Part shown: positions 1 to 64,000 of the stretch, piece after piece
How the letters are laid out: the number at the start of each line of letters is the position of its first letter
How positions within the stretch are numbered: the stretch's first letter is position 1
The notes under the pieces: generated by a model
What the model saw: only the letters and a program-made list of their open reading frames with translations
Told to the model about the DNA's origin: nothing
Database searches by the model: none
Source of the DNA: a bacterium SCSIO 12741
GTDB taxonomy: Bacteria; Bacteroidota; Bacteroidia; Flavobacteriales_G; Salibacteraceae
DNA length: 64,000 nucleotides
NCBI GenBank assembly: GCA_024398055.1
Contig: CP073749.1
Span: forward strand, 186,001 to 250,000
Direction: 5' to 3'
Translations under genes and position numbers: made by a program

Positions 1-164
1 GTAAACTGAAGTCTATCGTTACCCAGATGGTGTTCAATATTGTCTTTATTACCGGTGGACAGATTGTCGATTCCGTCAACCATCCAATCGGTTTCTGCGA
101 TCACTCGGTCAAGTAGGTTGGATCCGATAAATCCAGCTACTCCTGTAATCAATACTTTTTTCAT
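1..164 (-). CDS. NAD-dependent epimerase/dehydratase, N-terminal part (cut by left edge)
   Basis: Only the first 54 residues are inside the window. They begin with an ATG at 164 and carry the Rossmann dinucleotide-binding signature GVAGFIGSNL at residues 8-17, typical of extended short-chain dehydrogenases that epimerise or dehydrate nucleotide sugars. The gene is the last visible member of the minus-strand polysaccharide operon: its start lies 1 bp after the stop of the SIS isomerase gene, so the two are almost certainly cotranscribed. By context it should act on a nucleotide-activated sugar in the cytoplasm. The substrate cannot be told from this fragment. Confidence 0.85.
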   Translation of the reverse strand, partial: MKKVLITGVAGFIGSNLLDRVIAETDWMVDGIDNLSTGNKDNIEHHLGNDRLQF

Positions 165-165
165 A

Positions 166-696
166 CTAAGCCTTTAGCTTTTCGGCGCACGCATCCAATA
201 CAGCGTGAATAAATACTTGGTGAAAGCACTCCACGATTCCATAGCTTTTGGCTGAAATGTGGAAATCTGAATCAGAGAGAGCTCTGAGTTTGTTGTCGGC
301 AGAAAATCCGGAACAGGACAATACTTTAACGCCCTTGCTCTGCGCTTCTTTCACACCGTTGATAATGTTGGCAGAATTCCCTGAGCTGCTAATTGCAATA
401 AGCAAATCTCCGGGCTCCATATACAACTTCAACCACTCGGCCAGGGCGTTTTCGTACCCATAGTCGTTGGCGTAACAGGTGATCAAAGCAGGATCGGTAA
501 AAGAATAGGAACGTTTGCGAACCATTTTACCAAAGTCCTCCATCATGTGAGAGGTGATTGAATTGGACCCACCATTTCCAATGAAGTACAGGTTGTTGGC
601 ATTCAGGATATCCTGAACCCAATCGTCGAGCAACTGAGCCGTTTCTTCCGACTCGAATACTGCCCGGTATGTCTCGTTATATAAATTGAGTGGCAT
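166..696 (-). CDS. SIS-domain phosphosugar isomerase, GmhA-like
   Basis: This 176-residue protein is a single SIS (sugar isomerase) domain. GNGGS at residues 40-44 and SSSGNSAN at 103-110 are the phosphosugar-binding loops seen in sedoheptulose-7-phosphate isomerase (GmhA), and the length is close to GmhA (about 190). GmhA makes D-glycero-D-manno-heptose 7-phosphate for LPS or capsule heptose. The start overlaps the end of the sugar kinase gene by 20 bp and the next gene follows after 1 bp. The neighbouring HldE-like kinase supports a heptose-type pathway, but the exact substrate is inferred from family and context only. Confidence 0.8.
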   Translation of the reverse strand: MPLNLYNETYRAVFESEETAQLLDDWVQDILNANNLYFIGNGGSNSITSHMMEDFGKMVRKRSYSFTDPALITCYANDYGYENALAEWLKLYMEPGDLLIAISSSGNSANIINGVKEAQSKGVKVLSCSGFSADNKLRALSDSDFHISAKSYGIVECFHQVFIHAVLDACAEKLKA

Positions 697-1558
697 ATTT
701 CAAAAGCGCTTCTGGTTCAACTGACTTTTCGTTGCACAACCAAGTGGTAGACAAGCTAGCGGCAAGAGCAGGAACAAGCATTCGTTGCTCTGGATTCATA
801 TCGATGGCTGAAGCGATACAGGCAAAGGCAAAAAAGGTATCGCCTGCCCCAATCGTATCAACAATCTGGCTTTTAAAGGAAGGAGTTTTGATAAACTGAG
901 ATCCGTTGTAAAATGAAGATCCAGCAGCTCCTAAAGTGACGTAAATTTCTTCGGTATTCGTTTCGTAATTAAACAAGCCCTTGATGGTCTCTTCGTCCAT
1001 GCTCGAGATCTTCTTGTTCAATTGTAAACTGGCCTCCCTCAAATCGATGCAAATGCTTCTTTTGTGGCTGTTTTTCCACTTGCTCAAGCGGTTAAAACCA
1101 AAGTTGTTGGAATTGGTTTGACACATTAAATGAAAGCCATCATCCACCAAGAGGTTATCACAATATCCGTGACCAAAATCAGCCACAATAACCACATCGT
1201 AATCACGGCCTCGAACATCCAGCTGATGGTTCGAAAAATCCGGAAAACGGTTAATCTCTACGTGTTTATCAGAACTGTTGGCATCAATCAAACGGGTTTT
1301 CACAATGCGGTGATCGTCCCCATTGGTTTCGATGTCCACTTGCTTCACAAAACCTTTCAAGTGATTGGCCACGGCCATAGCACCACCTTGTTGTTCGGAT
1401 ATGGCATCGTCTTCTACCCTAAATACCGGGCAAAAGGATTTCATGGAGTGCCCTTCGTAGTTCACCCTTTGAAATCGATCGGTAATCGTTTCTCCAATTA
1501 CCAATACCCGAAGGTCGGAGACTCCCTGAAAAAAGTTATCGATTGTGGTTAACTTCAT
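677..1558 (-). CDS. PfkB/ribokinase-family sugar kinase, HldE kinase-domain-like
   Basis: About 293 residues. The PfkB signature DTIGAGD (about residues 234-240) carries the catalytic Asp and anion-hole glycines, and QQGGAMAVAN near residue 56 resembles the N-terminal signature of the HldE/RfaE kinase domain, which phosphorylates heptose 7-phosphate at C1. No nucleotidyltransferase domain is attached, unlike full HldE. I chose the ATG at 1558 because it overlaps the upstream methyltransferase stop as ATGA; an in-frame start at 1573 is possible. The reading frame ends 20 bp inside the GmhA-like gene. Together the two suggest synthesis of an activated heptose-like sugar for the polysaccharide. 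Confidence 0.8.
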   Translation of the reverse strand: MKLTTIDNFFQGVSDLRVLVIGETITDRFQRVNYEGHSMKSFCPVFRVEDDAISEQQGGAMAVANHLKGFVKQVDIETNGDDHRIVKTRLIDANSSDKHVEINRFPDFSNHQLDVRGRDYDVVIVADFGHGYCDNLLVDDGFHLMCQTNSNNFGFNRLSKWKNSHKRSICIDLREASLQLNKKISSMDEETIKGLFNYETNTEEIYVTLGAAGSSFYNGSQFIKTPSFKSQIVDTIGAGDTFFAFACIASAIDMNPEQRMLVPALAASLSTTWLCNEKSVEPEALLKYATQFI

Positions 1559-2124
1559 TTCTTTCCACTGCAAATGAATACGAAGTGGTAGTGATTTTCT
1601 GGGTAAAAAGTAGAAATCGTTTGATCAATCTGTCCAAACGTATACACGTTGTGGAAGTAGCGATTACAGTAATCCAGCAACTCTTCAAAATCCAATTCGC
1701 GGATGTGCTCAATCTTGCGATTTTCGGTGGGAGGAGGATCCATTTTTCTTACCGTACTGATGTATAGTGTACCGTTGTCGGTCATCATTCGGTGAAGATC
1801 CTGCATCAATTTTTCCTGTCCGGCTTCATCCACGTGTTCAATTACCTCAAAACAAGTGATGATGTCAAAATTGCCTTCCTGGTAAGGAGACAAATCATTG
1901 ATCACGTCAATTCCTTTGGGCTTGTAGTCATCTGGATAAACATCGAAGGAAACAACCTCGGCAAAACGCTCTTTCAACAAGCGGCTCCCATATCCTGATC
2001 CACATCCAAAATCGAGCACTTTTGCCTCTCTGTTGTTGTGGGTTCTCAATACAAATTGGTAGCGCGCCAAGCTTACTAGCACGTCAATTCCATTCAAGTT
2101 AAAATCAATCTCAAGTCGTTTCAT
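1555..2124 (-). CDS. Class I SAM-dependent methyltransferase
   Basis: A 189-residue protein with the SAM-binding motif VLDFGCGSGYGSRLL at about residues 36-50 and a post-motif region FEVIEHV near residue 91, as in small-molecule and glycan methyltransferases of the Methyltransf_11/23 type. In this operon it probably methylates a sugar or a growing glycan in the cytoplasm, which is an inference from its position. It overlaps the preceding gene by 14 bp and the following kinase by an ATGA junction, so translation is probably coupled. Confidence 0.85.
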   Translation of the reverse strand: MKRLEIDFNLNGIDVLVSLARYQFVLRTHNNREAKVLDFGCGSGYGSRLLKERFAEVVSFDVYPDDYKPKGIDVINDLSPYQEGNFDIITCFEVIEHVDEAGQEKLMQDLHRMMTDNGTLYISTVRKMDPPPTENRKIEHIRELDFEELLDYCNRYFHNVYTFGQIDQTISTFYPENHYHFVFICSGKK

Positions 2125-3121
2125 GAAAACGTATCAGTTTATCTTTAATATCAGTGTTGCTGAATGCAAATATGGTATTAATATTTGGATTCAATTTATG
2201 GAGGTAAGCCAATGTAGAATGAACATCTGCAATCTCCGAATAATCTCTAATTCCGTGATAAATTACCGTTAAACCAGCGGTAAAATATGCACTAAGATAC
2301 ATGGCCCCGGAATGTGGCGTAATCATCATATCGGAAGAACCGATAAGTTGCAATATTTCACGATTATTGTGGGACACTCTCCATTTTACCCGTTCGTCTT
2401 TAATGGAAAATGAATCAATGCTTTGGTGCGGACTCCCTACCAGGTTAATTTCATCATAAACATCGAGCAAAGCTTCTACCAGTTTTTCATAGTCCCATAG
2501 TGGACCATTGGCAGCCAACTTAACCGGATTATCGGGTGGACGAAATCGTACAAATACAGAACATACCTTTTTCCCTGGCTCCCTTTTTCCATATACCTGG
2601 CTAAGATCGCTTACCTGAAAGAAATCACTTTTGTAAAGCCACTTTCGGTATTCGTACCAGTATTCTGTCTCATCTTCAAGGTACCAGGTTGGCCATCCTT
2701 TTTCGGCAAAGGACGACTTCAGGCGATTCCACTCTTCTGCTACATCGGCCGGAAACTCTTCGGCAAAATTGGATTTGATACTCGTCTCTCCACCAAAATC
2801 GCGAAGGGGATAGAATTGCTCATACAAAGGCTCACCTGTACTATCATACAAAAAGGCTTCAAACTTCTCAAAGCCCACAAAATGCACCTTCACCCCTTGT
2901 GCCTTTAACCAGGTTACCAAGGGAAGGTTGTGGGCCAGAAGATGCCCAAGTTCACCTATAAAGGGACCAAAAACACAAACGCCCTGATCTACGATGGTTT
3001 TCACCAATTGATCGGTCCGCTTCTTGTATTGACGGGATTTGTAATCCCTCAGTGCCTTACTTAAGTGGTTCCTCCAGGTTTTGGGAGGCGGGTATTCAAA
3101 GTTGAGCAAGGGTTTACTCAT
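2111..3121 (-). CDS. Putative glycosyltransferase of the polysaccharide operon
   Basis: A 336-residue protein without transmembrane segments that I do not firmly recognise. The C-terminal half contains MITPHSGAMYLSAYF, which resembles the nucleotide-sugar-binding stretch of GT-B enzymes such as GT9 heptosyltransferases and GT61-like capsule enzymes (a conserved HSG followed by a helix). An N-terminal FGPFIGELGHLLAHNLPLV segment resembles an acceptor-side loop. It sits between the fucosyltransferase (8 bp overlap) and the methyltransferase (14 bp overlap), which supports a role in assembling the same glycan. Donor and acceptor are unknown. Confidence 0.55.
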   Translation of the reverse strand: MSKPLLNFEYPPPKTWRNHLSKALRDYKSRQYKKRTDQLVKTIVDQGVCVFGPFIGELGHLLAHNLPLVTWLKAQGVKVHFVGFEKFEAFLYDSTGEPLYEQFYPLRDFGGETSIKSNFAEEFPADVAEEWNRLKSSFAEKGWPTWYLEDETEYWYEYRKWLYKSDFFQVSDLSQVYGKREPGKKVCSVFVRFRPPDNPVKLAANGPLWDYEKLVEALLDVYDEINLVGSPHQSIDSFSIKDERVKWRVSHNNREILQLIGSSDMMITPHSGAMYLSAYFTAGLTVIYHGIRDYSEIADVHSTLAYLHKLNPNINTIFAFSNTDIKDKLIRFHETT

Positions 3122-4046
3122 AACTGCTCATCCTTATCCAATTATCGGGTACGATATCAGCCGGGTGGGCTTGGTAGTTTTCTTTCCAGGGGGTACTCAC
3201 CCATTCTGCCGGGGCAATCACCATTTTTTCAGGATGATTAGACAACCAGGCACTCCACCAGGAAAAGGTGGAATTGGAAATCACAAAGTGCTTACACAAG
3301 GAGAGTAGGTACATTTCTACGGCATCCTGCCTGTCATGTTGTCCAGGTCGAACTACTTGAAAAGGCCGGCCTTGAAGAACTCCTTTACCAATATGCTCCT
3401 CCGCCCATTCGGGGTCATCTGAAAAAATGAAATAGGTTAAGTCCTGATGTTTCTTTTCTAACTCTTGAATGGCTCGTTGGTAATATAGTTTACCAATGTG
3501 TCCCAGGATTTCTTTAAAATCGGGATCGTTCACGTAATCACCACGGCGAACGTGAAGCCCAACCGAATGATTGGAGCTAATTCGATTAGCCAGCTCAGGC
3601 TCTGCTCCCGTAATCTTGGATTTGAAGGTAAAGTCCTTACATACAAGTTCACGAGAGTCTTTAAAGTACTTCTCGCTTTGAAAGGATCCTACCATACAGG
3701 TTCCGTCTTGAGCCTTCAAGTATTCTGCATGAAACCGGCGATCGGTTTCAATCAGTTCTTTTTTAGGAAAAAAGAGATTACCCAGAAAGTTGTACCAGCG
3801 GTGGCCTTTCACATGATAAGGCACTCCTACATACCGGTAGCGATTCCATCCGGTGATGGGTTTAGCTGAAAGCTCAAAACACTCCAGTGAAAAGTCCCGC
3901 AACAGGGTTTGATCATTGCTCGGCTTCATTCTGAGCAGAGAATCATCGTAATAGAGTTCGGTATTTAACTTTTCCGCCAAGCTATGAGCAAACGCAAATT
4001 GGAACATTTGGTTCCCCATTCCTCCACGAAGTTTTACAATTAACAT
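3114..4046 (-). CDS. Alpha-1,2-fucosyltransferase family protein (GT11)
   Basis: A 310-residue GT11 enzyme. Diagnostic motifs are GGMGNQMFQFAFA at residues 8-20, HVRRGDY in the middle (the HxRRxDY GDP-fucose-binding motif), and SNSTFSWWSAWLS near the C terminus. GT11 enzymes move fucose from GDP-fucose to O-2 of galactose or a related sugar. No GDP-fucose synthesis genes are visible here, so the donor must be made elsewhere or the donor is another GDP-sugar. The gene lies 10 bp after the ABC exporter gene and overlaps the next glycosyltransferase by 8 bp. Confidence 0.9.
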   Translation of the reverse strand: MLIVKLRGGMGNQMFQFAFAHSLAEKLNTELYYDDSLLRMKPSNDQTLLRDFSLECFELSAKPITGWNRYRYVGVPYHVKGHRWYNFLGNLFFPKKELIETDRRFHAEYLKAQDGTCMVGSFQSEKYFKDSRELVCKDFTFKSKITGAEPELANRISSNHSVGLHVRRGDYVNDPDFKEILGHIGKLYYQRAIQELEKKHQDLTYFIFSDDPEWAEEHIGKGVLQGRPFQVVRPGQHDRQDAVEMYLLSLCKHFVISNSTFSWWSAWLSNHPEKMVIAPAEWVSTPWKENYQAHPADIVPDNWIRMSSYE

Positions 4047-4056
4047 GTTACCCGAC

Positions 4057-5829
4057 TCATTTAGAACCAGCTGGACGCTCGGTTACATTCTGGATTTTTC
4101 CATCTTTCATCTCCAGAATTCGATTACAATACTTTAAGGTGCTCTTACGGTGAGCCACGATGATCAGGGTAATTCCTGAATCAGACAGTTTGTGAATCGA
4201 TTCGGTGATTTCGTTTTCTGTTTCCTCATCCAATGCTGAGGTTGCTTCATCAAAGATCAAAATACTGGACCTTCTGAAAAGGGCTCTTGCTATAGCCACC
4301 CTTTGACGCTGACCGCCTGAAATGGCCGCTCCGTCCTCTCCAATGGGCGAATCCCATCCGTTTGGCAACTTATCAAGTACATCCTCCAGCATGGCCAGCT
4401 TGATACACTCCATGAGCCATTTTTCATCCACCTCTTCCCGCTTGTAACCGAATGCAATATTCTCAAGCAAAGAAGCTTCGGCGATGTAAACGTCCTGCTT
4501 CACATATCCAAAATAGGACTGCCAATCCGGTTGATTTTCCGTTTGAAGCTGAACTTGATCCAAGGTCATTTTTCCCTGTTCAGGGATGTAGAATCCAAGA
4601 ATCAAGTTGATCAATGTGGTTTTACCCGAGCCTGATTGTCCAATAACCCCAATAGCTTCTCCCTTGCGAATTTCAAGGTTATCAATTTCGAAGCTAAAGT
4701 CTTTCTCATCAAATGCGAAGCGAACATTTTCCAGCTTCAAGGTACCTTCAAATTCTGGAGTTTTATCAATACGCTCAGGTAAATCAACCTCCTCTACCCC
4801 ATCAAAAAGCTCAACGAGGAACCGATACTGCTTGATCAACATCAAAGACGCTACAATTCGGTTGATGGAAGGCATTAAACGGTAAGCGGCCGTGGCAAAA
4901 ATCCCGAGCAAAAGAACGATCTCTTCCGTTCCTCCTTCCGACATTCGAACCCCGAAAAAGTAAATCACCACTACCCCAATAATGGCCGTTAATTCTGCCA
5001 AACGAGGAAAAACCTCATTCAATACATTACGCTCTACATTCAGCTTTTCATTCTGACGCTGATAACCTTCAAAGTCTTTGATGAAGAAGTCCTCCTCTTG
5101 AGACAGCTTTACATCGGTATACCCTTCCAAGCCCAACTTAACCCGTCGGATTACATGAGCATTGATATCATTTTGACGACGTCCGATAAAATCCATCCGT
5201 TTGCGCACAATCAAATAGAAGATCGCAGCAATGGGGAGCATGGTAATAATCAACATGATGAAAACCTTGGGGTTGTAAACGAACAAGGAAATCAAAATCA
5301 TCAAGGTTACCACCAATTCTGACATGATCTGCAAATAAGGGATCAACAAAAAGGAAGAAAACTGGTGCGTGCTGTAGAATACGTTTCGGAGCAAATCTGC
5401 ACTACTCGTTGCCTGAATAAACCGGAAAGGCTTAAACAAGTAATAACGAAGCAAGCGAACGGACATGTAGCGAATAACGGCACAGGCGAACTGCGATACT
5501 ACCCAACGCATAGACAGGTAAATCAATCCCCGGAAAAGGAAGATGGGCACCAGCATAAAGAAAAGCAGGAGGACAAAGCTCTCTGAATTCTCAGAACCTG
5601 TCCAATCGTAAAGATCCGCTAAAATCTTATGATCGAAAATGGATTCGGGGTTTTGAGCCAGAGCAAGAACCGGAAGAATAGTGGATAGACCAATAACATC
5701 GACAGCACCTGCTATCAAAATCATTAACAATACCCAAATCGACTTTTTGCGACTGTGCTTGGTTAGCAATTTCCAGATAGGCTTTGCTATCTCAAACAGC
5801 ATTCCGGCACTAAAACTTGACTTCGCCAT
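4057..5829 (-). CDS. ABC transporter, fused permease and ATPase (MsbA/PglK-like glycan exporter)
   Basis: A 590-residue half-transporter. The first ~330 residues hold about six membrane helices; the C-terminal part is a nucleotide-binding domain with Walker A GQSGSGKTT, signature ISGGQRQR, Walker B ILIFDEATSALD and the switch histidine in VAHRKST. It should work as a homodimer in the inner membrane. In a glycan operon it most likely flips a lipid-linked oligosaccharide, as PglK does, since no Wzx flippase is seen in this cluster. Lipid or drug export cannot be excluded from sequence alone. Confidence 0.88.
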   Translation of the reverse strand: MAKSSFSAGMLFEIAKPIWKLLTKHSRKKSIWVLLMILIAGAVDVIGLSTILPVLALAQNPESIFDHKILADLYDWTGSENSESFVLLLFFMLVPIFLFRGLIYLSMRWVVSQFACAVIRYMSVRLLRYYLFKPFRFIQATSSADLLRNVFYSTHQFSSFLLIPYLQIMSELVVTLMILISLFVYNPKVFIMLIITMLPIAAIFYLIVRKRMDFIGRRQNDINAHVIRRVKLGLEGYTDVKLSQEEDFFIKDFEGYQRQNEKLNVERNVLNEVFPRLAELTAIIGVVVIYFFGVRMSEGGTEEIVLLLGIFATAAYRLMPSINRIVASLMLIKQYRFLVELFDGVEEVDLPERIDKTPEFEGTLKLENVRFAFDEKDFSFEIDNLEIRKGEAIGVIGQSGSGKTTLINLILGFYIPEQGKMTLDQVQLQTENQPDWQSYFGYVKQDVYIAEASLLENIAFGYKREEVDEKWLMECIKLAMLEDVLDKLPNGWDSPIGEDGAAISGGQRQRVAIARALFRRSSILIFDEATSALDEETENEITESIHKLSDSGITLIIVAHRKSTLKYCNRILEMKDGKIQNVTERPAGSK

Positions 5830-5873
5830 TTCCTTTTAGTTGGTTTCTTCAAGATGCTCAGGCACCCTGAATC

Positions 5874-8312
5874 CTAACTCTCCTCATCCTTATATTCCTG
5901 GCCGTAGCCATAGCCGTATCCATATCCTAATCCATAACCGTATCCATATCCATAACCGGTGTAGGAATACAGCATGCGTTTCTTACGAATTCCGTTCAAT
6001 ATCAGGGCCACTTTTCCAATACTCTTGTTCTCCCAGAATTCATTAATGCTTCGAATATTTCGTCGTGTTGCATTATTTACGTTAATCACAAACAGACTTG
6101 CATCGGCATAACTCGAAAGCACCAGTGCGTCTGAAATAGGTCCAATTGGAGGGGTATCCAAAATGACGTAATCGTAATTTTCTTCGCAAAAACGAATCAA
6201 ATCTGCAACTCGCTTAGACATAACCAATTCACTCCCATTTGGCGGAATTGGTCCTGCGGATATCACATCAAGATTAGGAAGTTGTGTTCCTTTTACAATA
6301 TTCTCTACCGGCTCTGTTCCAATCAAGAAATTGGTGATTCCCACCTTATTATCCAGCTGAAGCGCCCGGTGTATTTTTGGTTTGTGTAAATCAAAATCCA
6401 GAATGACGGTACGCTTGTGCGCAATACTCAAAATGGCTCCGATATTGGAAGAAGTAAAAGTCTTCCCTTCTCCCGGTAAAATGGATGTAACTAATATTTT
6501 GTTGGCTATACCCGGCTTCTTTTCCATTTCACCTAAGGTAAACTCAAGATTTACCCGAATAGCCCGGTAGGATTCTGCCAGAGCACTCTTCGGCTGATTT
6601 ACCGAAATCAGGTATTCTCCATCATCCTTTTTCTCCAGATACTGAACTACTCCTCCAATCACACTGATTGGGGTAAGGCCCATCAATTCTTTTACACTCT
6701 CTACCCGATCGATGAGGAACCAACGAATAACGCTAAGTGAGATACCGATGAGCAATCCTACTAAAACAAAGGTTCCGTAAATCCGGTTTTTGTTAGGAGC
6801 GATAAGCCCAATAGTACGCGCCGATTCAATCACCTTGGTTTCTGGAATAATACTGGCCTCAGCAATTACCGTTTCTGCCTTACGCTCGAGGAGGAAGGTA
6901 TACAGGTTTTCGTGAATCTGAAGTTTTCGGCGAATATTCAGAATCTCCCGCTGACTTTTAGGAATGCTCTTAACCTTCTCCGTGTATTTATTAACGGCAA
7001 CTTCAACGGCTCGTTTCTGCTCTTCGAAAGCTCGGGTTGAATTTTCGAGATAGGTTAAAACATTTTTCCGCTGACGATCGATCTTGGCGTCAATCTCAAT
7101 AATATAAGGGTTGTTCTCGGTAGAATTGAATAGGCGGTTATTTCGCTCAATCTGAAGCGAGTAAAATTCGTTGATGGATTCCTTCAAATAGAGATCACCT
7201 TCTAATATATAAAGAGAAGGCGGCAACATCATTTTATCTGAAGTATTGACCATGTAATCTTCCAAGGATTTGATGGAACTCAATCTAAGGTTGACTTCGT
7301 TGAGTTGAGATTCATACTCCACCAATTTCTCGAAATACTCAGATTCTTCTTTGCTCAAATCGAGAATGGCCCGAGTTTCTCGATAAGATTCCAATTCCCG
7401 CTCAATTTCGTCCAGCAAAGAAACCACCTCTCCAATTTGCTTTTCGATAAAAGCCTGGGTATTCTCATTTACAGCTCGCTTGTTCTCTACCGTGTAATCA
7501 ATGTAGGTAGCAGACAGGGTATCGAGGAACATAGAAGCTCGCTCCGGAATCCGGTCGCTTAGGGTCAATTCCAAAATACTTGTCCATTCTAAACTCTGAA
7601 TAGAAAGGCTACCTTGAAAACGCTGAAGCAGTGCTCCTCTTGGATTTACTTGAAACTCGTAAGAAGTCTTTTTGATCTCTTCGATGATCTTAGGAGACTT
7701 GATGGTTACCAAATTCACGGTAAAGTTGAATCCATGATCCAAAATCCGATCTCCGAACTTGTATTCACGTACCACCTGCTCCTCACCCAAATTAAAGGTA
7801 AGGCTATAGGAATTGGAATCCAGAATGCGAAGGCCAAATAAACGTCCGTAAGCACCACCACCAAAATGGTCTGATTCAACTCGAAAAGGAGTGTTCTCAA
7901 AAACCTCTGTCGTACGGATACGACCTACAATGAAATAGGAAACATCAAACCCCAGTCTATCCAGGGTTGAATTGATCAAACTGGACGATTGTAAAACACG
8001 CTTCTGAGACTCGGTTTTGTTGTAGGATTGATAGGAGTTATCAACACCTAATCCTTTAAGAAGTCCCTTCTGATAATCATAAACATCACCCGAATTCAAT
8101 AATATTTGAGCCTTAGAGGCATAAATTTCGGGAACACGGTGAACGTAAAAAAGGGCAATTATGAGTCCTAATCCACCAAAAACGAGAAGGATAAGTGCAT
8201 TTTTTCGAAGAAATTTCAAATAGGTCGAAAAATCTTCTAAATCTATGATCTGGTCCTTCTTATTTACCAATGGAAATGCTTTGAATTTAGGCTCAAACAA
8301 ATATAGAATCAT
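5874..8312 (-). CDS. Wzc-type polysaccharide co-polymerase with tyrosine autokinase domain
   Basis: An 812-residue inner-membrane protein: first membrane helix about residues 37-52, a Wzz-type domain with long coiled coil (about 280-480), a second helix near 520-540, then a cytoplasmic BY-kinase domain with Walker A LPGEGKTF, Walker A-prime VILDFDLHKP and Walker B YVILDTPP. The C-terminal tail is a glycine-tyrosine repeat that supplies many candidate autophosphorylation sites. Family members control chain length and export of exopolysaccharide. It heads the minus-strand glycan operon. No partner Wza is encoded in this cluster; one is encoded in the second locus at 30833. The start region overlaps the divergent promoter of the 8380 gene. 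Confidence 0.92.
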   Translation of the reverse strand: MILYLFEPKFKAFPLVNKKDQIIDLEDFSTYLKFLRKNALILLVFGGLGLIIALFYVHRVPEIYASKAQILLNSGDVYDYQKGLLKGLGVDNSYQSYNKTESQKRVLQSSSLINSTLDRLGFDVSYFIVGRIRTTEVFENTPFRVESDHFGGGAYGRLFGLRILDSNSYSLTFNLGEEQVVREYKFGDRILDHGFNFTVNLVTIKSPKIIEEIKKTSYEFQVNPRGALLQRFQGSLSIQSLEWTSILELTLSDRIPERASMFLDTLSATYIDYTVENKRAVNENTQAFIEKQIGEVVSLLDEIERELESYRETRAILDLSKEESEYFEKLVEYESQLNEVNLRLSSIKSLEDYMVNTSDKMMLPPSLYILEGDLYLKESINEFYSLQIERNNRLFNSTENNPYIIEIDAKIDRQRKNVLTYLENSTRAFEEQKRAVEVAVNKYTEKVKSIPKSQREILNIRRKLQIHENLYTFLLERKAETVIAEASIIPETKVIESARTIGLIAPNKNRIYGTFVLVGLLIGISLSVIRWFLIDRVESVKELMGLTPISVIGGVVQYLEKKDDGEYLISVNQPKSALAESYRAIRVNLEFTLGEMEKKPGIANKILVTSILPGEGKTFTSSNIGAILSIAHKRTVILDFDLHKPKIHRALQLDNKVGITNFLIGTEPVENIVKGTQLPNLDVISAGPIPPNGSELVMSKRVADLIRFCEENYDYVILDTPPIGPISDALVLSSYADASLFVINVNNATRRNIRSINEFWENKSIGKVALILNGIRKKRMLYSYTGYGYGYGYGLGYGYGYGYGQEYKDEES
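5900..5968 (-). repeat. Degenerate 6-bp repeat coding for a Gly-Tyr tail in Wzc copy 1
   Basis: The stretch is built of alternating Tyr and Gly codons (TAT/TAC with GGA/GGC/GGT) and encodes YTGYGYGYGYGLGYGYGYGYG-type sequence near the C terminus. The codons vary at third positions, so the protein repeat is maintained rather than being a recent pure DNA expansion. Confidence 0.85.
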
Positions 8313-8348
8313 TCATTCAGCACGGCATATAATTGACTTTTTTTTTTA

Positions 8349-8356
8349 TATTTTTG
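8349..8356 (+). promoter_or_regulatory. Putative -7 promoter element TATTTTTG
   Basis: It matches the Bacteroidota TAnnTTTG consensus and lies 24 bp before the ATG at 8380. A TTG at 8333-8335 is closer than the usual -33 spacing, so the upstream element is weak. It supports starting the secreted protein at 8380 instead of further upstream. Confidence 0.45.
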
Positions 8357-8379
8357 ATGTTGGTAAATTACACCCCATT

Positions 8380-11300
8380 ATGAGATTAACTATTACTTTT
8401 TTATTGGTCCTTGCCTATGGTTCAGTTTTCGGAACAATGGTCACGAGTAACGGCGATGGAAACTGGAACGTGGGATCAACGTGGGTTGGAGGAGTTCCCC
8501 CGGGCGCAACTGATTCTGTTACGATTCAATCAGGTCATGATATAATCGTTACAGCGGATGCTTCTTGTGGAGTTATCCAGATTGATGGTAACAGCAACAC
8601 CACCACCCTTACGGTAAACGCGTCTCAAACGCTAACCTGTACCCGCTTACACATTTTGCCTTCCGGAACTAATCAAACCGTAAACCTCACGGTTAACGGA
8701 GCTATTAATGTTAGCAACGGATTTCAATGCTGGGATAACGGTAACTCAGGCTCCGTTCTCAACATTACCGGTTCTGGTAGAATCAGTGCTACGGGCTACG
8801 TAAATTTCTGGGCTACTGGTGGCCTTACGGTCAACGTTGGAGCCACGCTTCAGAGTAACACCCAACTTTACCTGGCCACAACCTTTGGAAACCAGGTAAC
8901 AGTAGACGTTACAGATTCGATCATTCTGTACAGCAAAACGATTTTCCAATCCATTTATGGGTCCCACAGTTCATCCAATACAGTTTTGGATATGGATAAT
9001 GCATCCGGCGTACTGTACTTCCCATCCACTATGGCCTGGCAATTTATTGGAACAGGTGGCGAAATTCAAAACTCGGCCTCAGGTGGCCGTACTGTTTATG
9101 ACAATCTTGCTGCCTACAGTTCAGATAGCCGTTTTCAATACGATGATATCGTTGTCAATGCCAACAACACTTTAACTACAACTAAATCCTTTTCCAACAC
9201 CAATGTATTTGGAAACCTGATTATTGAATCAGGTGTAAGCCTGAGTGCTGGTAGCACTTCATTAGATATTGGATGCGGTGTTTCCAATAGCGGAACACTT
9301 ACTTCCGGCGCCACTGGAACCGTTAACTTCAATGGTACTGCTTTACAAACCATTTCTGGAGGGGGAACTTTTAACCTCTACACGGTTACATCCAGCAACG
9401 CAAGTGGTGTAACTTATTCCGGTACCGATACCATGGATATCAACAGTAATCTGGTCATTTCCAGTGGTACCTTTTCCACCAGTGGTCGAGTTCGACTCAT
9501 GGATAGTGGATCAGGCATGGCCAACTTAGGCCAGGTAGATGGAGCTATTTCAGGTAATATCATTTGCCAGTTTCGTTCCAACACCCTAACCAACGTTGAT
9601 TATCGACACATTTCATCTCCAGTAGCAGGACTCACCATTGGAAACATTCAATACAATGCTACTTCTTGTGAAGAGTGTTTTTACACTTGGGGTTTTACCG
9701 GTGCCAATACTGCTTCTGGAAGCCCTGCGAGTACGTTTACCTACAACAACTCCAACATGACCGGATCGGGTAATTTTGACGATGGATGGGTAACGGCTAC
9801 TAATTCAACCAACAGCATTTCCCATAACAATGGAACCATTTTCTACATTGGCCCTGGATCAGGAAGCTTTAACCGTAGTTCTTACAACTTCGAAGCGGTT
9901 GGGGCTGCCAATACGGGTACTACCCTAATTAACGCTGGAAGTGGCGCTAATATGGCTTACGATGCAGCTAACGCAGGAGATAATAACTACAACTGGTGTT
10001 TAATTGGAAACCCTTACCCTTCAGCTACTGATTGGACTTTGGTGAATGCCAACACCAATACAAGTAACGTTGAAGCAGTTATGTACATCTACTCTCCTGA
10101 TGGAGGTGGCTGGGTAGCCAGTAACTCAGGTGGTAATGCAAACATTATCCCTGCTTTTCAAGGTTTTATGATTCGTTCAAGTGGATCTAATGCAGCGGTA
10201 GAGTTTCAGGAAAATGACAAAACAACTACCCAACGTGCTTACCAAAAATCCATTATGGATGAGGAACGTATCTACTTTAGATTGACCAACGTTCACACAC
10301 CGAAATACAACTGGGGTTCGATTCGCTTCAATGCAAATGCAACACCAAGCTACGATCAGGATATTGATGCGCTACACTTGCAGAATCCATACCCTTCTCC
10401 AAACGTTGCAGCCCTTACCCCAGACATGGAAGAGCTTCAGGTATATTCTACCTCACAGCATCTGCCACACTTAGAAATCCCGTTGAAGACGATGGGTTAT
10501 TTCTCAGATACTTACACCTTACACCTCACCAATCCAGATGGAATTGAGGGATGTTTTGTGTTGGAGGACAAGTTTGAAAACAAAATGATTCCATTTCAAT
10601 CAGACAGCTTGTCTTATTCATTCCAATTGAACGATAGTAACGATGTCGCTCGCTTTGTACTCCATGTGTACAATATGGCCGAAGAAGTGAATGTAGAAAA
10701 CAGTTCTTGCTCGGGTGAGAATGATGGATCCGTTGCTCTTGAATTGTACAACGATCAGCTTCAGCACAACGTATTCTTACTGGACGACAACAATCAAGTT
10801 ATTGGTACTGAATTTGCCGTTTCCAAAAGTGTTTCCTTTAGCGATTTGAAGCCGGGTAACTACACCATTCAAATTGATGCTTCAGGATTGACTTGTCCAA
10901 CGATTGAAGAATTCTTCACCGTGTTTGAGCCAGGTGCTATGAGCCCTGATTTTGAGTTCGCTGGAGATTCCTTGATTTTCCATGTGAACGAAGAGATTTC
11001 CTTTGACAATCTGAGTAAGGGTGCCATCGCAACCTATCACTGGGACTTTGGCGATCAAAACACATCGATGGAAATGATTCCTACCCATGTTTATCAGGAA
11101 GCTGGAATTTACAAAGTTGCCCTTACCGTATCAAACGGTAATGATGACTGTAACATGAGTAAAGAGCGCTTTATCCAAGTTAACGAAAATCACCTGGGTC
11201 AAGGAGAATGGGTGGATCATGGTCCAATTCAACTTCGTGGAATGAAAGATCACGTTCTTGTGGTTAGCGATCAAGATGCTTTGAGCGGAATGAATTACCA

Positions 11301-11451
11301 ATTCCTGGATGTATCCGGAAAGGTACTGAGCGAAGGAACGCTTGATTCCGGAGAGCGTAACGAAAAAGTGGCTATCCCACATTCTAATGGCTTAATCATC
11401 TTTGTTCTTAAGAGCGGTGATGAAACCCATCATTTGAAATTAGTTCGGTAA
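8380..11451 (+). CDS. Large secreted protein with G8-like repeat region, PKD domain and T9SS C-terminal domain
   Basis: About 1,023 residues from the ATG at 8380; an upstream in-frame start at 8245 would lie inside the divergent wzc gene and before the promoter. It begins with a signal peptide (MRLTITFLLVLAYGSVFG). The mature N terminus has the GNWNVGSTWVGGVPP...VTIQSGHDI pattern that opens many Bacteroidota surface proteins with G8-like or beta-helical repeats. Later come a Cys-containing Ig-like module (CSGENDGSVALELY), a PKD domain (YHWDFGDQNTSMEMIPTHVY), and a C-terminal module (FLDVSGKVLSEG...LVR) fitting type A T9SS sorting. It should be exported and anchored at the outer membrane. Ligand or function is unknown. 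The next gene is a homologue. Confidence 0.8.
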   Translation: MRLTITFLLVLAYGSVFGTMVTSNGDGNWNVGSTWVGGVPPGATDSVTIQSGHDIIVTADASCGVIQIDGNSNTTTLTVNASQTLTCTRLHILPSGTNQTVNLTVNGAINVSNGFQCWDNGNSGSVLNITGSGRISATGYVNFWATGGLTVNVGATLQSNTQLYLATTFGNQVTVDVTDSIILYSKTIFQSIYGSHSSSNTVLDMDNASGVLYFPSTMAWQFIGTGGEIQNSASGGRTVYDNLAAYSSDSRFQYDDIVVNANNTLTTTKSFSNTNVFGNLIIESGVSLSAGSTSLDIGCGVSNSGTLTSGATGTVNFNGTALQTISGGGTFNLYTVTSSNASGVTYSGTDTMDINSNLVISSGTFSTSGRVRLMDSGSGMANLGQVDGAISGNIICQFRSNTLTNVDYRHISSPVAGLTIGNIQYNATSCEECFYTWGFTGANTASGSPASTFTYNNSNMTGSGNFDDGWVTATNSTNSISHNNGTIFYIGPGSGSFNRSSYNFEAVGAANTGTTLINAGSGANMAYDAANAGDNNYNWCLIGNPYPSATDWTLVNANTNTSNVEAVMYIYSPDGGGWVASNSGGNANIIPAFQGFMIRSSGSNAAVEFQENDKTTTQRAYQKSIMDEERIYFRLTNVHTPKYNWGSIRFNANATPSYDQDIDALHLQNPYPSPNVAALTPDMEELQVYSTSQHLPHLEIPLKTMGYFSDTYTLHLTNPDGIEGCFVLEDKFENKMIPFQSDSLSYSFQLNDSNDVARFVLHVYNMAEEVNVENSSCSGENDGSVALELYNDQLQHNVFLLDDNNQVIGTEFAVSKSVSFSDLKPGNYTIQIDASGLTCPTIEEFFTVFEPGAMSPDFEFAGDSLIFHVNEEISFDNLSKGAIATYHWDFGDQNTSMEMIPTHVYQEAGIYKVALTVSNGNDDCNMSKERFIQVNENHLGQGEWVDHGPIQLRGMKDHVLVVSDQDALSGMNYQFLDVSGKVLSEGTLDSGERNEKVAIPHSNGLIIFVLKSGDETHHLKLVR

Positions 11452-11475
11452 CAATTAACCGAAAAATAGATACAG

Positions 11476-11505
11476 AAAAGCAGGTCGATGACCTGCTTTT
11501 TTTTT
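11476..11505 (+). terminator. Rho-independent terminator
   Basis: Stem AAAAGCAGGTC / GACCTGCTTTT with a GAT loop (arms 11476-11486 and 11490-11500) runs into a T tract. It lies 25 bp after the stop of the 8380 gene and separates the two giant genes. Confidence 0.88.
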
Positions 11506-11551
11506 GGCCCAAAAAAATGTAACTTTATCTTCAGGCATAGTTTTATGTCCG

Positions 11552-11559
11552 TAGCTTTG
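11552..11559 (+). promoter_or_regulatory. Putative -7 promoter element TAGCTTTG
   Basis: An exact TAnnTTTG match located 50 bp before the GTG start at 11610 and after the preceding terminator. No clear TTG was seen at the usual -33 spacing. Confidence 0.45.
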
Positions 11560-11609
11560 CAACCTTAATTCTCACTGTTCGGTTTTTTAATAACTCAAAA
11601 AGAATTAGA

Positions 11610-14600
11610 GTGCAGGCTAATGTTTTGAAGTTTAAAAACCAGAAGAATTGGTCTATTCAGGCCATGGTTTTAATTACCCTTCTTCTGGTAAGCGCTGGAA
11701 AGGTACAAGCGCAGATTAATTTTAGATCCGTTGATAATCCTCCAAACTATTTGTGGAGCGACCCTAACTCCTGGGATCAAGGAGCCGTACCCGGAAGTAC
11801 GGATAATGTAACCATTCGAAGAGGACACACTATTGTGGCGAACGCCTCGGATGATTGCAACAGGATTACCATGGCTGGTGATGCTAATCTTACGATTGAT
11901 GCCTCTGCTACCATTACCACCGCCACCACCATGAAGGTACAGCTCAACAATGATAGTGAGACCAGCACCGTAAATGTGAACGGAAAATTGGTAATCGGCA
12001 CCAACTTAGTAGCCAAGCACAAAACTGCCATAAATACGACCATCAATTTCACCGGAACAGGATCCGTTGTAATTAGCAAGAACTTCAACATTACCAGTGA
12101 TTCAACCAATCATACAGTAAACATTGAGCTTCCTATGTCAGTAACCAATAAGGTAAGCTTAATCACCAACGGAACAGATGGAGAACTCACGGTAAACCTG
12201 AAAGACTCCCTCAACGCGGCCACCTTAGGCCTCCAGGCATCCCTCAACTCTCAAGACAGCAAGAACCAATTGGATATGCGGTATGCCAGTGCCGTTTTGA
12301 ACCTGAGCAATAAATTTCAGTTCAAAAACAATGGCGGATACTTACTCAACAGCGCCAGCATCGCTAGCGATGTTATCCTCACCACTTTTGCAAGAATATC
12401 AACTGACCCAAGAATCAATTACCACGATTTGTTCCTGACCACAAGTTCCTCGGTAAATTCGGACACAGACATCAATAACGTGCTGGGCAAGCTCATCATC
12501 AATAGCGGCAACACCCTGAGTACAAATAAAAAGACCTTACGTATTTCCACCGGAAACCTGGAAGTAAATGGAGCCATCACAAGTGGAAACAATGCTGGAG
12601 ACTCGTTAATATTAAGTGGAAGTGAAGCACAAACCATCACAGGATCGGGCCTTATTACCGTTGAGAACTTAACCATTGACAACGCCTCAGGAGTTTCTAA
12701 TAGCGCTACAATCAACGTTAATCGCTTTTTGCACATTGACAACGGAACCTTCTCTACCGGAGGAAAAGTTACATTAAAGTCGACCTCAACCAGAACTGCT
12801 TACTTGGCTGAAATTGGTAACAACGGAGCTGGAGCTGCCATATCTGGAAGTTTGGCCTGTGAAAGAAACATTGATGGTGTAACCAATGTGGGCTGGAGAA
12901 ACTTATCCACCCCAGTTCAAGGAACCACCTTGCAAGACTGGATGCATGGAGTAAGCCCAGAAGGATTCTGGCTCTATGGGTTTACCGGAAGTAACACTCC
13001 TGGAGTAACCGGCAATTCATGTTATCAATACGATCCGGCACCTGCAAACTTGTCCGGAAACAACGATGACGGTTGGTTAGCTGCAAGCAATGTGTCTAAC
13101 GCGGTAACTCCCCATGAGCCCTGGACAGTATACATTGGAGGATCTTCCGGTCAGGGAGCCAAGCAAAACTATGACCTTTCCGTTTCGGGAACACCTTATA
13201 CCGGAACCATCACCATGAACTCTACCAACGCTAACATTGCGGCTAATGCAAGTGGAAATCAAACCTGGGGTTTTATTGGAAACCCATACGCCAGTGCTAT
13301 CGCCTGGAGCAACGTAACGAGCAACAATGTGAATGGAACTGCCCAGATTTATGGATTGAATGATTTCAACGGATACCGGGCCACGAATTTTAATGCTTCT
13401 TCTGATCGCATTCCTCCTTTTCAGGGATTTTGGGTTCAAACTACCGGAAGCAGCCCTTCAGTTACCTTTAACGAGAATGACAAAATCACCAATAATATTG
13501 ACCTTAGGAAGTCGGTTCAGTATGACGAGCGATTTTACTTCTACCTCAAGGATACCGCAGGTGAATACAACGTTGGGGCAACCATCGAATTGAACGATTT
13601 GGCCAGCGAAGGCTACGACAATGGATTGGACGGGTTGATTTTTGAAAACCCGTGGCCGCTGCCCAACCTCTATATGATGGTAGATGACTCCCTCATCACT
13701 CAGGTAAATAGCCTGAATATGAACGAAAGTCGTGAAATTGATATCTATGCTTATGCCGTATCAGGAAAAGAAGATCGCTATCATCTGGACTTTACCGATT
13801 TTCCTAATAAGCCCGTTTGTGCATACTTGAAAGACCTTTTACTGGATTCTATCATCCCCATTCAACAAGTATCGAGCTATACCTTCGATTTAAATGCGGA
13901 TGGCTCCAAACCTCGTTTTAGATTGTTTGTGAATGCCGGACCAGAAGAACCGACAGCCACCCACTTGAGTTGTTTCGAATCAGGTGATGGGGTGCTAAGC
14001 TTCCACCTCGACTCCAATACGTTTGCTCCTACTCTACTTTGGAACAATCAAACTCCAGTTATCCTGAGCCATTCTCAGGGCGTATGGACGGCCACTAGAC
14101 TTACCGCTGGTAATTATACCCTCCATGCCACTCAACACGACAATTACTGCCCTACAATTACCCAGCACTCCACGCTGTTTGAGCCTCAGGAAGTAGAAGC
14201 CAAACTGGTCCTTGACAACGCTGAAATTGAAGTAGGCGAGGCCCTAAGTTTTAGCAACGAATCTAAAGGCGCCATTGAATACTATTGGAACTTTGGTATC
14301 GACCCTTGGTACGTATCTCAACTCCCTTCCGAGGTGAGCTACTCGACTCCAGGCGAATATGTAGTTAGCCTGGTTGCATCCAATGGAAATTCTGCTTGTG
14401 ACGATACCCTTAGAAGCAGCCTCAAAGTGGTGGCTCCAATCCTTGGACAATCTGAACATCAGGCTGTTCAAAAGTCCTTAACGTGGATTTTTGAAAAAAG
14501 CGGTGAATACTACCTGCATATAGCTCCTGAACTAAGCAGCGAAAAGGTGGAATGGAGCCTCTTAGCCGTTGATGGAAAAGAGCTCTACAAATCCGGGAAA

Positions 14601-14720
14601 ACCCAACAAGAATGGGAAAAGGAATACCTTATTCCAACCCGTAATCTTTCCTCTGGAATGTATCTGTTGCGCATTAGTTCATCCAACAAGCACACCGATC
14701 ATCGGATGCTGATTCGGTAA
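11610..14720 (+). CDS. Large secreted protein, homologue of the 8380 gene, with PKD-like and T9SS C-terminal domains
   Basis: About 1,036 residues starting at GTG 11610; a basic n-region (KFKNQKNWS) and hydrophobic core (AMVLITLLLVSAGKVQAQ) form a plausible signal peptide, while starting at the internal ATG would remove the charged part. It has the same plan as its upstream neighbour: a PNYLWSDPNSWDQGAVPG...VTIRRGHTI opening, long Asn/Thr/Ser-rich beta repeats, a GNPYAS module, a PKD-like segment (IEYYWNFGIDPWYVSQLP) and a terminal SLLAVDGKELYKSG...LIR module of the T9SS type. It is probably a surface adhesin or structural protein. The PID-CTERM-like cassette follows within 35 bp. Confidence 0.78.
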   Translation: MQANVLKFKNQKNWSIQAMVLITLLLVSAGKVQAQINFRSVDNPPNYLWSDPNSWDQGAVPGSTDNVTIRRGHTIVANASDDCNRITMAGDANLTIDASATITTATTMKVQLNNDSETSTVNVNGKLVIGTNLVAKHKTAINTTINFTGTGSVVISKNFNITSDSTNHTVNIELPMSVTNKVSLITNGTDGELTVNLKDSLNAATLGLQASLNSQDSKNQLDMRYASAVLNLSNKFQFKNNGGYLLNSASIASDVILTTFARISTDPRINYHDLFLTTSSSVNSDTDINNVLGKLIINSGNTLSTNKKTLRISTGNLEVNGAITSGNNAGDSLILSGSEAQTITGSGLITVENLTIDNASGVSNSATINVNRFLHIDNGTFSTGGKVTLKSTSTRTAYLAEIGNNGAGAAISGSLACERNIDGVTNVGWRNLSTPVQGTTLQDWMHGVSPEGFWLYGFTGSNTPGVTGNSCYQYDPAPANLSGNNDDGWLAASNVSNAVTPHEPWTVYIGGSSGQGAKQNYDLSVSGTPYTGTITMNSTNANIAANASGNQTWGFIGNPYASAIAWSNVTSNNVNGTAQIYGLNDFNGYRATNFNASSDRIPPFQGFWVQTTGSSPSVTFNENDKITNNIDLRKSVQYDERFYFYLKDTAGEYNVGATIELNDLASEGYDNGLDGLIFENPWPLPNLYMMVDDSLITQVNSLNMNESREIDIYAYAVSGKEDRYHLDFTDFPNKPVCAYLKDLLLDSIIPIQQVSSYTFDLNADGSKPRFRLFVNAGPEEPTATHLSCFESGDGVLSFHLDSNTFAPTLLWNNQTPVILSHSQGVWTATRLTAGNYTLHATQHDNYCPTITQHSTLFEPQEVEAKLVLDNAEIEVGEALSFSNESKGAIEYYWNFGIDPWYVSQLPSEVSYSTPGEYVVSLVASNGNSACDDTLRSSLKVVAPILGQSEHQAVQKSLTWIFEKSGEYYLHIAPELSSEKVEWSLLAVDGKELYKSGKTQQEWEKEYLIPTRNLSSGMYLLRISSSNKHTDHRMLIR

Positions 14721-14734
14721 GAAAATAAATTGGT

Positions 14735-14742
14735 TAAATTTG
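14735..14742 (+). promoter_or_regulatory. Putative -7 promoter element TAAATTTG
   Basis: An exact TAnnTTTG match 12 bp before the ATG at 14755. It overlaps a potential TTG start at 14740, which argues that the PID-CTERM-like gene starts later. It could let the exosortase cassette be transcribed separately from the upstream giant gene. Confidence 0.35.
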
Positions 14743-14754
14743 TGCAGATTACTG

Positions 14755-14985
14755 ATGAGAGAGATGGCTAAACTAATTCAATACCTACTGCCGGCATCCT
14801 TGATGCTGTTTTTTATGTTCGTAGGTTTCGACCTGGCGGCTCAAGGCCCTCCTGGAGGTGGACCTGGTGGACAGTCCGGTTGTATTCCAACCTGTATTCC
14901 TATTGACGGAGGTATCAGCTTTCTGGTAGCTGCCGGTGCTGCTTTGGGTGGCAAAAAACTGTTTGATCAAATCAAGCAACGCTAA
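14755..14985 (+). CDS. Small PID-CTERM-like exosortase substrate
   Basis: This 76-residue protein has an N-terminal signal peptide (about residues 1-30), a Gly/Pro-rich linker with two Cys (C43, C47), then the tripartite sorting signal: a PID motif (residues 49-51), a hydrophobic helix ISFLVAAGAALGG, and a basic tail KKLFDQIKQR. This is the layout of the PID-CTERM class of exosortase substrates in Bacteroidota. After both cleavages only about 20 residues would remain, so it may be a tiny surface peptide or a carrier. The start could also be the ATG at 14764. The exosortase gene begins 8 bp downstream. Confidence 0.75.
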   Translation: MREMAKLIQYLLPASLMLFFMFVGFDLAAQGPPGGGPGGQSGCIPTCIPIDGGISFLVAAGAALGGKKLFDQIKQR

Positions 14986-14993
14986 CCGGCTGA

Positions 14994-15533
14994 ATGAAGT
15001 TAAGCACTTCAAATCCCCTGATTCGTTTTCTTGTATTTTCTGTTCTGCTGTATGTGCTATGGTATGTACTGTATGAGCTTTGGATTCACCCACAAGGAGC
15101 AGTAGATGCATTTGCCATCAATCAAATTGTGGAACATGCCCGCTTCATCCTTGAAGCCATTGGCTATCGCTTAAACCCCGATGATGTATATGCCGGAGAA
15201 TTCGTAAACACCATAGGCATTTTGGGTACAGCTGGCGTTTGGATTGGAGACCCTTGCAATGGCATTACCCTGTTCGCTCTCTTTACCGGATTCATTTTGG
15301 CTTTTCCAGGACCGATTCGAAGAAAATTGTGGTTCATACCCATGGGCATTTTAAGCATTCATTTGCTCAATGTAATTCGAGTAGTAGCCTTGGTTATTGT
15401 CTCCAACTATTGGCCCGAAACCTTAGACTTTAACCACACCTATACCTTTACGATTCTGGTCTATTCCTACGTATTCCTGCTTTGGTATTTGTGGGCAACC
15501 AAATATTCTCAAGTTGATGTTTCGAAGGCTTAG
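14994..15533 (+). CDS. Exosortase (XrtF/XrtX-type) membrane transpeptidase
   Basis: A 179-residue multispanning inner-membrane protein. The exosortase catalytic triad is visible: Cys88 in GDPCNGITLF, Arg129 in LLNVIRVV, and His148 in FNHTY, in the expected order and on successive membrane segments. Exosortases cut at C-terminal sorting signals and are thought to join the protein to a cell-surface anchor; they are commonly linked with exopolysaccharide loci. It lies 8 bp after the PID-CTERM-like gene and overlaps the next gene. Assignment to a subfamily (XrtF or XrtX) is by resemblance and context. Confidence 0.88.
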   Translation: MKLSTSNPLIRFLVFSVLLYVLWYVLYELWIHPQGAVDAFAINQIVEHARFILEAIGYRLNPDDVYAGEFVNTIGILGTAGVWIGDPCNGITLFALFTGFILAFPGPIRRKLWFIPMGILSIHLLNVIRVVALVIVSNYWPETLDFNHTYTFTILVYSYVFLLWYLWATKYSQVDVSKA

Positions 15534-15981
15534 CATTGGCCTTTTGATAATCCTCGGTTTTGTCCTGGGTTATTTTCGAGAATTTGTTTTTGAAAGCATC
15601 AATGCACACTTGGCTCTTCAGCAAATGAACAGCCCCTCGGAACTAAGCGGAATCCTTTCCATATTTAATTCTTTCAGCCCTTCCCTACTCTATTATACCA
15701 AATTTGCCTTAACGGCCTTTTTTGCCCTTCTATTTCTCTTGATAAGCCTGGCCCTGATCAAAGCCGTATTTCAAACAACCAAATACTTCAAATGGGCTTA
15801 TTTCTTTTATCTATTTGTTTTTGGGACCAGCCTGGTATTATTTGCCATGGGAAAGGTGATTGGATTACCGGAGCAACTCTATATGGTTTCCCGCTACATT
15901 CAGGAGATCATTCAATCTCCCCTGGCCAGCTTTATGTTGATTCCAGCGATCTACCTCTACCAAAAAGAAAAGCAGGCCTAA
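15517..15981 (+). CDS. Exosortase-associated membrane protein
   Basis: A 154-residue protein with four predicted membrane helices. The opening RLSIGLLIILGFVLGYFREFVFESIN resembles the exosortase F system-associated membrane protein family (flavo_near_exo type). The ATG at 15517 lies 17 bp inside the exosortase frame, so translation is probably coupled; a TTG at 15514 is an alternative. Its role is unknown; it probably forms a complex with the exosortase or presents the anchor molecule. Confidence 0.65.
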   Translation: MFRRLSIGLLIILGFVLGYFREFVFESINAHLALQQMNSPSELSGILSIFNSFSPSLLYYTKFALTAFFALLFLLISLALIKAVFQTTKYFKWAYFFYLFVFGTSLVLFAMGKVIGLPEQLYMVSRYIQEIIQSPLASFMLIPAIYLYQKEKQA

Positions 15982-15992
15982 AACCTGCTTTC
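15968..15992 (+). terminator. Possible terminator of the exosortase cassette
   Basis: AAAGCAGG / CCTGCTTT inverted repeat (with CCTAAAA loop) overlaps the stop codon of the last cassette gene and is followed by a short T/C-rich run. The U tract is weak. Confidence 0.5.
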
Positions 15993-16000
15993 TAAAATCT

Positions 16001-16093
16001 GTAAGACGCAATAAAAAAATGTTGGACTGGGTGACCAGTCTTCTGAATCGGACATGCCGATTTAAACGTGGTGTGCATCCCCCGATGCGTTAC
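16001..16093. other. Cluster of perfect hairpins, candidate structured RNA
   Basis: Three perfect stem-loops occur in 64 nt: GACTGG/CCAGTC (16025-16040), AATCGG/CCGATT (16046-16062) and GCATC/GATGC (16075-16088). In addition GTAA..CGCA at 16001-16010 can pair with TGCGTTAC at 16086-16093 (2-nt bulge), closing a multibranch fold that competes with the third hairpin. It lies in the gap between two converging genes. It does not fit a tRNA, because the loops are 4-5 nt. Strand and function are undetermined. Confidence 0.4.
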
Positions 16094-16107
16094 CATTCGG
16101 AATAGGT

Positions 16108-16293
16108 TTAAGCCATTAACACAGGTGCTCCCTGCGTGTAAAAATGGGTAAGCACCCAAGTTTTAAGCTCTTCCACTTCTTTCTCGGATAGAGTCTTTAA
16201 GGCTTTTCGTAGTTCTTTTTGAAATAGTTTGGCGTCGAAACTGACTTTCTTAAGTACAGTTTTCGAGTATACAAGCATTTTTCTTCTAGACAT
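16108..16293 (-). CDS. Conserved small basic protein of unknown function
   Basis: About 61 residues from ATG 16293 (MSRRKMLVYSK); an upstream TTG in frame at 16320 is less likely. It is highly charged and helical, with the core VSFDAKLFQKELRKALKTLSEKEVEELKTWVLTHF, a pattern I recognise from short conserved proteins of Bacteroidota. No known catalytic motif or membrane segment is present. It is transcribed alone, toward the exosortase cassette. Confidence 0.7.
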   Translation of the reverse strand: MSRRKMLVYSKTVLKKVSFDAKLFQKELRKALKTLSEKEVEELKTWVLTHFYTQGAPVLMA

Positions 16294-16388
16294 ACTTGGT
16301 ATCCATTTAGCGGGTTTCAAGTTAATAATTTTTTAGAGGGTATAACCGGGGAATCGCCAATTTATTTTCAACAGGACAGGATACTTTC

Positions 16389-16396
16389 TACCTTTG
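16389..16396 (+). promoter_or_regulatory. Putative -7 promoter element TACCTTTG
   Basis: An exact TAnnTTTG match 16 bp before the TTG start at 16412. It implies a leader of only about ten bases, so translation would begin close to the 5' end. Confidence 0.45.
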
Positions 16397-16411
16397 AAGA
16401 AAAATTAACAA

Positions 16412-17143
16412 TTGAGAACGCTACTCCTTGTCCTTGCCCTGCTCAGCGCCCTTTCTCTGAGTGCCCAGAAAAAGAAAAAAGACCCCTATGCCGCCTACTG
16501 GACGCAACAAGAATTGGAAGAGCAATTCCAAAAACTATCCAAGGAAGGACACGACTTTTTTGAGCAGCACAAACTCAAAGAGGCACAGGAGAAATACAAA
16601 CAAGCTCTCCTGATAAAACCAGATGATCAACAAACTAAGGCCATCTTGCACGACATTGATCTTTTGTTGCAAAGCAAAGAACCCGAAGTCAAAACCTATA
16701 TTCCGATTCCGCCAAAGCCTCCAGTACCTAATCCTCCGCCAGTTTCAACCGCCGAGGAAAATCCTGTACCCCAAGAAAGCCCTATAATCGAGCCGAAGCC
16801 GGAGCCGAAACCCGAACCCCTTCCACAAGCTAAGCCTGAAAGAAAATCCACATCTCCAACTCCCGAACCTAAACCTAAAGCTAAGACCAGTGTGGTTACT
16901 GATGAAGTACCCGAAAAAGGCACTCCAGAGTTTAGAGCCTACCTAGGCAATCAATTCCCATCTGGCTGGACCGAAGAAAAGTACAAAGAGGGCAATAAGG
17001 ACATTACCAAACGGGTTCGTGTTGAAAACGGAATTGGAGATGAGTACTTAGAAGTGAAGCACCATTATGGGGCCGTATTCTACTTCAAAAATGGGCGAAG
17101 TATTTCTTACGCTACCTGGATAGCGGAAACGGAAAAGAATTAA
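16412..17143 (+). CDS. Secreted TPR-like, proline-rich protein
   Basis: About 243 residues starting at TTG 16412, with a signal peptide (RTLLLVLALLSALSLSAQ). Residues about 35-85 form a TPR-like helical pair (AQEKYKQALLIKPDDQQTKAILHDID), followed by a Pro/Glu/Lys-rich linker (about 95-165) of the type that spans periplasmic space, and a compact C-terminal domain (FPSGWTEEKYKEGNKDITKRV...FKNGRSISYATW). Function is unknown. The short leader and nearby promoter element support the TTG start. Confidence 0.75.
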   Translation: MRTLLLVLALLSALSLSAQKKKKDPYAAYWTQQELEEQFQKLSKEGHDFFEQHKLKEAQEKYKQALLIKPDDQQTKAILHDIDLLLQSKEPEVKTYIPIPPKPPVPNPPPVSTAEENPVPQESPIIEPKPEPKPEPLPQAKPERKSTSPTPEPKPKAKTSVVTDEVPEKGTPEFRAYLGNQFPSGWTEEKYKEGNKDITKRVRVENGIGDEYLEVKHHYGAVFYFKNGRSISYATWIAETEKN

Positions 17144-17157
17144 GAAAAAGAGGTTTT

Positions 17158-17652
17158 CTAAGGCATCAACCGAGCGTGCCAGGATTTGCTAACAGGTACT
17201 TCCCATCCGGCCTGGAACTCACCCAAATTGGTAACCAGGTTATTGAACACGATCGTATCTGCATTCAGTGCGCCTTCCTTCAATTGACGTTCAAACTCAA
17301 TCATGGGAGTAACCGCTATCTCTCCAGCTTCGTTGCGATAGGCTAAGCTCAAACGGTTAAACAAATCCAGGCTGTAATGTTGGTCCAAAGCTTGAAAAAC
17401 ACGTACTGAAGAATCGATAGAGCAACCTGAAGCAGCTGCCTGATCTTCATCCACAGCCAAAACGATGAACCGATCATAAACCACCTCAAACCCAGCGAGC
17501 AAAGGAGCGCCATGAGCAGCCCAGCTATCTACAAAGTTTTGCAAGGTGTTGGAAATCTCAGTCTTCTCCACCTCATTCAAGGTTCTATTGGCCTGATAAA
17601 TCCAAACACGAGAATGTGCCGGTAGTTGATCTATTCGAGTTTTAGTTAACAT
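17158..17652 (-). CDS. Conserved cytoplasmic protein of unknown function (last gene of Fe-S operon)
   Basis: A 164-residue soluble protein with SRVWIYQANRTL at the N terminus and a central ASGCSIDSSVRVFQ motif. Relatives in Flavobacteriia are sometimes labelled ABC transporter ATPase, but no Walker A, signature or Walker B motif is present here, so that label is not supported. The start overlaps the CCG-domain gene by 11 bp. Conserved company with Fe-S oxidoreductases suggests a related role, but none can be stated. Confidence 0.8.
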   Translation of the reverse strand: MLTKTRIDQLPAHSRVWIYQANRTLNEVEKTEISNTLQNFVDSWAAHGAPLLAGFEVVYDRFIVLAVDEDQAAASGCSIDSSVRVFQALDQHYSLDLFNRLSLAYRNEAGEIAVTPMIEFERQLKEGALNADTIVFNNLVTNLGEFQAGWEVPVSKSWHARLMP

Positions 17653-18436
17653 CTTGTGCCTCCGCTACTAATTCCGCCAAATCGATGACCGCGATTTTAT
17701 CTTCTTTTTCGGCCCCTTTCACACCATCGGTCATCATGGTATTACAAAACGGGCATCCTGTCGCAATTATATCTGGGTTAACTTCAAGAGCATCATCGGT
17801 GCGCTCTATGTTAACTTCCTTGTTTCCCTTCTCGGCTTCTTTAAACATTTGGGCACCGCCAGCTCCACAACAAAGCGCCTTGCTTTTGCAACGCTTCATT
17901 TCTACGAGATCCGCATCCAACTCCTTAAGCAATTCACGAGGTGCTTCATACTCATCGTTGGCCCGTCCGAGGTAACAGGGATCGTGAAAAGTGATTTTCT
18001 TTCCTTTAAAAACGCCCCCTTGTACCTTTACCTTGCCAGAATCAAGCAATCCTTTAAGGAATTGGGTGTGGTGCTGAACCTTGTAATCTCCACCTAAGCC
18101 AGGATATTCATTTTTCAGCGTATTAAAACAATGGGGACAAGTAGTCACAATGTTTTTGATGCCATAGCCATTCAAAACCTGAATATTGGTCATGGCTTGC
18201 ATTTGAAACAAAAACTCATTTCCCGCTCGTTTGGCCGGATCTCCGGTACAACCTTCTTCCGTTCCTAACACCGCAAAACGAATTCCAGCCCCGTTCAATA
18301 TTTTAACGAAGGCCCGTGTAATCTTCTTGGCACGGAAATCAAAACTTCCGGCACAACCTACCCAAAACAACACTTCCGGCTCTTCTCCGGCTGCCATCAT
18401 TTCGGCCATGGTTTTCACCTGTAATGTCTCACTCAT
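17642..18436 (-). CDS. CCG-domain (Fe-S)-binding oxidoreductase subunit
   Basis: A 264-residue soluble protein with two cysteine-rich CCG domains, the fold of heterodisulfide reductase subunit B, GlpC and LutA: VTTCPHCFNTLKNEYPG in the first half, then HDPCYLGRANDEYEAPREL, ALCCGAGGAQMF and ATGCPFCNTMM in the second. These cysteines bind a noncubane [4Fe-4S] cluster. It sits 8 bp after the HAD gene and near the membrane Fe-S protein (18857-20194), which probably passes electrons to or from it. The physiological substrate is unknown. Confidence 0.88.
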   Translation of the reverse strand: MSETLQVKTMAEMMAAGEEPEVLFWVGCAGSFDFRAKKITRAFVKILNGAGIRFAVLGTEEGCTGDPAKRAGNEFLFQMQAMTNIQVLNGYGIKNIVTTCPHCFNTLKNEYPGLGGDYKVQHHTQFLKGLLDSGKVKVQGGVFKGKKITFHDPCYLGRANDEYEAPRELLKELDADLVEMKRCKSKALCCGAGGAQMFKEAEKGNKEVNIERTDDALEVNPDIIATGCPFCNTMMTDGVKGAEKEDKIAVIDLAELVAEAQDVN

Positions 18437-18444
18437 CCAGCTCT

Positions 18445-18867
18445 CTATTTAAATACCTGAACTTTTACTTCTTTTTCGACCAATTCACTGAAATGGCCTT
18501 CGTATCGGGTGGCTCTCACAATATGGTTGTCGATCCAATGGTAATTTCCCCCTCTCGGTTTCCCAAAAAGAATACCGTGGTATTTAAAACCATGATCATC
18601 CAACCACTTTTCGGTCACCTCACGATGCTCTTCCAGGCGGGAGGTAAAAAAAGTAATGATGTGCCCTTCTTCATACCATCCGTTAACGGTATCTAAAGCA
18701 CCTTCATAAATTCTCGCTGTCGCCATTCGCTCGGGTTCCTCATTCGGAATATCGTCGCAAACGGTTCCATCTATATCAATCAAAAAGTTCTTTACCCCAT
18801 CATTTAAAACAGGGCTTAAGGACTTTCCTTCTTTTTGTAAATTCTGAAGACTTGGTTTATTCTTCAT
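18445..18867 (-). CDS. Small HAD-superfamily phosphatase-like protein
   Basis: A 140-residue protein with the HAD nucleophile motif FLIDIDGTVCDD near residue 30, a Ser motif ITFFTSR and a C-terminal lysine/Asp region typical of cap-less HAD enzymes. Homologues in Bacteroidota are often labelled phosphoheptose isomerase, which the motifs do not support. The substrate is unknown. It overlaps the preceding Fe-S gene by 11 bp. Confidence 0.82.
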   Translation of the reverse strand: MKNKPSLQNLQKEGKSLSPVLNDGVKNFLIDIDGTVCDDIPNEEPERMATARIYEGALDTVNGWYEEGHIITFFTSRLEEHREVTEKWLDDHGFKYHGILFGKPRGGNYHWIDNHIVRATRYEGHFSELVEKEVKVQVFK

Positions 18868-20194
18868 CTTTCCAGTTTAGACGATCAGACTGGGCAAATT
18901 GCCACGGCGCACCGTTGTTTTCAATGTTGGTAAACATGTTATTCAGTTCTGCCGGGGCAGCGCTTTGCTCCATCACCAAATACTGGCGTAAATCCATGAT
19001 AATGGACAAAGGATCAATATTTACAGGGCAAGCATCCGTACAGGCATTGCACGTATTACAGGCCCACAATTCTTCTGCGGTAATGTAGTCACCTACCAAC
19101 AACTTTCCATCGTTGTGCTCCGCACCATTTTTGTCTATTCCTTTTCCTACCTCGGTAATCCGATCACGGGTGTCCATCATGACCTTCCGTGGGGAAAGCA
19201 GTTTACCGGTAGTATTTGCAGGACAAACCGATGTACATCGACCACATTCTGTACAGGTGTAGGCATCCAACAACTGCTTCCAGGTCAAATCGGTAACATC
19301 CTTTGCTCCAAAAGTTTCTTGGGGAGCATCCGTTGCTGGCGCTGCATAAGGATCTGCGTTAGGGTCGAACATCAGCTCTACCTCTTTTTTCACAGATTCC
19401 AGGTTTTGGAATTCTCCCTTAGGCTTCAAGTTGGAGAAGTAGGTATTAGGAAAAGCAAGGATGATGTGCAGGTGTTTGGAAATGACCAGGTAATTCAAAA
19501 AGGCCAAAATTCCGAGGATGTGGAACCACCAGCAAAAGCGTTCGATTATAACGAGAGCGGTCACATTCGATGGCATCAAACCCACCAAATTCTGGCTCAC
19601 CAGAAACTTAACGTCTGTTAGTCCGGTACTCGCATAAGAAGCGGGAGCTCCCTCCGGCATGTTCATCAATACCGTGTCGGCGGCATCCATAATTAAGAAG
19701 GCGCTCATCATAAGTACCTCGGCCAGAAGAATCAGATTCGCATCCTTAAACGGCCACCCCTTCATTTCAGGAGACCGAAAGCGAGCAATAGAGAGTACAT
19801 TTCTTCTGATGAGAAAGAGCAAACAAGCGGCCCAAACCAACAGGGCAAGGACCTCAAATACATTGATAAAGGGAATGTAGGCTGCCCCTAAAATTCCGGT
19901 AAAAACCCGGTGCGTTCCAAAGATTCCATCAATCATGATTTCCAGAATCTCCAGATTGATAATCACGAATCCAGCATAAACCAATATGTGAAGAATCCCA
20001 GGAATAGGGCGAACCACCATTTTAGATTGACCTAACGCCACCCGAATCATGGTTTTCCAACGAAGATCCGATTGATCGCTTCGGTCTACCGATTTACCCA
20101 ATCGGATATTGCGAATGATTTTGCCGATGTTTTTGGAAAACAAATAACCTGCTGCAATCAGTGCAACGATGAATATGATATTGCCTACACCCAT
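18857..20194 (-). CDS. Membrane (Fe-S) oxidoreductase, NarI-like heme domain fused to 4Fe-4S dicluster domain
   Basis: A 445-residue inner-membrane protein. About six helices span residues 1-255, with histidines suited to heme b binding, as in NarI or HdrE-type cytochromes. The C-terminal domain has two ferredoxin clusters, CTECGRCTSVCP and CNTCNACTDACP. This resembles HdrD/GlpC-like quinone-linked electron carriers. It likely exchanges electrons between the quinone pool and the CCG protein encoded two genes later. Start and end fit the neighbours tightly (3 bp gap and 11 bp overlap). Confidence 0.87.
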   Translation of the reverse strand: MGVGNIIFIVALIAAGYLFSKNIGKIIRNIRLGKSVDRSDQSDLRWKTMIRVALGQSKMVVRPIPGILHILVYAGFVIINLEILEIMIDGIFGTHRVFTGILGAAYIPFINVFEVLALLVWAACLLFLIRRNVLSIARFRSPEMKGWPFKDANLILLAEVLMMSAFLIMDAADTVLMNMPEGAPASYASTGLTDVKFLVSQNLVGLMPSNVTALVIIERFCWWFHILGILAFLNYLVISKHLHIILAFPNTYFSNLKPKGEFQNLESVKKEVELMFDPNADPYAAPATDAPQETFGAKDVTDLTWKQLLDAYTCTECGRCTSVCPANTTGKLLSPRKVMMDTRDRITEVGKGIDKNGAEHNDGKLLVGDYITAEELWACNTCNACTDACPVNIDPLSIIMDLRQYLVMEQSAAPAELNNMFTNIENNGAPWQFAQSDRLNWKDEE

Positions 20195-20197
20195 ATC

Positions 20198-21148
20198 CTA
20201 ATTTGTCTTTGTAGAATCGTTTTTGTCCTTTTTATCCTTTCTGCCAAATACCGAGAAGTGGACATATCTTTTCGGATTGTTCTGAAGGTCTATTAGAAGT
20301 AGATCCAGGTTTTTGCTGGCCGCTTCCAGGTTTTGATACAAGGTATCGTTGTTGACCAACTCACCCATGGTACCCTCACCCTCTTCTACTTTTCTAAGAA
20401 TTTCGTTGGCACTGGCCAAGGCCGTATTCGCCTGGTCGATGGTTTGCTTGATTTCGAGTGTATTCAAGGTATCCGAAAACTCGGCCAGATTTTCGCTCAT
20501 AACCTGCAGATTTTCCATAACAATGGCCAAACGTGCTTTCTCGCTTACCAAAAGATCGTTTAAGGTGACGGCTGCACTATCAAAAGTTTCAAGTGCATCG
20601 GCCATGTGTTCCAAACCGTCTTCAATGTTACCTCGATTTTTATCATTGAGTACAAGCTGCATCAGTTTCATCACCGAGTCCACTGAATTTACAACTTCAA
20701 TGGCCTTTTTCTCGAAGGGTTCTAAGCCTGCGGTTAATGACTCCAGCACATCTACAGAGGTTCCCGAGGCAATGGTATCCTCATCTACCAGGTAGGAATT
20801 GGAGTTGCCCAGCTCAATCAACACTACCTTTCCACCCAGAAGTCCAGTACTTCCTATAATAGCGCGGCTATCATCGGGAATGAGCAATTCTGAACGCGAA
20901 AACTCGATTTCAAGGATAATTTGACGACTCTTGGGGTCGAGGTAGTAGCTTCTCACTTTTCCCACGCGGTCACCCTGAATGGTTACGGGATCATCGGGAT
21001 TGAGACCAGAAACATCTTCGTAGGTTGCGTAGAGGGTAATGCCTCGATTGAAGAGGTTGGATCCTTTTAAAAAGTTGTATCCGAAATAAAATACGCCCAG
21101 ACTAAACAGGACAACCAGGGCTATGACAATCTCTTTGGAAAACTTCAA
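20198..21148 (-). CDS. MlaD/MCE-domain lipid-transport protein
   Basis: A 316-residue protein anchored by an N-terminal helix (IVIALVVLFSLGVFYFGYNF), followed by an MCE domain (LYATYEDVSGLNPDDPVTIQGDRVGKVRSYY...STGLLGGKVVLIELG), then a long amphipathic/coiled-coil region. MCE proteins form rings that carry phospholipids between inner and outer membranes. The ABC partners (MlaE/MlaF) are not in this window. It lies 11 bp after the amidase gene and 3 bp before the membrane Fe-S gene, an order I recognise from Flavobacteriia. Confidence 0.88.
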   Translation of the reverse strand: MKFSKEIVIALVVLFSLGVFYFGYNFLKGSNLFNRGITLYATYEDVSGLNPDDPVTIQGDRVGKVRSYYLDPKSRQIILEIEFSRSELLIPDDSRAIIGSTGLLGGKVVLIELGNSNSYLVDEDTIASGTSVDVLESLTAGLEPFEKKAIEVVNSVDSVMKLMQLVLNDKNRGNIEDGLEHMADALETFDSAAVTLNDLLVSEKARLAIVMENLQVMSENLAEFSDTLNTLEIKQTIDQANTALASANEILRKVEEGEGTMGELVNNDTLYQNLEAASKNLDLLLIDLQNNPKRYVHFSVFGRKDKKDKNDSTKTN

Positions 21149-21159
21149 ATTTGCAGTCT

Positions 21160-22263
21160 TTAGTGCTGTTCGACAATCTTCCTGGCCTCTGTGATGGTGA
21201 TCCTTTTACCCTGATAAACTCCGATCAGGAAGGCATCTTTGTAGCCATTTTCTCGAACGTGCTTCTGCAAATTTAATCCTTCTTCAAAAGTAAGCTCATT
21301 TCCAACGGTATATTTATAGCTCCCGTTCACCTTAAGCTCACGTATATCATCCAATCCTTTAAAATTGGTTGCCTTAATTTCTACGGGTTCCGGAGAGGAC
21401 ACAATCTGCACTCGAAAACGAACTCCATGGTCAGGTTTAGATGGTGGAGGTGTGGACGTACCCGGCGCTAAATCAGCGAACTGACTATCTACATCCTTTT
21501 TATACGCCTTGAAAGCGTTGTAAATACAATTGGAAATCAAAACTCGGTTGTCTTCCTGATTCAGAAATCGTCCTTCCTTAGTGTTGGTAATAAATCCGGT
21601 TTCTACCAAAACACTGGGCATGGTGGTTTTGTACAATACCACAAAACCGGCCTGCTTCACTCCCCGATCACGCCGACCGGCGCTCTTGAACTGTTCCTGA
21701 ACCTTAGAGGCAAATCGAAGACTTTGGTCCAAATTAGCTTGGCTAACCAATCCTGAAAATATGTTGAATTCCATGGATTTAGGATCAAAACCTTCGTAGT
21801 TGGATTCGTAATTATCCTCCATCAGAATTACTTTGTTTTCCCGCTTCACAATGTCGAGGTTAGCTGCCTCTTTGTGTAATCCCAGAGCAAAAGTTTCCGT
21901 TCCATAAGCTGACTTGTTCACGGCAGCATCGGCATGAATGGAGATAAAAAGGTCTGCGTTATGCTTGTTGGCAATGTTGGCGCGGTTCGTCAATTCGATA
22001 AAAACATCGGTTTCACGCGTAAAAACCAATTTTACATCTGGGTGATTGGCTTTTATCGCACGACCTACGCGAAGCGCAATGTCGAGTACAATGTCTTTTT
22101 CCTTGATTCCATCTACCCCGATGGACCCTGGATCCTTTCCTCCGTGGCCCGCATCAATCACTACTTTTTTCAAACCATATTCACCCGGGCGATAGGGGTA
22201 AAAAGAGGTGAGTAGGACAAAGAGCATGGAGGAAGCCAAAATAATGAACGGTTTGGTTTTCAT
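21160..22263 (-). CDS. N-acetylmuramoyl-L-alanine amidase (Amidase_3) with C-terminal SPOR-like domain
   Basis: About 367 residues from the ATG at 22263, which gives a proper signal peptide (MKTKPFIILASSMLFVLLTSF); the longer frame to 22371 would overlap the divergent lptD start. The zinc-binding amidase fold shows VIDAGHGGKDPG, TRETD, SIHADAA and LVETGF. The C-terminal ~85 residues resemble a SPOR-type domain (RFRVQIVSS...AFLIGVYQGKRI). It hydrolyses the amide bond between MurNAc and the stem peptide during cell separation, in the periplasm. It heads the minus-strand operon ending at 17158. Confidence 0.9.
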   Translation of the reverse strand: MKTKPFIILASSMLFVLLTSFYPYRPGEYGLKKVVIDAGHGGKDPGSIGVDGIKEKDIVLDIALRVGRAIKANHPDVKLVFTRETDVFIELTNRANIANKHNADLFISIHADAAVNKSAYGTETFALGLHKEAANLDIVKRENKVILMEDNYESNYEGFDPKSMEFNIFSGLVSQANLDQSLRFASKVQEQFKSAGRRDRGVKQAGFVVLYKTTMPSVLVETGFITNTKEGRFLNQEDNRVLISNCIYNAFKAYKKDVDSQFADLAPGTSTPPPSKPDHGVRFRVQIVSSPEPVEIKATNFKGLDDIRELKVNGSYKYTVGNELTFEEGLNLQKHVRENGYKDAFLIGVYQGKRITITEARKIVEQH

Positions 22264-22315
22264 AATTTTTAAAACTTGAGCCGTAATCCTTAGCATCGTT
22301 AACTTTTTGTTTTCG

Positions 22316-22323
22316 TAGTTTTG
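22316..22323 (+). promoter_or_regulatory. Putative -7 promoter element TAGTTTTG
   Basis: An exact TAnnTTTG match 16 bp before the TTG start of lptD, in the divergent gap with the amidase gene. No TTG at the right -33 spacing was seen. Confidence 0.4.
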
Positions 22324-22339
22324 GGCCGAATTTCTGACG

Positions 22340-24913
22340 TTGAGCAAAATTAATACTACTGCCTTGCCCACGCACTCCTTCCGTCCCCGTTTATTTCACG
22401 CATTTCTGTTGATAATGTTGTGTGGACACGTTGCTTATGCGCAAAACGATAGTATTCCAATAAACGGACCAGACAGCACACAAACCCAAGCCGACACCAG
22501 TAAAACGGAGGATCAAGCCAGTTCTTCAAGCTTCAATTCGAAGGTGGAATACATGGCGGAAGACTCTCTGCGCTTTGATGTTAAGAACCAATTGGTGTAC
22601 CTCTATAGTTCTGGTGAAGTCCATTATGAAACGACCAGTCTGAAAGCGGATTACATTGAATTGGACCTGAATTCGAATGAGGTATTCTCCAGAGGTTCTC
22701 TGGATACCACAACGGGTGAATTGGTTGGTAAACCTGAGTTTAGCGACGGAGGACAGGAATTTGAAGCCACTGAAATGCGCTATAATTTCCAATCGAAAAA
22801 AGGACTCATTTCAGATGCTGTCACCCAACAGGGTGATGGATACGTAACCGGAAACAAGGTTAAAAAATTACCTGGTGATGTCATTTTCATCGAGGACGGA
22901 CGCTTTTGCCCCTGTGAGGATCGCAATGCGAAAACCTTTATTCAGGCCAAAAAGATCAAAATTATACCTGAAGACAAAGTAGTAACAGGGCCAGCTAACT
23001 TGAAGCTTGGCAACATTCCTACTCCCCTGCTCCTGCCCTTTGGAATTTTTCCAAACCGCCAAGGTGCCGCTTCAGGAATTATCCCTCCTCAGTTTAACTA
23101 CAGTGAAAGTCAGGGATTCTCTTTGCAACAAGGGGGGTATTACTGGGCCGTGAATGACTACATGGATCTATCCTTTTTGGGTGACATTTACTCACGGGGA
23201 AGTTGGGGACTTGGATTAAAAAGTAACTACAATGTAAAGTACCGATTCCGAGGCAATGTGGATTTGAAGTACTCCCGCTTTGTTGAAGGTTCGGCAGAAA
23301 CACAGGATTTGAGACGCGAAACAATTTACCGGATTTTCTGGAAACACGTTCAAGATCCTAAATCGAGTCCTTACAGCAATTTTAGTGCAGACGTAAACGT
23401 ATATGCCAACAACCGGCTGGACATTACCTCTACTGCCCAACAGTACTTGTCCAACACCTTTAAATCGAACATTAACTACAGTTACAATTTTCCGAATTCA
23501 CCATTCCGTATGACGGTGAATGCGAGTCACGAATTGAATACCATTGATACCAATACTTATGCTCAGCTGGTTTTGCCCCAGATAACGCTGAACATGGACC
23601 GGATTTATCCCTTCAAGAGAAAATACAAAGTGGGCCGCGACAAGTGGTATGAAAAGATTGGCTTAACCTACTCGACCAATGCTCTGAACAAGATCAACAC
23701 CTTACAGGATTCTCTGTTTACCGAATCGGCTTTGGATGATCTGAAATATGGTATTCGACACACCTTTGGTTTAAACACGAATTACAAACTGCTCAAGGTA
23801 TTCAGCTTTCAGCCAAGCTTTAACTACCGCGAAACATGGGAATTCAAACAAACCGATCAAACTTGGGATGCGGATTCAGGAGTGATTCAGGAAAATGCGA
23901 TTGAACGATTTGGACGTTATGGAACTTGGGATGCGGGTGCCACCGTTAGTACCAAGATGTACATGTTCTATGACTTCTTTAGCTTCCTTCCTATTAAAAC
24001 GGTTCGCCACGTAATTACACCTCAGGTTGGATTTCGTGTAACCCCTAACTACTCCAACCGAGATTACATCCAGCAAGTTCAGATGGATACCATTGGAAAC
24101 ATCAAAAGCTACTCGATTTACGACAACTATAGCCCCTTTAGTGCCGCTCCAACTGGAAAGGAAACAGGAAAAATCACCATGTCGCTGCAAAACAACTTCG
24201 AAATGAAGGTGCGTGACCGAAAGGACACCTTAACCGGCTACAAGAAGGTGAAACTGCTTGATCAGTTGCGTTTTTCGACCGACTACGACTTGTTTGCCGA
24301 CTCGCTCAACTGGAGCAACATGAGCATTGTAGCATCCACGAATCTGTTCAACTTTTTCAAAATCAACTACAACTCCTCGATGGACTTTTATGCCTACGGC
24401 ACAGATACTCTGGGCAATAACTTCCGAACCAGCAACTTTGAATTAGGAGAAAATGGTAGATTGGGACGATTTGTTCGTCACGCCATTGGTATCAACTTTA
24501 CCCTCTCTAACAAAAAGCAGCAGCAACGAAAGAAAAAGAAGCTGGAGGCCATGAACAAGAGTGCCTTTGTATTCCAAAATATTCCTTGGTCGGTTTCTGT
24601 AGGATATACCTTTAACTACCAAAAACCTTACGACGACGATTCCAAACGGCAGACTCAAGCCCTGGTTTTAAACTCCAGAATGCAGATCACCGAAAACTGG
24701 AAGTTTGACGCTTCCTTGAATTTTGACCTGGAAGCTCGGGAATTTGGGTATACCACATTCTCTATTTACCGGGATATGAACTGCTGGGAAGCCCGAATTA
24801 TGGTGGTACCTGCAGGTGGTCAGCAGCAGTACAACTTTGGAATCAATCTGAAGCCCTCCATGTTCAAGGATTTGAAAATTGAACGGAAACGAAATTTCTA
24901 CGACTTTAATTAA
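22340..24913 (+). CDS. lptD: LPS-assembly outer-membrane protein LptD
   Basis: An 857-residue protein starting at TTG 22340 with a signal peptide (RLFHAFLLIMLCGHVAYAQ). The N-terminal periplasmic part is an OstA/LptA-like beta-jellyroll (GEVHYETTSLKADYIELDLNSN...YNFQSKKGLISDAV), followed by a beta barrel rich in alternating aromatic strands, including the LptD-like LPFGIFPNRQGAASGIIPP and ending with a strand finishing in KRNFYDF. It places LPS in the outer leaflet together with LptE. The length fits Bacteroidota LptD. Confidence 0.88.
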   Translation: MSKINTTALPTHSFRPRLFHAFLLIMLCGHVAYAQNDSIPINGPDSTQTQADTSKTEDQASSSSFNSKVEYMAEDSLRFDVKNQLVYLYSSGEVHYETTSLKADYIELDLNSNEVFSRGSLDTTTGELVGKPEFSDGGQEFEATEMRYNFQSKKGLISDAVTQQGDGYVTGNKVKKLPGDVIFIEDGRFCPCEDRNAKTFIQAKKIKIIPEDKVVTGPANLKLGNIPTPLLLPFGIFPNRQGAASGIIPPQFNYSESQGFSLQQGGYYWAVNDYMDLSFLGDIYSRGSWGLGLKSNYNVKYRFRGNVDLKYSRFVEGSAETQDLRRETIYRIFWKHVQDPKSSPYSNFSADVNVYANNRLDITSTAQQYLSNTFKSNINYSYNFPNSPFRMTVNASHELNTIDTNTYAQLVLPQITLNMDRIYPFKRKYKVGRDKWYEKIGLTYSTNALNKINTLQDSLFTESALDDLKYGIRHTFGLNTNYKLLKVFSFQPSFNYRETWEFKQTDQTWDADSGVIQENAIERFGRYGTWDAGATVSTKMYMFYDFFSFLPIKTVRHVITPQVGFRVTPNYSNRDYIQQVQMDTIGNIKSYSIYDNYSPFSAAPTGKETGKITMSLQNNFEMKVRDRKDTLTGYKKVKLLDQLRFSTDYDLFADSLNWSNMSIVASTNLFNFFKINYNSSMDFYAYGTDTLGNNFRTSNFELGENGRLGRFVRHAIGINFTLSNKKQQQRKKKKLEAMNKSAFVFQNIPWSVSVGYTFNYQKPYDDDSKRQTQALVLNSRMQITENWKFDASLNFDLEAREFGYTTFSIYRDMNCWEARIMVVPAGGQQQYNFGINLKPSMFKDLKIERKRNFYDFN

Positions 24914-24918
24914 TCACC

Positions 24919-25299
24919 ATGAAGAAGACAGTTTTAACCGAAAATGCACCCGCTCCAATTGGACCCTACAGTCAGGCAGTAGTAGCCAATGGGATGGTTT
25001 ATGTAAGTGGTCAAGTAGCCATCGACCCTGCGACAGGTGAAGTGAAAACAGATGATCTGGAGGAGGAAACGCATTTGGTGATGAAAAACTTAAAGGCCGT
25101 TTTAGCCGCTTCCGGATCTTCTTTGGATCAGGTGATAAAGTGCTCAATTTTCATCAGCGACATGGGCAACTTTAGCCGAATTAATGAGGTTTACGGAAGC
25201 TACTTTACCGGTGATTTTCCGGCTCGCGAAACGGTAGAAGTAAGTTGTTTGCCCAAGAATGTAAATGTGGAGATTTCCTGCATGGCATTGGTAGGCTAA
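24919..25299 (+). CDS. ridA: RidA family reactive-intermediate deaminase
   Basis: A 126-residue protein of exact family length. Signature stretches include APAPIGPYSQAV, VYVSGQ, and PARETVEVSCLPKNVNVEISC near the C terminus, with the conserved Arg that holds the substrate carboxylate. RidA hydrolyses reactive enamine/imine intermediates made by PLP enzymes such as threonine dehydratase. It starts 5 bp after lptD and may be cotranscribed. Its stop codon overlaps that of the convergent gene. Confidence 0.93.
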   Translation: MKKTVLTENAPAPIGPYSQAVVANGMVYVSGQVAIDPATGEVKTDDLEEETHLVMKNLKAVLAASGSSLDQVIKCSIFISDMGNFSRINEVYGSYFTGDFPARETVEVSCLPKNVNVEISCMALVG

Positions 25300-25847
25300 C
25301 GAACAATGAGGAGATTCCCGTCCCTCGTCAAATCTATTATTTCCTTATTGATCGAGGGTAATGTCATAAAACAGCCCTCACTCCACGGTGAGTGGTGACT
25401 GTGAAACACAATGTTTCGCTGAAAGACATTATCATTTATCCCAGGTTCTAAACCCTGGATACGCATTCCAATTTGATATTCACCTTCTCCAAATTGGCTT
25501 TTGTAGGCGTTGAGGGTTTTAAAAACTCCCTTTGAAGAAATCTTGGATTCAGGCTCGTTGGAAAATTCAGTAGCCCACAGTAACCCTGATTTATAGGCAT
25601 GACTTACATGCGCATTCAAGAGCGTTCTGCGACTTTTTAAGTCCACCACCCAAAGCCGTTTCCTAAACACGGGGCTATCATAATCGATAAGTATGGCGAA
25701 CTGAGCCTTTCTAAAATGTGCCGGATACTTTTTGAGCTCCACATCTATTCGATCCAGAAGTTCATCATCGGGAACCGTCGGACTAAAGATCACTCCAACA
25801 AAGAATCCAATAAGGATTAGAATAAGTTGCCATTTTTTGATTCGCAT
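25296..25847 (-). CDS. Murein L,D-transpeptidase catalytic-domain family protein
   Basis: A 183-residue protein with an N-terminal membrane anchor or signal (WQLILILIGFFVGVIFS). The catalytic domain contains FHSHHSPWSEGCFMTLP, with His149 and Cys159 in the HxxxxxxxGC arrangement used by L,D-transpeptidases (PF13645 type). It likely modifies or crosslinks peptidoglycan in the periplasm. The gene stands alone and converges on ridA with overlapping stop codons and no clear terminator. Confidence 0.82.
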   Translation of the reverse strand: MRIKKWQLILILIGFFVGVIFSPTVPDDELLDRIDVELKKYPAHFRKAQFAILIDYDSPVFRKRLWVVDLKSRRTLLNAHVSHAYKSGLLWATEFSNEPESKISSKGVFKTLNAYKSQFGEGEYQIGMRIQGLEPGINDNVFQRNIVFHSHHSPWSEGCFMTLPSINKEIIDLTRDGNLLIVR

Positions 25848-26040
25848 CGAGAGCCAAAAAGTCCGACTATTATTTCTTGAATTTTGTCTTCCAACCGTTA
25901 ACTTTCCTTAAACCAACCTAAGAATCACCGCGCTGGCACCTGAACGGATATGGAAAACAGTGAATACCATTTCCAGAACCCAAAATATGGTTTAACTTCG
26001 CGGCTTCATCCATTTGATTGAATAGAAATTCTTACATATT

Positions 26041-27429
26041 ATGAGTTACGATCTGATCGTTTTAGGAAGTGGACCTGGTGGATATGTAGCCGCCATTCGT
26101 GCCTCTCAGCTTGGGCTGAAAACTGCCATTGTTGAAAGAGAATCCCTTGGAGGTATTTGCCTGAACTGGGGCTGTATTCCTACCAAAGCTCTTTTGAAAA
26201 GTGCACAAGTGTTTGAATACCTGAATCACGCTTCTGATTTCGGTATTTCCGTAAAGGATCATTCGGCCGATTTCCCAGCTATTATCAAGAGAAGTCGTGG
26301 TGTAGCTGAGAAAATGAGCAACGGTATCCAGTTTTTGATGAAGAAAAACAAGATCGATGTGATCATGGGTACAGGTAAACTGAAGTCGGCTACGGAATTG
26401 GAAGTAACCGATGAGAAAGGTGCTGCCACAAACTATACTGCAAAAAATATTATCGTAGCCACTGGAGCCCGCTCCAGAGAATTGCCAAACCTTCCTCAGG
26501 ATGGCAAGAAAATTATCGGCTACCGCCAGGCGATGAACTTGCCTAAGCAACCTAAGAAAATGGTTGTGGTAGGTTCAGGAGCTATCGGTTCTGAGTTTGC
26601 TTACTTCTACCAGGCTATGGGCACTGAAGTAACACTTATCGAATACATGCCAAACATCGTTCCTGTAGAAGACGAAGACGTGAGCAAGCAATTGGGTCGC
26701 TCCTTCAAGAAAATGGGAATGAAGGTGATGGTTTCTTCAGAGGTAACCAATGTAGACACCAAAGGAACGGGCTGCAAGGTTTCTGTAAAGACCAAAAAAG
26801 GCGAAGAAGTTATTGATTGTGATATCGTTCTTTCTGCGGTAGGTATCTCTACCAACATCGAAAACATCGGTTTGGAAGACGTTGGAATCGCAACAGACAA
26901 GGGTAAGATCCTTGTAAACGATTATTACCAGACTAACATCCCAGGTGTTTGCGCCATTGGTGATGTAGTTGCTGGTCCAGCTTTGGCACACGTTGCTTCT
27001 GCTGAAGGTATTGTAGCTGTAGAAAAAATGGCCGGAATGGATCCTCAGCCAATTGACTACGGTAACATCCCTGGGTGTACGTACTGTTCTCCTGAAGTAG
27101 CTTCAGTTGGAATGACTGAAAAAGCGGCTAAGGAAGCTGGATACGACATCAAAGTGGGTAAATTCCCATTCTCTGCTTCTGGTAAAGCAAGCGCTGCCGG
27201 ACACAATGAAGGTTTTGTTAAACTCGTATTCGACGCTAAGTACGGCGAATTGTTGGGTGGCCACATGATTGGATACAACGTTACTGAAATGGTTGCCGAG
27301 TTGGTAGCTGTACGTAAGTTGGAAACTACAGGCCATGAGTTGATCAGCACCGTACACCCTCACCCTACCATGAGTGAGGCGATTATGGAAGCTGCGGCTG
27401 ACGCCTACGACGAGTGCATCCACATCTAA
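26041..27429 (+). CDS. lpdA: Dihydrolipoyl dehydrogenase (E3)
   Basis: A 462-residue flavoprotein of standard length. It has the FAD-binding GSGPGGYVAAIRA at residues 9-21, redox-active disulfide Cys40/Cys45 in GGICLNWGCIPTKAL, the NAD-binding GSGAIGSEFA, and the C-terminal active-site His in HPHPTMSEA. It reoxidises dihydrolipoyl groups of 2-oxoacid dehydrogenase complexes with NAD. The gene is monocistronic, ended by a strong terminator. Confidence 0.97.
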   Translation: MSYDLIVLGSGPGGYVAAIRASQLGLKTAIVERESLGGICLNWGCIPTKALLKSAQVFEYLNHASDFGISVKDHSADFPAIIKRSRGVAEKMSNGIQFLMKKNKIDVIMGTGKLKSATELEVTDEKGAATNYTAKNIIVATGARSRELPNLPQDGKKIIGYRQAMNLPKQPKKMVVVGSGAIGSEFAYFYQAMGTEVTLIEYMPNIVPVEDEDVSKQLGRSFKKMGMKVMVSSEVTNVDTKGTGCKVSVKTKKGEEVIDCDIVLSAVGISTNIENIGLEDVGIATDKGKILVNDYYQTNIPGVCAIGDVVAGPALAHVASAEGIVAVEKMAGMDPQPIDYGNIPGCTYCSPEVASVGMTEKAAKEAGYDIKVGKFPFSASGKASAAGHNEGFVKLVFDAKYGELLGGHMIGYNVTEMVAELVAVRKLETTGHELISTVHPHPTMSEAIMEAAADAYDECIHI

Positions 27430-27452
27430 GAATAGGATAAACTTATTTTTTT

Positions 27453-27505
27453 CCCCTTGTTCAGAATGGACTCCGTTGGAGTACTGATGAGCAAGGGGTT
27501 TTTAT
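27453..27505 (+). terminator. Rho-independent terminator of lpdA
   Basis: Outer stem CCCCTTG (27453-27459) pairs with CAAGGGG (27492-27498), with a nested ACTCC/GGAGT hairpin (27470-27482), followed by TTTTTATTTT. Confidence 0.8.
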
Positions 27506-27521
27506 TTTAAAACCATTGACT

Positions 27522-27561
27522 ACTCATCCGTTCCGGATAGCTATCGGGAATCCGGATGAGT
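27522..27561. repeat. Nested palindromic intergenic element
   Basis: Arms ACTCATCCG (27522-27530) and CGGATGAGT (27553-27561) enclose CCGGATAGCTATCGGG, itself a near-palindrome. It lies after the lpdA terminator, so it is an additional element. It resembles palindromic intergenic repeats seen in Bacteroidota genomes, but copy number cannot be judged here. Confidence 0.5.
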
Positions 27562-27643
27562 GGTATTGAATTTTTGATAAAATTCATCGATTAATAGAAT
27601 TCGGCCTGCCAAGTTTATCTAAATTTCACCCCAAATTGACCCC

Positions 27644-29572
27644 ATGTGCGGTATCGTTGGAATCATAAGTGAGCACCATTCTGATCTGATCGAAAAAGCG
27701 ACGGATCAACTGGCTTCGAGAGGGCCTGATGCTCGTGGTGTATTCCGAGATCAGCACCTGGCTTTGGGCCACAGAAGGCTTTCTATTATAGACACTTCTG
27801 AAGGAGCCAACCAGCCTATGCAGGATGAAAGCGGTCGCTATACCCTGGTTTTCAATGGTGAGTTTTACCAGTTTAAAACCTACCGAAATCTGTTAGAAAA
27901 CGAAGGGGTAAAATTTCGTACCCAGTCTGATACGGAAGTGCTGCTTCAGCTCTACTTGCGCGATGGAATTGATTTCCTTCAAAAGCTGGACGGTTTTTTC
28001 GCCATTGCCATTTACGATAAGGAAGAACAAAGCTTGCTCCTTGCTCGAGATCGAATGGGCATTAAGCCTCTTTACTGGTACGCTGATCAGGAACGATTTT
28101 GCTTTGCTTCAGAAATGAAAGCCTTGATGGCCCTTGGCATTCCTCGTATGTTGGATCGAGCTTCCCTGTTCACCTATTTACAACTCAACTATATTCCAGC
28201 ACCGAATACCATTCTCAAGGATGCGCATAAACTACCACCAGGGCATTACCTGAAGATTGAAAAGGTGAATCAATGGCCGGTGTTTTATGACGAACCGAAG
28301 GCCTACTACGAGATTCCAAAAACCTCCTTTACTTACAACGACCTTACGCCAAGAAATTACGTTACGGCACAGCAAACTCTCTATGAACTATTGGATGAAT
28401 CCGTTCAGCGCAGAATGGTTTCTGATGTTCCCTTAGGAGCCTTTCTTTCCGGAGGAATTGATAGCTCAACTATTTGTGCCCTCGCCTCCCGACATGTAGA
28501 CAAACTGCATACCTTTTCTATTGGTTTTAAGGATGAACCGTTTTTCGACGAGACCCACTACGCCCAGTTGGTAGCCAAGAAGTTTAATACGGAACATACG
28601 GTATTCTCTTTGGGCAACGATGACCTCTATGGAGGATTACAAAGCATCCTGGATTACATTGACGAACCCTTTGCTGATTCGAGTGCTATTAATGTTTTTC
28701 TACTGAGTCAATATACCCGGGAGAAAGTAACCGTGGCACTCTCTGGAGATGGAGCCGATGAGATGTTTTCGGGCTACAACAAACACTATGCGGAGTTTAG
28801 AGCACGTAATCCAGGAATTAAAGGCGAAATGGTCCGTTCCCTTTACCCACTGCTACGGCAATTGCCCAAAGGACGCCACTCCAAAATCACGAACCTAAAT
28901 AGACAGCTGCAGCGTTTTGCCGAGGGCATGAAGCTAAGTAACCGGGATCGTTATTGGAAATGGGCCACCTTTAGCAATGAGGAAAAGTCCAATTACTTGC
29001 TTCGCGAACCTTTAATCGAGCAAGAGCAGCGCCTATCTGACCTGGCCTACGACTACAAAAAGAGAAAAGACTTCTTGCTTCGGAACATTTCCAAAAAAGG
29101 AAACCTAAACGAAGTACTCTATACCGACATGCAATTGGTTTTACCCAATGATATGCTCTACAAGGTGGATCTCATGTCGATGGCGAATAGCCTGGAAGTT
29201 CGTACCCCATTTCTGGATAAAAATGTAGTTGACTTCGCCTTTGAAATTCCCGTTCAATTCAAAATAAACGAACGGATGCGCAAAAAAATCGTTCAAGACA
29301 CCTTCCGGAAAATCCTTCCTGAAGAGTTGTTTAATCGACCCAAAAAAGGATTTGAGGTTCCTCTACTGGGCTGGTTACGCAACGAGTTGGACGAGCGAAT
29401 TCGACAAGAATGGTTTCACCCGGACTTTCTGGAAGAACAACAAATATTCAATCCAGCCGCCATCCAATCTCTGCTTCAAAAATTACATTCAAACAGTCCT
29501 GACGGAGCTCCGTATACCGTATGGGCCTTGATTGTTTTTCAATCGTGGTACAAGAAATACATGATGCACTAA
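27644..29572 (+). CDS. asnB: Asparagine synthase (glutamine-hydrolysing) of the second polysaccharide locus
   Basis: A 642-residue protein. The catalytic Cys2 (MCGIVG) opens an Ntn glutaminase domain; the synthetase domain has the ATP-binding SGGIDSSTI and LSGDGADEMFSGY. Family members make asparagine, and copies in glycan clusters often amidate sugar carboxyl groups. Because it is followed 1 bp later by a glycosyltransferase and then Wza/Wzc, I favour a role in modifying the polysaccharide, but amino-acid synthesis remains possible. Confidence 0.9.
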   Translation: MCGIVGIISEHHSDLIEKATDQLASRGPDARGVFRDQHLALGHRRLSIIDTSEGANQPMQDESGRYTLVFNGEFYQFKTYRNLLENEGVKFRTQSDTEVLLQLYLRDGIDFLQKLDGFFAIAIYDKEEQSLLLARDRMGIKPLYWYADQERFCFASEMKALMALGIPRMLDRASLFTYLQLNYIPAPNTILKDAHKLPPGHYLKIEKVNQWPVFYDEPKAYYEIPKTSFTYNDLTPRNYVTAQQTLYELLDESVQRRMVSDVPLGAFLSGGIDSSTICALASRHVDKLHTFSIGFKDEPFFDETHYAQLVAKKFNTEHTVFSLGNDDLYGGLQSILDYIDEPFADSSAINVFLLSQYTREKVTVALSGDGADEMFSGYNKHYAEFRARNPGIKGEMVRSLYPLLRQLPKGRHSKITNLNRQLQRFAEGMKLSNRDRYWKWATFSNEEKSNYLLREPLIEQEQRLSDLAYDYKKRKDFLLRNISKKGNLNEVLYTDMQLVLPNDMLYKVDLMSMANSLEVRTPFLDKNVVDFAFEIPVQFKINERMRKKIVQDTFRKILPEELFNRPKKGFEVPLLGWLRNELDERIRQEWFHPDFLEEQQIFNPAAIQSLLQKLHSNSPDGAPYTVWALIVFQSWYKKYMMH

Positions 29573-29573
29573 T

Positions 29574-30773
29574 ATGAGTAAACCCCGAGTATTACGGATC
29601 CTCAATCGCTTCAATTTAGGTGGCCCTACCTACAACGCAGCGTACCTTACCCGCTACCTTGAACCTGACTTTGAAACCCGGCTTATTGGCGGCGAAAAAG
29701 ACGAAAGCGAAGGCAGCTCCCTTCACATTACCGATGGCTTAGGTATAAAGCCCCACGTCATCTCTTCTATGAAAAGAGAGGTGAACTTGGGAATGGACCG
29801 GGAAGCCTACCGAGAGATCAGGAAGCACATACAGGAGTTTAAACCTCAAATTGTACATACCCATGCCTCCAAAGCGGGTGCCTTGGGGCGGTTGGCGGCA
29901 CTTCATGAAAATGTACCGGTTATCGTACATACCTTTCACGGACATGTTTTTCACGGCTATTTTAATCCGCTGAAAACCCATGCTTACAAATACATTGAGC
30001 GCTACCTGGCCCGTAAATCCGACCAAATTATAGCCATTAGCGACATCCAGAAAAACGAACTCTGCAACATTCACCGCATTGCTGCTGAAAGCAAAACCTC
30101 GGTTATTCCTTTGGGATTTGATCTCGATCGGTTTCGTGAAGACAAGGCTGAAAAACGCATGCAGTTCAGAGAGAAATACACTCTATCAACCGATACTCTG
30201 GCCATTGGAATTATCGGGCGGCTGGTACCCATCAAAAACCACGAGTTGTTTCTCAAGGCTATCGATGCCTGCAAAAGTCAGGCTAAACAAAAGATTCAGG
30301 CCTATGTCATTGGGGATGGCGAAACCAAATTGGCCCTTCAGACTTTCATTCAGGAAAATACCCAATTGAGCTTTTCGGAAGGAGCTGATGCCAGCGCGGA
30401 TGTAATTTTCACTTCCTGGATCAAAGAAGTGGATCAAGCTTTAGCCGGACTGGATTTGGTGTGTTTAACCTCACTCAATGAAGGAACTCCTGTGAGCCTC
30501 ATTGAAGCCCAGGCTGCGGGCAAACCCATCGTTTCTACCAACGTCGGGGGTATTGAGAACGTTGTACTTCCTAATAAATCAGCGCTACTTAGCCCTCTTG
30601 GTGAAGACACCAAATTCATCGAAAATCTGGTAGGTCTGGTCGATGATTCAGAAAAACTTACCGCCATGTCAACGGCAGGTGAAGCCTTTGTGTTCGAGCA
30701 TTTCCACTACAGGCGACTGGCTGCGGACGTAAAAAAACTCTATAATTACCTGCTGAATCAAAAAAGTAATTAA
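29574..30773 (+). CDS. GT4-family glycosyltransferase
   Basis: A 399-residue GT-B enzyme. The N domain has the glycine-rich LNRFNLGGPTYNAAYLTRYL and a conserved HTHASKAGALGRLAA; the C domain has GIIGRLVPIKNHELFLKA and the nucleotide-sugar-binding CLTSLNEGTPVSLIEAQAAGKPIVSTNVGG (an E-x7-E arrangement). It transfers a sugar from a nucleotide donor to a lipid-linked or protein-bound glycan in the cytoplasm. It starts 1 bp after asnB, and Wza follows after a short gap with its own promoter-like element. Confidence 0.9.
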   Translation: MSKPRVLRILNRFNLGGPTYNAAYLTRYLEPDFETRLIGGEKDESEGSSLHITDGLGIKPHVISSMKREVNLGMDREAYREIRKHIQEFKPQIVHTHASKAGALGRLAALHENVPVIVHTFHGHVFHGYFNPLKTHAYKYIERYLARKSDQIIAISDIQKNELCNIHRIAAESKTSVIPLGFDLDRFREDKAEKRMQFREKYTLSTDTLAIGIIGRLVPIKNHELFLKAIDACKSQAKQKIQAYVIGDGETKLALQTFIQENTQLSFSEGADASADVIFTSWIKEVDQALAGLDLVCLTSLNEGTPVSLIEAQAAGKPIVSTNVGGIENVVLPNKSALLSPLGEDTKFIENLVGLVDDSEKLTAMSTAGEAFVFEHFHYRRLAADVKKLYNYLLNQKSN

Positions 30774-30815
30774 TCTTCGCAGGAATTTGGTTTCAGGGGA
30801 CTGGAACTAATTTGA

Positions 30816-30823
30816 TATTTTTG
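30816..30823 (+). promoter_or_regulatory. Putative -7 promoter element TATTTTTG
   Basis: A TAnnTTTG match 10 bp before the ATG at 30833. It makes an upstream TTG start at 30812 unlikely and predicts a nearly leaderless transcript for the Wza gene. Confidence 0.4.
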
Positions 30824-30832
30824 CTCGCGATT

Positions 30833-31648
30833 ATGAATAGAGGTGTAAGAATTAGTGCTGGGATTTTTCTCCTGGTCGCATTTGCCATCGGATTTTCGGG
30901 GTGTAACTGGCTTAACCAAAGCATCATGTTCAAAACCCCAAAAGATTATACGTTTGACACTCCCCCAGATACCATTATAGATCAATACGTTATTCAAGCC
31001 AATGACCTGTTTTACTTCAGGCTATTTGCAAACGACGGATTTAAATTGATCGACCTGACCTCATCCGGGTCTTCTAATGGTGGTAATCAGAACTTCAACC
31101 TGTTTAACAGTGATAATTCCTTGTTTCAGTATTTGGTGGAATACGACGGTACGGTCAAACTACCTATACTTGGTCGAATCCATGTGGAGGGATTAACCCT
31201 ACGGGAAATGGAATTGATGCTTCAAGAGAAGTATTCCCTCTCGTTCAACGATCCCTTCGTTCAAATTACGGTCTTAAATAGGCGAGTTATCGTGTTTCCT
31301 GGAGAGTCTGGACAAGCCGCGGTAATTGGCTTACAGAACAACAACACCACACTCATGGAAGCCCTGGCATTGGCAGGCGGTCTATCGGAGAATGGTAAGG
31401 CTCAAAAAGTGAAACTCATTCGAAAAACAGACGATCCCAACAACCCTCTGGTTTATCAGTTCGACCTAAGTACCATTGAGGGATTGCGGTATGCGAATAT
31501 GATTGTTCAAACGGAAGATATTATCTACGTAGAACCTCGCCGCCGTGTCGCTTTGAATGTGATGCGAGAAATTACTCCTTACATCACCCTTCTTACGACT
31601 TTTCTGCTGACCCTTACTACTATTCAAGCACTACGGTCACTGAACTAA
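30833..31648 (+). CDS. Wza-type polysaccharide export lipoprotein
   Basis: About 271 residues from ATG 30833 with a lipoprotein signal ending at a cysteine (FAIGFSGC). A Poly_export domain is seen at IQANDLFYFRLFAND...VEYDGTVKLPILGRIHVEGLTLREMELML, followed by an SLBB-like domain (VFPGESGQAAVIGLQNNNTTLMEALALAGG) and a C-terminal hydrophobic stretch (PYITLLTTFLLTLTTIQAL) that could be the outer-membrane helix or an anchor. It should form the outer-membrane exit pore for exopolysaccharide with the downstream Wzc, which begins 3 bp later. Confidence 0.9.
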   Translation: MNRGVRISAGIFLLVAFAIGFSGCNWLNQSIMFKTPKDYTFDTPPDTIIDQYVIQANDLFYFRLFANDGFKLIDLTSSGSSNGGNQNFNLFNSDNSLFQYLVEYDGTVKLPILGRIHVEGLTLREMELMLQEKYSLSFNDPFVQITVLNRRVIVFPGESGQAAVIGLQNNNTTLMEALALAGGLSENGKAQKVKLIRKTDDPNNPLVYQFDLSTIEGLRYANMIVQTEDIIYVEPRRRVALNVMREITPYITLLTTFLLTLTTIQALRSLN

Positions 31649-31651
31649 GGT

Positions 31652-34147
31652 ATGTATAACGACAACAGATCCATTCAGGACGAGAACTACGAAAGGTACC
31701 GGGAACGGTTAACCAACTTCAGCCAGGAGTTTGAGCTTGGTCTCTTTATATTTCTCGCCCGCAAAAGCATAATTTGGATAATATCTTTTCTGGTATTAGC
31801 CCTATCTCTGGCTTACATTTACCTGCACTACACGCAGCCGATTTATGAGTCGAGTAGTATTCTTCAGCTCAAAGAATCCAACAAAGCCAAAGAGGTTCTC
31901 AACATTGAGGACATGGGAGAAAAGGATGATATTTCAGCCGATGTAGAGTTGATTCGTTCGAAGGAATTTCTCAAGATTATGTTTGAGAAACTACCTCTGG
32001 ACATAAGTTATTTTGCCGAAGGTGAGATCTTGACCTATGAGCAATACAAGTCATCTCCCTACATCGTGGATTATGAAATTCATTCTCCCGATGCCTATAA
32101 AAACAAATACTACGTATCCTTCCCTACTGCCTATGAAGTAGTGTTGGGCGTGGAAAATCCAGATGGAGAAATCACCGAGAAAACCTATAGCCTTAACAAC
32201 TGGATTGATCTGGGATTTGCTACGCTAAAAATCCGTTTGATTGACTTTGATCAGGTAGAAAAGGGCAATGGTGAAATCACCGGAAATGACCTTTACTTCA
32301 CACTGAATTCCAAGCGAAATATTCTAAAGCGCTACTTGAAGAATATTGAGATTAAGGTTATGAATATGTCGGCCAATACGGTGAAAGTTTCCTTTCAGGA
32401 CAACAACTCCCTGAAAGCGGCTGACTTATCTAACACCATTGCTTCCGGGTTTATTGAGTATGATCTCGAACGTAAGATTACCAGTTCGAATCAGATTTTG
32501 GAGTTTATTGATTCGCAGCGCGATGAAGTGTATCAGCGCTTGAAGGAATCGGAAATGTCGATCCAAGAATTTAAGATCAACAACAAGGTTACCGGAAGTA
32601 CCGAAGATTTTGCGGGTAGCTACATGGAACGCCTGGGGTTGCTTGAAGAAGAATACCTAAAACTGGAATTGGAGAAAGACATTCTGGACGAAATCGCCTC
32701 AGCTACAGAGTCTAATTCTGATTCGGTGGATGTTTACGATCTACTTCCACTATTGGCTGGAACCCAGTTTGAAGAAAACATTAAGGCCCAGGTTAAATAC
32801 CTGCACAAGCTTCTTTTGGAAAAAGAGCAGGCTTTGTATGAAGTAACTTCTTCCAGTGGTCGGGTAAAAAATCTGGACTTTCAGGTAGGTATCCAGAAAA
32901 AGCTGTTGATGGAGAGTATTTACTCCTTCAAACAAAAAATTGAATCGCGCAAAGAGAATATCAAAAGCAAAATCACGGATATCGAAAGCACCTTTAGTGG
33001 ACTACCCGTTAAGGAGCTGCGTTACTCTCGATTGAAGCGCGTATTTGCCATTAACGAGAAATTCTATACCCTGCTTTTGGAGAAGAAGGCCGAGTACGCC
33101 ATCTCTAAAGCCGGTATCGTTCCTGAAAGTGTGATTTTGGAATTGGCCGTTCCAGCTGAGAAGCCTATTTCTCCAGATAAACGAATGATTTACACTGTGT
33201 TTATCCTCGTGGCTATTATCGCCGGGGTATCCATGGTTGTGATCCGCTACTTGTTGTACAACGAAGTGGGATCGCTAAATGAAATCGTAAAGCTTACTCA
33301 AGCCTCGATCGGTACCTTGGGAATTATTCCCGATGTAAAAGAAAAGATTCCGGTATCGCAGCTCGTAGTCGACAAAAAGCCTAAGTCAGTTTTGGCCGAA
33401 TCCTTCCGCTCCATTCGAACCAATTTGCAGTTTATTAGCCGTGAAGACGATAGTTCAAAGATTATCGCGATTACCTCAACCATTTCTGGGGAAGGAAAAA
33501 CCTTTGTTGCTATTAACCTGGGAGGAATTATCGCCTTCTCTGGAAAAAAGGTAATCATTCTGGATCTGGATATGCGGAAGCCTAAAATCCACAAGGGTTT
33601 TAACACCGAGAACAAAAATGGAATGTCCACTTTGCTGATTGGAAAGGACAAGATTGAAGATACCATTCAAAAAAGTCAATTGGGTAATCTGGACTTTATC
33701 ACCGCTGGACCTGTTCCACCAAACCCTTCAGAGCTTATCATCAACGGCAAGCTTTACGACGTGCTGGATGAGTTGAAAAAACAGTATGACATTATCATTA
33801 TTGACAACCCTCCTGTTGGATTGGTTACCGATGGTATTGAATGTTTGAAAATTGCCGATTACCCACTCTACATTTTCCGGGCTGAGTATTCGAAGAGAAA
33901 CTTCGTACAAATGGTTGACCGGATCGTGAACGAGAACAAAGTTCAGCACCTTTCCGTAATCCTTAATGGTGTAAACGTAAACCGGGGTAGGTATAACTAC
34001 AATTATAGCTACGGTTATGGTTACGGATACGGCTACGGATATGGGTACGGTTATGGCTATGGCTACGGCGGCTATTACGAAGAAAACGAAGACAAAGAAG
34101 CTGAAAGCAAAGCCTTTTTAAAACGCTTCAAAAAAAATAAGAATTAG
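31652..34147 (+). CDS. Wzc-type polysaccharide co-polymerase with tyrosine autokinase domain (second copy)
   Basis: An 831-residue paralogue of the 5874-8312 protein. It has membrane helices near residues 40-58 and 515-535, a long coiled coil between them, and a BY-kinase domain with Walker A ISGEGKTF, Walker A-prime VIILDLDMRKP and Walker B IIIIDNPP. The C terminus carries a longer Gly-Tyr repeat followed by an acidic and Lys-rich tail (EENEDKEAESK...FKKNKN). It regulates polymer length and export through Wza, its upstream neighbour at 3 bp. rfbC follows directly at the stop. Confidence 0.93.
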   Translation: MYNDNRSIQDENYERYRERLTNFSQEFELGLFIFLARKSIIWIISFLVLALSLAYIYLHYTQPIYESSSILQLKESNKAKEVLNIEDMGEKDDISADVELIRSKEFLKIMFEKLPLDISYFAEGEILTYEQYKSSPYIVDYEIHSPDAYKNKYYVSFPTAYEVVLGVENPDGEITEKTYSLNNWIDLGFATLKIRLIDFDQVEKGNGEITGNDLYFTLNSKRNILKRYLKNIEIKVMNMSANTVKVSFQDNNSLKAADLSNTIASGFIEYDLERKITSSNQILEFIDSQRDEVYQRLKESEMSIQEFKINNKVTGSTEDFAGSYMERLGLLEEEYLKLELEKDILDEIASATESNSDSVDVYDLLPLLAGTQFEENIKAQVKYLHKLLLEKEQALYEVTSSSGRVKNLDFQVGIQKKLLMESIYSFKQKIESRKENIKSKITDIESTFSGLPVKELRYSRLKRVFAINEKFYTLLLEKKAEYAISKAGIVPESVILELAVPAEKPISPDKRMIYTVFILVAIIAGVSMVVIRYLLYNEVGSLNEIVKLTQASIGTLGIIPDVKEKIPVSQLVVDKKPKSVLAESFRSIRTNLQFISREDDSSKIIAITSTISGEGKTFVAINLGGIIAFSGKKVIILDLDMRKPKIHKGFNTENKNGMSTLLIGKDKIEDTIQKSQLGNLDFITAGPVPPNPSELIINGKLYDVLDELKKQYDIIIIDNPPVGLVTDGIECLKIADYPLYIFRAEYSKRNFVQMVDRIVNENKVQHLSVILNGVNVNRGRYNYNYSYGYGYGYGYGYGYGYGYGYGGYYEENEDKEAESKAFLKRFKKNKN
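34010..34077 (+). repeat. Degenerate 6-bp repeat coding for a Gly-Tyr tail in Wzc copy 2
   Basis: Alternating TAC/TAT and GGT/GGA/GGC codons encode a YG dipeptide repeated about ten times, ending GGYY. Third-position variation shows that the protein pattern is maintained rather than newly expanded. Confidence 0.87.
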
Positions 34148-34693
34148 ATGGAGATACTTGAAGAACCCCTACCCGGGGTATTCCTCTTGAAGCCCCGCGT
34201 ATTTGGCGACCATCGCGGCCATTTTTACGAACCTTACAACAAAGACACTTTCCATAAGCTTGGCATTACTGCTGAATTTGTTCAGGACAATCAATCCTTG
34301 TCTACCCAGAAAGGAGTATTGCGTGGACTTCATTTTCAGAATCCACCTTATGCTCAAGGAAAACTGGTACGGGTTCTACAAGGTGCTGTGATTGACGTGG
34401 CCGTAGATATTCGGAAAGGTTCAGCTACCTATGGCCAACACTTTGCGGCCGAGTTGAATGAAGAGAATAAGCTTCTGATGTACGTTCCGCCAGGCTATGC
34501 CCATGGCTTTGTAACGCTTGCCGAAACCACGCTCTTTAACTACAAGTGTACCAACTATTACCACCCAGAGTCAGAAGACGGTATTGCATGGGATGATCCT
34601 GATTTGGGGATTGATTGGGGAATTGATTCACCGATTTTATCTGCAAAAGACACGCAAAATCAGGCCTTCAAGGATTTTAATAGTTTGTTTTAA
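34148..34693 (+). CDS. rfbC: dTDP-4-dehydrorhamnose 3,5-epimerase
   Basis: A 181-residue RmlC cupin of standard length. Signature stretches are VFGDHRGHFYEPYN, QDNQSLSTQKGVLRGLHFQ with the catalytic His, and YVPPGYAHGFVTL. It makes dTDP-4-keto-L-rhamnose during dTDP-rhamnose synthesis. RfbA, RfbB and RfbD are not in the window. It follows wzc with no gap, so it is part of the second polysaccharide operon. Confidence 0.95.
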   Translation: MEILEEPLPGVFLLKPRVFGDHRGHFYEPYNKDTFHKLGITAEFVQDNQSLSTQKGVLRGLHFQNPPYAQGKLVRVLQGAVIDVAVDIRKGSATYGQHFAAELNEENKLLMYVPPGYAHGFVTLAETTLFNYKCTNYYHPESEDGIAWDDPDLGIDWGIDSPILSAKDTQNQAFKDFNSLF

Positions 34694-34743
34694 TCCCTCG
34701 TTTTATAGTTTTGAAGCTGATGCTTCAGTCATTCGTTTAAGCT

Positions 34744-35838
34744 TTGGATAGATTACTGGTTTACAAATACGTTGGACTTTTTGTCTTTTCTCTGGTGTTG
34801 GCTTTGATCCTAAACACCATATTTCTTCGATTCTCCCGTAATCTCGGAAACCGCAATATTGATGAAGGATTGATCCGTTGGTCCTCAGTCTCGAAACCCT
34901 CTTTAGGAGGCATTTCGTTTTACATCATTTTTCTCGTCACCTATTCCATTTACACCATCTTTTTCAATCCGGGCACTCACCTGTTGAATCCCCAGCACAT
35001 AGGGATATTGCTGGCCACTGGGATGGCTTTTTTGATGGGTTTGAGCGACGATGCTTACAACACCAATCCCCTGCTTAAATTTTTGGTTCAGGTAGCCTGT
35101 GGTGGTGTGCTTATTCTCACCGGAACCTACATATCTCTGTTTGAATTGGAACTGTTCAATTACCTGCTCACCATCTTTTGGGTAGTAGCCGTTATGAACT
35201 CCATTAACATGCTGGATAACATGGATGCCATTACCACTATGGTTTCCATCTTTATCATTTTTTCAGCCATGTCTTCCGCCTGGATCAGTCCGGATTTTAA
35301 TCACTTCTGCATGACCTCAATGGTGGGCTTATCGGGAGCATTGATCGGCTTTTTGTTCTACAATTGGAACCCTTCAAAAATGTTTATGGGCGATACAGGG
35401 AGCCAGTTTCTGGGCATCTTTCTGGCCGCCTTTGGCATCATTTACTTCTGGAACAACAAAGCTGGTGGTGGTGAAGAAGCCGTTACCCGTCAGGTAACCA
35501 TTACCATGATTGCCTTTATTGTGCCTATTACCGATACCCTAACCGTAATCATCAATCGACTTAGACGTAAGCAATCTCCTTTTGTAGGTGGAAAGGACCA
35601 TACCACACACCACCTCTCCTATTTGGGCTTAAACGACCGGAATGTAGCTCGGGTTTTTGCCCTTATCAGTTTTGTCTCTTACATCCTTGTTTACCTGATT
35701 GTTAATAACTTTCAGGAGTGGACCTACCTAAAAGCGATCCTGTTTCTTTCGTATTTTCTAATAGTTTTCGGAACTTTGTATACGATAACTCAACTGCCGA
35801 AAACAAGAAAGAAATTCAAGGAACAAAATGGTCAATGA
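34744..35838 (+). CDS. MraY/WecA-family undecaprenyl-phosphate glycosyl-1-phosphate transferase
   Basis: A 364-residue inner-membrane protein with about ten helices, starting at TTG 34744. Family motifs are LGGISFYI, the catalytic aspartates in SDDAYNTNPLLKFLVQ, MNSINMLDNMDAIT, and FYNWNPSKMFMGDTGSQFLG. It puts the first sugar phosphate onto undecaprenyl phosphate and so would start assembly of the second polysaccharide. Position and lack of MraY-specific cell-wall genes nearby favour WecA/WbpL-like over MraY. Confidence 0.88.
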   Translation: MDRLLVYKYVGLFVFSLVLALILNTIFLRFSRNLGNRNIDEGLIRWSSVSKPSLGGISFYIIFLVTYSIYTIFFNPGTHLLNPQHIGILLATGMAFLMGLSDDAYNTNPLLKFLVQVACGGVLILTGTYISLFELELFNYLLTIFWVVAVMNSINMLDNMDAITTMVSIFIIFSAMSSAWISPDFNHFCMTSMVGLSGALIGFLFYNWNPSKMFMGDTGSQFLGIFLAAFGIIYFWNNKAGGGEEAVTRQVTITMIAFIVPITDTLTVIINRLRRKQSPFVGGKDHTTHHLSYLGLNDRNVARVFALISFVSYILVYLIVNNFQEWTYLKAILFLSYFLIVFGTLYTITQLPKTRKKFKEQNGQ

Positions 35839-36832
35839 CAAAAAGAGATGGCGAAGAAATAGCCGAATTTTCCTAAGCGGCTTCGGTTTCGCAATCCTGG
35901 TCAGTTTCCTATTTATTCAATCTACGTACGAAGAAAAAGAAGATGCCGGATACGAAAAGGTGTTTCAGGAAAACTACCATGTATTTGCGCTCAACATTCC
36001 AAACGAATTGGAATTTTGCGATGAGGAAGTCCCCCTTCAGTTGATTGATGTTCGGGAAAAACTGGATCGGGAATTACTGGTAAACACCTACTGGCAATCC
36101 AACATGTTGCTTTTTCTAAAACGATCTCACAGGTGGTTTCCAGTGATTGAACCCATCTTGGCAGAAAACGGTGTTCCTGACGATTTTAAGTACCTCGCCT
36201 TGATTGAAAGCGGGCTCACTCCTATCGTTTCTCCTGCTGGTGCAACTGGCTTTTGGCAGATTATGAGAGCTACCGGTCAGGAGCATGGTCTTCGCATCAA
36301 CAAAGAGGTGGATGAAAGATACCACGTAGAAAAGTCCACTCAATTTGCCTGTGACTACCTTAAGGAAGCCAAAGAGAAATTTGGCAGCTGGACCTTAGCC
36401 GCCGGTTCCTACAACATGGGAATGAATGGAATGAGAAAACAGCTGGAGCGTCAAAAGGTGGATAACTACTACGACCTATTGCTCAACGAGGAAACTTCGC
36501 GTTACCTGTTTCGCATTTTGGCTGTAAAGCATATCATTACCCATGCCCCAGAGTATGGATTTACGTTTAGAAGCAAGCACCTGTATCCCACTATTGAGAC
36601 CGAAGAAGTTCTTCTGGATTCCTCGGTGGCCAATTTTGCGGACTATGCTTTTGAACATCAAATCAACTACAAAGTCTTGAAGTATTTCAACCCCTGGTTG
36701 AGACAGAGCTACCTTCACAACACCAAAGGCGATACCTATTGGGTGAAGATTCCAACCGAAAAATACCGCAGGCAAATTATGCTGGACCTGCAACTTCCCG
36801 AAATGGAGGAAGACACCATTACAGCAGAGTAA
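35828..36832 (+). CDS. Lytic transglycosylase, MltD/SLT-type
   Basis: A 334-residue protein with an N-terminal anchor (LSGFGFAILVSFLFIQST) and an SLT domain: catalytic Glu127 in LIESGLTP, then SPAGATGFWQIM and AGSYNMG. The C-terminal part (YLHNTKGDTYWVKIP) has no LysM repeat, unlike many MltD proteins. It cleaves peptidoglycan glycan strands to 1,6-anhydro ends. It overlaps the preceding gene by 11 bp, so cell-wall remodelling may be coupled with polysaccharide assembly. Confidence 0.88.
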   Translation: MVNDKKRWRRNSRIFLSGFGFAILVSFLFIQSTYEEKEDAGYEKVFQENYHVFALNIPNELEFCDEEVPLQLIDVREKLDRELLVNTYWQSNMLLFLKRSHRWFPVIEPILAENGVPDDFKYLALIESGLTPIVSPAGATGFWQIMRATGQEHGLRINKEVDERYHVEKSTQFACDYLKEAKEKFGSWTLAAGSYNMGMNGMRKQLERQKVDNYYDLLLNEETSRYLFRILAVKHIITHAPEYGFTFRSKHLYPTIETEEVLLDSSVANFADYAFEHQINYKVLKYFNPWLRQSYLHNTKGDTYWVKIPTEKYRRQIMLDLQLPEMEEDTITAE

Positions 36833-36844
36833 GCAAGAGTCAGC

Positions 36845-39682
36845 TTGGAAGAATTTTTGGAAGTATACGGTGCCCGTGAGCACAATCTAAAAAACCTTAC
36901 GGTCAAAATTCCGCGAAACCAATTGGTGGTGATCACCGGATTGAGTGGAAGTGGAAAATCCTCTTTGGCCTTCGATACTATTCACGCGGAAGGACAGCGT
37001 CGCTATATTGAAAGCTTCGCCAGCTATGCACGCCAATTCATTGGCAACCTGGAACGCCCCGATGTAGACAAGATCAACGGATTGAGTCCGGTGATTTCCA
37101 TTGAGCAGAAAACGGTGAACAAAAGCCCCCGATCCACCGTGGGAACGATTACCGAGATCTACGATTTCCTGCGTTTGCTCTATGCCCGGGCTTCTGACGC
37201 CTATTCCTACAACACGGGTGAAAAAATGGTGCAATACTCGGATCAGGAAATTCGCGAATTAATTCAGAAGCACTACAAAGGCAAACGCATTCAACTACTG
37301 GCTCCCTTGGTCCGATCCAGAAAGGGACACTACCGTGAGTTGTTTCAAAGCATTAGCAAAAAAGGCTTTCTTAGGGTTCGTGTGGATGGCGAAGTGCAAG
37401 AGATCCTACCTCGTATGCAGGTAGACCGCTATAAAAACCACGACATTGAAGTGGTAATCGACCGGATAAAGGTGGATGAGAAAAGCGAAGGCCGCATTCT
37501 TGAATCTCTGAAACTGGCCCTGAAAATGGGTAAAAATGTAATGATGGTGATGGACGTGGATTCGGATGAAGTGCGCTACTTCTCCCGCAACCTGATGTGT
37601 CCTACCACCGGAATTGCCTACGATCTTCCAGCTCCGAATTTGTTTTCCTTCAACTCCCCCAAAGGAGCATGCCCCCATTGTAACGGTTTGGGAGAGGTGT
37701 CTGAAGTAGACATCAACAAAATCATACCCGACAATAAGAAAAGCATTAAACAAGGCGCTTTAGCTCCATTAGGGGCTTACAAAAGCAATTGGATCTTTAA
37801 ACAGATCGAAGCCATTGGCCAGAAGTACGGATTTAAATTGACCACTCCGGTCAAAGAGATCGAAGAAAAGGCCATCCACGAAATGCTCTTTGGGTCTACC
37901 GAAGACATCGTGGTGAAAAATGAAGTGGCTGGAGTATCCAACTCCTACACCATCCGGTTTGAGGGAATCGTAAACATTCTCACCAACCACGTAAAAGACG
38001 ACTACGGCACGGCATACCACCGCTGGGCTCAAAGCTTTATGAATAAAGTTCCCTGTCCTGAATGCCATGGAAGTCGTTTGAAAAAGGAGGCCCTGTATTT
38101 CAAAATTGGGGACAAAAACATCGCCGATTTGGCCAACTCCGACATCACCTGGTTGGAAGAGTGGTTTCAAAACATTGAGGAAAAACTCAGCGATAAACAA
38201 AAGAAAATTGCAGAGGATATTCTAAAGGAAATCCGAAGTCGCATAGGCTTTTTAACCAATGTTGGTTTGGACTACCTGACCCTGAATCGTTCGGCCAAAT
38301 CCCTGTCGGGAGGAGAAGCCCAGCGCATTCGATTGGCTACCCAAATTGGTACGCAACTCGTTGGCGTGCTCTATATCCTCGATGAGCCCAGTATTGGTCT
38401 TCACCAACGAGACAACGATCGCTTGATCACGGCCCTTAAAGACTTGCGCGAAATTGGTAATTCCGTGATGGTCGTTGAGCACGACAAAGACATGATTCTC
38501 AATGCGGACTACGTATTGGATATCGGTCCTGGAGCTGGGGTTCACGGTGGAGAGATTGTAGCTGCCGGTTCGCCAGAAGAAATCATGCAGCTGCCCACAG
38601 AAACGGCGAAGTATTTGAGCGGAGCCAAAGAAATTCCAATTCCGGCTAAACCTCGGAAAGGCAGCGGCAAAAAGCTTTCTCTTACCGGTGCTTCAGGCAA
38701 CAACCTGAAAAATGTAAAGGTGGATTTTCCTTTGGGAAAATTCATCGTAGTTACGGGTGTTTCAGGATCTGGTAAATCTACCTTGATTAATCAGACCCTA
38801 TACCCGATTTTGAACCAGCACTTTTACCGATCTCCCAAAAAACCACTTCCTTTCAAACAAGTGAAGGGACTGGAGCATTTGGACAAAGTCATTGAAATTG
38901 ATCAAAGTCCGATTGGACGCACCCCGCGTTCCAATCCGGCAACCTATACCGGAGTATTTAGCGACATTAGAAATTTGTTTGCTCAGCTGCCTGAAGCTAA
39001 GATTCGCGGATACAAACCTGGACGTTTTTCTTTCAACGTAAAAGGCGGTCGCTGCGAAACCTGTAAGGGTGCAGGGGTAAAAACCATTGAAATGAATTTC
39101 CTTCCCGATGTGTATGTGCATTGCGAAGACTGCAATGGAAAACGCTACAACCGCGAAACGCTTGAAGTGAGGTACAAGGGAAAATCCATTTCCGATGTGT
39201 TGAATATGACCATCGAGGATGCCGTTCCCTTCTTTGAAAACATCCCTTCCATCGCTCAAAAACTTAGAACACTTGAGGAGGTAGGGTTAGGTTATATCAC
39301 TTTAGGTCAAAGCAGCACTACCCTTTCAGGAGGTGAGGCTCAACGGGTTAAGTTGGCAACTGAGCTTTCTAAAAAGGATACCGGCAATACCTTCTACATA
39401 CTTGATGAACCTTCTACCGGATTGCATTTCGAGGACATCAGCATTCTATTGGATGTATTGAACCGCTTAGCCGATCATGGGAATACCGTATTGGTCATTG
39501 AGCACAATTTGGACATCATCAAGGTGGCCGATCATGTCATTGATTTGGGGCCTGAAGGAGGCGAAAAAGGCGGTAAGATTCTGTTCTCCGGAACCCTTAA
39601 AAAACTGCTCAATCATCCCGAATCACATACCGGAAAATACCTGAAAAAAGAGCTGGAAAGAAAGCCTACTTTTCAAGATTAG
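36845..39682 (+). CDS. uvrA: Excinuclease ABC subunit A
   Basis: A 945-residue protein of family length, starting at TTG 36845 so that the conserved EVYGAREHNLKNL lies at the N terminus. It has two ABC ATPase modules (GLSGSGKSSLAFDT and GVSGSGKSTLINQT), two signature motifs (LSGGEAQR), and zinc-finger cysteines (CPHCNGLG, CPECHGSR; CETCKGAG, CEDCNGKR). It finds bulky DNA lesions for nucleotide excision repair. It lies 12 bp after the transglycosylase gene. Confidence 0.97.
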   Translation: MEEFLEVYGAREHNLKNLTVKIPRNQLVVITGLSGSGKSSLAFDTIHAEGQRRYIESFASYARQFIGNLERPDVDKINGLSPVISIEQKTVNKSPRSTVGTITEIYDFLRLLYARASDAYSYNTGEKMVQYSDQEIRELIQKHYKGKRIQLLAPLVRSRKGHYRELFQSISKKGFLRVRVDGEVQEILPRMQVDRYKNHDIEVVIDRIKVDEKSEGRILESLKLALKMGKNVMMVMDVDSDEVRYFSRNLMCPTTGIAYDLPAPNLFSFNSPKGACPHCNGLGEVSEVDINKIIPDNKKSIKQGALAPLGAYKSNWIFKQIEAIGQKYGFKLTTPVKEIEEKAIHEMLFGSTEDIVVKNEVAGVSNSYTIRFEGIVNILTNHVKDDYGTAYHRWAQSFMNKVPCPECHGSRLKKEALYFKIGDKNIADLANSDITWLEEWFQNIEEKLSDKQKKIAEDILKEIRSRIGFLTNVGLDYLTLNRSAKSLSGGEAQRIRLATQIGTQLVGVLYILDEPSIGLHQRDNDRLITALKDLREIGNSVMVVEHDKDMILNADYVLDIGPGAGVHGGEIVAAGSPEEIMQLPTETAKYLSGAKEIPIPAKPRKGSGKKLSLTGASGNNLKNVKVDFPLGKFIVVTGVSGSGKSTLINQTLYPILNQHFYRSPKKPLPFKQVKGLEHLDKVIEIDQSPIGRTPRSNPATYTGVFSDIRNLFAQLPEAKIRGYKPGRFSFNVKGGRCETCKGAGVKTIEMNFLPDVYVHCEDCNGKRYNRETLEVRYKGKSISDVLNMTIEDAVPFFENIPSIAQKLRTLEEVGLGYITLGQSSTTLSGGEAQRVKLATELSKKDTGNTFYILDEPSTGLHFEDISILLDVLNRLADHGNTVLVIEHNLDIIKVADHVIDLGPEGGEKGGKILFSGTLKKLLNHPESHTGKYLKKELERKPTFQD

Positions 39683-40062
39683 AAAGGCCTCAGTGCGACA
39701 ATACCGCAGGGAATAAAAAACGTTCGGAAAGCCTTATAAACACTGGGGAAGTTAATTCTGATTTTTGAAGGAATTCGAAGGTTTTTTGGTTACATTCGTT
39801 AATGTTCGATAGGGGTTGAAGGGAGTTTATACTTGATTTTACCTCAGATCGTCCGGAGACTAAATTACCTTATTAACTAAACGCAGTTCTATTCAGAATG
39901 GCTATTCTGATCTGCCTTAAACTTCTTTGATTCGAATGAAATAATGATTTTCATGAAGACCGGTAAGACCGCCGGAGGAAGAATCTTTAGGTCTAGCAAC
40001 GCGATGGTTATCAAGTAAACCACGTTGCGTCGAACACCTTTACTTATTAAAAATAAACTATA
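39683..40062. other. 380-bp intergenic region with stem-loops and a possible leader ORF
   Basis: No clear protein gene. I see two inverted repeats: TCAGAAT/ATTCTGA (39893-39910, flanked by GCAG/CTGC) and a bulged hairpin GCAACG..TGGTT / AACCA..CGTTGC (39996-40028). A 24-codon ORF (39944-40018, basic peptide starting MIFMKTGK) overlaps the second hairpin. A degenerate -7-like sequence (CACCTTTA, around 40036) precedes the 40063 gene. It is probably the regulatory region for that secreted protein. Confidence 0.4.
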
Positions 40063-42636
40063 ATGAAACTATTCAATAGGTTCACCTTACTATTTATTGC
40101 CCTATTTTTCACGGGTAGTTTGTTCGCTCAATCGGCCTATCAAGAGCGAATTGAACGCATGCATGAAGCTGAAGCTCGCATCAATAAATACATTCAGGAG
40201 CACTTAGATGCCCCTATTCCCCAAGACGTCATTGACGATTACTTGCACAGTATGGACGAAGAAAAGGATGCCCACGGACACCCTTTGATGACCGATGCTG
40301 AAAAAGAAGGAAACGTCGAAAGATTGAAGTACGGTTATTGGAGAACTCAATACTTCATCGATTTTCCGGATGAGGTAGCTGTATATGCTGCTTCTCCTGT
40401 AAGTAACTGTAACAACGGTGACTTCGAACTCGGTAATTTTACCGGCTACACCCTGGCCTCTGGTAACACGACCAGTGGTAATGGTTACACTTCAGGTGAG
40501 TGTTCTTTTATTCCACTTACCGCTGTAACCACGTTGACTCCAGAAGCTCCTTTCTCCAACACGGATAACTTCCAGTTGGTAGGACCTGGTTCTGACCCAT
40601 ACGTACCTATTCAGCGCGTAAACACAGCTGCTGGATTGGGAGATAACTGGGCGGTTAGAATTAATGGTGGTAAGCCTTTGGCCAACCCGATTACTTCTAG
40701 CCAATGCTGGCCTGATCGCGGTATCAACCGTCTTTCGAGAACAGTTACCCTTTCTTCAGCAGGTATTTCTGAAGTAGGTTTCTACTACGCCTTGGTTATG
40801 GAATACCCAAATCACACCAATGCAAATCCATTTTTCGTAGCTCGTGCTATGGATGCTTCCGGAAATGAATTGGACCGTGTATGCCGTATTTCTAACCCTG
40901 GTGATCCTTTCTTCAACTCCGTTCCTTCTCAGTCTTATGGCGGTTGTGGTATTTCTCAAACCGTATACTCCGACTGGACTTGTGGCGAGCTTGAAGTAAG
41001 TGGAAACGTAGGTGATGTAATTACCTTGGAATTCTACGCTGTTGACTGTGGTGCTGGTGCGCACTTTGGTTATGCTTACGTAGATGATATCTGTGAAGAC
41101 TGTGTAGCTGATTCCTGTAACTTCCAGGGAAGTATCGATTTGGATCCTGCAAAGGATACTTGCTTCACTGGACAGAAGTACGACGTATGCGGAACCTTCG
41201 ATATGGCTGCTATCAACTGTACTACTGCTACTGTAAACAGCATCACTTTGAACGTAATTCAAGGTGGAGTTTCTACCCCGGTTACCGTTACACCTACCAT
41301 TGACTTGGTGAACAAAACCTTTTGTTTTTCACTAAGCCCTGGAGACTTCCCATCAGCTTCTGGGTCTTATGACTTTGAAGTAACCATCGAATTCGCTATC
41401 AACGGTGGTACACACACCGAAACAGATGTTCATACCGTACCAGGACAGGACAACGATGTGAGCTTCGATTGCTGTGACTTTGTTCCACAAATTGTTATTC
41501 AAGGAGACACTTGTATCGATCCTTGTGAGAATCCTGAAATTCCAGTTATTGCATACGTAATTGATGCGAACACCGGATTGCCAATGACTTCTCCACCGAA
41601 CACTATTTCCTGGAGCACCGGAGCTACTACTACTTACACTACTGCTTTTGTAAATACTCCTTTAACTGTTACCGTAACAGATGATAAGAAGTGTACAGAA
41701 ACAGATTCTACTTACATCCCTTGTGATTCTTGTGACTGTAAGATCAAAGACTTCACGCTATTTGCCGGAACGCCGAATAAGTGTCAGGTTGGATTCTCTG
41801 CCTGGAACTATTCCACTACCAGCAAAGACTGTGAACCGATTAAGGTAATCTGGAACTGGGGAGATGGAACTACATCAGAAATGTCTCCATTGGTTAGCCC
41901 ACTGCACACCTACAGCAGCAATGGTACCTATACCGTTTGTGCATCCGTAGTTGTACAGTCTGGTTCTGACCCTAAATGTACCGATACCTTGACTAAGTGT
42001 GTTGTAGTACGTATCGAGAAGTGTGACGATTGTAAGTGCGACATCCGCGACTTTACTTTGAAAAACACCATGTTGAACGGATGTCAGGCTGGTTTCTCAG
42101 CGTACAACTTCAGCATTACTCCAGAAGAGTGTAAAGCCGTTAAAATCCTTTGGGACTTTGGTGATGGTACTACCGTTTCTTTGGCTCCAAATGTAAGCGC
42201 TGCCCACACCTACAGCAGTAATGGTACCTATACCGTTTGTGCCACCGTTATTGTAGAATCTTCCATTGATCCTAAGTGTACCGATCAGTTGAAGAAGTGC
42301 ATTACGGTAAACATTACCAATTGCCGCAGAAGTTCCGGTAGCATTGCTCCACCTCATTCCAACGGAAGTGGATCAGGAACTCCAGGTCAAGGTGATTTCT
42401 CGGTTTATCCGAATCCTACAAACGGAGATATCTTCGTATTCCTTCCTACTGAAAATGCTGAGCGTTTGCGCTTGCAAGTGGTTTCAGTAGAAGGCAAGGT
42501 TCTTATGAATCAGGAAGTAATTAATCAGGGTGAAGAAATTCAACTGTCTACTTCAGAATTGTCTGAAGGAACTTACTACCTGAAAGCCGTTCGCGAAGAT
42601 GGAAGCGAGCACGTAAGATCCTTCATCAAAGAGTAA
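40063..42636 (+). CDS. T9SS-secreted protein with two PKD domains and type A sorting domain
   Basis: An 857-residue protein: signal peptide (RFTLLFIALFFTGSLFAQ), a charged pro-region (about residues 23-110), a jellyroll-like domain beginning NCNNGDFELGNFTGYTL, a Cys-rich middle part, then two tandem PKD domains with VIWNWGDGTT and ILWDFGDGTT cores, each starting with a CDC/CKC-type knot and ending with a Cys. The last ~75 residues (FSVYPNPTNGDIFVF...YYLKAVREDGSEHVRSF) form a type A T9SS C-terminal domain. It is exported and attached to the cell surface. Cargo function is unknown. A terminator follows. Confidence 0.88.
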   Translation: MKLFNRFTLLFIALFFTGSLFAQSAYQERIERMHEAEARINKYIQEHLDAPIPQDVIDDYLHSMDEEKDAHGHPLMTDAEKEGNVERLKYGYWRTQYFIDFPDEVAVYAASPVSNCNNGDFELGNFTGYTLASGNTTSGNGYTSGECSFIPLTAVTTLTPEAPFSNTDNFQLVGPGSDPYVPIQRVNTAAGLGDNWAVRINGGKPLANPITSSQCWPDRGINRLSRTVTLSSAGISEVGFYYALVMEYPNHTNANPFFVARAMDASGNELDRVCRISNPGDPFFNSVPSQSYGGCGISQTVYSDWTCGELEVSGNVGDVITLEFYAVDCGAGAHFGYAYVDDICEDCVADSCNFQGSIDLDPAKDTCFTGQKYDVCGTFDMAAINCTTATVNSITLNVIQGGVSTPVTVTPTIDLVNKTFCFSLSPGDFPSASGSYDFEVTIEFAINGGTHTETDVHTVPGQDNDVSFDCCDFVPQIVIQGDTCIDPCENPEIPVIAYVIDANTGLPMTSPPNTISWSTGATTTYTTAFVNTPLTVTVTDDKKCTETDSTYIPCDSCDCKIKDFTLFAGTPNKCQVGFSAWNYSTTSKDCEPIKVIWNWGDGTTSEMSPLVSPLHTYSSNGTYTVCASVVVQSGSDPKCTDTLTKCVVVRIEKCDDCKCDIRDFTLKNTMLNGCQAGFSAYNFSITPEECKAVKILWDFGDGTTVSLAPNVSAAHTYSSNGTYTVCATVIVESSIDPKCTDQLKKCITVNITNCRRSSGSIAPPHSNGSGSGTPGQGDFSVYPNPTNGDIFVFLPTENAERLRLQVVSVEGKVLMNQEVINQGEEIQLSTSELSEGTYYLKAVREDGSEHVRSFIKE

Positions 42637-42670
42637 TAAGGCTTCTGTAGAAGTTAATAAGGTATATTGG

Positions 42671-42706
42671 AAAGCGCCCTTCAATTTTTGAGGGGCGCTT
42701 TTTTTT
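42671..42706 (+). terminator. Rho-independent terminator
   Basis: AAAGCGCC pairs with GGGGCGCTTT across a TTCAATTTTTGA loop (stem 42671-42702 overall), followed by TTTTTT, 35 bp after the PKD gene. Confidence 0.85.
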
Positions 42707-42769
42707 GATCCGGCCAATAGCGATGGGCTTTTCAAATCGTTTTATCTTGTCCACTCTAAACAACACACT

Positions 42770-43210
42770 ATGAAAACCACAATTACTCTTGCCTTTTGTC
42801 TGTTTGTTTCTCTGGCTTCTTTTGGCCAATCGGACAGCTACGTGAAAAAATTGAACAAGTACTTCGAACTTAATGGAACGGAAGAAACCTTTGAAACCGT
42901 AGTGGAGCAGATGATGGAGCAAATGAAATCTACCCGTACGGATGTTCCTGCTGAGATTTGGGATGAATTCAGTCAGGAAATGCAGAAGACTTCCCTAAAA
43001 GATTTGACCAAAATGCTCGCTCCTGTGTACTACAAGCACTTGACAGAAGCTGACCTGGACAAATTGAACGCATTTTACCAAAGCGATGTGGGTAAGAAAC
43101 TGGCGGAGAAAACTCCGATTATCACCCAAGAGTCCATGGCGATAGGCCAACAATGGGGACTACAGATTGCTGAAAAGGTGATCAAAGAATTGGAAAAGAA
43201 GGGCTATTAA
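42770..43210 (+). CDS. DUF2059 domain secreted protein
   Basis: A 146-residue protein with a signal peptide (ITLAFCLFVSLASFGQ) and a helical DUF2059 domain including LTEADLDKLNAFYQSDVGKKLAEKTP. DUF2059 proteins are periplasmic and of unknown function. The gene stands alone and converges with the regulator gene at 43220. Confidence 0.85.
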   Translation: MKTTITLAFCLFVSLASFGQSDSYVKKLNKYFELNGTEETFETVVEQMMEQMKSTRTDVPAEIWDEFSQEMQKTSLKDLTKMLAPVYYKHLTEADLDKLNAFYQSDVGKKLAEKTPIITQESMAIGQQWGLQIAEKVIKELEKKGY

Positions 43211-43219
43211 GCCCTTTTT

Positions 43220-43519
43220 TTATGACTTTTTGCCACCTGGCTTTAAGAAGGACTGAAGTGCCTCCACGTAAGCTTCAAACGCCTCCACTCCCTGGCTTTC
43301 GATCTGACAGGTGGTTAAGGGATAATTGTCCTTAAAGGATTTTTCGATGGAGAGATAGCCCGCCTCTTTGAGCTTGGTTAATTGAACACTTAGATTTCCG
43401 CGGGTTGCTCCTGTTTCCTTTAGCAGAAAATTAAAATCGGCTTTTTCCAAACTGATCAGAAGCGACATTACTGCCAACCTAAGTTCGTTATGGAGTAAGG
43501 GATCAAGCCTTTTTTTCAC
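43220..43519 (-). CDS. Winged-helix transcriptional regulator (ArsR/MarR-like, DNA-binding wHTH)
   Basis: A 99-residue protein with a winged helix: LRLAVMSLLIS, then NFLLKETGATRGNLSVQLTKLKEAGYLSIEKSF as recognition helix and wing. This is the winged helix DNA-binding type (HTH_34) often paired with a membrane protein in Bacteroidota. The start overlaps the upstream membrane-protein gene by 17 bp. It probably regulates its own operon: a perfect inverted repeat lies at the promoter of that operon (44124-44140). Confidence 0.85.
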   Translation of the reverse strand: MKKRLDPLLHNELRLAVMSLLISLEKADFNFLLKETGATRGNLSVQLTKLKEAGYLSIEKSFKDNYPLTTCQIESQGVEAFEAYVEALQSFLKPGGKKS

Positions 43520-44087
43520 GGTGCGCCTTTTTGAGTAAGTATCCTGGAATAAGGTAGGAGGTAATCATAGACAGACCGACGGCAAGAACTACCCATTGTT
43601 CCGGAAGAAAGAAGGACACTACCGAAATCACCCAGGCAGAAATTCCACCTATGATCAAAGGACGAAACTGCAGTACTCCCCCACTTACAAAAGTGGCCAA
43701 TCCATACAAACTGATCATCAAGGAATAGGCTTTCATCCAACCAATAAATGGACTGCTCGCCAAAACAATAAGAAGGGTGACCACAAAAGCACCCCACAAA
43801 TAGCCCATCAGGCGATCGATGTATCCGCGAGTCGATTTTTTCTTGGCTCTTCGGCTTCCAATAATTCCCGCAGCAATGCTCGTAGCGGGCATCAAAATGG
43901 CCCAAGGGATCCAGGGCTTGTCGTACTGAATATTCATTAATAGAAAGTGAAGTACACTACCGATAAGTACCGACCATCCCCATAGTAAATAGAAGATGCT
44001 GTCTTCGCCAACCTTTCCCTTGGCTTTATCAATCATGGTGGTTATGATTTGCAGGCTTTCCTGCTCTGTTAATTCTTGGGTTTTCAT
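43503..44087 (-). CDS. Membrane protein paired with a winged-helix regulator
   Basis: About 194 residues from ATG 44087 (MKTQELTEQESLQIITTMI); the longer frame from 44114 would begin inside the promoter-like element. It has about five membrane helices, without catalytic motifs. Similar membrane proteins accompany wHTH regulators in Bacteroidota and are unnamed. It is the first gene of a two-gene operon. Confidence 0.78.
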   Translation of the reverse strand: MKTQELTEQESLQIITTMIDKAKGKVGEDSIFYLLWGWSVLIGSVLHFLLMNIQYDKPWIPWAILMPATSIAAGIIGSRRAKKKSTRGYIDRLMGYLWGAFVVTLLIVLASSPFIGWMKAYSLMISLYGLATFVSGGVLQFRPLIIGGISAWVISVVSFFLPEQWVVLAVGLSMITSYLIPGYLLKKAHREKKA

Positions 44088-44111
44088 TTCTGGAAATTTA
44101 GTTTGACGCTT

Positions 44112-44119
44112 CAAATATA
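44112..44119 (-). promoter_or_regulatory. Putative -7 promoter element TATATTTG (minus strand)
   Basis: An exact TAnnTTTG match 25 bp before the ATG at 44087. It overlaps the alternative upstream start and decides for 44087. Confidence 0.45.
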
Positions 44120-44123
44120 AACA

Positions 44124-44140
44124 AGTTTATTTTATAAACT
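44124..44140. promoter_or_regulatory. Perfect 7-bp-arm inverted repeat, candidate operator
   Basis: AGTTTAT (44124-44130) and ATAAACT (44134-44140) flank TTT. It lies 5 bp upstream of the -7 element of the membrane protein/regulator operon, where a repressor would block RNA polymerase. Binding by the winged-helix protein is inferred. Confidence 0.5.
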
Positions 44141-44314
44141 GGATTCTGCAAATAAAATCCTACAGGTCACAAAATAGGCAGCACAGCTTACAAACAGGAT
44201 ATTACAAAACTGAATACCAACATCTTACACTCAAACAAAAGATCACATAAAAGGGGTAATTTTAATTCTGTATAGGCCTAAAACTAAATAGTAGCTCTTA
44301 ACAAAACCTTACTT

Positions 44315-47305
44315 ATGAAACTAAAAATTGCCTGGCAGAATTATGCCAGAACCGCACTCCTATGTTCTTTACTTTCGAGTATAGTTTTCCTACCTACCGC
44401 CCTATTTGGGCAATCCTATCAGTTTGATTTAATCAAAGATGCTTCGAGCCTCGGCAACAACAAATACCAAATAACTCCGAATGCCTCCAACAAGGAAGGA
44501 GCCATTTGGTCCAAGCAAAAAATAGACCTCACTAAGCCGTTTAATATCTGCTTCGACGCCAACTTCGGCAGCAAAGACAACAACGGTGCAGACGGTATCG
44601 CCTTTGTACTGAGGTCTGATTCCTTAGACACCCTTGGCCGCGATGGAGGCGGTTTGGGCTTTACGGACATTCCGTCAGGACCTCGAAAAATCAGCCCTTC
44701 CCTGGCCATTGAGTTCGACGATTTTCAAAATGGCTGGAGTAATGATCCCAGCTACGACCACATCGCCCTGGTTAAAGATGGAATTGCTGCCACACCTCTT
44801 ACCGGTCCCTTTCAACTGCTCTCGGGCAATATCGAAGATGGAGTGGATCACACTATACGAATACAATGGGATCCCTCAAGTCAATTCTTGTCCTGCTGGT
44901 TTGACGGAACGCTCAAGTTTAGTTACAACATCGACATTGCTACCACCATTTTTAGCGGAACGAATCATGTGTATTGGGGATTCACAAGTGGAACAGGCAT
45001 GTACTACAATGCTCACACCGTTCAGTTTCACTCCATGAACAGCTTCTCAACCATTGGTAGTGCTTCATCCCTATCCAATACCTGCTTTCAAATTACTCCT
45101 AACTCCAAAAACCAAAAAGGAGCCATCTGGAACACTTCGATGATGGACCTCAACAATGACTTCACCATTTGCTTTGACGCCAATTTTGGCACCAAAGATG
45201 CCAATGGTGCAGACGGAATGGCCTTTGTTCTCAGACAGGACACCACTGATACCTTGGGTGGAAATGGTGGTGGATTGGGAATGTCGTATATCCCACCAAC
45301 AACCCAAATCATTGCTCCATCATTTGCTGTGGAATTTGACGATTTCTTAAACGGATGGAGTAATGACCCGTCTTACGACCACATGGCTTTGGTCAAAGAT
45401 GGTGACTTAGCCAATCCCTTGGATGGCCCTTATCAACTACTCTATGGAAACATCGAGGATGGCCAATATCACGAGGTAAAAATCACGTGGGACGCTGGTA
45501 CTCAAGATTTCTCGGTGTGGTTTGATGGGTATTTAATGACCATATACAATATAGACCTTGTCAATTCCGTGTTCGGTAGCAACAGCATGGTTTGGTGGGG
45601 ATTTACAGGTGCTACGGGAAATTTATTCAACGAACAAACCATCTGCAACATCAATCAAACTTGTTGCGGATATGAAGAAACCGAAGATTGTATCGTTTCT
45701 CAGTTTGACAAATTCTACGACGAACCAATCGGAATGGACATTCCTGAATCCGCTCAATTCAACTCGTTGAAGATTGCCGAAAACTGTGATTTTGTTGCCG
45801 CAGGAGAATTACCCACAGGAGTTATGCTGCCCCAATTTGTGAGCAGCAAGTTGCCTATGATCGCCCGAACGGATAAACATGGAAATCCGCTTTGGTTTAA
45901 GCAATACTTAGCCAATCAGGAAGTCATTGGAAGCTTTGAAAATGTGATCGAACTGAGTGACCAAAACATCTCGGCCTGTGGATACTACCACAATGGATTG
46001 CACGAAGTAGCTCTATTGGTTAAAACAGATGCCATGGGTAATGAACTGTGGACGCGACAAATTGGAAACCACTCTGGAGTGAGTGTTCGTGCCTGGGATG
46101 TAGAAGAAACTCCCCATGGCTTGATTGCCGTTTCAGGAACCTATGGCAACGATATGTTCATTTCGGTTTTTGATGCTTCTGGAATTCAGATGTGGTCTAA
46201 ACTCTACACCATTCCTCAGGGAAGCATTTCATCCTTTGCCCTTGAGCCTTCAGATCGAGATGGCGATGGAGTTCCGGCGGAAGGTTTCGCTGTTTGTGGA
46301 AATCTATTTGCCCCTTCTATCGGCACTCCAACAGGATTTCTTTTGGAATTTGATTTGGCTGGCACCCCGATTCCAAGTACCATGCATACCTCACCTGAGG
46401 TCGTATTTCTGGATCTAAAACAATTGGATACCGATAACGATTCTTTGGTAGATAGCCTGAGTTGGGCAGTGACAGGACAACATACCGCCTCCCAGCATCT
46501 TGTACTTGGCTACTTCTTCCCCACCGGTTCCATAGTGAAACAATACAACTTTGCAAACACACAATTGCGAGGTCATGCTCTGGAGCAAGCTCCCAATGGC
46601 AACGTAATGGTTGTAGCGGACCTGGTCGATCCTTCATGGACTTATGCATCCATCCTTACTTTGGAAGCTGATCTATCCAATAACTATGTAATCGCCTACA
46701 ATACGTCTACCAATGAATCCAATGAGTTGGTTCGATCTGTGGAAGTGGTTACCAATAAGTTTGTGGCCATGGCAGGTGGAACGGATGCGTCCAAACCCGC
46801 CGGAGAGTATAATCCATTGATTAAGTCCTTCAATTTTAACCACCTTACTTACTGCGATTATCCTATTCCGTTAACCACTACGATTTTAGACACCTTGGAT
46901 AAACCCCAGGTTAGCTCAAGTCATTTGCCTACGGATACCTTATCCAATTGGGTGGAAGAAATCATTCAACAGGACCATATCTATTGCACAATGCTCGCCA
47001 TGAAGCAGTCGACTTCTCTTAGCACCGTTGAGCAAGAGTTGAGCGATCAGCCTTTCATTCATGTCTATCCGAATCCAATTAAGCAAGGAGATATTCTTCA
47101 CATTGAAATGAACGACTCGGATGAAGATAAACGAGACTTGACGGTACTTGATGCCAGCGGTCGTGTGCTTCTTCAGCAGGAATCAGAAACCGATAATAAC
47201 GGCAACGTTGTGCTACACACTGCGGGACTGGAAGCCGGTACTTACATCCTTCAAATCAAGGGTCAATCTACTCTGCAGTCGATACGGTTCGTCGTTTCGC
47301 ATTAA
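44315..47305 (+). CDS. T9SS-secreted protein with two L-type lectin-like domains and sorting domain
   Basis: A 996-residue protein with a signal peptide and two tandem copies (about residues 33-245 and 247-450) of a lectin-like beta-sandwich; each has the PFNICFDANFG / DFTICFDANFG opening, NGADGIAFVLR, a calcium-site-like VEFDD or IEFDD, and SNDPSYDH. A central region (about 460-880) looks like a beta-propeller. The last ~75 residues (HVYPNPIKQGDILHIEM...LQSIRFVVSH) are a type A T9SS domain. It probably binds a glycan at the cell surface. A bidirectional terminator follows. Confidence 0.87.
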   Translation: MKLKIAWQNYARTALLCSLLSSIVFLPTALFGQSYQFDLIKDASSLGNNKYQITPNASNKEGAIWSKQKIDLTKPFNICFDANFGSKDNNGADGIAFVLRSDSLDTLGRDGGGLGFTDIPSGPRKISPSLAIEFDDFQNGWSNDPSYDHIALVKDGIAATPLTGPFQLLSGNIEDGVDHTIRIQWDPSSQFLSCWFDGTLKFSYNIDIATTIFSGTNHVYWGFTSGTGMYYNAHTVQFHSMNSFSTIGSASSLSNTCFQITPNSKNQKGAIWNTSMMDLNNDFTICFDANFGTKDANGADGMAFVLRQDTTDTLGGNGGGLGMSYIPPTTQIIAPSFAVEFDDFLNGWSNDPSYDHMALVKDGDLANPLDGPYQLLYGNIEDGQYHEVKITWDAGTQDFSVWFDGYLMTIYNIDLVNSVFGSNSMVWWGFTGATGNLFNEQTICNINQTCCGYEETEDCIVSQFDKFYDEPIGMDIPESAQFNSLKIAENCDFVAAGELPTGVMLPQFVSSKLPMIARTDKHGNPLWFKQYLANQEVIGSFENVIELSDQNISACGYYHNGLHEVALLVKTDAMGNELWTRQIGNHSGVSVRAWDVEETPHGLIAVSGTYGNDMFISVFDASGIQMWSKLYTIPQGSISSFALEPSDRDGDGVPAEGFAVCGNLFAPSIGTPTGFLLEFDLAGTPIPSTMHTSPEVVFLDLKQLDTDNDSLVDSLSWAVTGQHTASQHLVLGYFFPTGSIVKQYNFANTQLRGHALEQAPNGNVMVVADLVDPSWTYASILTLEADLSNNYVIAYNTSTNESNELVRSVEVVTNKFVAMAGGTDASKPAGEYNPLIKSFNFNHLTYCDYPIPLTTTILDTLDKPQVSSSHLPTDTLSNWVEEIIQQDHIYCTMLAMKQSTSLSTVEQELSDQPFIHVYPNPIKQGDILHIEMNDSDEDKRDLTVLDASGRVLLQQESETDNNGNVVLHTAGLEAGTYILQIKGQSTLQSIRFVVSH

Positions 47306-47330
47306 TACCTATCATTAGGCTTTTACAAAA

Positions 47331-47362
47331 AAGAGGTCGGAGTTATTCTGACCTCTTTTTTT
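47331..47362. terminator. Bidirectional terminator
   Basis: AAGAGGTC (47331-47338) and GACCTCTT (47350-47357) form a stem with A-run before and T-run after, so it can end transcription of both the plus-strand lectin gene and the minus-strand MtfA-like gene. Confidence 0.87.
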
Positions 47363-48284
47363 ATGCATTGTAGCTTAGGCAGCACTTTTTGTACTTCAGG
47401 CCACTACCGCATGGACAAGGATCGTTTCGGCGAAGGGTTCGTCCCATCCTCACCTTTTTCTTCCAACGGTTGGCGTTGGATTGCCTGAATGTATGTTCCA
47501 AGATATCATACAATTCAGGATGCTTCTTTTTTAATAGTGCCGGACGCTCAAAAAAGTACTCTGAAGCCACCGCCAAAAACTCCTGGCGATTGGTCGCACC
47601 ATAGGGATTGATATCTGAATCCCCTTCGGTGATTTCTTCTACCTTTTTTTGAATCAATTGAAGCCAGGTGGTCTGTAGGGCCTGGTTTTCCCATCCTGGT
47701 GGAATTCCATCGATCACACCGTCTTCCTTGTCAAACAGGTGTACAAACTCATGGATACCCACATTTTTCTTGTCAGAGGTGATATCGAACCCTTGATGAA
47801 GGGCGGGTTTAGAAAAAATCACAACTCCCTCCATTGGGCCATTACCCACCATACCAGTGACCATTTCGCTGGGGTTTCGAAAATTAAAATCGCGGTCAAA
47901 GTGACTTGGATAAAGGAGTACCTCGCGAAGGTATTGGTAGCGCCATTCTGGAAACCCAAAGACCACAATAGCCGCACTGGCGGCTACTAACAAACGATCC
48001 TCATCTTCAACCTTAGTCTGTATACCTGTGATTTTCACCCGGCTCAGGAACTCCAAAATGTCATTTTCAAAATGGTCCTTTTCCGAATGACTCAATCGTT
48101 GGTAGAATTCGACCTGAGATTGAAGTATCGTTCTCCATTTTGCAGGAAACTGAGCGGGTACCGCTATAGGCTTTGAACGGTTACCATATTTAAGAATGAC
48201 AAATAGAAGCGTGCCGATGGCCAGTATGATAAATCCCCACATGCTCCGAAAGTAAGTTTTGTCAGAGAATTGCACAACTGCCAT
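47361..48284 (-). CDS. M90-family (MtfA-like) zinc metallopeptidase with C-terminal SEC-C motif
   Basis: A 307-residue protein with an N-terminal membrane helix (GFIILAIGTLLFVILKYG) and the zinc motif HEFVH at residues 178-182, in the context of the MtfA family. The C-terminal 20 residues are a SEC-C zinc-binding motif (DPCPCGSGLKYKKCC), an added element for this family. MtfA in E. coli cleaves peptides and binds the Mlc repressor; here the substrate is unknown. The start could instead be the ATG at 48242, giving the anchor at the N terminus. Confidence 0.85.
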   Translation of the reverse strand: MAVVQFSDKTYFRSMWGFIILAIGTLLFVILKYGNRSKPIAVPAQFPAKWRTILQSQVEFYQRLSHSEKDHFENDILEFLSRVKITGIQTKVEDEDRLLVAASAAIVVFGFPEWRYQYLREVLLYPSHFDRDFNFRNPSEMVTGMVGNGPMEGVVIFSKPALHQGFDITSDKKNVGIHEFVHLFDKEDGVIDGIPPGWENQALQTTWLQLIQKKVEEITEGDSDINPYGATNRQEFLAVASEYFFERPALLKKKHPELYDILEHTFRQSNANRWKKKVRMGRTLRRNDPCPCGSGLKYKKCCLSYNA

Positions 48285-48392
48285 TCTCCTTACACAAGAA
48301 TGAGAGTTTGGTACAGGAGCGGACAGTTCTTTTGAGGTACAGTATCCTTTTTTGTGAAAAATTACTGGACGACGTCTATAAAATCAGATACA

Positions 48393-49412
48393 ATGAAAAT
48401 TCGTATACCTTTCTTTCTGGCACTCCTATTCATGATGATGAATGAGGCACAAGCTCAAGTTCCTAAAACGGTGATGGTTGAACATTTTACCAATACCCGC
48501 TGCGGTATTTGTGGATCAAGAAATCCTTCATTTATTAACTACATATCATCTCGTTCAGATATTCTGCACATGAGCGTGCACCCCAGTCGTCCTTACAACA
48601 CTTGTTTTCTAAACAACCACAACCCTTCTGAAAACGACTCCAGAACACAATTCTACAGCGGTGTATTTGGAAGTACTCCTCGCATCGTAGTTGGCGGTTC
48701 GGTAATCGCAGCAAATGTGAATTATGCTTCGATGAATACCTATTCACCTTATACCGGTCAAACCTCTCCAATTTCCATCGCTATTGATCCCATTGGTTAC
48801 GAGCAAAGCACCGAAATGCTAAAGTTTCGTGTAGTACTTCATACTGAGGCTTCTCATAGCTTGGGGAACCTAAGCTTGCTTCTTGCAGTAACTGAAGACA
48901 CGGTATTTTTTGCCGCTCCAAATGGGGAGAATCGTCACTACAATGTATTTAGACAAAGTGCTACCGACGTTATGGGTGATCCGGTAACAGCGGCTACAAT
49001 GGTGGGTGATTCAATGGTATACACCTACAGCTTAAAGTACAACTCTGATTGGGATTTTGATCGCATTAACGCCACCGTTATCGTTCAGGAAACAGCGAGC
49101 AAGGAAGTCGTTCAGGCCGCTCGTCAAACGAAGATGAACCAAATGAACCAAGGTCCAAATTCTATTGAAGAAATGGGTACTATGCATAGTCTTTCCATCT
49201 TCCCAAATCCCCTTCGTGGATCTATTATCCAATTTCAAAACGCTACTCAAATCACCTCACTTCAGCTTTTCGATTTGAACGGAAATCAAGTTGCTCAGCG
49301 TGAAGGCCACACCGAACAATGGGTTCTTGAAAACCTAAATCCTGGAGCTTACATTCTTCGAGTGAATGATGAGCAACACGGAACACAGACCCAATTGCTA
49401 ATCAAGCAATAA
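48393..49412 (+). CDS. Omp28-related secreted protein with T9SS sorting domain
   Basis: About 339 residues from ATG 48393; the frame begins upstream at a GTG (48354) that would put extra polar residues before the signal peptide. It has MKIRIPFFLALLFMMMNEAQAQ, then an Omp28-like domain with TNTRCGICGSRNPSFINY, a thioredoxin-type CGIC pair, and a C-terminal LSIFPNPLRG...AYILRVNDEQHGTQTQLLIKQ T9SS module. Function is not established. An inverted-repeat terminator follows at 49424. Confidence 0.82.
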   Translation: MKIRIPFFLALLFMMMNEAQAQVPKTVMVEHFTNTRCGICGSRNPSFINYISSRSDILHMSVHPSRPYNTCFLNNHNPSENDSRTQFYSGVFGSTPRIVVGGSVIAANVNYASMNTYSPYTGQTSPISIAIDPIGYEQSTEMLKFRVVLHTEASHSLGNLSLLLAVTEDTVFFAAPNGENRHYNVFRQSATDVMGDPVTAATMVGDSMVYTYSLKYNSDWDFDRINATVIVQETASKEVVQAARQTKMNQMNQGPNSIEEMGTMHSLSIFPNPLRGSIIQFQNATQITSLQLFDLNGNQVAQREGHTEQWVLENLNPGAYILRVNDEQHGTQTQLLIKQ

Positions 49413-49423
49413 CGGTAAAGCAT

Positions 49424-49486
49424 ACAGGGCGGAAGATTTTTTTTGATTTGCGGTCAACAATTGACCGCCCTGTCTGTCTATTTTTC
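49424..49486 (+). terminator. Terminator with two competing hairpins
   Basis: ACAGGGCGG (49424-49432) can pair with CCGCCCTGT (49465-49473), while a nested CGGTCAA/TTGACCG hairpin (49451-49467) shares bases with it. A T-rich run follows. Confidence 0.5.
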
Positions 49487-49578
49487 TAAATTTAGCGCAG
49501 ATACTTAACCTTTAATTCTTAATACCGGATGGATTGAACCTGGCAATTAATTGCGGATATTGAAGGAGAGATTGAAAA

Positions 49579-50889
49579 ATGCTATACCAAGAAAGACGGG
49601 ATTTTATCCGTAAAACCCTGATAGGAGGCCTGTTATCCGCAATCCAGTTACCCTTGCTGGCAGCCGATGACTCACCTATCGCCCAGGAATTATTAAAAAA
49701 AAGGTTCTCCCTTCCCAAATCAGATGCCGATTGGGCTAAGGTGAGAAAACAATTTCCGCTCAACGACAAACCGGTTTATTTTAATTCAGCAGGTTTAGGA
49801 CCTTCCCCCGAAGTAGTTGTAGACACTTTGTGCGAATGGACCAAAAAACTGGAAGAGTTAGGAGATACCGGAAGAAAGTATACCAAATCCCCACATCAAA
49901 CGCTGGCCGATTTTTTTGGTGTACCCCAATTCTCAGTGGCCGTTACCCGAAACACGACGGAAGGAATAAACATCGTGGCCCGAAGTCTTGATTTGAAGCC
50001 GGGTGATGAAGTCATTCTTACCCGACACGAACACATCGGAGGATCGGCGGCCTGGGTGGCCTTGCACAAGGAGATTGGCATTCAAGTCAAATTAGTAGAA
50101 CTTGATTTAAGCGGGAAGGAAAACTTCGATCGGATTACGCAAGCCGTAACGGACAAAACCAAGGTTATTTCCTTTTCCCACATCACCTGCACGACAGGAC
50201 TCCGATTACCGGCCAAGGAGATTGCTCAATTTTGCCGGGAGCGTGGAATATATTCCTGTGTGGATGGAGCTCAATCCGCTGGAATGATTCGCGTAAATCT
50301 ATCCGAAATGAACCCGGACTTTTATGTATCCAGCGGCCACAAGTGGCTCATGGGTCCTAAAGGTTCAGGCCTACTTTACATCAACCCGGAAACCATCAAA
50401 AACATTACCCCCATTTTTTCGGGAGCCTATACGGATAGTGAATTTGACCTGGCCAATTTGGAAATGAAATACATCCAAAAAACCACCCGGGAAGAGTACG
50501 GAACCAGAAATGCCCCTCAAGTGTTAGCCCTGGAATCGGCAGTTAAATTCCTGAATCAATTTGGTATCGATGAAATTGAGAAACGAGGTTTGCATCTGGC
50601 CGAATACTTGAAGAAAGGACTGAATGAAATTCCCGAAATAGAAGTCATCTCTCCCATGGATCGGGAATACGCGTCGGCCATTGTAACTTTTCGAATCAAA
50701 GGCATGCCTTTTCACGATGCTTACCTGGATTTGATGAAAACCTACCGCTGCCGGTTGAGGGTAATCTTCGAAAATGATTTAGAGGCCATTCGTGCCTCCT
50801 GTGCCATTTACAATACCGAAAAAGACCTGGACTTCCTGCTCGAATCTCTTCGAACGATGGTAGCCGTCAATGCCCAAAAAGAGGGTTAA
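49579..50889 (+). CDS. Class V PLP-dependent aminotransferase-fold protein with Tat signal
   Basis: A 436-residue protein. The N terminus (ERRDFIRKTLIGGLLSAIQLPLLAA) has the twin-arginine RRDFIRK signal, so it should be exported folded, which suits a cofactor enzyme. The catalytic part has RNTTEGINIVA, Asp229 in VDGAQSAG, and the Schiff-base Lys255 in SSGHKWLMGPKG. Isopenicillin N epimerase and kynureninase/cysteine desulfurase relatives share this fold. The substrate is unknown. It is a single gene. Confidence 0.88.
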   Translation: MLYQERRDFIRKTLIGGLLSAIQLPLLAADDSPIAQELLKKRFSLPKSDADWAKVRKQFPLNDKPVYFNSAGLGPSPEVVVDTLCEWTKKLEELGDTGRKYTKSPHQTLADFFGVPQFSVAVTRNTTEGINIVARSLDLKPGDEVILTRHEHIGGSAAWVALHKEIGIQVKLVELDLSGKENFDRITQAVTDKTKVISFSHITCTTGLRLPAKEIAQFCRERGIYSCVDGAQSAGMIRVNLSEMNPDFYVSSGHKWLMGPKGSGLLYINPETIKNITPIFSGAYTDSEFDLANLEMKYIQKTTREEYGTRNAPQVLALESAVKFLNQFGIDEIEKRGLHLAEYLKKGLNEIPEIEVISPMDREYASAIVTFRIKGMPFHDAYLDLMKTYRCRLRVIFENDLEAIRASCAIYNTEKDLDFLLESLRTMVAVNAQKEG

Positions 50890-50893
50890 TTCC

Positions 50894-51933
50894 CTACTTA
50901 TTCTGATCGACAAATTCGATAACCGCCTGATTGAAGGGAACCCACTCGTTGTTCATCGGTGAATGCCCGGATTTTGGATAGGTCACAATCTTTTTGACGG
51001 ATGAGCTAATGTGGTTGTAGGTATCGTATCCCAGGCTTGGTGGAACAACGAAGTCATACTCACCCCAAAGTATCAAGGTGGGAATGGTAACCTTATGCAG
51101 CTCACTGGTCAAAGAAGTACTTTCGATTTCATCGTTGAGCTTGCTACTCGTCTGGTTCCCGGCCATGTAACTGGTCAATGGGTTAATTGCTCCCGTCATC
51201 GGGGACAAGGTATTTCCACCTTCATCCGGGGCCTGAATAAATCCATCTTCCTGCAACCAACCTTCTGCTTCAAAGCCTTTTCGATTAATCTCCCCCCTTG
51301 TTCGGAGGTGATATTATTGGTATCAATGGCCTCTGCCCATTCCAGCGTACTTTGCCAATTTTCTACATTGTTGCCTAAGGCAATTTGCTCCTTAGCCACG
51401 CTAATAAACATGGCCACAGCATCCTTATTCAACTGGGGAATATCATGGGCTCCATCCACTTCGATCCAACCTTTGAGTTCGTGCTGATAATTGCCAGTGG
51501 TCATGTACCGAGCTGTGAGGGTGCCTCCCCAGGAATGGCCCAAAGCAAAAATGCTGATTTGCGAACCATACTTGGATTTGAGCGCTCTAACCACAGCAAG
51601 CATATCGTCGGCCATGGCTTGAACGGTCAGGTCTGAGGACTTGTATTTTCCGTGACTCATTCCCTGGCCTCGCTGATCCCAGTAGGCTATTCCATATTTC
51701 TCTTCTAACTCTACGCTATATTGGCCCGTACGGTACTCCAGTCCATTTCCCCCGGGTCCACCATGAACGATTAGAACAATCACGTTGGAATTAACATTTC
51801 CACGCATGTAAACGGGCATATCCGCCCCTTCGTAACGAACATAGAGGGTTTCATCTACCTTGGACAGATCCGAATCCTTGCTGCAAGAAAACAGAATCAG
51901 TGAAAGACTTAAAAGGATCATCAACTTTTTCAT
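50894..51933 (-). pseudogene. Lipoprotein alpha/beta hydrolase (proline iminopeptidase-like), interrupted by a frameshift
   Basis: The 5' part (51196-51933) encodes a lipoprotein signal (LSLILFSC, Cys17), oxyanion motif HGGPGGNG, and nucleophile elbow GHSWGG (Ser134). The 3' part (50894-51256 and upstream) gives the missing acid and His (GEYDFVVPP; SGHSPMNNEW) in a different frame. The two frames join if one G is added to the G6 run (minus strand; C6 at 51292-51297 on plus): the first frame reaches the run and the second continues with plausible sequence EINRKGFEAEGWLQEDG. The intact protein would have about 345 residues. Whether the loss is real, phase-variable or a consensus error cannot be told. 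Confidence 0.8.
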
Positions 51934-52574
51934 TTTCCCTTAGATTTTGAAACGGTTTTACATGCTGTTCTTTTGGGGCCGAAAAAGGGTGCATATCGAA
52001 TGCCGAGTTCCCAAGCCAATTCCGGTACCCAACCCGAGTTATAGCCCAACAAAAAGTGACCATTCATTCGAGTAAACACATCCAGTTTTTGCTCCTGACT
52101 CAGCTTAAATCGCTGTCCAAGTTCTCCACCGATAGACGGAGTGAAGTAACCTCGGGAGCTCACCGATTTTGATTTCACGCTCCCATCTGTAGAAACTTCA
52201 AGGGTTTCTCCTGAATTGAACTTGGTATAATAGCCGATTCCGGCGCTCACTCCCGTATAAAAGCCTCGCTTACCATACCGGTTCCATTGCAAATCTGCCG
52301 CAATCAGTAATCCCTTGTGGGACTGAGGATGCGTGTAAAAGGCAATACTTGGCGTAACCATGAGGTATTTATGGATGTTCTTCGTCTTTTCTCCTCGTAT
52401 TTTTTCCTTATTGACATGAATCAGGTGCCAGTCCATCCCCAATTTTATACCGGGATGGGTTAAAAAATTACCGTAGTAAGAAATTCTCCAGGGCAGGGCC
52501 TCTCTTTCTGCTGATTCCTGGCCATTCAGCTGAACCGCCAGTAGCAAAAAACACCCCCATAAAATACTTCGCAT
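51930..52574 (-). CDS. Outer-membrane beta-barrel-like protein of unknown function
   Basis: About 214 residues from ATG 52574, preceded by a promoter-like element that excludes the longer start at 52598. It has a signal peptide (MRSILWGCFLLLAVQLNGQ) and alternating polar/aromatic strands (LPWRISYYGNFLTHPGIKLGMDWHL; GFYTGVSAGIGYYTKF) typical of small outer-membrane barrels. No family name can be given. Its stop codon overlaps the start of the frameshifted hydrolase, so they may be cotranscribed. Confidence 0.72.
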   Translation of the reverse strand: MRSILWGCFLLLAVQLNGQESAEREALPWRISYYGNFLTHPGIKLGMDWHLIHVNKEKIRGEKTKNIHKYLMVTPSIAFYTHPQSHKGLLIAADLQWNRYGKRGFYTGVSAGIGYYTKFNSGETLEVSTDGSVKSKSVSSRGYFTPSIGGELGQRFKLSQEQKLDVFTRMNGHFLLGYNSGWVPELAWELGIRYAPFFGPKRTACKTVSKSKGK

Positions 52575-52595
52575 GAATTGTGATTTTGAGCTTAT

Positions 52596-52603
52596 CAAAG
52601 GTA
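52596..52603 (-). promoter_or_regulatory. Putative -7 promoter element TACCTTTG (minus strand)
   Basis: An exact TAnnTTTG match 21 bp upstream of the ATG at 52574. It overlaps the alternative start at 52598 and argues against it. Confidence 0.45.
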
Positions 52604-52717
52604 GAATTCTACGTCAACCATGAATTCACTTGCGTTTTTTTTTCGTCAAAAAAATTATGGAATAGTTTGTGCAAAGACTCTTACCTTTAAAGGAACAAAC
52701 TCCCAAAAAATCCAGCT

Positions 52718-53629
52718 ATGAAAAAATCACTTCGGGTTTCTCCCATCAAAAAGTACCGTGTTCCCAAATACCCATCCTACCGTGGAAGAGATCCACTCCA
52801 TTCTCAATCAGGACCTTTGACCAAAATTGGCTACTACTCTGCCGCCCTTCTCGGAGCAGTGGGTTTGTTCTCCTTTACTTCGGAGGGCGAAAAAAGGGAG
52901 CCGGAAAATCCGATCCGATTTAGCGAACTCGGCCTCCCTCATACCTATGCTATGTTTGGCACCGGACTGCCCGCACGCCTGGAACGTGAAGCCGCCATGG
53001 AAATAATCGAAAAAGTATTCAAAGAAAATGGGATTGCCCTAACTCCAAACTTTCCCATTGACGATGGTAAAACGGCCTTTCATGCAAGCGGTTTTAATGC
53101 CGAAAAAGGCATCGGTTACGTTTGGCTGGATAATCAAAGTGCCGATATCAGCTGTTTCAATGCCTGGTGGGGACCAGCAGATGAAGTTTTGCTCAAGGAA
53201 GACTTGAAAGCGCTTAAGGATTTTGAAGAGGGAGAGCCTGAATGGGAGGAGCTTCGAAAATTTCGAGAGAAGTTATTCAAAAACAAAAACTATTACCGGC
53301 TACTGGCTATTAAATCGAGCTCGTGGAACAATAAGGAGTTGGAGCAGGAAATTGAGAAATACATCATTGATCATAAACCATCTTCTGATCCGGAATACGG
53401 CCAGGAAATTCTGGATAAATACGACCGCGAAATGCTCGATATAAAGGAGGTGAAACAAGTGACGGAAGAACCGGATTACTCGATCGCGGCTTTTTCTCAA
53501 TATGCCAATTACTCGACCTATAGCGGTTGGGGCAATCGCCATTCTAAGAGTAAAGCAGAAGCCTTGGAGCACTTAGAAGAGCTGGTTGAAGATTACATCG
53601 ACTGGGCACGATCGGAGGGCCGCTTATGA
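52718..53629 (+). CDS. Unknown protein coupled to a radical SAM enzyme (possible modification target)
   Basis: A 303-residue protein I do not recognise. Visible parts: a very basic, Tyr/Pro-rich N terminus (residues 1-30, KKYRVPKYPSYRGR), a hydrophobic helix (about 37-54), a globular middle with IGYVWLDNQ, the only cysteine at residue 146 in ADISCFNAWWGP, a charged helical part, and an aromatic-rich stretch YSIAAFSQYANYSTYSGWG (about residues 254-272) before a helical C terminus. It overlaps the radical SAM start by 4 bp (ATGA), so both are made together. Inference: it is either the substrate or a partner of that enzyme. The ATG at 52718 gives a clean start. Confidence 0.75.
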   Translation: MKKSLRVSPIKKYRVPKYPSYRGRDPLHSQSGPLTKIGYYSAALLGAVGLFSFTSEGEKREPENPIRFSELGLPHTYAMFGTGLPARLEREAAMEIIEKVFKENGIALTPNFPIDDGKTAFHASGFNAEKGIGYVWLDNQSADISCFNAWWGPADEVLLKEDLKALKDFEEGEPEWEELRKFREKLFKNKNYYRLLAIKSSSWNNKELEQEIEKYIIDHKPSSDPEYGQEILDKYDREMLDIKEVKQVTEEPDYSIAAFSQYANYSTYSGWGNRHSKSKAEALEHLEELVEDYIDWARSEGRL

Positions 53630-54783
53630 TTTTTGAACCTGTCATTAAATACACGGCCAATTTTCACCTCACTCACCAATGCAATATGCGCTGCGGATAT
53701 TGCTATGCTGGGGAAAAAACAAACCTGTCGATGAGTGATGAAGTGATCGAGCAATCGATTGAATTTGTGCTCCAGGAGGTGGAAAAGAAAAAGGTGAATA
53801 AATTGGTTCTGGCTTTTCTGGGCGGAGAACCGCTGATGGAGCGAAAAAAGCTCTTCTATATTCAAGATGAATTCAGACGTCGACTGGGCGAGGAATTTAA
53901 AATTGTATCCCAGCTTTCCACCAATGGGCTACTTCTAACGGATGCGGTTATGGCGGAAATAACCCGGCGAAAAATTCTGGTTTCATTTAGCCTGGATGGC
54001 ACCCCAGAAACCATGCAACGTCAGCGCCCAACTCTTGGCCAATCAGACTACTCCCGCATTATCGACCGATCGATTCGGCACGTGCTTAAGTACAATCCGA
54101 TGACGAATGCCTTTTGCGTGATCACCCCAGAATCTGCAGGAGATGTGTTCGAAAATGTGACTTGGATCTATGACCAAGGCATGCGGTTTATCCATACCAC
54201 ACTCGATTATTCGGCAAATTGGACTTATTCTGACTTTGAACGGTTGGCCAAGGAATACCAAAAGTTGGCTCTATGGTACGAAGAGAAAGCCAGAAACCGA
54301 GAACATTTCTACCTCAGCTGTTTTGACGAACGGATCCAAACCCGCACCAAAAAGCCGGTTGCCTGTGAAGGAAAATGCTCGATCGGCAACAACCAAATTT
54401 CCATCTCCCCGGAAGGCACGCTCTATCCTTGTATCCAATTCGTAAAACCTGCTCATGAAGCCGATCAAAGCGTTCAATTGGGCGACCTGAAACATGGCAA
54501 GGATAAAAATCGCATCGATCGGTTGCAGGCAGACATTATCAAGGAAAAACCAGAATGCAAGGGATGTGCCCTTAAGGATCGCTGTACGACTTGGTGCTCT
54601 TGTATCAATTATGCCAGTACTCAAACGGTAACTCAGGCGAGCCCGGTAGCGTGTCATCATGAACAAACGCTCATACCCATCGTAGATCGGATGGGAAACC
54701 GATTGTGGAAGGAAAAGAATGATCTATTCGTTCAGAAACACTATAATCCCTTGTACAACCTGGTGGCCCAGGCCATGGCCTAA
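53626..54783 (+). CDS. Radical SAM/SPASM-domain protein, peptide-maturase-like
   Basis: A 385-residue enzyme. The radical SAM motif CNMRCGYC (Cys19, 23, 26) is followed by the GGEP motif (LGGEPL) and FSLDG. The C-terminal SPASM region shows CEGKC, a PCIQF cysteine, CKGCALKDRCTTWCSC and a final CHHEQ, enough ligands for two auxiliary [4Fe-4S] clusters. Enzymes of this layout modify proteins or peptides (sactionine, thioether or C-C links, or sulfatase-type oxidation). Its substrate is most simply the protein encoded just upstream; the genes overlap. No sulfatase or short precursor gene was seen nearby. Confidence 0.87.
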   Translation: MIFEPVIKYTANFHLTHQCNMRCGYCYAGEKTNLSMSDEVIEQSIEFVLQEVEKKKVNKLVLAFLGGEPLMERKKLFYIQDEFRRRLGEEFKIVSQLSTNGLLLTDAVMAEITRRKILVSFSLDGTPETMQRQRPTLGQSDYSRIIDRSIRHVLKYNPMTNAFCVITPESAGDVFENVTWIYDQGMRFIHTTLDYSANWTYSDFERLAKEYQKLALWYEEKARNREHFYLSCFDERIQTRTKKPVACEGKCSIGNNQISISPEGTLYPCIQFVKPAHEADQSVQLGDLKHGKDKNRIDRLQADIIKEKPECKGCALKDRCTTWCSCINYASTQTVTQASPVACHHEQTLIPIVDRMGNRLWKEKNDLFVQKHYNPLYNLVAQAMA

Positions 54784-54854
54784 GCTAAAAGTCCACTCCA
54801 GAATTTACTTGTATATTCGGGGGTTTCCAATTAATCCATTCAGCATAAAAGCCG

Positions 54855-55688
54855 ATGAATATTAATCGATTACCTCTTAAATCCGGATTTAGTATTATTC
54901 TCATTGCTCTGGTTTCCTGGGCCTGTCAACAAACCCCAATTGCCGAATTTTCTGCCAGCAATTACGTAGTTGACCCTGGTCAACGAATCACTTTTACCAA
55001 TGCGTCTATTTCAGGGGATAGCTACCAATGGGATTTTGGAGACAACTCAAGTAGCACGGAAATCAATCCGGTTCATAGTTATTCTCAATCTGGCTTTTAT
55101 ACGGTTAACCTTATTGCCTATTCTAAAAACCAAAAAAAGCACAATTCCTTTTCGGCCATGATTACGGTGAATGACACGACCGATCCCTGTGAGTCGGTAT
55201 TCTGTTACCACGATGGAACCTGTGAAGACGGAAAGTGTCAATGCAAGGAAGGCTATGAAGGGGAATTCTGCAACAAACAAATCACCCCAAAATACCTTAC
55301 TGTTAACCGTATTGAAATTACCCGTTTCCCTTCCAAAAGAAGCAATGGGACGGATTGGGATGTTGACGGAAATGGCCGCCCGGATATTTATGTTCAGATG
55401 ACGGAAAGACTGAATGGAACGGAGCTATGGAAAGCAGACGATCAGATTAGGACGGATGCGGAAACCAAGTTTACCTACGACTATACCCCATCACCCACTT
55501 TCCGATTGAATGATCCGGAAGCTGAATATGTGCTCGGCATTTACGACTACGACGACCAAAGTGCTGACGACTATATGGGTGGACTCTACTTCACTCCTTA
55601 CCATTCCACCAATGATTTTCCAGATGTCATTACGGTTGACGGGGGAACCAAAGTGGCCTTTAAGCTACATGTGAGCTATTCTTTTTAA
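54855..55688 (+). CDS. Lipoprotein with PKD and EGF-like domains
   Basis: A 277-residue protein with a lipoprotein-type signal (LIALVSWAC). Residues ~30-110 form a PKD domain (YQWDFGDNSSSTEINPVHSY), residues ~112-145 an EGF-like module (CESVFCYHDGTCEDGKCQCKEGYEGEFC, six Cys), and the rest a C2-like beta domain (VDGNGRPDIYVQM...VLGIYDYDDQSADDYMGG). It should be attached to the outer membrane. Function is unknown. Confidence 0.82.
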   Translation: MNINRLPLKSGFSIILIALVSWACQQTPIAEFSASNYVVDPGQRITFTNASISGDSYQWDFGDNSSSTEINPVHSYSQSGFYTVNLIAYSKNQKKHNSFSAMITVNDTTDPCESVFCYHDGTCEDGKCQCKEGYEGEFCNKQITPKYLTVNRIEITRFPSKRSNGTDWDVDGNGRPDIYVQMTERLNGTELWKADDQIRTDAETKFTYDYTPSPTFRLNDPEAEYVLGIYDYDDQSADDYMGGLYFTPYHSTNDFPDVITVDGGTKVAFKLHVSYSF

Positions 55689-55695
55689 AGGAAAA

Positions 55696-56166
55696 TTAAT
55701 CCTCCTCCGACCAGTTAGCAGACAGGATGGTTAATACAAGTCGCCTGTTTTTCTGGTGTTCTTCTTCCGTTTTCGCCTGAAAAAATAAGGGTTCGGTATC
55801 GTTGTATCCCTTGGGCAAAAGTCGTTCCGGATCAATTCCCCTTTGGATTAACAAATCGGTGATTGCTTTTGCCCTCCTACAAGTTAGACAGGTGGAGCTC
55901 ATATTTGAATACCGTTCATCGCAGTGCATACCAAGCTCAATATTCAGGCTGTCATGTTGGTTCAAAAACTGAAACAAACTGTCGAGGAAGGGAGTACTGG
56001 ATTCCAAAATTTCGGGACGAGCCAATTCAAAATTCACGCTGTAGGTGGTTAGCTTTTGTCCTGGCGAGAACAGGGTATCGCTAAAAGAGAACTCTTGAGC
56101 CTGAGCGGCAATAGAAATGGTATTGGCCATCCAAATGAGCATGGTCAAGCGAATTTTATAAGTCAT
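55696..56166 (-). CDS. OmpA-family peptidoglycan-binding-like protein
   Basis: About 156 residues from ATG 56166, which overlaps the stop of the preceding gene as ATGA; a longer frame begins at 56205. It has a signal peptide and an OmpA-like C-terminal fold: NFELARPEILESSTPFLDSLFQFLNQH, LGMHCDERYSNMSSTCLTCRRAKAITDLLIQRGID, and a terminal NRRLVLTI. The RRAKAI motif corresponds to the peptidoglycan-binding helix. A pair of Cys (CLTC) is unusual. It may tether the envelope. Confidence 0.8.
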   Translation of the reverse strand: MTYKIRLTMLIWMANTISIAAQAQEFSFSDTLFSPGQKLTTYSVNFELARPEILESSTPFLDSLFQFLNQHDSLNIELGMHCDERYSNMSSTCLTCRRAKAITDLLIQRGIDPERLLPKGYNDTEPLFFQAKTEEEHQKNRRLVLTILSANWSEED

Positions 56167-56822
56167 ACCCCCAACCAAATCACCAATGTCCAGATTATGG
56201 AACATGCCAGTCCTATAATCACCATTCTTCGTCCGTGTATCCTACTCTCGGTCGAATACCGGAAGACTTTGGAGCCATCGGGTAAGGTCTTTTTCTGATT
56301 CCACAGGTACCAACCCAACATGAGTCCAAAAAATCCACCTAAAAACGCTGTGATATAACCGGCCCAAATCCATCCAGCTGAACTGGTCTCGGGTCGTGCT
56401 AAATCTTCTATTCTCTTCTGACGTAGTTTGTCCAATTCATCGTCATCCATGGGCTCTCCCCTCTCCTGCAATAACTTTCGGGCCAATTGCACATCAAAAG
56501 CACTCCACTCATCTTGTTTCAGCAAGAGATCACGCAATTCGGCATTGGAAAACTCAAAGAGGTAGTAATCCTCTTCCACCTCTTTTATCAACTTGTCGGC
56601 CAGGTTTGCCAAGATCTTATCCACCCTCGCAAATTCCTCTTGCGGGATAAACAGTTCAACTTCATTATGCAAAGAGGATCCAGAAAAAGTTAAATCCATA
56701 CCGGGAGAATTGTCGGATAACAAGACTTCAACCTTATTATTCCTTAGAAGATCGGCCAGTTCGTTGGCCTGTTCAACGTCTGGAAATTTCCGGTACAAGG
56801 CAAAATTTGAGGGTATGCTCAT
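56163..56822 (-). CDS. DUF2007-like membrane protein
   Basis: A 219-residue protein with an N-terminal ~75-residue segment (FALYRKFPDVEQANELADLLRNNKVEVLLSD...VELFIPQEEF) resembling the DUF2007 putative signal-transducing fold, a charged linker and two C-terminal membrane helices (GWIWAGYITAFLGGFFGLMLG; MVIIGLACSIIWTLVIWLG). It is translationally coupled to the OmpA-like gene. Confidence 0.75.
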   Translation of the reverse strand: MSIPSNFALYRKFPDVEQANELADLLRNNKVEVLLSDNSPGMDLTFSGSSLHNEVELFIPQEEFARVDKILANLADKLIKEVEEDYYLFEFSNAELRDLLLKQDEWSAFDVQLARKLLQERGEPMDDDELDKLRQKRIEDLARPETSSAGWIWAGYITAFLGGFFGLMLGWYLWNQKKTLPDGSKVFRYSTESRIHGRRMVIIGLACSIIWTLVIWLGV

Positions 56823-57098
56823 GGTTTACTTCTGTTTAAAGGATTCAAATTGGGTGCTTGGTTGGATATGGGATTAGGGTCTAAGGGCGGGTGGGTGGGC
56901 CGAGTTTGTCCATGAAGCATGGGAATCATCATGAGCCATTTTACTATTTGTGATTGGTGTTTCATAGACCCTTAAAAATTGGATTCGATGAATTAACAAG
57001 ATAGGAAAGTTCTTAAATGCATGTTAATGTCGCGACTAAGGATCGGGATTCTTTATAGATTTAACCGCCTGACACCATGTGATAAAACTCATCAATGT

Positions 57099-58127
57099 AT
57101 GCCTCATTATCTGATTGCCTTTGCCTTATTCCTTTTTAGCTGTGGATCCGTATTCTCCCAAAATCAAAATTCGGAGTACCTATTGGAAAAACAGGTACTT
57201 CAGGGATTACTGGATTCTACCTCTTTTCAGCGACTGGTTTATGAGGAAGATGGAGTAAAAAAATGGAAACCCGTTTTTTCCTTTATCGATCAGCTCGATG
57301 TAAGCAAGATCACCTACTTAAGCGACGACCTGAAGGTCAAAGGGTATTTGGTTCAACCCAAGCAAAAGGGGAATTATCCTTGCATTATCTGGAACCGTGG
57401 CGGGGTCAAGAACTACGGAGCAATCACCACGCTGCGTGCCACGGCTATGATGGGAATGCTGGCCAAGGAGGGATATGTGGTAATTGCTACCCAATACAGA
57501 GGAAACGGAGGCAGCGAAGGTCAGGAAGAATTTGGCGGTGCTGACTTGAATGATGTCCTGAACCTTAAACAGGTGCTCGCTGATATACCACATGCAGATA
57601 CTTCAAGAATTGGCATGTTTGGCGGAAGTCGAGGTGGAATGATGACCTACCTGGCCCTGGCTCAATCGGATTGGATTAAGGCAGCAGCAGTACTTGCTGC
57701 CCCGGTAGATCGTAGAGCATCCCATAAATTTCGCCCTCATTTGGAAGATTCGATGTACGAGTTGGTTCCCGGATATGAAGAGAACAAACAGGCAGAGCTT
57801 GACAAACGGTCCCCGATTCTGTGGGTGGACAGTTTTCCGAAAACCACCCCAATCCTAATCATGCACGGAAATGCGGACTGGAGAGTTAGAACCAGCCATA
57901 GTCTGGAAATGGCACTCGAGTTGGATGTTAGACGTATTCCCTACCGATTAATCATTTTTGAAGGGGATGACCACGGCTTAAGCCTTCATCGAGAAGATTT
58001 TTATCAAGAACTAATCACTTGGTTTAACACCTACGTGAAAAACGATACTCCCCTCCAAGCATGGTATATCACGGCCGATAAAGCCTACAAAACCAGCTCC
58101 TTCATTTTAGCCATTAAAACTCCTTGA
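57099..58127 (+). CDS. Alpha/beta hydrolase, prolyl-oligopeptidase-like
   Basis: About 342 residues from ATG 57099, which gives a signal peptide (MPHYLIAFALFLFSCGSVFSQ; the Cys could be a lipobox). The catalytic triad is visible: nucleophile in FGGSRGGMMT, Asp in HGNADWRV, and His in DDHGLSL. It resembles peptidase S9 C-terminal domains without the propeller, such as dipeptidyl-peptidase-like esterases. The substrate is unknown. The upstream frame to 57021 is less credible because it lacks a start of this quality. Confidence 0.82.
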   Translation: MPHYLIAFALFLFSCGSVFSQNQNSEYLLEKQVLQGLLDSTSFQRLVYEEDGVKKWKPVFSFIDQLDVSKITYLSDDLKVKGYLVQPKQKGNYPCIIWNRGGVKNYGAITTLRATAMMGMLAKEGYVVIATQYRGNGGSEGQEEFGGADLNDVLNLKQVLADIPHADTSRIGMFGGSRGGMMTYLALAQSDWIKAAAVLAAPVDRRASHKFRPHLEDSMYELVPGYEENKQAELDKRSPILWVDSFPKTTPILIMHGNADWRVRTSHSLEMALELDVRRIPYRLIIFEGDDHGLSLHREDFYQELITWFNTYVKNDTPLQAWYITADKAYKTSSFILAIKTP

Positions 58128-58157
58128 TTTCCACCCAAGGAGATCAATTTAACCGCT

Positions 58158-58199
58158 CATGTAAAAAATACTTTACATGAAGTAAAATTTAACTTACTT
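58158..58199. promoter_or_regulatory. Two adjacent inverted repeats, candidate operators
   Basis: CATGTAAA (58158-58165) and TTTACATG (58172-58179) are a perfect 8-bp pair with a 6-nt spacer; directly after, AAGTAA (58180-58185) and TTACTT (58194-58199) pair with an 8-nt spacer. The second overlaps a TTACTTTG -7-like sequence before the operon that contains the XRE regulator gene. Confidence 0.5.
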
Positions 58200-58249
58200 T
58201 GTGTCGTAATTATTTTACTCGCAGTGTTTACCATTCAGAAACAACTAAT

Positions 58250-58696
58250 ATGACATTCCAGGAAAAAAGAACCTTGGTCACCCTGGCAAGTTCAGTGATC
58301 ATTCCCACCCTTTATTTCAGTTACCTGTTTCATATGCATCAGGAAGGCAGTATTGATTTGACCAATAATTTAAGAACTTGGGGAATCGCCATACTCATAC
58401 TTATTCCAATCCAAATTGGTATTACCATTCTTAATCACATCATATTCTACATCATCAATCGGATAGTTACCGGAACAATGGAGAGCTACGATACGGATGA
58501 AAGGGATAAACGAATAGAACTCATTGCCACGAGAAACAGCTACATCGGGTTTATGGTAGGTTATGTTTTGGCCATGGCTTCCCTCGTATTAGGTGCACCC
58601 AACTACGTCATGTTCATCGTCTTGATTTCTTCCGGTATGTTTTCTTCGGTTATCAATGGTTTAACCGAATTGTATTTCTATCGGAGAGGGTTTTAA
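58250..58696 (+). CDS. Membrane protein encoded with an XRE regulator
   Basis: A protein of about 148 residues with four membrane helices (TLVTLASSVIIPTLYFSYLF; WGIAILILIPIQIGITILN; YIGFMVGYVLAMASLVLG; IVLISSGMFSSVI). ATG 58250 is chosen over the upstream TTG at 58199, which would overlap the inverted repeats. Pairs of a small membrane protein and an XRE regulator recur in bacteria. The regulator gene starts 1 bp after its stop. Function unknown. Confidence 0.78.
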   Translation: MTFQEKRTLVTLASSVIIPTLYFSYLFHMHQEGSIDLTNNLRTWGIAILILIPIQIGITILNHIIFYIINRIVTGTMESYDTDERDKRIELIATRNSYIGFMVGYVLAMASLVLGAPNYVMFIVLISSGMFSSVINGLTELYFYRRGF

Positions 58697-58697
58697 T

Positions 58698-58934
58698 ATG
58701 AGTGCCAAATGCATCAGTAATAATATTCGAGTGTTACGCTTCAATCATGGCGAAATGACTCAGCAACAGTTAGCTGAAGAAGTCAGGGTAACCCGTCAAA
58801 CGATTGTGGCTATTGAAAAGAATAAATATTCCCCTTCTCTGGAGCTTGCCTTTCGCATTGCTCATGTGTTTAACAAACCCTTGGAAGAGGTCTTTATTTA
58901 TAACCCGGAGAACGAAAAAGATAAGAAATGTTGA
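58698..58934 (+). CDS. XRE-family helix-turn-helix regulator, YozG-like
   Basis: A 78-residue protein consisting of one HTH_3 domain: MTQQQLAEEVRVTRQTIVAIEKNKYSPSLELAFRIAHVF, with the Q-Q-L-A first helix and the RQTIVAIE recognition helix, followed by LEEVFIY. It should bind DNA as a dimer; the inverted repeats at 58158-58199 are the likely operator. Confidence 0.92.
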   Translation: MSAKCISNNIRVLRFNHGEMTQQQLAEEVRVTRQTIVAIEKNKYSPSLELAFRIAHVFNKPLEEVFIYNPENEKDKKC

Positions 58935-59055
58935 TCCCTATGAATCTGTTGAAATTCCCTTCAATCCAGTTTTTGGGTCATTCAGTTAAGTTAATAAACA
59001 GTTCAGATAAAATAATTCTCCCTCATAAAACGTCATACTAACTTAGTTGATCAAA

Positions 59056-59112
59056 ATGTGGGGATTTTATAACCGGAAGAAGAAAACGAAATCGGAAAGT
59101 AAAATCACTTGA
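59056..59112 (+). CDS. Very short ORF, possible leader peptide
   Basis: An 18-codon frame (MWGFYNRKKKTK...) ends 3 bp before the next gene. It is too short to support a real gene, but its basic composition and position make a leader peptide possible. Confidence 0.15.
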   Translation: MWGFYNRKKKTKSESKIT

Positions 59113-59115
59113 CTC

Positions 59116-59334
59116 ATGAAAATTCTAATATTCAAAACGGATATCGAATCAGAACCCGGAGTTGATCGCGTAAGTTCATTGCTCAATGAGCATCCGATTA
59201 TTACCCGATGGTCCATCGATACCGACGACGTAGACAACGTTCTTCGCATAGAAGCCATGAGAAGTCTCCAGGAACGGGAGGTTATCGAATTGGTTGCCGA
59301 GCATGGATTTACCTGCGAAGAATTACCAGACTGA
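59116..59334 (+). CDS. Conserved 72-residue protein of unknown function
   Basis: MKILIFKTDIE...RVSSLLNEHPIITRWSIDTDDVDNVLRIEAM...GFTCEELPD is a compact beta-alpha-beta pattern of a short family found in Bacteroidota. It is shaped like the ferredoxin/heavy-metal-binding fold, but only one Cys is present. No function can be assigned. Confidence 0.78.
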   Translation: MKILIFKTDIESEPGVDRVSSLLNEHPIITRWSIDTDDVDNVLRIEAMRSLQEREVIELVAEHGFTCEELPD

Positions 59335-59459
59335 TTCAAGGCCAGTCAGTCGCCAAGGCCATACGCTGTAGGTCGAATGGTTCAATGGATTCGCTTTGGG
59401 TTGGAGGCTTGCTTATTCTTTGACTCGGATTCGGGTTATTGGGTATTTGCTTGCAACGA

Positions 59460-61058
59460 CTACTGCGTAACCACAAACCTTTGCAACCGAACAGTGGTAT
59501 TAGATTCAAAACGGACGTAATATGTGCCTGCTTTTAAGTCATGAACCGAAATTCGTTCAACTTGCAATCTACTCTCCCAGGATTTCAGCTCTCTTCCCTG
59601 ATTATCCAAAATAGTAAGCATGCTATTTCTTAAGTTGACTTCTGGCAATTCAATGTTCAAATAATTGGATGTTGGATTGGGATAAACTTTTAATCCTATC
59701 ACGGGATTATCCATTTCCTCTTTGCCGGTTAGAGTCTGATCCGTGAACCTAAACAAAAGGTTCGTAATGAAATCTGGTTTATGAATGATTGAATCACCAA
59801 TGCGCAAAGAATCTCCAAAAGAAGACAAACCGTAGATCAAGTCATTACCTTTCATATCCTCATCTTCAATACCTTGGCTTCGCAAATAAGTTGGGATTTC
59901 AAGGACCAATTGGTTATCTGAAGGCAAGCCAATTGTTCGATAAAATACGAAAGACGTGTCTATTGTTGGATTCTGAACAATTCGCCGAAATCCATTATAG
60001 AAGAAATCCTCACTCCCATTGGAGATAAGACCTCCAAGTCTTCCTGATTTTCCAGCGGACACCAATTTACCATCATCCTTGCCAAAAATCATTTGAACAA
60101 TGTAGATTCCTGAATTCAAATCGACAACCTGACCATCAACCATCACATTATCTAGTGCAAAAAGCTCGACCAATACCTCTCCATGATAAAGAGTCATAGC
60201 TACAAAATCATCATCTTCAATAGAACCGAATCCTTTTAGCCAAACCAAATTTCCTTCTTGAAATTTAGCCACGAAACAATCTGCCTTTCCTCTATAAGGG
60301 ATGGTTTTACCTAAAACCTTCCAATCATCAATAAAATGAAGACCTAAGACGTAACAATCACCAGTCTTCTGATCAACAACAATTTGCTTAATCCGAATGG
60401 TTAAATCAAAAACATACGACCATATAGGGTTTCCTTTGAGATCAAGACAGGCAACAAATCCATCGGAATAGATCAGGTGAAATCTTCTTTGTTTTAACTG
60501 GACCTGATCTGAGAGATTCAGTGTATCATAGAACTCCCCTCCTACGAAAATCTTCTCCTTTTCGATTACCATGGTCGAAGGTACTACGCGTCCAGAAGTA
60601 TAGGTTTGAGCCAGATTGACCTTACCCTTAGTGTCAAAGCCAAGAAGTACCATATTACTTGTACCTGGCGTTTGAACAATAGCCGACCCATTGGGGTAAA
60701 TGGTTCCCTCAAAGTCCTGGATTGAATACAACCGGTTGGAAGAGTCACAATCCAGGTGCATATGCCCATAGTCTCCATCTAAATCGGTGATCCATTCAGG
60801 GTTTCCTTCAGAGTTCAATTTCGATACAAAATTGCTATGATTTACTCTTGTGGATTTGTTCAATACCAAAGAACCTAATTGAAGGGTGTCCCCAAAACTA
60901 CTCCCATAATAAGTGTTCCCTTGATAATCAAGACATACTGATGCTTTGTTTTGAATGGAAGGGCACTGGATTACTTGAAACCAATCGAATGTCAGATCCT
61001 GGGCTTGGACCATACCAAACGAGAAGGCAAGAATCAAGAAAAGAAATCTAAACTTCAA
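59460..61058 (-). CDS. T9SS-secreted protein, paralogue A
   Basis: A 532-residue protein with a signal peptide (FRFLFLILAFSFGMVQAQ), a body of SBBP/propeller-like repeats (GNPEWITDLDGDYGH; GNPIWSYVFDL; GNLVWLKGFGSIEDDDFVAM) and a type A T9SS domain at the end (LKVYPNPTSNYLNIELPEV...YYVRFESNTTVRLQRFVVTQ). It is about half identical in the body to the next gene upstream, but far more alike in the last ~75 residues. It is the last gene of the minus-strand cluster, 45 bp after paralogue B. Confidence 0.87.
   Translation of the reverse strand: MKFRFLFLILAFSFGMVQAQDLTFDWFQVIQCPSIQNKASVCLDYQGNTYYGSSFGDTLQLGSLVLNKSTRVNHSNFVSKLNSEGNPEWITDLDGDYGHMHLDCDSSNRLYSIQDFEGTIYPNGSAIVQTPGTSNMVLLGFDTKGKVNLAQTYTSGRVVPSTMVIEKEKIFVGGEFYDTLNLSDQVQLKQRRFHLIYSDGFVACLDLKGNPIWSYVFDLTIRIKQIVVDQKTGDCYVLGLHFIDDWKVLGKTIPYRGKADCFVAKFQEGNLVWLKGFGSIEDDDFVAMTLYHGEVLVELFALDNVMVDGQVVDLNSGIYIVQMIFGKDDGKLVSAGKSGRLGGLISNGSEDFFYNGFRRIVQNPTIDTSFVFYRTIGLPSDNQLVLEIPTYLRSQGIEDEDMKGNDLIYGLSSFGDSLRIGDSIIHKPDFITNLLFRFTDQTLTGKEEMDNPVIGLKVYPNPTSNYLNIELPEVNLRNSMLTILDNQGRELKSWESRLQVERISVHDLKAGTYYVRFESNTTVRLQRFVVTQ
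59505..59693 (-). repeat. Direct-repeat copy 1 (T9SS domain region)
   Basis: This 189-bp stretch inside paralogue A is about nine-tenths identical by eye to 61149-61337. It codes for the shared C-terminal sorting domain. Confidence 0.85.
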
Positions 61059-61103
61059 GGTAAATTGATGATTCGAGGTTAACGCTATAAAACTACTCCG
61101 TTA

Positions 61104-62699
61104 TCAGGGTAAGACGATGAACTTCTGAAGTCGATAAGTCAAGTCGGATTCAAAACGTACGTAATATGTTCCTGCTTTTAAGTCATGAATCGAAATTCGT
61201 TCAACTTGCGACCTACTCTCCCGGGATTTCAACTCTCTTCCCTGATTATCCAAAATAGTAAGCATGCCATTTTCTAAATTAACTTCTTGCAATTCAATGT
61301 TCAAATAATCAGATGTTGGATTGGGAAAAACTTTTAAAGCTACCTGAGATGTTTGAGGTACTCCAATGGTTGTCAGAGTATGATCGCTGAATTTCAAAAC
61401 GATGCTTGTTCGATAATCAGGTTTATAAATGATCGAATCCCGGATTCTAACGGAATCTCCTGATGACGTTAAAACGTAGGCCAAGTCACGATTTTTCATA
61501 TCTCCATCAATCAATCCTTGGCTATCCATATAAGTGGAAATCTTAAGAACTTCCTTATGGTTTGTCGATTTGTTTTCTGTTCTGATAAAATGAAATGAAG
61601 TATCAAAACCATTTTGAGTGGATCTAAATCCATTGTAAAAGAAGTCCTCACTTCCATTGGATACCATACCTGGATAGGTTCCATTTTCAATAATCTGGTT
61701 TACTTCCCCATCTTGTTTATCTATTAATAACTCAACCAAAGTTCCATCTGTTTTTTTCGGGATTATATGTCCATCAACCTTAAAGTCTTCCCAAGCTACC
61801 GACCGAACCAAAATTTGGTTATTAAAGATTGTCATAGTCACAAGATCGTCGTCAACTGAAGTTCCAAAACCTTTTACCCAAATCAGTTTTCCCTCCATGA
61901 ACTTTGCTACAAAAGCATCACTTCCTCCAACATAAGCTACACTTTCGCCATTGACATTCCAATCTGAAATAGAGTGATTTCCTAAAATGTAAACATCATT
62001 ATTACTCTGATCAATATGGATTTGATTACCCTTCACATTCTGATCCAGAACATAGGACCATAGGTATTTCCCATCCAAGCCATAACAGGCAACAAAACCA
62101 TCTGTATAAATTAAGTGTGAACGGCGTTGATTTAATTGTACCCCATTATCTAAGTTCAGGGTATCCTTGAATTCCCCAGAAAAAAGGATTCTATCCTTTC
62201 CTACTTCGAGAGCGGATGGAACTGCTCTATATGTGGTCAATTGTCTGGCCCAATTGACACTTCCATCGTTCCCCATGCTCATTAGAAGTAAATTATTTAC
62301 TCCATTCGTTTGAGTAAATGAATGATTTGGTGGATTAATCATTCCTTCAAAATCTTGCACAGAAACTAACGATGAAGCATTGTGATCAATCAGGCTATGA
62401 CTATACTCCCCATCCAAATCCAAAAACCATTGACAGTTTCCATTTTCATCGAACCTAGCGAAATAACTGCTACGGTTCGTTCTCTGTGGCCCTGATACTA
62501 AAAAGGTATCGACTTTCAATTGATCTTGAAAATCACCGGTTACGTAAGTATTATTTGAATCGTCACAACAAACTGATGGGTCGCTTTGGGTAGAATTGCA
62601 TTGAATAACCTGAAACCAGTCCAGAGTCAGATCCTGGGCATGTAGGTTGCTAACAATACTCCAACAAATCAGTGCTATGTTACCTATTCGCTTTAACAA
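61104..62699 (-). CDS. T9SS-secreted protein, paralogue B
   Basis: A 531-residue paralogue of the preceding protein, starting at TTG 62699 with a signal peptide (LKRIGNIALICWSIVSNLHAQ). It carries the same DLTLDWFQVIQC N terminus, propeller-like repeats (WVKGFGTSVDDDLVTM) and a near-identical sorting domain (LKVFPNPTSDYLNIELQEV...). Its start lies 20 bp inside the end of the subtilisin gene, so translation is probably coupled. The duplication is probably a tandem event. Confidence 0.87.
   Translation of the reverse strand: MLKRIGNIALICWSIVSNLHAQDLTLDWFQVIQCNSTQSDPSVCCDDSNNTYVTGDFQDQLKVDTFLVSGPQRTNRSSYFARFDENGNCQWFLDLDGEYSHSLIDHNASSLVSVQDFEGMINPPNHSFTQTNGVNNLLLMSMGNDGSVNWARQLTTYRAVPSALEVGKDRILFSGEFKDTLNLDNGVQLNQRRSHLIYTDGFVACYGLDGKYLWSYVLDQNVKGNQIHIDQSNNDVYILGNHSISDWNVNGESVAYVGGSDAFVAKFMEGKLIWVKGFGTSVDDDLVTMTIFNNQILVRSVAWEDFKVDGHIIPKKTDGTLVELLIDKQDGEVNQIIENGTYPGMVSNGSEDFFYNGFRSTQNGFDTSFHFIRTENKSTNHKEVLKISTYMDSQGLIDGDMKNRDLAYVLTSSGDSVRIRDSIIYKPDYRTSIVLKFSDHTLTTIGVPQTSQVALKVFPNPTSDYLNIELQEVNLENGMLTILDNQGRELKSRESRSQVERISIHDLKAGTYYVRFESDLTYRLQKFIVLP
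61149..61337 (-). repeat. Direct-repeat copy 2 (T9SS domain region)
   Basis: Partner of the repeat at 59505-59693, located at the same place in paralogue B. Confidence 0.85.
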
Positions 62700-64000
62700 A
62701 TCTCAAGGTATTGACCGACTGCCCTTTTAGAACCAAAAAATACAGTCCAGCAGGTAAATCGGTTAACTGCAAAGATAACGATCCCTGATGGGATAAGGTT
62801 TGCTGTCCAAAACTCTGAACCCTTCTCCCGGAAATATCCTGAACAAAAACATCTACTGCTGCCTCGTGATTTTGTTGGTACCTCAATTGAAGCAATCCCT
62901 CGGTTGGGTTAGGGAAAAGTCTAAAATAGGATTCCTCTTGTTTCTCTTCAATCTCGGTGTAAAAATCTGCCTCCGTTGCCAGAGGATCATATAGATGAAC
63001 TGAATAGCCCATCAATATATTACTTGGCGCATCCGGATAGTAAATAGCCGGTGATACCGGGTTTCCGTTTGCATCCTCAGTAATTTTATAAACCCGAGTC
63101 AATAAATCTACGGAAGTTGTGGTGGGCACTGAGGTCATTCGTGCTCCAGGGGCAGCTGGAACATCAACCGGAACCTGGCTAAGCAATGTATAAGGATAAT
63201 AACCGGTAGATGCACTCGTCCTTACCCAACCATCCAATAGCTGATCACCTTGCCGAAGGTTATGAGAATAGGTTGCCGAAACATTTATTACATCCCCTTT
63301 GCACAATCCTCTCGGTAGCCCTTTTGATACGTCATTCAATTGAATATCTACATTCGTTGCCACAGTCTGAATGGAATAATTTCCAGGAGCCATAGGTTTT
63401 GGATAATGGTCAATTCGATACTTCGGATAGTCAATATGTTCCATGGTCGTTTTGGCATTCATCATCCCCCAACCGCAATGTTCGCTCGGCACAACCCCAT
63501 TACATGGATTTGAAGGTACCTGAGTAGCGTAATTTTGTAATAAATGCTCCACATCCTCAGGGGCCAAATCTTCATATAATGGAGATTGACCATTAAACTC
63601 AGACAATATCAAAGCAGCCACACCGCTTACATGAGGGGCTGATGAAGAAGTTCCCCAAAAATTTCCGTAATCATCTATTCGATTGCCGTCATGTTTCAGT
63701 GTATGAACATCTCCGGAACCATTATTTGACCCGTAAGGAGCTATTAGGTCCATGTCCTTACCAAACATGGCGTCAGAATGATAGCCGCCAGAAGAATTAT
63801 TTCCTCCTACACTTATTACCCAATCATCTGGGAAACAGGCGGGATAGGAAGATGAACTCATAGTTGGTTGATTACCTTTATTCCCCTCGAGGCCACGAAT
63901 ACCTTACCTAACTGGTTTACAATCCCCATAATATTCCCTGCCAACTGAAGATCGCCCGAAAATTTGTGGGGAATAAAGGGCCATGGAAATGAAGTATTCT
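62680..64000 (-). pseudogene. Subtilisin-like (S8) secreted protease with T9SS domain, frameshifted and cut by right edge
   Basis: From ATG 63861 the frame has SSSSYPACFPDDWVISVGG, the serine motif GTSSSAPHVSGVAAL, a C-terminal Ig-like part and a T9SS domain (RLFPNPTEGLLQLRY...YFLVLKGQSVNTLRFVK). Upstream, a different frame reads LAGNIMGIVNQLGKVFVASRG, which joins to NKGNQPTMSSSS if one base is added at the G4 run (C4 at 63883-63886 on plus). This is the expected ...VASxGNxG... of subtilases. The Asp and His parts must lie outside the window. The frameshift may be real or a consensus error. Confidence 0.78.

Follow-up and report, generated by a model that had tools for sequence, protein, structure and literature searches.

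A coupled orphan protein and radical SAM/SPASM enzyme

Our analysis of the window (the whole stretch of DNA examined, 64,000 nucleotides) revealed a real, rare and uncharacterised gene pair, in which an orphan partner protein (P0001) is coupled to an enzyme of a recognisable, unnamed branch of the radical SAM/SPASM superfamily (P0002). The pair is isolated among the genomes sampled. P0001 is probably the substrate of P0002, and the best reading of the whole, that the enzyme cross-links an aromatic segment of its coupled partner, is put forward tentatively.

52,718 to 53,629, plus strand: ORF of P0001, a 303-aa orphan protein and candidate substrate
53,626 to 54,783, plus strand: P0002, a 385-aa radical SAM/SPASM enzyme (PF04055, 3.2e-12; PDB 5wgg, 2.8e-28)
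53,626 to 53,629, plus strand: ATGA, in which the stop of the P0001 gene overlaps the start of the P0002 gene, read from the sequence

The protein lengths, coordinates and overlap proved to be as the first-pass annotation had given them. Its larger claim, of a modified-protein system, divides in two: a coupled pair of uncharacterised protein and maturase is well supported, since the genes overlap, P0002 is the only one of 22 radical SAM places in the genome with a SPASM cysteine pattern and its nearest relatives have adjacent partners, whereas the role of P0001 as substrate goes a step beyond these observations.

Upstream of P0001 lies a divergent ORF (51,930-52,598, minus strand) with no Pfam match, and downstream of P0002 a gene for a PKD/EGF-domain protein (54,855-55,688, plus strand), which might share a transcript with P0002 given the common strand and the gap of 71 bases. 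In agreement with the earlier description, no precursor-like frame was found among ORFs of at least 20 aa in the flanks (52,300-52,760 and 54,700-55,000), and no sulfatase adjoins the pair; sulfatases do occur elsewhere in the genome. Scans for promoters and terminators gave nothing above shuffled sequences, and the Rfam scan gave nothing above chance. The G+C contents of the P0001 and P0002 genes (0.462 and 0.464) are matched among the remaining window ORFs of at least 200 aa, which range from 0.376 to 0.470, and are therefore uninformative on lateral origin; lateral acquisition of the pair would be a guess that base composition neither supports nor refutes.

Sequence features and family position of the enzyme

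53,680 to 53,703, plus strand: CNMRCGYC, SAM-binding [4Fe-4S] motif of P0002 (motif)
54,364 to 54,654, plus strand: SPASM cysteine region of P0002, C247 to C343 (motif and alignment)
54,592 to 54,609, plus strand: WCSCIN, the WCxCxN tail motif of P0002 (alignment)

P0002 carries the marks of the radical SAM/SPASM superfamily, with CX3CX2C at residues 19-26, GGEP at residue 66 and SPASM cysteines. It had been described as a complete radical SAM enzyme with SPASM cysteines enough for two auxiliary clusters, and this description holds: C-terminal cysteines stand at residues 247, 251, 269, 311, 314, 320, 324, 326 and 343, including CX2CX5CX3C at 311-324 and a last cysteine at 343. In Pfam, Radical_SAM (PF04055) matched at 3.2e-12, and the SPASM model reached 19.5 bits, slightly short of its 21.5 cut-off. 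The best solved relative was 5wgg (E = 2.8e-28 over residues 12-348), identified as CteB in PMC10352776. The first SAM cysteine is at residue 19, and since the enzyme thus starts almost at the radical SAM core, no N-terminal recognition domain is evident.

The NCBIfam scan matched 78 families, and among the best 25 of these no family cut-off was reached. The PapB ranthipeptide maturase family (NF047865) scored highest, at 172.8 bits over nearly the whole profile (1.1e-50; cut-off 340), followed by the CXXX-repeat system (TIGR04115, 123.9 bits; cut-off 350), SCIFF (119.8; 425), dynobactin DynA (105.2; 450), the anaerobic sulfatase maturase (TIGR03942, 91.5; 349.45) and the QHNDH maturase QhpD (TIGR03906, 88.3; 453). 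Two cyclophane maturases besides DynA, among the same best 25, scored lower still, with 76.2 bits for YhhB (cut-off 445) and 57 for AmcB (cut-off 425). Judged by these profiles, P0002 is an unclassified SPASM enzyme nearest to thioether-making models and a member of none. Matches to viperin (pVip) in PADLOC covered residues 10-138 only and were set aside.

Searches for relatives of the enzyme came back empty close to the host, both at 1e-25 (148 further near genomes) and at 1e-18 (394 other genomes of the class). A pattern scan of the genome collection, which reaches close relatives only, returned one distant locus (L005, 23% identity), and the same kind of scan of viral contigs returned none; the plasmid collection gave one record, and the phage collection 13, with distant radical SAM matches. 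Across the phylum, 24 of 394 other genomes held relatives, at 26 places with E values at least as good as 1e-20 and identities of 23-30%.

Enzymes with a WCxCxN tail and their adjacent partners

P0002 was aligned with five of the 26 relatives (24-28% identity). All six enzymes have in common a WCxCxN motif, then CxxE, after the SPASM core, together with a similar C-terminal extension, and residues W323, C324, C326, N328, C343 and E346 of P0002 are invariant in the six. WCxCxN is present in 17 of the 26 relatives' loci, and an ORF of 131-189 aa with a GGxxxxHxH pattern adjoins the enzyme gene in 17 of the 26. The two sets largely coincide: the partner adjoins the enzyme in 16 of the 17 WCxCxN loci vs none of the eight complete relatives lacking the motif, these loci being related to one another and not independent events. 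In the exception, L010, the partner is present in broken form, and L024, outside the eight, has the partner while its sequence is cut off before the motif position. The partner is downstream of the enzyme in L007 and L023. Fifteen of the 17 partners have no cysteine, and by our reading of the ORFs the single cysteine of the other two (L008 and L015) precedes the likely start. Five loci (L025 and L027-L030) have cysteine-repeat ORFs in place of this partner, and these CXXX-type relatives lack WCxCxN. Neither partner pattern occurs in L010, L021, L026 and L031; by eye, the last three have cysteine-bearing ORFs near the enzyme.

The partners of the WCxCxN loci (L006-L020 and L022-L024) follow the consensus GIPADFW ... 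GGRxTPHLHYKGDxYxLDAxQW. Two members scanned against NCBIfam gave no match, and 11 scanned against Pfam gave no significant one. The genomes of most WCxCxN relatives come from a family that may be the Chlorobiaceae. A search of the open literature, outside subscription journals, found nothing on SPASM enzymes with Chlorobi and RiPPs or on ranthipeptides of Chlorobium. Enzymes with the WCxCxN tail and GGxxTPHLH partners look, from their sequences, like an undescribed family of maturases and targets.

P0002 has both the WCxCxN motif and the CxxE tail and by the former belongs with that branch. Its own partner is of another kind: P0001 is unrelated to the GGxxTPHLH proteins, and the best place for such a protein in the genome reached only E = 0.66. 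A by-eye likeness between GLPA...EIIEKVFKENG in P0001 and GIPADFW...FIKANKL in the partners was rejected as homology (hhalign probability 0.1%). A partner HMM, made from 10 of 11 alignment rows with the divergent L007 partner omitted (the L007 and L023 rows comprise the first 120 residues only), did not report P0001 despite reporting 1010 of 2002 sequences, nearly all of them shuffles, and pairwise comparisons of P0001 with 10 partners gave shuffle p values of 0.03 to 0.88. What holds for the partners need not, on account of this unrelatedness, hold for P0001. In a tree of 22 enzymes, from which a motif filter had removed the five CXXX-type enzymes (L025 and L027-L030), P0002 sits on a very long branch and its placement is not reliable.

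The habit of keeping an adjacent partner gene, shared by the nearest relatives of P0002, also bears on the plainest account of the pair, that P0001 is an ordinary protein, merely co-transcribed, and that the overlap has no functional meaning. No P0001 homologue was found that could show a lasting linkage, which leaves some room for this account; translational overlaps of four bases with the gene of a maturase-type enzyme are, however, as a rule functional, and together with the relatives' adjacent partners this makes mere co-transcription distinctly unlikely.

The orphan partner P0001

52,826 to 52,876, plus strand: weak hydrophobic stretch IGYYSAALLGAVGLFSF, P0001 residues 37-53, a possible signal anchor (suggested by Kyte-Doolittle values)
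53,147 to 53,176, plus strand: ISCFNAWWGP with C146, the sole cysteine of P0001 (sequence)
53,492 to 53,536, plus strand: aromatic period-three run FSQ-YAN-YST-YSG-WGN, P0001 residues 259-273, candidate modification site (shuffling)

P0001 was said to belong to no recognised family, and searches of NCBIfam, Pfam, PHROGs, PADLOC and PDB agree, with no match beyond chance (best values 0.031 in NCBIfam, 0.46 in Pfam and 0.4 in PDB; none in PHROGs or PADLOC). Homologues were equally absent from the genome draws, which overlap and contained no other genome of the host's genus: none at 1e-4 in 41 other genomes of the order or in 394 of the class, and a single chance match both in the "relatives" draw (148 other genomes) and in the phylum draw (394 others, at 0.01). 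Short-pattern scans of the genome and viral collections, which pick up close relatives only, found none, nor was any found in the plasmid and phage collections. Three candidates were dismissed as chance: one match (L002) sits inside a frame that looks like a sugar epimerase, another (L003) overlaps a glycosyltransferase-like frame, and the third (L055) falls where an unrelated secreted protein begins and is interrupted by a stop.

The protein had been called membrane-anchored. A hydrophobic stretch is indeed present at residues 37-53, preceded by a basic-rich tail of 36 residues; it is single and weak (best 19-residue Kyte-Doolittle mean 1.27), so that P0001 is perhaps a membrane protein. A structure model from the single sequence was useless (pLDDT 35.7).

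The first-pass annotation had also pointed to a Tyr/Trp/Ser-rich segment near the end of P0001, which we locate at residues 259-273, where five aromatics follow one another at an exact spacing of three. We noticed this run post hoc, and it is only moderately improbable: shuffling the whole protein gave p of about 0.005 (0.00515, and 0.00574 in the other run), permuting only the local 36 residues gave 0.0005, and counting any of the periods 2, 3, 4, 5 and 7 gave 0.026. P0001 is the sole carrier of such a run among 164 distinct mechanical ORFs of at least 200 aa in the DNA analysed (the further carrier, L050, being P0001 itself), and runs of four aromatics at spacing three occur in two other window ORFs (n = 37). 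The segment could be merely part of a structural helix, as the P0001 model is unusable.

Candidate modification sites and chemistry

If P0001 is the target of P0002, its single cysteine is one site to consider. That P0001 has exactly one cysteine, C146, within ISCFNAWWGP was confirmed, and this residue lies close to Trp150 and Trp151. P0002 could therefore modify C146 through a thioether from Cys to Asp or Glu, as in ranthipeptides or QhpD products, or through a Cys-Trp link in SCFNAWWGP. Such chemistry would suit the best profiles of P0002, which are those of thioether makers (PapB at 172.8, CXXX at 123.9, SCIFF at 119.8 and the QHNDH maturase at 88.3 bits), and some more distant relatives sit beside cysteine-rich proteins (the five CXXX-type loci and, by eye, L021, L026 and L031). 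All of these scores are under the family cut-offs, however, and the surroundings of C146 fit poorly. According to PMC9413430, the natural PapB motif is Cys-X3-Asp/Glu and PapB is reported to accept Cys-to-acid separations of zero to six; PMC8172795 gives a stricter limit. Neither Cys-X3-Asp/Glu nor Cys-X0-6-Asp/Glu occurs anywhere in P0001, where the nearest downstream acid, D155, is separated from C146 by eight residues. PapB-type thioether chemistry is also not the default expectation for this branch, because the WCxCxN relatives adjoin mostly cysteine-free partners. Modification at C146 is thus an unlikely account.

The aromatic segment is a better candidate, because C146 is far from an acid and the triplets of residues 259-273 resemble the residue pairs joined in cyclophanes. 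In the products of three-residue cyclophane enzymes, an aromatic residue at position i (Trp, Phe, Tyr or His) is bonded to the beta carbon at i+2, where Asn, Asp, Arg, Ser or Ala stands; the pairs named in passages of PMC11002830 include Trp with Asn, and Tyr with Asp, Arg or Ala. Against these pairs WGN fits, YAN is near, and FSQ, YST and YSG fit less well; Tyr with Asn, Thr or Gly is not among the pairs named in those passages. Set against cyclophane formation, the profile scores of P0002 place it nearer to thioether makers than to cyclophane makers. We regard residues 259-273 as a possible site, with a cross-link as its possible chemistry, both held more loosely than the assignment of P0001 as substrate.

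Under our preferred reading, in which P0002 modifies P0001 at the aromatic segment, P0002 would be a cytosolic radical SAM/SPASM maturase with the coupled P0001 as its substrate, the two proteins being produced together from their overlapping genes. The SAM cluster of P0002 would generate a 5'-deoxyadenosyl radical, by which a side-chain carbon of P0001 loses a hydrogen, and the product would be re-oxidised via the two auxiliary clusters of the enzyme. The likeliest site would be FSQ-YAN-YST-YSG-WGN, each triplet of which would receive a ring-to-carbon join of its own, such as W271 to N273 or Y262 to N264, and the segment would be stiffened. Modified P0001 would presumably stay whole, as the unit has no protease or exporter gene, and residues 37-53 might anchor it in the membrane. 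In its most far-reaching form, which we consider decidedly doubtful, all five tandem triplets of a membrane-anchored P0001 would be stitched into cyclophanes, giving a stiff post-translational rod on a protein that stays whole.

An alternative reading leaves P0001 itself unmodified: it would act as a second enzyme beside P0002, or in an accessory or recognition role, and the target would be a small peptide or protein encoded elsewhere. The lack of an evident N-terminal recognition domain in P0002 is consistent with this, as are the large size of P0001 and the absence from it of a typical leader-core layout. The examined flanks hold no precursor-like ORF, however, and among the WCxCxN relatives the obvious candidate for a target is encoded right beside the enzyme. 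An accessory role for P0001 is accordingly improbable in our view, and about as much so as modification at C146.

Radical SAM enzymes and sulfatases in the genome

The genome contains 22 places matching PF04055 (E up to 0.001, P0002 included), 21 of them over the family cut-off, and among these 22 only P0002 shows the SPASM cysteine pattern, as searched with two regular expressions. As the product of the coupled gene, P0001 is the natural candidate target of this sole SPASM-type enzyme. Six of the other radical SAM genes (L037, L040, L041, L043, L045 and L047) lie within 13 kb (G000:C1:1056598-1069489) and are possibly a biosynthetic cluster.

Sulfatases (PF00884) occur at six places, four of which have the cysteine-type site C-x-[PA]-x-R (CSPTR, CSPSR, CTAGR and CAPSR). 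With P0002 the only SPASM-type enzyme by its cysteine pattern, it might serve as the maturase of these sulfatases, P0001 being incidental. Its score against the sulfatase maturase family (91.5 bits vs a cut-off of 349.45) is well under that for PapB, however, no sulfatase adjoins it, and cysteine-type sulfatases can also be served by the oxygen-dependent FGE. A role in sulfatase maturation appears very improbable.

Comparison with known systems

P0002 resembles the PapB family (NF047865), its best-scoring named family, in combining radical SAM and SPASM regions; it differs in reaching 172.8 of the 340 bits and in a partner with one cysteine and no Cys-X3-Asp/Glu. Another likeness is to the WCxCxN enzymes (L006-L020, L022 and L023), with 24-28% identity among the five aligned and a shared SPASM spacing and tail. 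Their loci, too, have an adjacent mid-size partner, there mostly cysteine-free; unlike here, it is a GGxxTPHLH protein, unrelated to P0001 and not found in this genome. If the WCxCxN partners are targets, they would carry non-thioether chemistry, being mostly cysteine-free. The aromatic-X-X triplets of P0001 resemble the substrate motifs of the triceptide maturases OscB, XncB, YxdB and YhhB; those enzymes, in contrast, act on peptides, and P0002 is far under the YhhB and AmcB cut-offs.

Larger targets have precedents, and the first-pass annotation was too strong in holding that a large substrate would be new. Sulfatases are matured by radical SAM enzymes (PMC8326336), and the ~9-kDa QhpC, the small subunit of QHNDH, is modified by a SPASM enzyme (PMC8172795). 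A large substrate is not new in itself, given these known substrates. QhpD and the anaerobic sulfatase maturases are thus SPASM enzymes that act on proteins rather than short peptides; unlike them, the P0001/P0002 pair has no coupled multi-cysteine QhpC-like chain and no adjacent sulfatase. Large candidate targets also lie beside the enzyme in two loci of the CXXX-repeat system (TIGR04115), from which P0001, with one cysteine in 303 aa and no cysteine repeat, differs. These loci, L028 (1-4035) and L029 (1-4038), have CXXX-repeat ORFs of 242 and 187 aa, with 46 and 36 cysteines, beside a radical SAM gene; by eye, both ORFs have an N-terminal hydrophobic segment and would be precedents for big, perhaps exported targets.

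In the open literature, subscription journals apart, we found nothing on the modification of membrane-anchored, Tyr-rich proteins by radical SAM/SPASM enzymes. If our preferred reading is correct, radical SAM cross-linking would reach beyond short peptides to a large bacterial protein, probably an anchored one; in the most far-reaching form of that reading, the product would be a cross-linked structural or receptor protein of large size and not a peptide natural product. The preferred reading would also point to an unnamed SPASM branch, that of the WCxCxN enzymes, whose usual partners lack cysteine.

Other genes in the window

A proline-iminopeptidase-like hydrolase (50,894-51,933, minus strand) extends over two overlapping frames, 51,196-51,933 and 50,894-51,256, and looks frameshifted. 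At 49,579-50,889 on the plus strand is a class V aminotransferase-like protein that resembles cysteine desulfurases and PvdN at scores under the cut-offs; its N-terminal RRDF resembles a Tat signal. On the minus strand, 59,460-62,699 encodes two neighbouring proteins of 532 and 531 aa that look secreted and resemble each other, with similar C-terminal sorting-type ends and G+C contents (0.392 and 0.376) below most of the window, and this pair looks like a tandem duplication.
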